The notes below the pieces were generated by a model. That model made no database searches. It saw only the letters and a list, made by a program, of their open reading frames with translations, and was not told the origin of the DNA. Shown here one piece after another: positions 1-32,102 of a stretch of DNA of 32,102 bases. Where the stretch lies: contig JAGCCV010000018.1 in assembly GCA_017651505.1 (NCBI GenBank), positions 1 to 32,102 of the forward strand, read 5' to 3'. Each line of letters starts with the position of its first letter. Position 1 is the stretch's first letter. Source of the DNA: Bacteroidaceae bacterium. Lineage in GTDB: Bacteria; Bacteroidota; Bacteroidia; Bacteroidales; Bacteroidaceae. The position numbers were made by a program, and so were the translations under genes.

Positions 1-21
1 CCTCATGGATTGTAGATAAGG

Positions 22-60
22 TATTAAAAAGAGGGGCAAGCCCAGAGACTTACCCCTCTT
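22..60 (-). terminator. Intrinsic terminator after susD
   Basis: Read on the minus strand, a 12-bp stem (plus 29-40 against 49-60, one G-U pair, 8-nt loop) is followed by a short T run. It lies 37 nt past the susD stop, so the susCD transcript probably ends here. Confidence 0.8.
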
Positions 61-97
61 CGTTATTCAAAGTCTAATATCAATAAATGATTATTGA

Positions 98-1936
98 TTA
101 CTGCCAGTCAGCATTCTGCTTGAAACGTCCCATTGCAGTTACAATCTGGTTGTAAGGAATTGGGAACATAACCCAGTTCTTACCATAGTTGCTATACTTA
201 TTTGGGAAGAATGCACCTTCATAGGTTACATAATCGTTCAATACATCAGCAGCAACACCCCAACGAGCGAGGTCGAACCAACGGTGACCTTCCATACCCA
301 ACTCAGCACGACGTTCAGCACGCAGAGCAGTGATAGCCTCGTCCTTGCTTGCAAATGCAGTGTACAAACCTACGCGGTAGTTACCAGCTGCACCAGCAAC
401 AGTCTTGCCGTTTACCTTGTCATCCAAAGAGTAGGTACCAACTGTTGTAGCGTCAGCCTTTACGAAATCGTTAGCTGCGCGAGCACGTACTTGGTTGATG
501 TAATCCAGAGCACCTGACAGATCACCATCATTGATCAGACATTCAGCATAGAGCAGCAGGATGTCAGCAAAACGAATCACGTGATAGTTCTTTGCTGAAG
601 AAGCAACAGCTGTTGATACTGAAGTAGAACCACGATCGCTGATGTAAGGCAGGTTCTTCTTGTTCATGTACAGACCAGCGTTGTTCGGGTCACGAACCCA
701 ACCGTTGAGGGCTGTAGGAGTACCATAGTCCAGGAAAGGAACGTTGAAACGACCCATTGTGAAGTCGATACGTGGATCCACATAAACAGTCAGGTCAGTC
801 TTTGGAACATCACCAGCAGAAGTAGAAACCATCTGAGTCAGACGTGGCTGAGCACGGTAATCAGCTGTTGACAAAGGCAGACCGTTAGCGTCAACAATGA
901 AGCTGTTAGCGAAGTCATATGAAGGCTGGTAGAATCCCCAACCACCCAAGCCAGATGCACCAGCCTGACCAATTGCAGGGTTAGATGCGATAGCGTTGGT
1001 ATCAGTCTGAGTACCAGAGATGGTCATTTGTACGTCGAATACACCTTCACCACCCCAGTCGCAGTCTGGAGAATTTGCATCATACAGGTCACCATAGTGA
1101 TCGATCAGTTTGTACTTCTGACCCTTAGCGTCAACACCATTGTCAATGATGTCTTTCAACAGAGACTTAGCTTCAGACATCTTAGCTGGGTTAGAGCTCA
1201 TGTTGCCATTGTAAGGAGATGCCCAGTACATGTACATCTTAGCCAAAACAGCCTTAGCCATCCAAGAAGTAGCACGACCATATTCGCCTGTGCTCTTCCA
1301 GTCAGCTGGCAGACCAGCAATAGCTTCCTTCAGGTCAGTCTCAACTTTATCCCATACGTAGATGTAGTTGCCACCTTCATCAATGTTACCAACCTGAGGG
1401 TCAGTGTTTGCCTTATAGTCATCAAGGGTGACGTAAGGAATAGCAGCACCGAACATCTTGATGCCTTCGAACATCCAGACAGCCTTGATGAACTTGGCCT
1501 GAGCCTCGATCACAGCCTTGTTAGGCAGTGCATCGCCCATGTCCTCAGCCATCTTCAACACGTTGTTGGCGCGCTTAACAGCCTCGTAAACAGAGTTCCA
1601 CTTACCAGAAATATAACCATTAGAAGCAGAGAATGTGAAGGTTTCCAACTGAGTCCAGTCTGGCTGGTCACCAGCCGTAGAACCCTTGTTCGCATCACCG
1701 CCTACCACGTCACCATACACGAAGTTGAAGAGAGATCCATAGCCCATCCATGCTGTCTGTGTCATGCTATTGAAAGATGAATAGGCACCGGTAAGCACCA
1801 TGTCTATACCGCTCTCAGTGGTCAGTGTAGCCTCTGACACTGAACCAGCTGGGTCGATTAACAGGAAACTGTCACCGCAACTTGTCATAGTCAGAGAGCC
1901 CAAAGCCATAGCTGAATATAATATTGCTTTTTTCAT
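98..1936 (-). CDS. susD: SusD/RagB family outer-membrane glycan-binding lipoprotein
   Basis: Cell-surface lipoprotein that caps a SusC transporter and binds the incoming oligosaccharide. From the chosen start, residues 1-20 form a lipoprotein signal ending in the lipobox LTMTSC, with Cys20 as the lipidated residue. The body carries the SusD helical (TPR-like) pattern, including the stretch ILLLYAECLINDGDLSGAL and, near the C-terminus, the family hallmark RAERRAELGMEGHRWFDLAR. Length 612 residues is normal. The frame stays open to ATGs at 1966 and 1987, but only the ATG ending at 1936 gives a compact signal peptide; 1966 is the main alternative. It follows susC by about 58 nt in the same transcript and is followed by a terminator. 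The glycan bound cannot be told from sequence; no CAZyme lies beside it in the window, though the locus may continue past the left edge. Confidence 0.93.
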   Translation of the reverse strand: MKKAILYSAMALGSLTMTSCGDSFLLIDPAGSVSEATLTTESGIDMVLTGAYSSFNSMTQTAWMGYGSLFNFVYGDVVGGDANKGSTAGDQPDWTQLETFTFSASNGYISGKWNSVYEAVKRANNVLKMAEDMGDALPNKAVIEAQAKFIKAVWMFEGIKMFGAAIPYVTLDDYKANTDPQVGNIDEGGNYIYVWDKVETDLKEAIAGLPADWKSTGEYGRATSWMAKAVLAKMYMYWASPYNGNMSSNPAKMSEAKSLLKDIIDNGVDAKGQKYKLIDHYGDLYDANSPDCDWGGEGVFDVQMTISGTQTDTNAIASNPAIGQAGASGLGGWGFYQPSYDFANSFIVDANGLPLSTADYRAQPRLTQMVSTSAGDVPKTDLTVYVDPRIDFTMGRFNVPFLDYGTPTALNGWVRDPNNAGLYMNKKNLPYISDRGSTSVSTAVASSAKNYHVIRFADILLLYAECLINDGDLSGALDYINQVRARAANDFVKADATTVGTYSLDDKVNGKTVAGAAGNYRVGLYTAFASKDEAITALRAERRAELGMEGHRWFDLARWGVAADVLNDYVTYEGAFFPNKYSNYGKNWVMFPIPYNQIVTAMGRFKQNADWQ

Positions 1937-1994
1937 ATTGTTCAAATTATTATAATTGTATTTCATATTTAATATCTCACTAATCAACTTATCT

Positions 1995-4900
1995 TTAGAA
2001 GTCGATGTTCACACCGAACAGATACTGACGAGGTACACCGTAGCTACCATAGTCAACACCCTTGGTACGGTCACCGCTCAAGCCGAAGCTGTTAACTTCA
2101 GGATCGAGGCCTTCATAACCAGTGATAGTGAACACGTTAGACAGCTGTGCATATATGCGAATTCGAGACAGAGTCAGTTTGCTTACCCATTTCTTAGGCA
2201 GAGAGTAACCTAATGTCAGGGTCTGCATACGCAGATATGAACCGTTAACTACATAACCAGAGTGAGATACACTTGCTTCAGGAGCTGTGGTACCAAGCAT
2301 CCAGATTGGCAGTGTGCCGTTAGGATTGTTTGTAGGATGCCAAGCCTTTGCAACGCGCTCTTCGCTGTAAGCGTTACCCAACTGACCATAGAGGGTATAG
2401 TACTCGTAGTGCTTGTACAGATCGTTGCCGATTGAGTAATACAGATATGTGCTCAAGTCGAAGTTCTTCCACTGCAGACCGATGTTGAAACCGCCAGTGA
2501 TGTCTGGGTGAGGATTACCAATGATGGTCTGGTCGCCAGAGTCAATCTTACCGTCATGGTTTATATCCTTAAACTTGTAGTGACCAATCCATGTTGTAGC
2601 CTTTTCCTCAACATAGTCTTCGTCACCAGGAACGCCACGACCGGTCAGTGTAACCATGTCGTTAACACCATAAGGCAGTGCGCCATAGTTCAATACTTCC
2701 TCACGTGACTTGTAGATACCATCCAGCTGGTAGCCATAGAACATACCTACAGGCTGACCTTCTCTTGTAAGAGTGATATCAGTGATACGAGAAGAGTAGA
2801 GCAGGTCAGAAGCACCCAGCTTCACAACCTTGTTCTTGTACCAAGAAGCATTAGCATTGATGTTGTAAGATACCTGACCAATCTTGTCTCTCCAACCGAT
2901 AGAGAAGTCGATACCGGTGTTCTTCATGTCACCGATGTTTACGTTTGGCTTGCTACCGGCACCAGCCATTGCTGTCCAAGAAGCAGATACCAACATGTCA
3001 GAAGTCTTCTTGATATAGAAGTCGAAGCTTGAAGTCAACTTGTTGTTGAATGCAGTGAAGTCATAACCAACGTTGAACATCTTGATAGTCTCCCACTTAG
3101 CGCCAGAGTCACCCAAAGAGGTTGCACCATAACCAGTGTTTGCACCTGAGTTAGTACCAGCAATACCATAGAGGTAACTGGTTGCGTTACCATACTGGAA
3201 TGCGTAGTTGTAAGCACCGATGTTAGAGTTACCGGTTGTACCGTAACCAGCGCGGATCTTCAAGTCATCCAACCAGGTTGCATGAGCTTTCTCCATGAAC
3301 TTCTCGTCAGAGATACGCCAACCCAAAGATACTGATGGGAAGGTACCCCAACGGTTAGAGCTTGAGAATCTTGAAGCTGCATCACGACGGATAGTAGCTG
3401 TTACCAGATACTTACCCATATAAGAGTAGTCAGCACGTGCGAAGAGACCGAACATTGTGGTCTTTGAACCCATACCACCACCGTTACCTACGGTTGAGGT
3501 ACCACCATTACCGATGGTCCAAGTGTTAGGATCGTTCTCGAATACATAGTCATAGCGGTATGCGCTGATGTTACGGCCTAAGCCCTGCTTCAAGGTTTCA
3601 GTACCGATCAATACGGTGATATCGTGCTTGTCAGCGATATTGAACTTGTATGATGCAGTGTTAGTCCATTGCCAGCCAAAGCTCCAGTTACCATTTTCAT
3701 CCAATCGGTTACGAGCAGCACCTTCCTTGTCACCTGCGATGGTGATAGGAGAGAAGCTCAGCCCCCAACCTCCATTCAGCGTTACTGCGAACTGTGAACG
3801 CAAGGTCAGACCCTTGATCCAAGGATCCTTCAGCTCAGCGAAGAATGAAGACTGCAGACGGAAGTTACGGTTCCAGTTATTCTTAGAAGCCTCAATACTC
3901 TGAAGAGCTGAGAAGTTACGACCACCATTACCCTGAGAACCTGCCCAGTGACCACCTACAGTATAAGGAGGTACCCATGCGTTCATGGTATAGGTAGAAC
4001 CGAATGCATTACCATCGGCCTGGCCACCACGCTCACCTCTTGTCATCATCAACGCAGCGTTGGTGTTCTGACCAATTGTGAAGTGCTTGGTAGGATTGAA
4101 AGAGGTATTGACACGCAGAGAGTAACGTTCGAAGTTAGAACCCTTTACCGTACCGTTACGATCCTGATATGCCAGAGACATTGAGTACTGGCCTTTTTCG
4201 CCACCACCCATTACAGATAACTCGTGGTTCTGTGACCAACCGGTTCTAACAATCATGTCATACCAGTCAGTACCCTTGCGAGCTTCTTCCTCAGACTTAC
4301 CGAGAATTTCCTTGTTGTAATAGTATGCAGACAGTGCGTATGAATGAGCACCATCTCTCTGATAATCTTTCACCATGCCCTCGTATGAGCCAAAGCGAGC
4401 CATAGCCTCTTCCTTGCTCAAACCTGCAGGAACGATGGTATAAGGCATCTGCAAGTCACCGTTCTTGATAGAACCGAACTGCTGGTGGTTAACAGTGTTG
4501 ATGTCAACACCGAGGATGTCCACCTGGTTCTGCTGGCTCTGCTGAACAGCCTTCATATAGTCCCATGCGCCCAGCATGTGGAAGCCATCGTTAGCCATGG
4601 TAGAAGCAGAAACGTAACCAGAGTAAGATACGCGAACCTTGCCTTCCTTGTTACCCTGCTTGGTAGTGATGATGATGACACCGTTAGCAGCACGCGCACC
4701 GTAGATGGCGGTTGCAGCAGCATCCTTCAACACCTGGAAAGAATCGATATCGTTAGGGTTCACAGAATCTACGTTAACGCCCTGTACACCATCAACGATA
4801 ATCAGAGGGTCAGAACCGTTCACAGATCCGACACCACGGATACGGATGGTAGTACCTGCACCAGGAGCACCAGATGATGATACGAACACACCAGATGCGC

Positions 4901-5399
4901 GACCCTGCAGTGCTTCTGCGAAGGTTGCCACTGGCTGTTCAGCAATAGCGTCGCGTGATACCACAGCCACAGAACCGGTAATATCCTTCTTAGCCTGTGT
5001 ACCGTAACCAACGACTACGACTTCGTCCAAAGTCTCAGCGTCTTCCCTCAAGGTAACTTGCAGAGAGTTCTGGCCATTCTGCAACTGGATTTCTTGAGTG
5101 ATGTAACCGATGTAAGAAACAACAATCACTGCACCGTTAGGCACGCCCTGAATAACAGCGTTACCGTCCATGTCAGTGATTGAACCGATAGTAGTGCCTC
5201 TAACGAGAACGTTGGCACCAATGACTGGACCCATTGCATCGTTAACTGTTACTGTAACTGTGCGTCCGTTTTGCTGAACTGCAGCTACACCTTCAGTTGA
5301 CATTGCGTCCACGCCAGAAGCCATTGCAGGGCTTGCGGCGATCAGGAGCAGGGAAGCTCCACAAAGGAAGGTCCTTTTCCAATTTTTAATGTCATTCAT
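1995..5399 (-). CDS. susC: SusC/RagA family TonB-dependent outer-membrane transporter
   Basis: TonB-dependent beta-barrel that moves SusD-bound oligosaccharide across the outer membrane. Visible order: Sec signal peptide (residues 1-28, ending PAMASG), a carboxypeptidase-D-like regulatory domain (about 45-118, with GANVLVRGTT and GYITQEIQL), a TonB-box-like stretch at 122-134 (ETLDEVVVVGYGT), the plug domain with its VGSVNGSDPLIIVDG and DAAATAIYGARAANGVIII motifs, then a long barrel ending in a terminal aromatic (GVNIDF). Length 1134 residues is typical and no frameshift is seen. It is the first gene of the susCD unit. The only full consensus promoter found upstream lies inside the invertible segment (5730-5761), which gives a leader of about 320 nt. 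Substrate unknown. Confidence 0.95.
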   Translation of the reverse strand: MNDIKNWKRTFLCGASLLLIAASPAMASGVDAMSTEGVAAVQQNGRTVTVTVNDAMGPVIGANVLVRGTTIGSITDMDGNAVIQGVPNGAVIVVSYIGYITQEIQLQNGQNSLQVTLREDAETLDEVVVVGYGTQAKKDITGSVAVVSRDAIAEQPVATFAEALQGRASGVFVSSSGAPGAGTTIRIRGVGSVNGSDPLIIVDGVQGVNVDSVNPNDIDSFQVLKDAAATAIYGARAANGVIIITTKQGNKEGKVRVSYSGYVSASTMANDGFHMLGAWDYMKAVQQSQQNQVDILGVDINTVNHQQFGSIKNGDLQMPYTIVPAGLSKEEAMARFGSYEGMVKDYQRDGAHSYALSAYYYNKEILGKSEEEARKGTDWYDMIVRTGWSQNHELSVMGGGEKGQYSMSLAYQDRNGTVKGSNFERYSLRVNTSFNPTKHFTIGQNTNAALMMTRGERGGQADGNAFGSTYTMNAWVPPYTVGGHWAGSQGNGGRNFSALQSIEASKNNWNRNFRLQSSFFAELKDPWIKGLTLRSQFAVTLNGGWGLSFSPITIAGDKEGAARNRLDENGNWSFGWQWTNTASYKFNIADKHDITVLIGTETLKQGLGRNISAYRYDYVFENDPNTWTIGNGGTSTVGNGGGMGSKTTMFGLFARADYSYMGKYLVTATIRRDAASRFSSSNRWGTFPSVSLGWRISDEKFMEKAHATWLDDLKIRAGYGTTGNSNIGAYNYAFQYGNATSYLYGIAGTNSGANTGYGATSLGDSGAKWETIKMFNVGYDFTAFNNKLTSSFDFYIKKTSDMLVSASWTAMAGAGSKPNVNIGDMKNTGIDFSIGWRDKIGQVSYNINANASWYKNKVVKLGASDLLYSSRITDITLTREGQPVGMFYGYQLDGIYKSREEVLNYGALPYGVNDMVTLTGRGVPGDEDYVEEKATTWIGHYKFKDINHDGKIDSGDQTIIGNPHPDITGGFNIGLQWKNFDLSTYLYYSIGNDLYKHYEYYTLYGQLGNAYSEERVAKAWHPTNNPNGTLPIWMLGTTAPEASVSHSGYVVNGSYLRMQTLTLGYSLPKKWVSKLTLSRIRIYAQLSNVFTITGYEGLDPEVNSFGLSGDRTKGVDYGSYGVPRQYLFGVNIDF

Positions 5400-5445
5400 A
5401 ATAATTTGTTTAAAAGGTTAATATTTAGTTTATTAAACTCTTCCT

Positions 5446-5480
5446 AAAAAAGGGGCAACTGCATTCACATGTGGTTGCCC
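5446..5480 (-). terminator. Putative attenuator hairpin in the susC leader
   Basis: On the minus strand GGGCAAC (5480-5474) pairs perfectly with GTTGCCC (5459-5453) across a 14-nt loop, followed by one C and six T (5451-5446). This is the shape of an intrinsic terminator, placed 46 nt before the susC ATG and downstream of the predicted transcription start. It could stop transcription early, or act only as a leader structure. The 7-bp stem is short, hence the modest confidence. Confidence 0.45.
5459..5474. repeat. 16-bp direct repeat copy 1 (contains CACATGTG)
   Basis: CTGCATTCACATGTGG, identical to 5535-5550. The core CACATGTG is a perfect 8-bp palindrome. Copy 1 forms the loop of the terminator-like hairpin in the susC leader. 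Confidence 0.85.
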
Positions 5481-5534
5481 ACAAACATTAACTTAAATTT
5501 TTATTTATCCTTTAAAGTCTTAATAACGGGCTGG

Positions 5535-5550
5535 CTGCATTCACATGTGG
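5535..5550. repeat. 16-bp direct repeat copy 2 (contains CACATGTG)
   Basis: Exact second copy of the motif at 5459-5474, offset by 76 bp. Both copies are followed closely by TGCCC on the plus strand, but copy 2 lacks the long stem and T run of copy 1. It may be a repeated regulator site or a repeated RNA element. Confidence 0.85.
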
Positions 5551-5690
5551 CTGATGCCCTTTTCAATATTTTTTTAATTTTGTTTCTTTTTTCTTCTCAA
5601 AAAGGCATTCTTCACCCATTTCTAAATGAAGGTAAAAAACGCACTATAATTGCTAAATACACTTAAAATTCAGCATATTAAATCAAAATA

Positions 5691-5715
5691 TTCCTTTACT
5701 TAGCAGTAAAAAGAA
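5691..5715 (+). repeat. Left inverted repeat (IR-L) of the invertible segment
   Basis: The 25-bp site fits TTCNNTTACTTAGCAGTAAANNGAA. Its 15-bp core (5696-5710) is the exact reverse complement of 6774-6788, and TTC/GAA match on both flanks; the four differing positions are all transitions. The site is itself an imperfect dyad (TTTACT, TAGC spacer, AGTAAA), as expected for a tyrosine recombinase crossover site. Confidence 0.85.
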
Positions 5716-5729
5716 TGGAATTGACCCTA

Positions 5730-5761
5730 CAAACTTAAAGGTTTTTTAATAAACAAGCAAA
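5730..5761 (-). promoter_or_regulatory. Consensus sigma-ABfr promoter facing susC, inside the invertible segment
   Basis: On the minus strand TTTG (5761-5758), a 20-bp spacer, then TAAGTTTG (5737-5730), an exact match to the Bacteroidetes TTTG-N19-21-TAnnTTTG consensus. The start of transcription would be near 5723, so the transcript crosses IR-L and runs about 320 nt to the susC ATG. No other full match was found between IR-L and susC. Confidence 0.75.
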
Positions 5762-5833
5762 TATTATTAGGCTTTTTTTTCATTCAACGCTATTTTTTTT
5801 CTTAACCTAAACATGTAACTTAACTATATTATT

Positions 5834-6766
5834 ATGCGGAGACCGTCGAAATCGGTGCAGTTTATATTGCGTGAATTATATAGGCAGCATAGATCCAATA
5901 AAAAGTGGAATACAGCTTCACTATATCGTTCTGTCATGATGAAAGTCAATCTTTATTCTAAGGGGAAAGAAGTTCCTATTCGTGCCATTTCTGCCAGCTG
6001 GTTGAAGTCGTTTGAGAGTTATCTACGTTCTTCTGGCAATTGTTGGAACACCATATCTACTTATATGAGGATTCTTAATGCTGCTTACAACGAGGCGGTG
6101 ATGACCAATAATGCACCTTTTCGCCCTTTATTATTTAATAAGGTATATACGGGTGTGGTAGCTGACCGACAGAATGCGCTGGATATTCAAGACATGGAGA
6201 GGCTTGTTCAGCTTTGCTTTAGTGAGCAACCTATATTGAAACCACGATTACATAGAACCCTACAGTATTTTGTGTTAATGTTTTTGCTTAGAGGGATGCC
6301 TTTTGTGGATATGGCCTATCTGAAGAAAAAAGAGCTAAAGCACAATGTTATCTCATACCGCCGTATGAAAACAGGCAGGCCGCTTACCGTTGAACTGGAT
6401 AAGCCAGCCCTCATGTTGCTACAATCCTTGGCCAGCCGCAATGAATCATCTCCCTATCTTTTCCCTTTCCTGCACTATTCCGATGGATCAGAGGAAGCGC
6501 ACAGGGAATATAAAACGGCACTGAGAAGCTTTAACAATCATCTTGAGGCGATAGGAAAAGTGTTGGGGATAAAACAAAAGATAACCACTTATACAGCCCG
6601 ACATACTTGGGTAACCATAGCCTTTAACTGTAATATCAGCACCGCTGTCATTTCTCAATCAGTGGGACATTCGTCCATAAAGGTCACTGAAATCTATCTT
6701 AAACCCTTCCAACAAGCAATTATCAATGATGCCAACAAGCAAGTAATCCAGCAAGTTATGCATTGA
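5834..6766 (+). CDS. Tyrosine site-specific recombinase (probable DNA invertase)
   Basis: Cuts and rejoins DNA through a 3'-phosphotyrosine intermediate. An N-terminal SAM-like core-binding domain (about 5-110) precedes the catalytic domain (about 115-305). The active-site set is visible: Arg153 (LLRGMPF), Lys179 (RMKTGRP), Arg256 (YTARHTW), His279 (VGHSS) and nucleophile Tyr288 (EIYLKP). The box-II residue three before Arg256 is Tyr rather than His, which is common in Bacteroidetes relatives. At 310 residues it is complete, with a short N-terminus like the Bacteroides invertases (Tsr/Mpi type) that flip surface-gene promoters. It is transcribed away from susC and is enclosed by 25-bp inverted repeats, so these are the likely substrates. 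A phage or transposon integrase is less likely because no cargo or tRNA target adjoins it. Confidence 0.93.
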   Translation: MRRPSKSVQFILRELYRQHRSNKKWNTASLYRSVMMKVNLYSKGKEVPIRAISASWLKSFESYLRSSGNCWNTISTYMRILNAAYNEAVMTNNAPFRPLLFNKVYTGVVADRQNALDIQDMERLVQLCFSEQPILKPRLHRTLQYFVLMFLLRGMPFVDMAYLKKKELKHNVISYRRMKTGRPLTVELDKPALMLLQSLASRNESSPYLFPFLHYSDGSEEAHREYKTALRSFNNHLEAIGKVLGIKQKITTYTARHTWVTIAFNCNISTAVISQSVGHSSIKVTEIYLKPFQQAIINDANKQVIQQVMH

Positions 6767-6768
6767 TT

Positions 6769-6793
6769 TTCCCTTTACTGCTAAGTAAGAGAA
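6769..6793 (-). repeat. Right inverted repeat (IR-R) of the invertible segment
   Basis: Inverted counterpart of 5691-5715 with a 15-bp identical core at 6774-6788 and matching TTC/GAA flanks. It begins two bases after the recombinase stop codon (6764-6766). Confidence 0.85.
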
Positions 6794-7043
6794 ATTTACA
6801 ATCTTTTGCTATTTCCTTCCTCAATGGTTTACCTAAACATCAAATAATTGTAATTGTGATACCTAATCAACGATACAAAAATACAAAAAATTAAATAATA
6901 GGATTATTGTTGTCCACTATTAATAGCAAATTCTCTTTGTTTTTTTTAATTATAGTTGGTTACGGAGCTTTTTCAAGAATTGACAATGACCTATGGTGGT
7001 TTTAGTGATTTTTTTATAAGATACAAAAAAAGACGAGTAGATA

Positions 7044-7074
7044 TTTGCAAGTATAAAATATAAGTTTAAATTTG
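7044..7074 (+). promoter_or_regulatory. Consensus promoter in the gene-free region
   Basis: TTTG (7044-7047), a 19-bp spacer, TAAATTTG (7067-7074): a full match to the Bacteroidetes consensus, predicting a start near 7081. A second -7 box (TAACTTTG, 7131-7138) lies downstream without a good -33 element. Confidence 0.6.
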
Positions 7075-7080
7075 CGACGT

Positions 7081-7214
7081 TTTTGAATGAGGTCCTAATT
7101 TTTTAAATGTTTCGACATTTTATTCATTCATAACTTTGCATTTTGGATTATTATTTTGATGTAAGGGACTTCGTTCCAAGACAATGAGAGGATGCTATAA
7201 TGGCATCCTCTTTT
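7081..7214 (+). ncRNA. Candidate small non-coding RNA
   Basis: The stretch between a consensus promoter and an intrinsic terminator, about 135 nt. It contains only frames of 8 codons or fewer but has three hairpins: AAATGT-TTCG-ACATTT (7105-7120, a UUCG tetraloop), GGGAC-TTC-GTTCC (7165-7177), and the terminator stem (7187-7211). No known RNA family was recognised. A shorter form starting near 7145 from the second -7 box is possible. Confidence 0.45.
7187..7214 (+). terminator. Intrinsic terminator of the candidate small RNA
   Basis: AGAGGATGC (7187-7195) pairs perfectly with GCATCCTCT (7203-7211) across a 7-nt loop and runs into TTTT. No plus-strand protein gene ends nearby. Confidence 0.7.
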
Positions 7215-7223
7215 ATGTTAACA

Positions 7224-7260
7224 CAGAAAGGGACGCTGCATCACGCAGTGTCCCTTTCTG
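7224..7260. repeat. Strong 16-bp hairpin, possible bidirectional terminator
   Basis: 7224-7239 pairs with 7245-7260 over 16 bp with a single G-U pair and a 5-nt loop. It lacks a T run on either side. It could mark the end of the minus-strand speA/sigma transcript, about 115 nt past the last gene. Confidence 0.5.
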
Positions 7261-7376
7261 TTAGTTAGTGTAATCAAGTTTTGAGAGAATGAAACTTCAC
7301 AGTTTCGTAAGTCACTAACCATATAATGTTTAAAGCAAATGAAAATGTTATATTAATAAAGCAAATGAAAAAACTT

Positions 7377-7868
7377 CTATTTCCTGATTAGCTCTTGCTG
7401 CTCGGTGGTCTTCAGTTGGCGTGACAAGCTGTCTTTCGTTTGCGACTCACCATTCTCAGTGTCATCACCCAGTGCCATTGAGGGTGAGGTGATTTGTTGA
7501 CCGATGGTGTCGTTCACCGCCATCTGATGATGGTCTTGCAACAAGGTGCGTTCGGCGAGGTTTCCCAAAGCCAGCAACATCGTCACCGCAGCAGCTGCCT
7601 TTGCGATAGGAGCCAACCTACTGAAGATGGATACGCTCTTGGCCTTTACCGCAGTTGTTTCAACCTTATTGAGTAAATGCTCATCGAAATCTTCACCTAA
7701 GTGGTCTTCCTGCATGAACTTCTCATACATAAACAAGTCTTTGTAGCGCAACAGGTGCTGAGGTATATGGTTGCCACTGAAGAAGAGGCGTAACTGCCTT
7801 TCTTCCTCAACGGTGGTCTTGCAATCCCAATACCGTTGCAAAAGTTGTTCAATTTGTTGAGCGTTCAT
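7377..7868 (-). CDS. Putative anti-sigma factor (single-pass membrane protein)
   Basis: Probable inner-membrane regulator of the ECF sigma factor encoded just before it. The N-terminal half (about 1-80) is a charged helical cytoplasmic region (NAQQIEQLLQRYWDCKTTVE), followed by one hydrophobic segment near residues 83-103 (IAKAAAAVTMLLALGNLA) and a short polar tail of about 55 residues. No conserved catalytic or zinc motif was seen, so the role rests on position: its start overlaps the end of the sigma gene by about 20 nt, a common sigma/anti-sigma layout. The ATG at 7868 is preferred; one two codons earlier (7874) is also possible. Sequence alone would only support a small membrane protein. 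Confidence 0.65.
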   Translation of the reverse strand: MNAQQIEQLLQRYWDCKTTVEEERQLRLFFSGNHIPQHLLRYKDLFMYEKFMQEDHLGEDFDEHLLNKVETTAVKAKSVSIFSRLAPIAKAAAAVTMLLALGNLAERTLLQDHHQMAVNDTIGQQITSPSMALGDDTENGESQTKDSLSRQLKTTEQQELIRK

Positions 7869-8367
7869 AAGCATCCAATCTTAAAAACCCTTGCTTCACT
7901 TTCTGCCTGGCCCTGAACAGGTTAATCTTCACTTGTTCTTCAGTGGTGTCCAGCGCTTGGGCAATTTCCTTATAGCTCTTTTCCTCGATGTCGCGCATCT
8001 GCATGATTCTGCGTTGCTTTTCAGGCAACCCTTCTATCAGCCTATGCACCCACATGAGGCGTTCTTTTTGCTCCAGTTTTTCGTGCGGATTGGCATCATC
8101 TTGTGTCCGGTCATGTTGCTCGGTCAGTTCCTCTGTTTTGGCATCCATTTTCTCGCGCAGATCAATGGCGAGGTTCTTGGTCAGTGTGAGACTATACGCC
8201 TCAATAGATTCCAGTGAGTTCCATTCCTCTCTTTTGTTCCAGACCTTGATGAGCGTTTCCTGAACAATATCCTCTGCCTCTGCCCTGTCGAACGTAATGC
8301 GTAGCGCGACGCGAAAGAGCTTATCCTTCAGCGGAAGAATATCGTCACGAAAACTGATTTCTTTCAT
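7849..8367 (-). CDS. ECF-family RNA polymerase sigma factor
   Basis: Directs RNA polymerase to a small regulon, usually for envelope stress. Region 2 lies at about residues 10-80 (FRVALRITFDRAEAEDIVQE then TLIKVWNKREEW). Region 4 is at about 112-165 (LPEKQRRIMQMRDIEEKSYK then EIAQALDTTEEQVKINLFRA, the helix-turn-helix). The 172-residue length is standard. The gene overlaps the putative anti-sigma gene downstream and lies 56 nt after argB. A GTAAC-N16-CGTCTA element in that gap resembles an ECF-type autoregulatory promoter. The signal it answers to cannot be deduced. Confidence 0.93.
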   Translation of the reverse strand: MKEISFRDDILPLKDKLFRVALRITFDRAEAEDIVQETLIKVWNKREEWNSLESIEAYSLTLTKNLAIDLREKMDAKTEELTEQHDRTQDDANPHEKLEQKERLMWVHRLIEGLPEKQRRIMQMRDIEEKSYKEIAQALDTTEEQVKINLFRARQKVKQGFLRLDAYERSTN

Positions 8368-8380
8368 CTCTTCATTAATA

Positions 8381-8407
8381 TAGACGGATGAAACCGTGAA
8401 AAGTTAC
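8381..8407 (-). promoter_or_regulatory. Putative ECF-type autoregulatory promoter of the sigma gene
   Basis: On the minus strand GTAAC (8407-8403), 16 bp, then CGTCTA (8386-8381), which fits the general ECF pattern of an AAC-containing -35 and a CGTC -10. The predicted start near 8374 leaves only about 7 nt before the ATG, so the assignment is tentative. Confidence 0.45.
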
Positions 8408-8423
8408 ACTTTCTCTCAAAAAA

Positions 8424-9194
8424 TTATCTGATTTTTGTTCCTTGACGTCCATCAATGGCATTGGCTGCAGTGATAATTACCTCTTTTACACCTGCATCGA
8501 TGGCTTGAAAAGCATTTTCAAGTTTGGGTATCATGCCTCCTTGTATCACACCTTGCTCCACCAACTCGGTAAATTGTTGGCGGTTGATATTGGCTATCAC
8601 ACTGTTGTCATCAGCCTCATCGCTCAGCACGCCTTTCTTTTCGAAGCAATAGATGAGGGTCACATCGAAATAGGGGGCAAGGCCTTTAGCAGTCTCGCCA
8701 GCAATGGTATCAGCATTGGTGTTGAGGATGTTGCCTTTGCCATCATGGGTGAGGGGAGCCATCACAGGAATGATGCCAGATTGAATCAAAGTGGCTAATC
8801 GTTCGCCATCCACCTGCTTAACATCACCCACAAAGCCATAGTCGATATCTTTTACCGGACGTATATCGGAGAGGATGACATTCATGTCGGCCCCCGTAAG
8901 ACCTACTGCGTTAATGCCCCTGGCTTGTAATCCTGCCACAATGTTTTTATTGACCAAGCCACCATAGACCATTGTCACTACCCTTAACATGTCGGCATCA
9001 GTGATGCGGCGCCCATTCACCATCTTGCTCTCTATGCCTAATTGCGAAGCCATCTTAGTGGCTGATCGTCCTCCACCATGCACCAGAACCTTGGGACCAT
9101 CAATGGCAGCAAAGTCGTTGAGCAGCTTCTGCAGACTGGTTTCTTCTTCAACAATTTTACCACCAACTTTAATAACCGTCAACTTTGCTTTCAT
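8424..9194 (-). CDS. argB: Acetylglutamate kinase
   Basis: Phosphorylates N-acetyl-L-glutamate with ATP, the second step of arginine biosynthesis. In some Bacteroidetes the pathway runs on N-succinylated intermediates, so the acyl group is uncertain here. Amino-acid-kinase fold features: KVGGK at 9-13, HGGGR at 39-43 for substrate and phosphate binding, GRRITDADMLRVV about 60-72, NTNADTIAGETA about 157-168, and a GMIPKLENA segment with the conserved lysine. Length 256 residues suits the short, non-hexameric form; no N-terminal helix extension is present. It follows speA by 27 nt on the same strand, so one transcript probably carries an arginine-making and an arginine-using enzyme. Confidence 0.95.
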   Translation of the reverse strand: MKAKLTVIKVGGKIVEEETSLQKLLNDFAAIDGPKVLVHGGGRSATKMASQLGIESKMVNGRRITDADMLRVVTMVYGGLVNKNIVAGLQARGINAVGLTGADMNVILSDIRPVKDIDYGFVGDVKQVDGERLATLIQSGIIPVMAPLTHDGKGNILNTNADTIAGETAKGLAPYFDVTLIYCFEKKGVLSDEADDNSVIANINRQQFTELVEQGVIQGGMIPKLENAFQAIDAGVKEVIITAANAIDGRQGTKIR

Positions 9195-9221
9195 ATCAAG
9201 CCACCTTTCTTATCTAATCTA

Positions 9222-11114
9222 TTATTCCAAATAAGTGTATCCATAAAGACCAGAACGATAATTGGACAGGAACTCCTTGCCCTCATCTACCGTAATCTTG
9301 CCTTCCTTCACCGACTTACTTACCCAGGTCTCCAAGGTGCGTACCAGCTTCTTAGCGCTGAACTGCACATAGTCAAGCACTTCGGCCACCGTCTCACCAT
9401 CAATTACCTGGTCAATGGTATAGCCCTTCTCATCTACAGAAATATGCACGGCATTGGTGTCCCCGAACAGGTTGTGCATATCACCCAGAATCTCCTGATA
9501 GGCACCTACGAGGAATACGCCCAAGTAATAATGCTCTTTCTGCTTCAGAGAATGCACTGGCAGATAGTTGGAAACACTGCGGGTGGTGATAAAGCTGGCA
9601 ATTTTGCCATCAGAGTCACAGGTTATGTCTTGAAGTGTTGCCTCCTTGTCGGGCTTCTCGTCCAGGCGTTGTAAAGGCATAATGGGGAATATCTGGTCGA
9701 TAGACCAAGAATCAGGCAGTGACTGGAACAACGAGAAGTTACAGAAATATTTATCCGCCAACAATTTGGGTAATCCACGCAACTCATCAGGCGTATGCTT
9801 GAGGTTCTGAGCTATATGATTCACCTCACGCATGACACTCCAATAAAGACACTCGATCTGAGCGCGGGTCTGTAAATCAACCAGTCCATGACTGAATAGA
9901 TTTAATGACTCATCACGAATCTGCTCGGCATCGTGGAATGCCTCCAACATAGTGTTCTGGTTCAGCTTGTCCCAAATGGTATAAAGTTCACGTACCAGCT
10001 CATGGTCTTCAGGTTTGATATCTATATCATCATCCCATTCTGGTAAATGTGCCGTCTCCAATACATCGAAAATCAGTACGGAGTGATAAGCCGACAGGGC
10101 GCGGCCACTCTCAGTAATGATGTTTGGATGCGGAATGTTATTCTTGTCGCTGATATCAACTAATGTAGAGATAGCATCGTTCACATATTCCTGAATGGAA
10201 TAGTTCACGCTGCCTTCGTTGGATCCCGAACGGGTACCATCGTAATCAACGCCTAAGCCACCACCTATATCTACAAATTCGACATTGAATCCCAGATGAT
10301 GCAGCTGAACATAGAATTGTGAAGACTCTACCAACGCACGTTGAATATGGCGTATTTTCGTTACCTGGCTGCCAATGTGGAAATGAATCAGTTTGAGGCA
10401 ATCTTCCATCTTCTTCTCCTTCAGGAAGTCGAGTGCCTCCAGCAACTCGCTGGAGGTTAAACCAAACTTGCTGGCATCACCGCCACTTTGCTCCCACTTG
10501 CCACTGCCTGAAGTAGCCAACTTGATGCGGATACCTATGTTGGGACGCATATCCAGTTTTTTGGCTATCTTAGCAATCAGTCGCAATTCATTCATTTTCT
10601 CCACCACTAGGAAGATACGTTTGCCCATCTTTTGTGCCAGCAGGGCCAGTTCGATGTAGCTTTCATCTTTATATCCGTTGCAGATAATCAACGAGTCTGA
10701 GTCCATGTTGGTAGCTATTACGGCATGTAACTCGGGTTTAGAACCAGCCTCCAGTCCAAGGTTGTATTTCTTGCCATGGCTTACAACCTCTTCCACCACA
10801 GGTCTCATTTGGTTCACCTTGATAGGGTATATGATAAAGTTTTGGGCTTTATAGTTGTATTCTTCTGATGCCCGTTTAAAACAATGTGAAATCTTTTCGA
10901 TGCGGTTGTCAAGGATGTCAGGGAAACGCACCAGCATGGGAGCCGTTACGTCGCGCAAAGCCAGTTCGTCCACCAGCTCTCTCAAATCGACCTCAACGCC
11001 GTCTTTCAACGGAGTAACCACCACATGACCTTTGTCATTGATACCAAAGTACGAAGCTCCCCACCCTTTAATATTGTAGAGTTCTTCAGAATCTTCAATA
11101 CGCCATTTTCTCAT
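9222..11114 (-). CDS. speA: Biosynthetic arginine decarboxylase
   Basis: PLP enzyme converting arginine to agmatine, the entry to putrescine and spermidine synthesis in Bacteroidales. It begins with the SpeA-specific WRIEDSEELYNIKGWGASYF. Lys99 in YPIKVNQ is the expected PLP Schiff-base lysine, and DIGGGLGVDYDGTRS is the phosphate-binding glycine loop. ESGRALSAYHSVL follows, and the C-terminal region contains GVFLVGAYQEILGDMHNLFG with the partner-site aspartate region. Length 630 residues matches SpeA rather than the shorter diaminopimelate or ornithine decarboxylases. It is the first gene before argB; a -7 box (TACTTTTG) lies about 46 nt upstream of the ATG. Confidence 0.95.
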   Translation of the reverse strand: MRKWRIEDSEELYNIKGWGASYFGINDKGHVVVTPLKDGVEVDLRELVDELALRDVTAPMLVRFPDILDNRIEKISHCFKRASEEYNYKAQNFIIYPIKVNQMRPVVEEVVSHGKKYNLGLEAGSKPELHAVIATNMDSDSLIICNGYKDESYIELALLAQKMGKRIFLVVEKMNELRLIAKIAKKLDMRPNIGIRIKLATSGSGKWEQSGGDASKFGLTSSELLEALDFLKEKKMEDCLKLIHFHIGSQVTKIRHIQRALVESSQFYVQLHHLGFNVEFVDIGGGLGVDYDGTRSGSNEGSVNYSIQEYVNDAISTLVDISDKNNIPHPNIITESGRALSAYHSVLIFDVLETAHLPEWDDDIDIKPEDHELVRELYTIWDKLNQNTMLEAFHDAEQIRDESLNLFSHGLVDLQTRAQIECLYWSVMREVNHIAQNLKHTPDELRGLPKLLADKYFCNFSLFQSLPDSWSIDQIFPIMPLQRLDEKPDKEATLQDITCDSDGKIASFITTRSVSNYLPVHSLKQKEHYYLGVFLVGAYQEILGDMHNLFGDTNAVHISVDEKGYTIDQVIDGETVAEVLDYVQFSAKKLVRTLETWVSKSVKEGKITVDEGKEFLSNYRSGLYGYTYLE

Positions 11115-11159
11115 TTCTCTGTTATATCACTAATTAGGTTATAAAAAAGGTTTGGTTGA

Positions 11160-11167
11160 CAAAAGTA
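11160..11167 (-). promoter_or_regulatory. Possible -7 box for speA-argB
   Basis: TACTTTTG on the minus strand matches TAnnTTTG. No clear -33 TTTG was found at the right distance, so support is partial. Confidence 0.35.
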
Positions 11168-11196
11168 ATCAATAAAATCCATTTAATATCCTATTT

Positions 11197-11229
11197 CTTG
11201 GAAAATTCATTGTAAAACAACTATATTTG
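11197..11229 (+). promoter_or_regulatory. Probable promoter for the small ORF and SGNH esterase
   Basis: CTTG (11197-11200, one mismatch to TTTG), 21 bp, TATATTTG (11222-11229). The predicted start near 11236 gives a leader of about 170 nt before the esterase ATG. Confidence 0.45.
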
Positions 11230-11285
11230 TGAAAAATAAAGGTCTTATGCGGAAGTACAAGATTGAGATATGGCTAATTCATTAG

Positions 11286-11393
11286 ATGTTGAGTGCAATG
11301 CATATTGACGAATACTCACGGTTGGTAACGGATTCAGAGGTGGTGAAGGCGGTGATAGATTCGCTAAAGAGTTTTGTTTTATTGAGTGATTGA
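11286..11393 (+). CDS. Possible 35-residue small protein upstream of the SGNH esterase
   Basis: An ATG frame ending in TGA 15 nt before the esterase ATG. The peptide (central part EYSRLVTDSEVVKAVIDSLK) looks like one amphipathic helix and uses codons like those of nearby genes. It lies entirely in the leader predicted from the 11197-11229 promoter. An internal ATG at 11298 would give 31 residues. No family is recognised; it may be a leader peptide, a true small protein or chance. Confidence 0.3.
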   Translation: MLSAMHIDEYSRLVTDSEVVKAVIDSLKSFVLLSD

Positions 11394-11408
11394 TAATTAT
11401 TATATACT

Positions 11409-12857
11409 ATGAAAAAGTTTTTAGGACTGGTGGTACTGGCTCTGATGATAGGAGTCGAGACAGAAGCTAAGGTGAAGTTGCCACACCTATTAGGTGACAA
11501 CATGGTATTACAACAGAATAGCAATGCCCGCCTGTGGGGATGGGCTGATGGCGGTAAGACGGTGAAAGTGACGGTTTCTTGGAGCAACGATACCTATACA
11601 ACTAAGGCGGATGCACAAGGTAAGTGGAAGGTGTCTGTGAAAACGCCGGCAGCCTCATTTACTCCATTGAGTATCACCTTCGATGATGGCGACAAGACCA
11701 CCATAAGTAATGTGCTTAGTGGTGAGGTATGGGTATGTGCGGGGCAGAGCAATATGGAAATGCCCATCAAAGGATTTAACGAATGCCCTGTGGATGATTA
11801 TAACCATGTGGTGGCAGATGCAGTCAACTCTTCCGGTATTCGTCATGCCAAAATACCAAGCATTATGCGTATGAAACCGCAAGAGGATGCCAAGACTGAG
11901 TGGATTGATTGTAATCCCAATACTGTTTCTGAATTTAGTGCTACTGGCTATTTCTTTGCTCGCATGGTGAGTCGTACCTTAAATATACCAGTAGGACTTA
12001 TCGAGGCAAACAAGGGCGGCAGTCGTGTGGAGAGCTGGCTCAATGAAGAAAACTTACGCAAATATACAGATGAGTCACTCGACTCATTGGAGAATGTCAA
12101 GAAGTATCCGATGGATTATATGCGTCCTTTGGTATGGGGCAATGCTACATTCCATCCCATATTAAACTATACGGTGAAAGGCATTTTGTTTTATCAGGGC
12201 TGCTCAAATGTAGATGATCATCGTGCCCAATATGCTGAGCGCCTGTCACTTTTGGCCAAACAATGGCGCGAACAGTTTGATTTGGGTGAGATACCGTTCT
12301 ATTATGTAGAGATTGCGCCGTTCTTCCAAGGTGATGTTAACAATACTAACTCCGCTTTATTGCGCGAGCAGCAGTACAAGGCGTTGAGTCTGATACCCAA
12401 CAGTGATATGGTTTGCACCAACGATGCTGTTTATCCCAGTGAGACACACAATATCCATCCTGCTCAAAAACAAAAGGTGGGTGAGCGCTTGGCTTTTATC
12501 GCACTGAACGAGACCTATGGTATGAAGGCTTTCCGTTGCAAGAGTCCTTCGTTCAAGAGTATGGAGGTGAAAGATCATCAAGTAAGACTGTTGTTCAATG
12601 ACACCTATTTGGGCTTTACACGTCAGTATGGTTTTGAGGGCTTCGAGATTGCTGGTGCTGACAAAGTGTTCCACAAGGCTAACCAATCTCAATCCCAGTA
12701 TTCATGGTTTACAGGCGAGCTAAGTATTACCATCTCTTCAGATGAGGTGCCTAACCCAGTGGCCGTGCGCTACTGTTTCCGTAACTTCCAGTTGGGCAAT
12801 GTGGCGAATATGGCAGGCCTGCCACTTATTCCTTTCCGTACGGACGATTGGGACTAA
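11409..12857 (+). CDS. Secreted SGNH-family acetylesterase (sialate O-acetylesterase-like)
   Basis: Hydrolyses O-acetyl esters on sugars. It resembles the sialate 9-O-acetylesterase (SASA) family, whose Bacteroidetes members also include xylan acetylesterases, so the natural sugar is open. A signal peptide (about 1-20) is followed by a beta-sandwich-like region (LPHLLGDNMVLQQNSNARLW) and the catalytic domain. Ser114 in GQSNM is the nucleophile, ANKGGSRVESW carries the oxyanion Gly, YQGCSNVDDH corresponds to the conserved block III, and HNIHPAQKQKVGERLA supplies the catalytic His. Length 482 residues is normal. It stands alone on the plus strand between divergent speA and convergent aroK, whose stops are only 5 nt apart. 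An export signal without a lipobox suggests a periplasmic enzyme. Confidence 0.88.
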   Translation: MKKFLGLVVLALMIGVETEAKVKLPHLLGDNMVLQQNSNARLWGWADGGKTVKVTVSWSNDTYTTKADAQGKWKVSVKTPAASFTPLSITFDDGDKTTISNVLSGEVWVCAGQSNMEMPIKGFNECPVDDYNHVVADAVNSSGIRHAKIPSIMRMKPQEDAKTEWIDCNPNTVSEFSATGYFFARMVSRTLNIPVGLIEANKGGSRVESWLNEENLRKYTDESLDSLENVKKYPMDYMRPLVWGNATFHPILNYTVKGILFYQGCSNVDDHRAQYAERLSLLAKQWREQFDLGEIPFYYVEIAPFFQGDVNNTNSALLREQQYKALSLIPNSDMVCTNDAVYPSETHNIHPAQKQKVGERLAFIALNETYGMKAFRCKSPSFKSMEVKDHQVRLLFNDTYLGFTRQYGFEGFEIAGADKVFHKANQSQSQYSWFTGELSITISSDEVPNPVAVRYCFRNFQLGNVANMAGLPLIPFRTDDWD

Positions 12858-12862
12858 TAGAA

Positions 12863-13390
12863 CTATAGTCCAAGCAATTGACGCAGTTCTTCAATTGATT
12901 TGTCTATCTGGTGGCGGCTCTCCAATCGGTTGCTGTCAAAGACGTAGGTGGCCTGACTATAGAACTGCTCACGATTGGCCAGCTGTTCGGTGATGTACTG
13001 CCTCATCTCTTCATCGGTCTTGTTCATCAGCAATGGACGCTTGGCTTTGCCTATCTGCAAGCGATTAAAGAGGGTTTCGATATCAGCCTTCATATATACC
13101 GTCTGGCCATGCTGGTTCATGTAGGCCACATTGTCGAAAAAGCAGGCAGTGCCACCACCGGTGGCTATCATCACGTTTTCGAATTCGCCCACCTCATGCA
13201 GCATCTTGCGTTCCATCTCGCGAAATGCCTCCTCGCCCAATTCGGCGAAAATCTGCTTTACAGTTTTGTGGAAACGCCCCTCGATATACCAGTCCATGTC
13301 GATGAACTGCAATCCCATCTTCAAGGCAAAAGCCCTGCCTAAGGTGGTCTTGCCTGAGCACATGTATCCAATGAGAAATATTCTTATCAT
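12863..13390 (-). CDS. aroK: Shikimate kinase
   Basis: Transfers phosphate from ATP to shikimate in the chorismate pathway. Walker A is GYMCSGKTT (8-16). The shikimate-binding Asp is in FIDMDWYIE (about 29-36). FREMERKML contains the binding Arg, and the GGG loop is ATGGGTACF. The lid region holds RPLL, and the C-terminal adenine-side Arg region is present. Length 175 residues is typical. The ATG at 13388-13390 gives the phosphate-binding fold at once. It converges tail to tail with the esterase gene and diverges from the RNase H gene, so it is probably monocistronic; no clear consensus promoter was seen. Confidence 0.95.
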   Translation of the reverse strand: MIRIFLIGYMCSGKTTLGRAFALKMGLQFIDMDWYIEGRFHKTVKQIFAELGEEAFREMERKMLHEVGEFENVMIATGGGTACFFDNVAYMNQHGQTVYMKADIETLFNRLQIGKAKRPLLMNKTDEEMRQYITEQLANREQFYSQATYVFDSNRLESRHQIDKSIEELRQLLGL

Positions 13391-13497
13391 GCCCTTCAGC
13401 TTTCAATGCTTTGTTAATTATTTGGGTGTAAAGTTAGCGATATATTTTTGTTTTGTGTATCTTCGCAGCGAAAAGTTATCCTTCGACGGCAATAATA

Positions 13498-14196
13498 ATG
13501 AGCAAACGACAAAAATATTATGTGGTGTGGCGGGGCGTGGAACCTGGCATCTATCTCACGTGGGAAGAATGCAAGCGTCAGGTAAAGGGCTTTTCGGCGG
13601 CTAAATACAAGGCTTTTGATACCGAGGCCGAGGCGGTGGCAGCTTATACCGACCCTGATTATAAGTTGGGTAAGCACGACGAGGCTGACATGTCCGGTCA
13701 TGATACTGTGACTAAGAAGGCTGCCAGGGTGGAGGTAATGAAGGCCATTCGAGAAGGGAGGGAAGAACTGGTTGGCAAGGCTGTAGCAAGTGGCTTGCTG
13801 CTTAATGCCCTGGCTGTGGATGCAGCTTGCAGTGGTAATCCTGGTATGATGGAGTACCAAGGGGTATATGTGGCGACGGGGCAACGTATTTTCCATTTCG
13901 GTCCTGTTTTTGGCACAAATAACATCGGTGAGTTTCTGGCCATCGTGCATGCGCTCGCTTATATGAAAAAGAATAATGTCAGCATGCCTATCTATAGCGA
14001 CAGCCGTAATGCCATGAGTTGGATAAAGCAGAAGAAATGCCGTACCAAGCTGGATCGTAATGCAAAGAGTGAAGAGTCGTTTCTGCTCATAGAAAGGGCT
14101 GAAAAATGGTTGCGAGAGAATTCTATAACTGTTCCCATTATCAAATGGGATAAAAACTTATGGGGTGAGACCCCAGCTGACTTTGGGCGTAAGTAA
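13498..14196 (+). CDS. rnhA: Viroplasmin-domain ribonuclease HI
   Basis: Degrades RNA in RNA-DNA hybrids. Residues 1-50 form a caulimovirus viroplasmin-like hybrid-binding domain (KYYVVWRGVEPGIYLTWEEC). A linker follows, then the RNase H fold from about 115 with the acidic residues in AVDAACSGNPG, NNIGEFLAI, YSDSRNAMSW and the final PADFGRK. The full carboxylate set is visible. The ATG at 13498 is chosen over one 45 nt upstream because the domain begins directly there and relatives start MSK/MAK. Length 232 residues. A GTGTATCTTCGCAG stretch at 13455-13468 resembles a Bacteroidetes -7 region. An unrelated RNase HII (rnhB) lies at 18103-18702. Confidence 0.92.
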   Translation: MSKRQKYYVVWRGVEPGIYLTWEECKRQVKGFSAAKYKAFDTEAEAVAAYTDPDYKLGKHDEADMSGHDTVTKKAARVEVMKAIREGREELVGKAVASGLLLNALAVDAACSGNPGMMEYQGVYVATGQRIFHFGPVFGTNNIGEFLAIVHALAYMKKNNVSMPIYSDSRNAMSWIKQKKCRTKLDRNAKSEESFLLIERAEKWLRENSITVPIIKWDKNLWGETPADFGRK

Positions 14197-14300
14197 CATA
14201 TTCCCTTTTCTGTCAATCGTGATGGTAGTGCCTATGGGGTTCGGGGAGCAATTATTGATTGAGAAAAGGCTGATAAAATGATATAGTTGTAATGAAATAG

Positions 14301-14326
14301 AAAGAGGGTGCCTTAGCGCCCTCTTT
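14301..14326. terminator. Bidirectional terminator between rnhA and the esterase operon
   Basis: 14301-14311 pairs with 14316-14326 (11 bp with one G-U, 4-nt loop). Downstream it is T-rich on the plus strand (TTTTCGTTTT) and moderately so on the minus strand. It starts 5 nt after the carboxylesterase stop. Confidence 0.75.
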
Positions 14327-14331
14327 TCGTT

Positions 14332-15692
14332 TTACTCGATATCAAACACGAAAGTGAAATCGGTTTCGGGATCGTAAGGTTTCCAATCATTGCTGTCAGA
14401 AGCATTGGGGTTGCCTGTCTTGGCAAAGTTGGTCCATGCATTAGTCATCTTGTCCGCTAACTGGTAGTCAGCTTCCGTAAATGGACGCCAAGCACGGTCA
14501 AGGGTGTGAAACATGAACCACAGCTCTGACGAGTGGAAAGAACCGGCATTGTCGCCAGGCAATGGTCGAGCAAACAAGTAAGTATAAACCGGTTGTTTGT
14601 GCTGCTTCTTTCGCTCAGTGGCAAAACGTTGGATACCTGCTCCCATAGTGGGGTTGTCATTGGCACAATAGCCAATCATGTAAGGTACATTGGCGATGGT
14701 GCCATCGAAAGTGGCAGCAGTAAAGCCGTATGGGATGTTCACGCTGTCATAATGTGGGCGGAAACGCAATTGCTGAGGCTTGCTGTTGAAGATTTCCATC
14801 AGCTCCTCGGCACTGGCTGCACGCATCTTTGGTACATCGGTCAAGCCATTCTCGTCCATAAGAGCTTTACAATCAACGGCAAATTCAGTCAGTGATTGCT
14901 CAGGCAATACCTGCTCGTCGATGCCGCCTCCACTCTGAATGATGGCATGACTGATGAGTTTCTTAGACAAGGGGGACATCACTAAGTTCTTGATGCTGGC
15001 AGCACCTGCGCTCTGTCCGAGAATGGTAATATTGGTAGGGTCACCACCAAACTGAGCAATGTTGTTTTTAATCCATTTCAGGGCAGCAATCTGGTCGAGT
15101 GTACCATAGTTACCAGGAGCGTTCTTAGCATCTTCAGCTATCAAGTCTGGATGAGCCAAGAAGCCGAAAATGCCCACACGGTAATTGATAGTGACCAAGA
15201 TAACGTCACGTTTAGCCCATGCATCGCCGTCCATTGTTATCTCATACCCATAACCGTGGTCGTAGGCACCACCATGAATCCACATGGCTACAGGTAGCTT
15301 CTTATCGGGTTGGCCAACTGCACTGGCTGGAGTCCAGATGTTCAGGTAAAGGCAATCTTCACTGAACTTTGGATCACCATTGGCATAGAACTCTTTGTAA
15401 TAGAAATCGCCCGTGGCTTTGCCACTGTTCTGCATGGCAGCCGCTCCCCATTGGTCGGCCACCTTTACGCCCTCCCATGGAGTGACGGGTTGTGGCGCTT
15501 TCCATCGCAGGTCGCCCACAGGGGCAGCAGCGTAGGGGACACCTTTATACACGATCACGTCAGGGTCGTTGGATATTGCACCTTGAATCCGCCCGCCCTC
15601 AATGTTGAGGATGGGGTTATTAACAGACTGCTGGCTTGAGCAAGAAGCCAAAGCCAGCAGTGTTATTGCCAAAAAATGGAGTTTCATATTCA

Positions 15693-15693
<1 letters not shown>
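14332..15693 (-). CDS. Type-B carboxylesterase, lipoprotein
   Basis: Alpha/beta-hydrolase of the carboxylesterase/cholinesterase family that cleaves carboxylic esters. A lipoprotein signal (ITLLALASC, lipid Cys near residue 18) places it on an outer or surface membrane. Visible blocks are GRIQGAI, VYKGVPYAAAPVGDLRWK, SEDCLYLNIWTP, the oxyanion loop WIHGGAYDHG, the nucleophile elbow GQSAGAAS, and a His in GSFHSSELWFMF. The catalytic acid was not assigned with confidence: the usual acidic block reads YCANDNPTMG. At 453 residues it is shorter than the family's usual 500-550. Its ATG overlaps the preceding stop by one base (TAATG), implying translational coupling. It is the last gene of a three-esterase operon. 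Confidence 0.88.
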
Positions 15694-16889
<1,196 letters not shown>

Positions 16890-16905
16890 TTATTTAAATG
16901 ATTGA

Positions 16906-18024
16906 TTACTTGAAAATTCTTGGAGCAAGGTCGCGGAGGTTGTGGCGCCAAACATGCCAGCTATGGCCACCAGGCATTTCGCTGAACTCATATTTGATAC
17001 CTGCCTCGTCAAACAATTTAAGGGTTTCCTTACAGTTGTTGTAAGCAATGTCCTCAGGGCCACCTTGTGTAAATACCAACTGCTTGATATTGGCATTGAT
17101 CTTGGCAGCATCGTTCTTCAGGTGGATGCGCTCGGCCTCATATTTGTTCTTGTCGCCAGGAGCAAAAGAAGAGCTGAGTACCCATACATAGCTGAACATT
17201 TCGGGATGATAGAGGGCAGTCTCCATGGTTTCCATGCCACCCATCGACAATCCTGCCATAGCACGATGATCCTTGTCGGTCAGCACACGATAGTTGTCTT
17301 CGATATATGGAATAATGCTCTGAATCATGTCTTCAGCAAACACGGGCACCTCGCCCTGGATGTTGCCATCGGGCATGTCGATGCTGCCGTTTGGCATTAC
17401 CACAATCATAGGCACCATCTTGCCTTCTGCCAAGAGGTTGTCGAGGATGAAACCTGCATGACCAACACCAGGCCAAGAGGTATCATTATCGCCACCACCA
17501 TGTACTAAGTAGAGAACAGGCAATTTGTCGGCACTCTTCTCATAGCCGGCGGGTGTCCATACATGCATACGGCGCATCTCTTTCAGCGGCTTGGAGTAAT
17601 ACCAACGTTGGGCAACAGCGCCATGAGGCACGTCTTTATTTACAAAGAAAGCGTTAGGGTCGGTGGCTACTACTGCTAAAGCACGGGCATTGGCTACGCC
17701 TGCATCTTTAGCATCCTGAACGGTAACTCCATCCACTACAAAGTTGTAACGATATACGCCATCTTTTACTCCCGGAATGGTAGCCGACCAAACGCCCACA
17801 TCATTTTTCACTACATTTACGGGCTGACCGAAAGGAGCACATTCCGCACTGATTCTCACTTCCTTGGCATTAGGAGCATAGATGCTGAAAGTAACATCTC
17901 CCTTAGGAGAAACTCTGACAGACTGTAATGTGTCATTTGGAGTAGGAGTGCGGCGGAACTGTGCCGCAACGGGCAATGTGACTGCTATAGCCATCGCCAT
18001 CATGAAGAACTTTGTAAAATTCAT
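16906..18024 (-). CDS. Secreted CE1-like esterase with N-terminal E-set domain (paralogue 1)
   Basis: First gene of the esterase operon, with the same architecture as its neighbour. Signal peptide (MNFTKFFMMAMAIAVTLPVA), E-set domain (about 40-125: FSIYAPNAKEVRISAE), then the hydrolase with LPVLYLVHGGGDNDTSW, nucleophile Ser in AGLSMGGMET, acid Asp in GGPEDIAYN, and His in PGGHSWHVWRH. It is 372 residues from the chosen start. An ATG 30 nt further upstream (18054) is in frame, but the promoter predicted at 18056-18086 would start transcription near 18049, and the signal peptide begins cleanly at 18024. Substrate is probably feruloyl or acetyl esters of xylan; this is family inference. Confidence 0.9.
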   Translation of the reverse strand: MNFTKFFMMAMAIAVTLPVAAQFRRTPTPNDTLQSVRVSPKGDVTFSIYAPNAKEVRISAECAPFGQPVNVVKNDVGVWSATIPGVKDGVYRYNFVVDGVTVQDAKDAGVANARALAVVATDPNAFFVNKDVPHGAVAQRWYYSKPLKEMRRMHVWTPAGYEKSADKLPVLYLVHGGGDNDTSWPGVGHAGFILDNLLAEGKMVPMIVVMPNGSIDMPDGNIQGEVPVFAEDMIQSIIPYIEDNYRVLTDKDHRAMAGLSMGGMETMETALYHPEMFSYVWVLSSSFAPGDKNKYEAERIHLKNDAAKINANIKQLVFTQGGPEDIAYNNCKETLKLFDEAGIKYEFSEMPGGHSWHVWRHNLRDLAPRIFK

Positions 18025-18055
18025 TATTAAAGGTATTAAATTTATTTTTAACATA

Positions 18056-18086
18056 CAAATGTAGTACTTTGAGCTGAAATGTGAAA
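18056..18086 (-). promoter_or_regulatory. Probable promoter of the esterase operon
   Basis: TTTC (18086-18083, one mismatch to TTTG), 19 bp, TACATTTG (18063-18056). Start near 18049, 25 nt before the chosen ATG. The -33 element lies in the loop of the hairpin at 18068-18100. Confidence 0.5.
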
Positions 18087-18100
18087 ATATTCAGCTCAAA
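18068..18100 (-). terminator. Hairpin immediately after rnhB, probable terminator
   Basis: An 11-bp perfect stem (18068-18078 with 18090-18100, 11-nt loop) starting 3 nt past the rnhB stop. No strong T run follows on the minus strand, so termination efficiency is uncertain. Confidence 0.5.
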
Positions 18101-18102
18101 AT

Positions 18103-18702
18103 TTAAAAATTAAGTGAAAGTTGCCCGTCGCCCAGTAAGTTATAGCTCATGCGATGAAATGGTGTCACTCCCATTTTCTTAATTGCCTCCCGGTGTGCCT
18201 TGGTGGGGTAGCCCTTGTTCTTACGCCATCCATAACCAGAATATTGTACGTCGAGCTCATTCATGTAGTCATCACGGTAAGTTTTTGCCAAGATAGAGGC
18301 AGCTGCTATGCTTAAATACTTACCGTCACCTTTGACCACGGTTTGGTAAGGAATGTTTCCGTAAGGCTTGAAGCGATTCCCGTCCACTATGATGTGCAAA
18401 GGTTGTGGCTTGAGCTGTTCTATGGCCCGGTGCATCGCTAATATTGAGGCGTTGAGAATATTAATCTTGTCAATTTCCTCAGGAGTAACAATTCCTATTG
18501 CCCAAGCTATCGCGTCTCGCTCAATAATGGGGCGCAATAAATAGCGCTGGTGTTCGCTGAGTTGCTTTGAGTCGTTAAGTGTCTCGTTCTGGTAATCATT
18601 GGGCAAGATGACGGCAGCGGCATATACGGCTCCTGCCAGACAGCCCCTGCCTGCTTCGTCGCAACCCGCTTCTAATGTGTCATTTAAATAAGGTAATAGC
18701 AT
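18103..18702 (-). CDS. rnhB: Ribonuclease HII
   Basis: Cuts RNA-DNA hybrids and removes single ribonucleotides from DNA. The active site opens with [18 protein letters not shown] (Asp15, Glu16 in this numbering), followed by [20 protein letters not shown] with a catalytic Asp, and [17 protein letters not shown]. The C-terminus contains the [11 protein letters not shown] block. The start at 18702 gives 199 residues, normal for the family. ATGs at 18720 and 18726 are in frame, but a good promoter at 18724-18753 predicts a transcript starting near 18717, which would exclude both; AAAAGAGA lies just before the chosen ATG. It diverges from the first TIM-barrel gene. Confidence 0.93.
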
Positions 18703-18723
18703 ATTCTCTTTTATTTTCATGCC

Positions 18724-18753
18724 CAAAATTAGGGAATATTGCTGAATTGCAAA
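18724..18753 (-). promoter_or_regulatory. Promoter of rnhB
   Basis: TTTG (18753-18750), 18 bp, TAATTTTG (18731-18724). The spacer is one short of the usual 19-21. Predicted start near 18717, which argues for the internal ATG at 18702. Confidence 0.6.
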
Positions 18754-18784
18754 AGACTGTTGAAAACTTTTTCTAACGAAATAC

Positions 18785-18815
18785 TTTGAATTCTCGTAAA
18801 AAAGTTATAACTTTG
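18785..18815 (+). promoter_or_regulatory. Promoter of the first TIM-barrel gene
   Basis: TTTG (18785-18788), 19 bp, TAACTTTG (18808-18815): full consensus. Start near 18822, leader about 36 nt. Confidence 0.75.
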
Positions 18816-18857
18816 AAACCAAATAGAGTTTTTTAATTTCTTATTAATTATTTTATT

Positions 18858-19886
18858 ATGGCAAACAGAAGAGAATTTCTGAAGAGTGCGTCATTTTTGA
18901 CGCTGGGTGCCATGGCGGCTTCTAAGTTGAGTGCTGCTAATGGCATGAATGGTGTTGATGGCATCTCTGGTGCTACAACACAGGCTCCTATGGCTGGCTC
19001 TAACCTCGGTTTCCAGGCTTATTCTCTCGGTGGTGAGTTGCTGAATGATCCAGCTAACGCACTGAAGAAGATGAAGAGCTATGGTTACGATCAGGTAGAA
19101 TTGGCATTCTATGGCTTTGACGACGCCAAGGGTCATGGTCAGTTCTCGAGCTTCGGCGGTGGTGCTCCCACATCTGCTGCTGATTTCAAGAAGATGGCTG
19201 ATGACGCGGGCATCAAGATCGTTAGCTCACACATGACACCTAACTTGCAGCGTGGTGCTAAGTACGACAAGAGTACTGAAACTCAGATTTTGGACTTCTG
19301 GAAGAAGATTATTCCAGACCACAAGATGTTTGGTGTTGAGTACATCGTACAGCCAAGTCTGCCTCAGATTAGTAATCTTGAGGATGCACAGGCTGTTGCT
19401 GACATTTTCAACAAAGTGGGTGCTTTGCTGAAAGAGAATGGCATCAAGTTTGGTTACCACAACCACAGCAATGAGTTCAATAAGGTAGTTCCTGGTGGTG
19501 AGGCTGCAACACCTTATTATCAGCGTGCTTTCCGTCGTCCTGGTGATACTTCTCCAGAGCCTAAGACTATTGAGGAAGTATTCATTGAGGGTACCGAAGC
19601 TCAGAACGTGCTCTTCGAGCTTGACTGCTACTGGACCGTTATGGGTCAGCAGGATCCTATTGTATGGATTAATAAATATAAGGATCGCATCCAGCTCCTG
19701 CACATTAAGGACTTCATTGTTATCGGTGCTTCAGGTGCTATGAACTTTGAGAATATCTTCAGCAATTTCTATGCAAACGGTCATCGCAACTGGTTTGTAG
19801 AAATCGAAGATATCAATAGTGGCAAGCAGCTCGAACGTGCTGAGGCAAGTGCAAAGTGGCTTAAGAGCAAGGGCTTTGTAAAATAA
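18858..19886 (+). CDS. Tat-signal sugar isomerase/epimerase-like TIM-barrel protein (paralogue 1)
   Basis: Exported member of the xylose isomerase-like TIM-barrel superfamily (AP_endonuc_2 type); the exact reaction is unknown. The N-terminus has a twin-arginine-like signal (NRREFLKSASFLTLGAMAA) and, unlike its two neighbours, no lipobox Cys: the site reads AASKLSA. It is therefore predicted soluble after cleavage. Likely metal or substrate residues lie in GYHNHSNEF, VLFELDCYW, LLHIKDF and WFVEIEDINSGKQ. Length 342 residues. It has its own consensus promoter and terminator. Bacteroidetes relatives often sit in sugar-catabolism loci, but nothing here names a sugar. Confidence 0.85.
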   Translation: MANRREFLKSASFLTLGAMAASKLSAANGMNGVDGISGATTQAPMAGSNLGFQAYSLGGELLNDPANALKKMKSYGYDQVELAFYGFDDAKGHGQFSSFGGGAPTSAADFKKMADDAGIKIVSSHMTPNLQRGAKYDKSTETQILDFWKKIIPDHKMFGVEYIVQPSLPQISNLEDAQAVADIFNKVGALLKENGIKFGYHNHSNEFNKVVPGGEAATPYYQRAFRRPGDTSPEPKTIEEVFIEGTEAQNVLFELDCYWTVMGQQDPIVWINKYKDRIQLLHIKDFIVIGASGAMNFENIFSNFYANGHRNWFVEIEDINSGKQLERAEASAKWLKSKGFVK

Positions 19887-19915
19887 TACGAAAAACATTG
19901 GGTTAAAATTATAGA

Positions 19916-19950
19916 CAGAGCTGGCTGTGAAGCCGGCTCTGCTCTTTTTA
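19916..19950 (+). terminator. Terminator after TIM-barrel paralogue 1
   Basis: 19916-19925 pairs with 19932-19941 (10 bp, one G-U, 6-nt loop), followed by CTCTTTTTA. Confidence 0.85.
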
Positions 19951-20066
19951 TGCCCTTTCATAGGTAAAAATCAATGCTTTTTAATAAATTTATTCATTAT
20001 AATAGGTATAATCTCAATAAAAAAAACTAACTTTACAGCCAAATTACACTAATATTAGTAAAAATT

Positions 20067-21068
20067 ATGGTTAATAGAAGAGATTTTCTGAAGAGCGCTT
20101 CCATGTTATCACTGGGCGCTTTGGCTGCTTGTAACTCTAAGGAGACTGCAGCTGCTCCTGCTGCTGAGGTTAACAACCCAGACAAGAACTTTGGTTTACA
20201 AATTTACACTTTAGGCAACGAGTTGTATGCCGGCAATTTGGCAGACAATTTCAAGCGTCTGAATGGCATGGGCTTCAAGTACATTGAGCTGGCTGGTTAC
20301 GATGTAAATACCAATAAGGTGGGTGGCGTTGATTTCACCGAATTCAAGAAGATGGCTAATGATGCAGGTTTGGCTATCCCTAGCTCACATGTTAATGCTC
20401 CTGGTTTGTTCTCTGGTGTTGCTGGTCGTGAGAGCCGTGATGGTAGTGACGGTCAGTTCAATCGTTCTATGATTGACAAGGTGGCTGAGTCATTTAAGAA
20501 GGTGGCTGATGATCATGCAGCTCAGGGCATCGAGTATGTTGTTCATCCAATGATGGCTTACCTGAATACAGAGGATGACGTGAAGGCCTTTGCAGAGATG
20601 TTGAACAAGAGTGGTGAGATATTCAAGGCTGCTGGTATCAAGTTCGGTTACCATCACCACAACATGGAGTTCGCTCGCATGGTGCCTGGCGTAGCTGGTT
20701 TCCGTCTGCCTACCGTTCTGACTCCGCTGACAGCTGCTGATGGTCCTATGATTATGGATTTGCTGATGGACAACACCGATCCTGCTAATGTATGCTATGA
20801 AATGGATACTTACTGGACCGTTATGGGTCAGCAGGATCCTGTGGTTTGGTTGCAGAAACGTGCTGACCGCATCAAGCTGATGCACGTGAAGGACTTCGTT
20901 GTTCTGGGTGATTCTGGCGCTATGAATTTCAAGAACATCTTCGAGCAGTTCTATAAGAATGGCAACCAGTATCTATTCTGCGAAATTGAGGATATCGATA
21001 GTGGCAAGCAAATGGAACGCGTGGAGGCTTCTATGAAGTTTATCAATGCTCAGCCTTGGGTTAAATAA
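20067..21068 (+). CDS. Tat-signal TIM-barrel lipoprotein, sugar isomerase/epimerase-like (paralogue 2)
   Basis: Same family as its neighbours. The signal NRRDFLKSASMLSLGALAAC combines a twin-arginine-type motif with a lipobox, so it is predicted to be exported folded and lipid-anchored at Cys22. A low-complexity Ala/Glu linker follows, then the barrel. Conserved blocks are IELAGYDVN, SSHVNAPG, EYVVHPMMA, FGYHHHNMEF (metal or substrate His), CYEMDTYWTVMGQQDP, LMHVKDF and CEIEDIDSGKQMERVE. It is complete at 333 residues. Only a weak -7-like box (TAACTTTA, 20028-20035) is seen upstream, and a terminator follows. Confidence 0.85.
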   Translation: MVNRRDFLKSASMLSLGALAACNSKETAAAPAAEVNNPDKNFGLQIYTLGNELYAGNLADNFKRLNGMGFKYIELAGYDVNTNKVGGVDFTEFKKMANDAGLAIPSSHVNAPGLFSGVAGRESRDGSDGQFNRSMIDKVAESFKKVADDHAAQGIEYVVHPMMAYLNTEDDVKAFAEMLNKSGEIFKAAGIKFGYHHHNMEFARMVPGVAGFRLPTVLTPLTAADGPMIMDLLMDNTDPANVCYEMDTYWTVMGQQDPVVWLQKRADRIKLMHVKDFVVLGDSGAMNFKNIFEQFYKNGNQYLFCEIEDIDSGKQMERVEASMKFINAQPWVK

Positions 21069-21083
21069 ATAAACTATAGCATC

Positions 21084-21120
21084 GAGGGCATAGCTTAGTG
21101 AAAGCTGTGCCTTCAATTTT
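21084..21120 (+). terminator. Terminator-like hairpin after TIM-barrel paralogue 2
   Basis: A 13-bp stem with two G-U pairs (21084-21096 with 21102-21114, 5-nt loop) followed by AATTTT. The T run is short, so read-through into paralogue 3, which has no clear promoter of its own, is plausible. Confidence 0.7.
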
Positions 21121-21149
21121 AATACACCATATTTATATTAATAACAGAA

Positions 21150-22151
21150 ATGATCAATAGAAGAGATTTCTTAAAGAGCGCTTCTCTCCTGTCATTAGGC
21201 GCTTTGGCAGCTTGTAACGCAAAGGAAGCTACACCAGCTGCTCCTGTAGAGAACAAGAACAAGGGTTTAGGTTTGCAGATTTATACACTGGGTCCGGAAC
21301 TGACTCAGGGCGACTTGTCAGCTAACATGAAGCGCATTCGTGAGATGGGCATCAAAAACCTCGAGCTTGCAGGTTACAACGCAGATCAGCACAACATCAG
21401 CGGTGTTTCATTGGATGACTTCAAGAAGGCAGCTGAGGATAACGATCTGAAGATCGTAAGCTCACATGTTACCCCTAACGTCCTGATGGGTGGCATGTTC
21501 CAGCGTCCTGGTGCTCCTGCACAGAAGCCTAAGACCTTGAAGGAAATGGTGAACGATGTTAAGGAGTTCTGGAAGCCGGTTGTTGAAGACCACGCTAAGC
21601 TGGGCGTTGAATACCTGGTTCAGCCTATGATGCCTCCAAGAACCATTAACAATATTGAAGATGCTAAAGACTTTGCTAACCTGCTGAACGTATCAGGCGA
21701 GGTTGTAAAGACTGGTGGCATCCAGTTTGGTTACCACAACCACAACATGGAGATGGCTAAGGTGACAGCTGATAGCCAGGCTGCTGTTCTGGGCGACCTG
21801 TTCTCAGGCATGGGCATGCGTGATGCACAGATCATTGAAGACCTCTACATGGACAACACCGATCCAGCTAACGTTATCTTCGAGCTCGATGTTTACTGGA
21901 CCGTTATGGGTCAGCAGGATCCTGTGGCTTGGCTGACTCGTCGTGCTGATCGTATCAAGATGTTGCACATCAAGGACTTCATGGTACTGGGCGCTTCTGG
22001 TGCTATGAACTTCAAGAACATCTTCGAAAAGTTCTATGCTAATGGCAACAAGTACTTCTTCATTGAGATTGAAGATACCAACAGCGGTAAGCAGTTTGAG
22101 CGTCTTGAGGAGTCTGCAAGATTCTTGAATCTGTCTGATTTCGTAAAGTAA
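21150..22151 (+). CDS. Tat-signal TIM-barrel lipoprotein, sugar isomerase/epimerase-like (paralogue 3)
   Basis: Third tandem copy, closest to paralogue 2. Twin-arginine-plus-lipobox signal NRRDFLKSASLLSLGALAAC; predicted lipid anchor Cys22. Blocks match paralogue 2: LELAGYNADQ, VSSHVTPNV, EYLVQPMMPP, FGYHNHNMEM, IFELDVYWTVMGQQDP, MLHIKDF and IEIEDTNSGKQFERLE. 333 residues, complete. No convincing promoter lies in the 81-nt gap before it, so it may depend on read-through from paralogue 2. A strong terminator follows. The catalytic reaction is not known from sequence. Confidence 0.85.
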   Translation: MINRRDFLKSASLLSLGALAACNAKEATPAAPVENKNKGLGLQIYTLGPELTQGDLSANMKRIREMGIKNLELAGYNADQHNISGVSLDDFKKAAEDNDLKIVSSHVTPNVLMGGMFQRPGAPAQKPKTLKEMVNDVKEFWKPVVEDHAKLGVEYLVQPMMPPRTINNIEDAKDFANLLNVSGEVVKTGGIQFGYHNHNMEMAKVTADSQAAVLGDLFSGMGMRDAQIIEDLYMDNTDPANVIFELDVYWTVMGQQDPVAWLTRRADRIKMLHIKDFMVLGASGAMNFKNIFEKFYANGNKYFFIEIEDTNSGKQFERLEESARFLNLSDFVK

Positions 22152-22171
22152 TTTAACGTAACATAAAATTA

Positions 22172-22209
22172 TAAGGCATAGTCCCATAGGGTTATGCCTT
22201 ATTTTTTTT
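22172..22209 (+). terminator. Terminator after TIM-barrel paralogue 3
   Basis: 9-bp perfect stem (22172-22180 with 22193-22201) followed by eight T. The T run leads straight into the -33 element of the gpmI promoter. Confidence 0.85.
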
Positions 22210-22238
22210 GCATGTTATGCATAATATTTGTACTTTTG
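22207..22238 (+). promoter_or_regulatory. Promoter of gpmI
   Basis: TTTG (22207-22210), 20 bp, TACTTTTG (22231-22238): full consensus. Start near 22245, leader about 35 nt. Its first bases are also the T tract of the preceding terminator. Confidence 0.78.
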
Positions 22239-22279
22239 CAGTTTGATAACTGGAAGTACAAATTAATACATATAGACAT

Positions 22280-23797
22280 ATGGCTAAAAAAGCTCTTTTA
22301 ATGATTTTGGATGGATGGGGCGTTGGTGACCGACAGAAAGACGATGTGATTTCTTGCACTCCAACTCCTTACTGGGACTATCTGTTGGCTAACTATCCCA
22401 ACTCTCAGCTCCAGGCATCTGGCGAGAACGTGGGTCTGCCTGATGGACAGATGGGTAACTCCGAGGTTGGTCACTTGAATATCGGTGCAGGTCGCATCGT
22501 ATATCAGGATCTGGTAAAGATTAATCGCGCCTGCAAAGATGGCAGCATCTTAAAAAACAAGGAAATTATCGCTGCTTACAGCTATGCTAAAGAAAAAGGT
22601 GTTGGTTTGCACATTATGGGTCTGACCAGCAATGGTGGTGTACACAGTTCTTTGGATCATCTTTTCAAGTTGTGCGACATTGCTAAGGAATATGGCTTAG
22701 AGGGCCGTACCTTCATCCACTGCCTTATGGACGGTCGTGATACTGACCCACGCAGCGGTAAGGGCTTTATCGAAGAGGTAGAAGCTCATTGCAAGCAAAG
22801 TGCTGGTGTAGTAGCGTCTATTATTGGTCGTTTCTACACTATGGATCGCGACAAGCGTTGGGAACGTGTTAAGGTGGGTTACGACCAACTGGTTTTAGGC
22901 GAAGGCAAGCAAAGTGACAATATGGTTCGCGCCATGCAGGAGTCATACGACGAAGGTGTGACTGATGAGTTCATCAAGCCTATCGTCAATAGCACCGTTG
23001 ATGGTCGTGTGAAGGAAGGCGATGTGTTCATCTTCTTTAACTACCGTAACGACCGTGCCAAGGAAATCACTACAGTACTGACGCAGCAGGATATGCCTGA
23101 ACATGGCATGCACACCATTAAGGATTTGCAGTTCTACTGCATGACTCCTTACGATGCGTCTTTCAAGGGTGTTCACATCCTGTTCGACAAGGAGAATGTG
23201 GAGAATACGTTGGGCGAATACCTGTCAAATAATGGCAAGAAGCAGTTGCATATAGCCGAGACAGAGAAGTATGCACATGTGACCTTCTTCTTCAATGGTG
23301 GACGTGAGGCTCCTTACGCTAACGAAGATCGTATTCTGGTACCTTCTCCAAAAGTGGCTACCTACGACCTAAAGCCAGAGATGAGTGCTTACGAGGTGAA
23401 GGACAAACTGGTGGCTGCTATTAACACCCAACAATATGACTTCATAGTGGTGAACTATGCCAATGGTGATATGGTGGGTCATACCGGTATCTATCCAGCT
23501 ATAGAGAAGGCCGTTGTGGCTATCGATAATTGCGTGAAGGATACTGTTGAGGCTGCTAAGGCTAATGACTATGAGGTGATTATTATCGCTGATCATGGTA
23601 ATGCCGACCATGCCCTTAACGAAGATGGAACACCTAACACTGCTCATTCGCTGAATCCTGTGCCTTTCGTTTATGTTACTACTAATAAAGATGCAAAGGT
23701 AGAGAATGGCGTGCTGGCTGATGTGGCTCCTTCTATTCTCCACATCATGGGTATGCCTCAGCCAGCTGAGATGACTGGAAACGATCTGATTAAATAA
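22280..23797 (+). CDS. gpmI: 2,3-bisphosphoglycerate-independent phosphoglycerate mutase
   Basis: Interconverts 3- and 2-phosphoglycerate in glycolysis with two Mn ions and a phosphoserine intermediate. ILDGWG (metal Asp11) and Ser61 in [14 protein letters not shown] (phosphorylated Ser) open the phosphatase domain. The inserted transferase domain holds [19 protein letters not shown] and [14 protein letters not shown]. The second metal set is [12 protein letters not shown] and [10 protein letters not shown], followed by [10 protein letters not shown]. Length 505 residues is standard. Monocistronic promoter; the DUF3109 gene 48 nt downstream may be co-transcribed. Confidence 0.97.
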
Positions 23798-23804
23798 TTT
23801 TGCT

Positions 23805-23838
23805 CCTCCTCTGTTTAGGGGAGGTGCCCATTTGGGCA
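23805..23838 (+). repeat. Tandem hairpins in the gpmI-DUF3109 gap (REP-like)
   Basis: CCTCCTC/GGGGAGG (7 bp with one G-U, 23805-23811 and 23818-23824) directly abuts TGCCC/GGGCA (5 bp, 23825-23829 and 23834-23838), just before the next ATG. The base composition is more G-rich than the surrounding spacers. It resembles dispersed CTCC/GGAG intergenic repeats of Bacteroidetes genomes, an impression that needs a genome to test. Confidence 0.5.
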
Positions 23839-23845
23839 GAAGGGT

Positions 23846-24430
23846 ATGTATCAGATAGGAGATGTGCTGATAAGTGACGAGGTGCTGACAGAGCGTTTCG
23901 TTTGTGATATAAAGAAATGTATGGGTGCCTGCTGTATCGAAGGCGATGCAGGGGCACCTGTTGATTTGGATGAAATCATGCAAATCGAAGAGGTGTTGCC
24001 CATCATCTGGGATCAGCTCTCCATTCCTGCCCGCAAAGTCATTAACAAGCAAGGTGTGGCTTATACAGATATTGAGGGACAGTTGGTGACTTCAATTGTC
24101 AACAACAAAGACTGTGTCTTCACTTGTTACGATGAAAAAGGATGCTGTTATTGTGCCCTTGAGAAAGCTTATCGCGAGGGTATGACAAAGTTTTACAAAC
24201 CGCTTTCATGCCACCTTTATCCCATTCGCCACAAGAAAGTGGGTGACTTGGATGCTTTAAACTATCATCAATGGGAGGTGTGCAAGGCAGCTGTGCTATT
24301 GGGGCAACAAAAAGATGTGCGAGTCTATGAGTTTTTAAAAGAGCCGCTGATACGGAAATTTGGTAAAGATTGGTACGAGGAATTGCTTGATGCTGTGGCA
24401 GAACTGAAGAAACGGAAGTACATCGAGTAG
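23846..24430 (+). CDS. DUF3109 family cysteine-rich protein
   Basis: Function not established. A small cytoplasmic protein with cysteines at 20, 25, 29, 30, 90, 94, 100, 101, 103, 122 and 144, the pattern CDIKKCMGACC near the N-terminus and CVFTCYDEKGCCYC in the middle. SCHLYPIR follows near 122. Such clusters suggest a zinc or iron-sulfur site, as in the related Fe-S-binding YkgJ-type proteins; that is inference. Length 194 residues agrees with the family. It lies 48 nt after gpmI on the same strand with REP-like hairpins between and no clear promoter of its own. It ends at a bidirectional terminator shared with gyrB. Confidence 0.85.
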   Translation: MYQIGDVLISDEVLTERFVCDIKKCMGACCIEGDAGAPVDLDEIMQIEEVLPIIWDQLSIPARKVINKQGVAYTDIEGQLVTSIVNNKDCVFTCYDEKGCCYCALEKAYREGMTKFYKPLSCHLYPIRHKKVGDLDALNYHQWEVCKAAVLLGQQKDVRVYEFLKEPLIRKFGKDWYEELLDAVAELKKRKYIE

Positions 24431-24436
24431 AAAAAG

Positions 24437-24486
24437 AAACGCTCTGGTAAACGAGGGATATCCTGTTTCAGCCAGAGCGTTTTTGC
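24437..24486. terminator. Bidirectional terminator between DUF3109 gene and gyrB
   Basis: 11-bp perfect stem (24437-24447 with 24472-24482) with a 24-nt loop holding a further small stem (AGG..CCT). T runs lie on both sides (TTTTTGC TTTTT on plus, TTTCTTTTTCT on minus). It serves both converging genes. Confidence 0.85.
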
Positions 24487-24516
24487 TTTTTATTTATGTA
24501 AGGTGTGTGCTAACCT

Positions 24517-26538
<2,022 letters not shown>

Positions 26539-26541
26539 CTA

Positions 26542-26573
26542 CAAATATAGGGAAAATTGCGCAAATAGCCAAA
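26542..26573 (-). promoter_or_regulatory. Promoter of gyrB
   Basis: TTTG (26573-26570), 20 bp, TATATTTG (26549-26542): full consensus; start near 26535. Confidence 0.78.
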
Positions 26574-26604
26574 TATTTTTGTCTTTTCCCCTGTACTTTT
26601 AGAC

Positions 26605-26641
26605 AATAAAAATACAGGCTGAGTCTTATCAACTCAACCTG
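26605..26641 (-). terminator. Terminator after rpsT
   Basis: 10-bp stem with one G-U pair (26615-26624 with 26632-26641, 7-nt loop), then TATTTTTATT on the minus strand. It separates rpsT from the gyrB promoter. Confidence 0.8.
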
Positions 26642-26680
26642 TTTATAAGGTATGCAAGCAAAGCTTATTTCTATCTTTCC

Positions 26681-26935
26681 TTATGCCAGCTTATTGATGT
26701 ACTTAGCCAGCTTTGATTTCAAGTTACTAGCCTTGTTCTTGTGGATTACATGGGTCTTAGCCAACTTGTCCAGCAGCTTGGTAACGCTTGGCAACATTGA
26801 AGTAGCCTCTTCCTTGTTAGTGGTTGCACGAAGCTTGCGTACAGCGTTTCTCATGGTTTTACCATAATATCTGTTGTGCAGTCTTCTTTTCTCTGCTTGT
26901 CTGATTCTTTTTAGCGCTGATTTATGATTTGCCAT
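26681..26935 (-). CDS. rpsT: 30S ribosomal protein S20
   Basis: Small basic protein that binds 16S rRNA early in 30S assembly. The N-terminus [20 protein letters not shown] is characteristic, and the rest is a three-helix, Lys/Arg-rich chain. Length 84 residues matches the family. It lies 42 nt downstream of tRNA-Glu on the same strand, with no promoter between, so the two are probably one transcript from the promoter at 27079-27109. Terminator follows. Confidence 0.97.
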
Positions 26936-26977
26936 CTCGACTAATCTTTTTAAATTGTTATTTATTATTATTAATTG

Positions 26978-27049
26978 TAGCCCATAGCAGAGTCGAACTG
27001 CTCTTTAGAGAATGAAAATCTCTCATCCTAGCCGATAGACGAATGGGCC
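26978..27049 (-). tRNA. tRNA-Glu (anticodon TTC)
   Basis: 72 nt. Acceptor stem GGCCCAT with ATGGGCT (G1-U wobble), D arm GTC..GAT, anticodon stem AGAGA with TCTCT around loop TTTTCAT, 4-nt variable region, T arm AGCAG-TTCGACT-CTGCT, discriminator A. Anticodon at plus 27014-27016. CCA is not encoded. Confidence 0.93.
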
Positions 27050-27078
27050 TCCATTATTTTTTTGCCGTTAAGCGGTTG

Positions 27079-27109
27079 CAAAGGTAGGTACTATTTTTGA
27101 ATTGACAAA
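27079..27109 (-). promoter_or_regulatory. Promoter of the tRNA-Glu/rpsT unit
   Basis: TTTG (27109-27106), 19 bp, TACCTTTG (27086-27079): full consensus; start near 27072, about 23 nt before the tRNA. Confidence 0.78.
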
Positions 27110-27140
27110 ACATTCTTGAAAAAAAAATCTCTTTTTTTAC

Positions 27141-27170
27141 TTTTCTTTGGATTTAGATGTAGTATCTTTG
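27141..27170 (+). promoter_or_regulatory. Probable promoter of recO
   Basis: TATCTTTG (27163-27170) matches the -7 box; the -33 is weak (TTTT at 27141-27144, 18-bp spacer). Start near 27177, 15 nt before the chosen recO ATG. Confidence 0.45.
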
Positions 27171-27191
27171 CAGTATAAGAGTTATTCCGAT

Positions 27192-27923
27192 ATGTTACAG
27201 CGCACTAAAGGCATCGTCATTCATACCTTTAAGATAAAGGATAATCAGCTCATTGCCGTGCTCTACACCCAGCAGTGGGGTAGGGTGTCCTACATCACTT
27301 CCATTCCCAAAACCCACAAGTCGTGTGCCAAACACTTGCTCTTGCAGCCTTTAGCAGAAGTGGAGGTTGAAGCCGATATGAAGCCTAAGGCTTCTCTCTT
27401 CAGGGTCAGGTCAGTTCAGACAGTGCAGCCTTTATCCAGTATTCCTTATCATCCCATCAAGTCGGTCATTGCCCTCTTCTTGCAAGAGTTTCTCTATCGT
27501 GCTGTTCGTGAAGAGGGACAACCTAATGAATCGCTCTATGCCTATTTGTCTTATTCAGTGCGTTGGCTTGATATGGCAGAGCACGACTATGCCAATTTTC
27601 ATTTGGTGTTCCTCATGCGCATTTCCCGCTTCTTGGGTTTGCAACCCAATGTCGAAAACTATTACGAAGGTTGTTGGTTCGATATGGTCAATGCCTCGTT
27701 TGTGGCATCCAAGCCTCAAACCCATGCTTACTATGTGGCTCCCGAAGAGTGCCGTCACTTGGTCAACCTTGTGCGCCTCAACTTTGTCACTATGCACCTT
27801 TTCAAGATGAACCGTCAAGAACGTTTGCGCCTCCTCGTCCTCATCAATGACTACTATCGTTTGCATTTGCCCGACTTCCCAGAGCTCAATTCCTTGCAAG
27901 TCTTGAAAGAAGTCTTCGATTGA
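27192..27923 (+). CDS. recO: DNA repair protein RecO
   Basis: Mediator that loads RecA on SSB-coated single-stranded DNA in the RecFOR pathway. The N-terminal OB fold is visible as MLQRTKGIVIHTFKIKDNQL followed by a second strand block (GRVSYITSIPKTHK). A helical C-terminal domain follows (AEHDYANFHLVFLMRISRFL then GLQPN). Length 243 residues is typical. The ATG at 27192 is chosen because the family starts there and the predicted transcript begins near 27177; a longer frame from 27147 would lie upstream of it. No zinc-binding cysteine cluster is seen, as in other Bacteroidetes RecO. It converges with the CpsB-type gene 12 nt away. Confidence 0.92.
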   Translation: MLQRTKGIVIHTFKIKDNQLIAVLYTQQWGRVSYITSIPKTHKSCAKHLLLQPLAEVEVEADMKPKASLFRVRSVQTVQPLSSIPYHPIKSVIALFLQEFLYRAVREEGQPNESLYAYLSYSVRWLDMAEHDYANFHLVFLMRISRFLGLQPNVENYYEGCWFDMVNASFVASKPQTHAYYVAPEECRHLVNLVRLNFVTMHLFKMNRQERLRLLVLINDYYRLHLPDFPELNSLQVLKEVFD

Positions 27924-27935
27924 GTATTTGATGAG

Positions 27936-28655
27936 TCACAGTACTTGCTCTTCAGCTAACCTTTTTACTTTTTTTACTGTCTTTTTGCTGATAAGGCTAT
28001 TGAGAAGGTATTCGATTTGCCCCAAGCCATGTGTGTCGCTGCCTACGTAGTCATACATTTCATGATTGAGTAGCCATTCGGCTTTCTTTTGAGCATTAGA
28101 TCCATAGGCTCCTACCAAAGCAGAAACATCTAGCTGAAATAATACGCCCTGTTGCTTCCATTGCTTGTAGTCATGTTGATTCATATAATGATAACGCTCG
28201 GGATGTGCTAGTATTGGCTCATAACCATCCTCCTTCATGCGGTATATTATCCCATCCATATTCATGGGTGGAACATAATAAGAAGTTTCGACCAACAGAC
28301 GTTTGCCATTATTTCCTAATGTCAATAAGTCGCCAGTTTCTAATCGTTTCACAAAAAGACCATCCATCATGTTCTCTGCTGACAAGAAAAGTTGTATGTT
28401 TCCTTTGTATTGTGTTTTCAAGATTTCATATTTAGTGGTTAATTCTATGGGAGTATTCGGTATATCTTCCATGATATGAGGTGTCAGATATACCTCCTTG
28501 ACCCCCAGTGTTTCCCAGAATGATAAAATTCGCAAAGTTTCTTTTGTTCCTTTCACTCCATCATCCACCCCAGGCAGTAGATGACAGTGACAGTCTCGAA
28601 AATCTTCGAAGAGTCCACTCTCATTGACCCTTATTCTATTCGAAAGGATCCACAT
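27936..28655 (-). CDS. CpsB/YwqE-type PHP-family protein tyrosine phosphatase
   Basis: Metal-dependent phosphatase expected to act on the tyrosine kinase that controls capsule or exopolysaccharide export. PHP motifs are in order: DCHCHLLPGVDDG (about 22-34), TPHIMEDI (about 58-65), LAHPERYHY (about 152-160), DVSAL and GSDTHG (about 211-216). These supply the metal-binding His and Asp residues. Length 239 residues is normal. It is last in the leftward polysaccharide operon, 4 nt after the sugar transferase, which supports a role in surface glycan assembly. The cognate Wzc-like kinase is not in the window. Confidence 0.9.
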   Translation of the reverse strand: MWILSNRIRVNESGLFEDFRDCHCHLLPGVDDGVKGTKETLRILSFWETLGVKEVYLTPHIMEDIPNTPIELTTKYEILKTQYKGNIQLFLSAENMMDGLFVKRLETGDLLTLGNNGKRLLVETSYYVPPMNMDGIIYRMKEDGYEPILAHPERYHYMNQHDYKQWKQQGVLFQLDVSALVGAYGSNAQKKAEWLLNHEMYDYVGSDTHGLGQIEYLLNSLISKKTVKKVKRLAEEQVL

Positions 28656-28659
28656 ATAG

Positions 28660-30150
28660 TTATTTGAATACGGCTTTTTCTGCCGAATAGAGCATGTCCT
28701 TGACAGTCATCCACATGATGCGTAGATCCAGCCAGACATTCCAATGTTCAAAATACCAGATATCGTATTTCACGCGTTCTTTCATCTTCTCCAACTCTTT
28801 GGTCTCTCCACGCAAACCATTCACTTGCGCCCAGCCCGTGACACCTGGTTTAAAATAGAGGCGTAGCATATATTGCCCAATTAGTTTCTTATATTTCTCC
28901 GTATGGTAAATCATGTGGGGACGAGGGCCTACAATCGACATATCACCTATCAGTACATTCCAAAACTGAGGCAATTCATCGATATTATACTTACGCATGA
29001 AACTGCCAAAAGGGAACTCTCTCGGGTCGTTCTCAGTGGCCTGCCTTGTGTCCGCTTCGTCATTCACATGCATAGACCGGAACTTATAGCACATAAAACT
29101 TTTATCCTTTGCACCGCTTCTCTCCTGTTTGAAAAAGATAGGCCCTGGGCTTTGAATGCGTATGATAAGCGCTATGAAAGGGTATAATGGTAAGGTGCAT
29201 ATCAAGGCGAGGAAAGAGAAGAAAATGTCAAATAACCGCTTTATGGCGCGGTTTACTGGACTTTGCAATGTCATAAAATTGGTAGTAAAGAAGTCCAAGC
29301 GACCATAATTCACCGACCTTAATCGCAAATTTAGTCGTTCTATGGTCGATGGAATATAGAAAAGGCGTGTGATATGCTGGTCGCAATAGTCTGACAAGCG
29401 ATGTACGGCTTTCACATTAGAGATGGGAAGGCAGATAAAAGTGTCATCCCCTAAATCAGGAGCCTCTCCTTGATCAATGGATGTTATCAATCCTTTCAAG
29501 GATCCTAACCACTTCAAGTCATCATCTATTGTGTTTTCTTCCTTTTTATTCCTTTTCCGTATTCCTATCAAGTCATCTTCATCTTCTTCCATCCATTGCT
29601 CTTCATCTATCTTTGTGTCAGAATAATAGCCTTTTAGCCGATAGCCTAATGTCGGGTTTTTAATCATATTATAATATAAGTATTTTAATTCCGGATCCGA
29701 TCCTATGAATGTAGCGGTTCTACTGTTTCTTCCCGTCTGTCTGAACCATTTGATTGAGTAGAGCTCTATTATACGAACCACAAACAGATATATCATCTCT
29801 ATGATTCCAGTTTGAAACATAAGCCAGAAGACAGGATGGCGTACATAAACCATCTTTAATATGACAAAAGTGATTGAGACATGAGCGATTGTTAGTCCTG
29901 ACATCCTTTTAAATACGTCTCCAATTGAAGGCCAGCGCATATGGATGATGGTACTGAATTGTAATTGAGCCAGTATCATTCCCAGATTTGCGGTTACCCA
30001 AAATACTTTCACCTCATCATTGGGCATGCTAATCATATGAGGATTTTCTCTGTGTAAAATAAAAAGTGTTATATTTAGCAGTACAAAATCTACCACAATT
30101 ACTAACGCTTTGATGAGAGCATTAGTCTGATTATTTCTCTTATCACCCAT
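28660..30150 (-). CDS. Undecaprenyl-phosphate sugar phosphotransferase (WcaJ/WbaP type)
   Basis: Initiates a surface polysaccharide by moving sugar-1-phosphate from a nucleotide sugar to undecaprenyl phosphate. The N-terminal half has about four membrane segments (for example IKALVIVVDFVLLNITLFIL), then a cytoplasmic nucleotide-binding-like region. A fifth hydrophobic segment (FFSFLALICTLPLYPFIAL) precedes the bacterial sugar transferase domain: SPGPIFFKQERSG, CYKFRSMH, RKYNIDELPQFWNVL, MSIVGPRPH and FKPGVTGWAQVNGLRG. Length 496 residues fits the polyisoprenyl family. An insert of acidic and basic runs (EEDEDDLIGIRKRNKKEE) near residue 195 is unusual but in frame. The sugar cannot be told. 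Confidence 0.93.
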   Translation of the reverse strand: MGDKRNNQTNALIKALVIVVDFVLLNITLFILHRENPHMISMPNDEVKVFWVTANLGMILAQLQFSTIIHMRWPSIGDVFKRMSGLTIAHVSITFVILKMVYVRHPVFWLMFQTGIIEMIYLFVVRIIELYSIKWFRQTGRNSRTATFIGSDPELKYLYYNMIKNPTLGYRLKGYYSDTKIDEEQWMEEDEDDLIGIRKRNKKEENTIDDDLKWLGSLKGLITSIDQGEAPDLGDDTFICLPISNVKAVHRLSDYCDQHITRLFYIPSTIERLNLRLRSVNYGRLDFFTTNFMTLQSPVNRAIKRLFDIFFSFLALICTLPLYPFIALIIRIQSPGPIFFKQERSGAKDKSFMCYKFRSMHVNDEADTRQATENDPREFPFGSFMRKYNIDELPQFWNVLIGDMSIVGPRPHMIYHTEKYKKLIGQYMLRLYFKPGVTGWAQVNGLRGETKELEKMKERVKYDIWYFEHWNVWLDLRIMWMTVKDMLYSAEKAVFK

Positions 30151-30228
30151 GATTTATATTCAGTTAAACCAGTTCTTTGATAATAAAAATCAACCCTTTG
30201 AGTCAGTATTCCTTCTTTTTTGAGGTGT

Positions 30229-30260
30229 CAAAGTTACTTTCTTTCTATGAATCCACCAAT
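30229..30260 (-). promoter_or_regulatory. Probable internal promoter before the sugar transferase gene
   Basis: ATTG (30260-30257, one mismatch), 20 bp, TAACTTTG (30236-30229). Start near 30222, leader about 72 nt. It could express the last two genes independently of glf and the glycosyltransferase. Confidence 0.5.
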
Positions 30261-30265
30261 TAATT

Positions 30266-31027
30266 TTAGTGTTTTTTTACTTTTTCTTTCATTATATTCC
30301 AAAGGAATACTGGATTTCCAATGAGATATCTTCGCCACATCCTTCTTGGCTCCTTCAGCAAGCGGTACAGCCATTCTAAAGAATACTGTTGCATCCATAG
30401 CGGTGCCCGTCCCATTGTTCCTGCATAAAAGTCAAATACTGCCCCTATGGTACCAACATGACAGTTGATGTCCAGTTCTTTCCAGTGTTCCCATGTCCAT
30501 TTCTCCTGTTTTGGAGCCGTCATGCCTATCCAAAGTAAGTTTGGCTTTGTTTCGTTGATTACCTTGATGATCTCTTCATTATCCTCATCCGAGAACTTCA
30601 CCTTATAGGGTGGGGAATAAGTAACTACCTCCAAATTAGGATAATCCATTGCTACGCGTTTCCGTCTTTTCTCTAACACAGTCTCCGATGATCCCATAAA
30701 CATTACCTTCTTCTTAACCTCTTCGTTAGTTTGTGGTGAGTTTGTCGAACCATCGTTCAATCTCGTCATCTCGTATGTGAACAAATCAAACCCAGCAATC
30801 CTTTCCTTTGGTTTAGATTTTCCCTTTAGCCAACGACAAGCCATTACGATGCTGGCACCATCGGGCAACAGGTAGTCGCCTTGGCTCAGTGCTTGAGCAA
30901 ACAACTCATCATTTTGCGCCGTATTAAAGCTGTGGGCATTGATGGTGTTAACCAGAAATTTCCCTTCTGGAAGAAGAGACAAATCTTTTTTAGATTCGAG
31001 AAGGACTAAAGACGATAATCTTAACAT
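30266..31027 (-). CDS. WecG/TagA/CpsF family glycosyltransferase
   Basis: Adds the second sugar (ManNAc-type in known members) to the undecaprenyl-linked first sugar. The family blocks are visible: NTINAHSFNTAQND, LLPDGASIVMACRWL with the catalytic Asp, ERIAGFDLF, KPNLLWIGMTAPKQEKW, GTIGAVFDFYAGTMGRAPLW and LEWLYRLLKEPRRMWRRYL. Length 253 residues is typical. Its ATG overlaps the end of glf by a few bases, so it is translated in the same message. A short insert after residue 85 (NDGSTNSPQTNEEVKKK) is not typical but does not break the fold motifs. Confidence 0.93.
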   Translation of the reverse strand: MLRLSSLVLLESKKDLSLLPEGKFLVNTINAHSFNTAQNDELFAQALSQGDYLLPDGASIVMACRWLKGKSKPKERIAGFDLFTYEMTRLNDGSTNSPQTNEEVKKKVMFMGSSETVLEKRRKRVAMDYPNLEVVTYSPPYKVKFSDEDNEEIIKVINETKPNLLWIGMTAPKQEKWTWEHWKELDINCHVGTIGAVFDFYAGTMGRAPLWMQQYSLEWLYRLLKEPRRMWRRYLIGNPVFLWNIMKEKVKKH

Positions 31028-32102
31028 ATATCAATATTTAATACTTTTTCTACGATTTTATCCATATCGTAGTATTTGTATTCAGCAAGCCGCCCACCAA
31101 ATAATACATTTCTTTCTTTATCTGCTAATACCTTATATGCATCTGCCAAAGCATTGTTATAATTGTTATTTATAGGATAATAAGGTTCCATACCCTCTCT
31201 GAATTCCGTGGAATACTCCTTGCTAATGACTGTCTTCGGACAGGCATACACATTATCTCCGAACATCTCAAAATGCTTGTGTTCGATGATGCGAGTAAAA
31301 GGAACGTCATGTGATGTATAGTTCACTACTGCATTACCTTGATAGTTAGGTGTATCAATTACTTGAGTGTCGAATGATACTGTTCGCCAATCAAGCCTAC
31401 CCAAACTATATTCAAAATACTCGTCCAAGGCACCTGTATAAATTATCTTTTCGAAATGAGCATTAAGTATATAGAATGGAGAGGCACTTTTTTTTCGTTC
31501 TTCGATAAAATCAATTCCTGTGAAACAATCTGTCCCTTCTAACAAACCATTGATTAATTGGTTATATCCACCGATAGGAACCCCCTGAAATGTATCATTA
31601 AAGTAATTGTTATCAAAGACAAAACGAACAGGAAGTCTCTTAATTATGTCTGCAGGTAATTCTGTACACTTTCTTCCCCACTGTTTCTCAGTATATTCTT
31701 TTATTAAAGTTTGAAACAGATCATTACCTACAAGTATCAAGGCTTGCTCTTCTAGATTAGCTGGCTCTCTGTTATTCAGCTTTTTTCTTACTTCCGCTCT
31801 CTGCTCTTCAATCTTGCGAAATGCTTCTACTGGAGTGAGAACACCCCATATCTGGTAGAAAGTGTTCATATTAAATGGCAAGTTATAGAGCTTTCCGTGA
31901 TGGTTTGCTAAGGGGGTGTTAGTGTAGCGATTGAAGGGGACAATAGCATTTACGAAATCCCATACCCTTTTATTCGATGTATGGAAAATGTGAGGACCAT
32001 ATTTATGTATATTAATCCCTTCAATATTTTCGCAAAACAAATTGCCTCCTAAGTGTTGCCGTTTTTCTATCACCATACACCTTTTCCCCGCTTTTTTTGC
32101 TC
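31021..32102 (-). CDS. glf: UDP-galactopyranose mutase, 5' end outside the window
   Basis: Flavoenzyme that converts UDP-galactopyranose to UDP-galactofuranose for Galf-containing surface glycans. The frame is open to the window edge: codons before the first in-window ATG (32076) read EAKKAGKRC, which joins MVIEKRQHLGGN to the expected FAD-fold helix. The true start and the GxGxxG loop therefore lie about 25 residues beyond the right edge. Conserved features are GPHIFHTSNKRVWDF, YNLPFNMNTF, YTEKQWG, RLPVRFVFDNNYFNDTFQ, VPIGGYNQL, RLDWRTVSFD, YPINNNYNNAL and the C-terminal VLFGGRLAEYKYYDMD. First visible gene of the polysaccharide operon. Confidence 0.95.
   Translation of the reverse strand, partial: AKKAGKRCMVIEKRQHLGGNLFCENIEGINIHKYGPHIFHTSNKRVWDFVNAIVPFNRYTNTPLANHHGKLYNLPFNMNTFYQIWGVLTPVEAFRKIEEQRAEVRKKLNNREPANLEEQALILVGNDLFQTLIKEYTEKQWGRKCTELPADIIKRLPVRFVFDNNYFNDTFQGVPIGGYNQLINGLLEGTDCFTGIDFIEERKKSASPFYILNAHFEKIIYTGALDEYFEYSLGRLDWRTVSFDTQVIDTPNYQGNAVVNYTSHDVPFTRIIEHKHFEMFGDNVYACPKTVISKEYSTEFREGMEPYYPINNNYNNALADAYKVLADKERNVLFGGRLAEYKYYDMDKIVEKVLNIDIC

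Follow-up and report, generated by a model that had tools for sequence, protein, structure and literature searches.

The window, by which we mean the whole analysed stretch of 32,102 nucleotides (contig JAGCCV010000018.1 of a Bacteroidaceae bacterium, own genome G000), contains a susC-susD pair, preceded by a block of 1.1 kb that is bounded by inverted repeats and encloses a recombinase gene. The features, as far as they concern this block and the genes next to it, are:

98–1987, minus strand: susD, the next gene after susC on the same strand
1995–5399, minus strand: susC, encoding a SusC/RagA TonB-linked outer membrane protein; predicted target of the switch
5400–5690, minus strand: susC leader, from the left repeat to the susC start, with two hairpin-like repeats; homologous leaders are present in the related genomes G006 (contig C30), G113, G135 and G101
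5691–5715, plus strand: left inverted repeat, a predicted crossover site, TTTAC-TTAGCA-GTAAA (two arms and a 6-bp spacer)
5730–5761, minus strand: putative outward promoter, TTTG-N20-TAAGTTTG, of the Bacteroides-type consensus, reading through the left repeat to susC
5834–6766, plus strand: tyrosine recombinase of 310 amino acids between the repeats, recognised as an open reading frame with Pfam domains
6769–6793, minus strand: right inverted repeat, a predicted crossover site, with the same spacer as the left repeat when read from outside to inside

The recombinase reading frame is intact, and two bases separate its stop codon from the right repeat, so that one complete tyrosine recombinase gene is enclosed, as an earlier note on this DNA had described. 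Both Pfam domains, Phage_int_SAM_5 and Phage_integrase, score above the curated cut-offs (PF00589, 49.2 bits versus 27.1; PF13102, 54.8 versus 22.3); with these tyrosine recombinase domains, the enzyme is not a serine recombinase. No NCBIfam family scores above its cut-off for this protein. It resembles two solved XerC/XerA-type recombinases, the sequence matches being weak. Across 11 aligned relatives, R256, H279 and Y288 do not vary, and they line up with the matching residues of 4a8e, while the Arg I position aligns to the invariant Pro156 (11 rows), with the near-invariant Arg153 located three residues earlier. Similar proteins occur in 76 plasmid and 39 phage records, none of them reaching 60% identity; searching plasmids with the DNA found nothing, and a scan of viral contigs revealed no relative. 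A decayed phage or plasmid integrase was rejected as an identity for the gene, which is intact and whose layout recurs on chromosomal-looking contigs. An RNA element was rejected as well, the window containing no Rfam match at the gathering thresholds.

The two repeats are 25 nucleotides each and are identical at 21 of 25 positions (84%), the four differences all being transitions; a 15-bp core, TTACTTAGCAGTAAA, is the same in both. Each repeat is an imperfect dyad, and the sites lie close to the promoter or to the end of the recombinase gene. The sequence and the repeat search thus reproduce what the earlier note had said of the sites: their length, their identical core, their four transitions and their dyad form. 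When both flanks were dinucleotide-shuffled, one run out of 500 contained a 25-mer pair with at least 21 matches, and three out of 200 contained an exact inverted match of 15 or longer. Because the flanks are rich in A+T, the pair judged alone is only suggestive; it becomes convincing because homologous loci hold such pairs in the corresponding positions, built on another core. By eye, no direct duplication was seen in the bases that border the arms.

These two sites are the only ones with the exact core in the own assembly (60% complete), and a master invertase with many sites was rejected on this ground. The search for further copies of the site, proposed in the earlier note, yields three places that match the core with two mismatches, one of which is the start of contig C62. 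There (G000:C62, locus L135, positions 1–115), a second cassette end with the spacer TTCGTA and a core different from that of the window adjoins Rnf/Nqr-type genes. The closest counterpart of this end is the G006:C30 cassette (82% over 106 bp), a resemblance that suggests that cassettes have swapped partners. A lone site, at position 7136 of G027:C1 (L145), is located beside a recombinase remnant; its spacer, TGCGAA, is reversed with respect to the TTCGCA of the similar-looking G101 site.

The outward promoter and the susC leader

The promoter sequence TTTGCTTGTTTATTAAAAAACCTTTAAGTTTG is located between the left repeat and the recombinase gene, on the minus strand. It fits the Bacteroides consensus of TTTG at -33 and TANNTTTGY at -7, as given in the accessible text of PMC8748976, and the susC start codon follows 330 bp further along. 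With the promoter inside the repeats and aimed outwards at susCD, the state predicted for the window is ON. Searching nine genomes for this promoter type, allowing one mismatch at most, gave 16 matches: six in cassettes, eight before susC-type starts where no repeat pair was detected, and two (G029:C37 and G121:C48) before a gene other than susC, so the pattern is not exclusive to susC. In the group of eight, the promoter type is located 188–202 bp upstream of paralogous susC starts (G029, G121, G027, G135, G101, G113, G006:C75 and, in the own genome, G000:C89). These eight genes have nearly the same signal region, and their promoter is apparently fixed, no repeat pair spanning it at 16 of 17 matches. 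This test recovers four of five cassette controls and leaves the window's own, weaker pair below the threshold, so a degenerate pair at the paralogous promoters could escape it. Since the same promoter type sits upstream of paralogous susC genes, the window promoter is in all likelihood a susC promoter that an invertible cassette has captured.

In the leader, the hairpin-like repeats at about 5453–5480 and 5528–5559 (minus strand) share the sequence CACATGTGAATGCAG, which, with at most one mismatch, is also present twice in the leaders of G006:C30, G113, G135 and G101. The first of these hairpins folds better than shuffled sequences (z -2.55), the second does not (z -0.64). The susD gene presumably forms part of the susC operon. 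Elsewhere in the window, a non-coding stretch (7227–7370) lies beside a small gene that is itself next to a sigma-70-type gene. This stretch is behind many of the genus-wide DNA matches listed (up to 94% identity) and matches no Rfam family at the gathering threshold.

Orientation of the block in related genomes

Within the genus comparison set of 158 genomes, a cassette of this type upstream of susC, with a homologous leader, is present in four genomes besides that of the window: G006 (C30), G113, G135 and G101. The neighbouring SusC protein is 90% identical in G006:C30 and 80% identical in G101, while the G113 and G135 contigs end inside susC. In G101, homology continues unbroken through the left repeat (window positions 5201–5798), so the block has the orientation of the window. 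On the susC side, homology extends as far as 5715 in G113, 5714 in G006:C30 and 5715 in G135; on the cassette side, it begins on the other strand, at 5691, 5690 and 5689, respectively. The cassette-side homology ends at 6793 in G006:C30 and at 6794 in G135; the G113 alignment fades at 6737. The susC leader of these three genomes is joined to the opposite end of the cassette, with the breakpoints in the repeats, and as the homology on both sides ends at the repeats, the block has been reversed between them. Both orientations are found as a contrast between species, in assemblies that are incomplete. By promoter direction, the window and G101 are predicted to be ON, and G006:C30, G113 and G135 to be OFF. 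The locus in opposite orientation, which the earlier note had proposed to look for, is thus present in relatives, and these support its self-flipping cassette upstream of susC; what it had missed is the outward promoter, the element that gives the switch its purpose.

In G101 the recombinase gene is fragmented, so that this locus may be locked; both of its repeats are perfect. The outer (distal) flank differs among the five susC loci, and the type of cassette next to the orthologous susC is different in G000 and G006. The closest recombinase found (69% identical) is that of G006:C1, where the promoter is aimed at another gene and only the left repeat is intact. On the same contig (L036, about 262–290), an end resembling an arm of the right repeat is joined directly to the interior of a susC gene, the join falling where arm and spacer meet. 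The piece of susC at this junction matches contig C75 at 277 of 280 positions and is therefore not a plain copy; ectopic recombination and an assembly chimera are candidate readings of the junction.

Two layouts in one recombinase family

The survey comprised 97 loci, made up of 95 stretches around homologous recombinases of the genus, the window and the Tidjanibacter locus L056. An inverton is located just downstream of the gene in 69 of them, 18 enclose the gene and 10 are without a layout call. In the adjacent type, the first site is found at a median of 10 bp past the stop codon. The survey rule called for an inverted repeat matching at 16 of 17 bases, with sites at most 300 bp before and at most 420 bp after the gene. 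The window was classed as enclosed by hand because its own repeat (15/17 in the best 17-mer) falls below this rule, and so were L275 and L278, where long inverted gene copies swamp the repeat finder; looser pairs around L222 and L224 (not site-like) and L291 are uncounted owing to the distance limits. On inspection, L291 (G024), one of the ten loci without a call, is enclosed with an extra gene inside: at about 9–2393 of G024:C105, a 2.4-kb cassette encloses an OmpA-family gene plus the recombinase. The broken G101 locus (L130) is outside the 97. In the window, the repeats flank the gene on both sides and the inverton is not downstream, so its layout is not that of the adjacent type. The usual position of the invertase, outside the flipped DNA, had been stated in the earlier note and agrees both with the 69 of 97 loci and with the accessible text of PMC8748976 and PMC12118408.

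On the tree of the 97, not counting the 10 uncalled rows, enclosed and adjacent layouts are separated by one change. A first tree contained 86 of the 97 rows, 11 reading frames being left out by a start rule, and a second tree contained all 97. In the first, the enclosing side consists of 22 rows (18 enclosed and four without a call), with an SH-aLRT value of 87. Several rows have long branches, which make single placements unsure. Two loci on the enclosing side, L261 and L266, have no recognisable repeat pair. Loss of the repeats where the recombinase is kept, the case that the earlier note had named as speaking against it, is thus real for a few members: L261, L266 and the right side of G006:C1. 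One enzyme family holds two architectures, the inverton beside the gene and the gene within the inverton.

The enclosed class was set without the use of promoters. An outward promoter is present on the 5′ side of the recombinase in 18 of the 18 enclosed loci tested and an inward one in none, where shuffles lead to an expectation of 0.15. As against these 18 of 18, the strict promoter pattern is found in only 7 of 69 adjacent invertons, so most adjacent ones would have to use divergent promoters or none. The left and right spacers are the same in all of 20 enclosed loci (the 18 classed as enclosed in the survey, together with L291 and the fragmented G101 locus), with nine spacer sequences among the loci. 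When spacers are paired at random, the mean is 4.0 agreements and the maximum 10 (10,000 shuffles); the observed agreement is partly built in, because most of the loci were picked by a rule that itself called for agreement at 16 of 17 bases.

Apart from those in the susC group, enclosed cassettes face large lipoproteins starting with MNKK(F/Y)L...SCKDYDDDI or similar, the exceptions being G013, where no such lipoprotein gene was seen, and G145, where the contig ends before any target. We take these lipoproteins to be S-layer-like, in part because of the fit of repeats of the G092 type. Pfam and NCBIfam did not name the three lipoprotein genes tested as S-layer. The repeats of G092, for example, fit CCGTTACCTABVRAGTAAC, which the accessible text of PMC12118408 gives as the repeat consensus of the BT1927 S-layer loci of B. 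thetaiotaomicron. In 11 S-layer-like loci with a single target and both repeats (10 from the survey and L291), the promoter always points away from the target, the predicted OFF state; a rare ON state would explain this uniformity, which gives no orientation contrast. In G088 (L308, contig C112, 7493–15669), two S-layer-like genes of 1097 and 1049 amino acids, 41% identical to each other, flank the cassette in opposite directions, a layout from which an either/or exchange of S-layers is predicted. A similar layout is present in G092 (L306/L307, contig C5), with two identical S-layer-like genes of 964 amino acids in inverted orientation.

Proposed working, alternatives and known systems

We consider it very likely that the region 5691–6793 is a self-contained invertible promoter cassette, in which the enclosed recombinase reverses a 1.1-kb block that includes itself. 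The repeats, the intact enzyme, the promoter, the opposite orientations between species with breakpoints in the repeats and the layout recurring on one side of the tree are all seen in the sequences. The enclosed enzyme itself would act on the two repeats, turning the whole block, and inversion would take place within a population. In the orientation of the window, the promoter would fire through the left repeat into the susC leader, turning susCD ON; in the other, it would fire away and the 3′ end of the recombinase gene would face susC, leaving susCD OFF. Expression of susCD would in this way follow the orientation of the cassette. As the enzyme turns with its own DNA, its transcript would run towards the susC leader when susCD is OFF and in the opposite direction when susCD is ON, and expression of the recombinase may depend on the state of the switch.

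Three other explanations were weighed. The repeats could be crossover sites for another recombinase that flips the block in trans, with the enclosed gene a passenger. Such drivers have precedents in the Bacteroides global invertases Mpi, Tsr0667 and Tsr19, which act on distant sites (PMC4747536, accessible text), and G101 combines a broken recombinase with two perfect repeats. Against this, 18 of the 97 loci, as classed by the survey rule, keep repeats and enclosed recombinase together, and these 18 share one side of the tree; moreover, the exact core is present nowhere else in the 60% complete own assembly, so we regard a driver in trans as unlikely. It is very unlikely that the block is a mobile element, with the repeats as its terminal repeats and the opposite orientations as independent insertions. 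Independent insertion would not give a susC-side leader that is homologous up to the same repeat in four of four relatives, the outward promoter invariably lies 5′ of the recombinase and no direct duplication is visible by eye next to the two arms, although the distal flank does differ between species, as does the type of cassette beside the orthologous susC in G000 and G006.

Still less probable is a role of the repeats as operators, by which the recombinase would regulate itself without present inversion. The imperfect dyad in each site and the closeness of the sites to the promoter or the gene end would suit operators, but the block is reversed in three relatives with breakpoints in the repeats, and the sites have an arm-spacer-arm layout in which the spacer agrees within loci and differs between them.

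When the invertible promoter cassette is compared with described systems, the adjacent-type invertible promoters of the Bacteroidales (capsule, EPS and resistance loci; PMC8748976, PMC12118408 and PMC4747536, accessible text) are similar in their GTTAC/GTAAC-type repeats, their -33/-7 promoter and their surface-gene targets. There, the tyrosine invertase and the inverton are side by side (PMC8748976, PMC12118408), and invertases near invertons are generally not placed to be driven by the promoter of the inverton (PMC11892184). The invertase is outside an inverton of about 280–345 bp in the adjacent type (PMC12118408), whereas in the window it is inside one of 1.1 kb. The BT1927-type S-layer loci are comparable in that, apart from the susC group, the enclosed relatives mostly face S-layer-like genes. 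They differ from the window in their S-layer target and in the repeat consensus given above, the window having a SusC/SusD target and TTTAC-N6-GTAAA, with other arms and another spacer length; the accessible description of these loci places the integrase 'near', while in the window it is enclosed.

The H segment of Hin shares with the window the position of the invertase inside its own segment, the window gene being reversed together with its repeats in relatives. An outward promoter is likewise part of the H segment. The enzymes differ in type, Hin being a serine recombinase and that of the window a tyrosine recombinase, and in the window the promoter lies 5′ of the enzyme. As the hin gene lies within the segment that Hin inverts (PMC5903667, accessible text), the contrast drawn in the earlier note between an invertase inside the flipped DNA and the usual layout holds for the window and has a precedent; that enclosure marks one side of the recombinase tree goes beyond the note. 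Tsr0667 of B. fragilis is a global enzyme, acting on three SusC/SusD clusters by shufflon-type inversions and on nine other regions, unlike the enclosed enzyme of the window. It is a tyrosine recombinase. Its switching of SusC/SusD genes, as a site-specific recombinase, is described in PMC4747536. The pneumococcal tyrosine invertase PsrA is encoded within the cod locus that it rearranges (PMC7096588, accessible text); PsrA exchanges hsdS coding segments, whereas the window would turn a promoter. In the accessible open-licence literature, no description was found of a tyrosine invertase enclosed together with a promoter upstream of susC. Invertible promoters and an enclosed invertase (Hin) are thus already known, and for S-layer loci enclosure may have been published before; to the extent of those accessible texts, the enclosed tyrosine invertase with a promoter at susC is apparently new.

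For the family, we put forward tentatively that, on a single occasion, a group of tyrosine invertases came to lie within its own invertible promoter, becoming an autonomous module of site, promoter, enzyme and site that was coupled to unrelated surface genes, namely those of S-layer proteins, alternative S-layer pairs and SusCD, and whose state may feed back on expression of the invertase and on the rate of flipping. With two layouts in one enzyme family, it becomes testable whether enclosure leads to a feedback on flipping that depends on the state. For the organism, the locus would be a phase switch of SusCD with enzyme, sites and promoter contained in about 1.1 kb, easily tested and possibly reusable as a minimal genetic switch.
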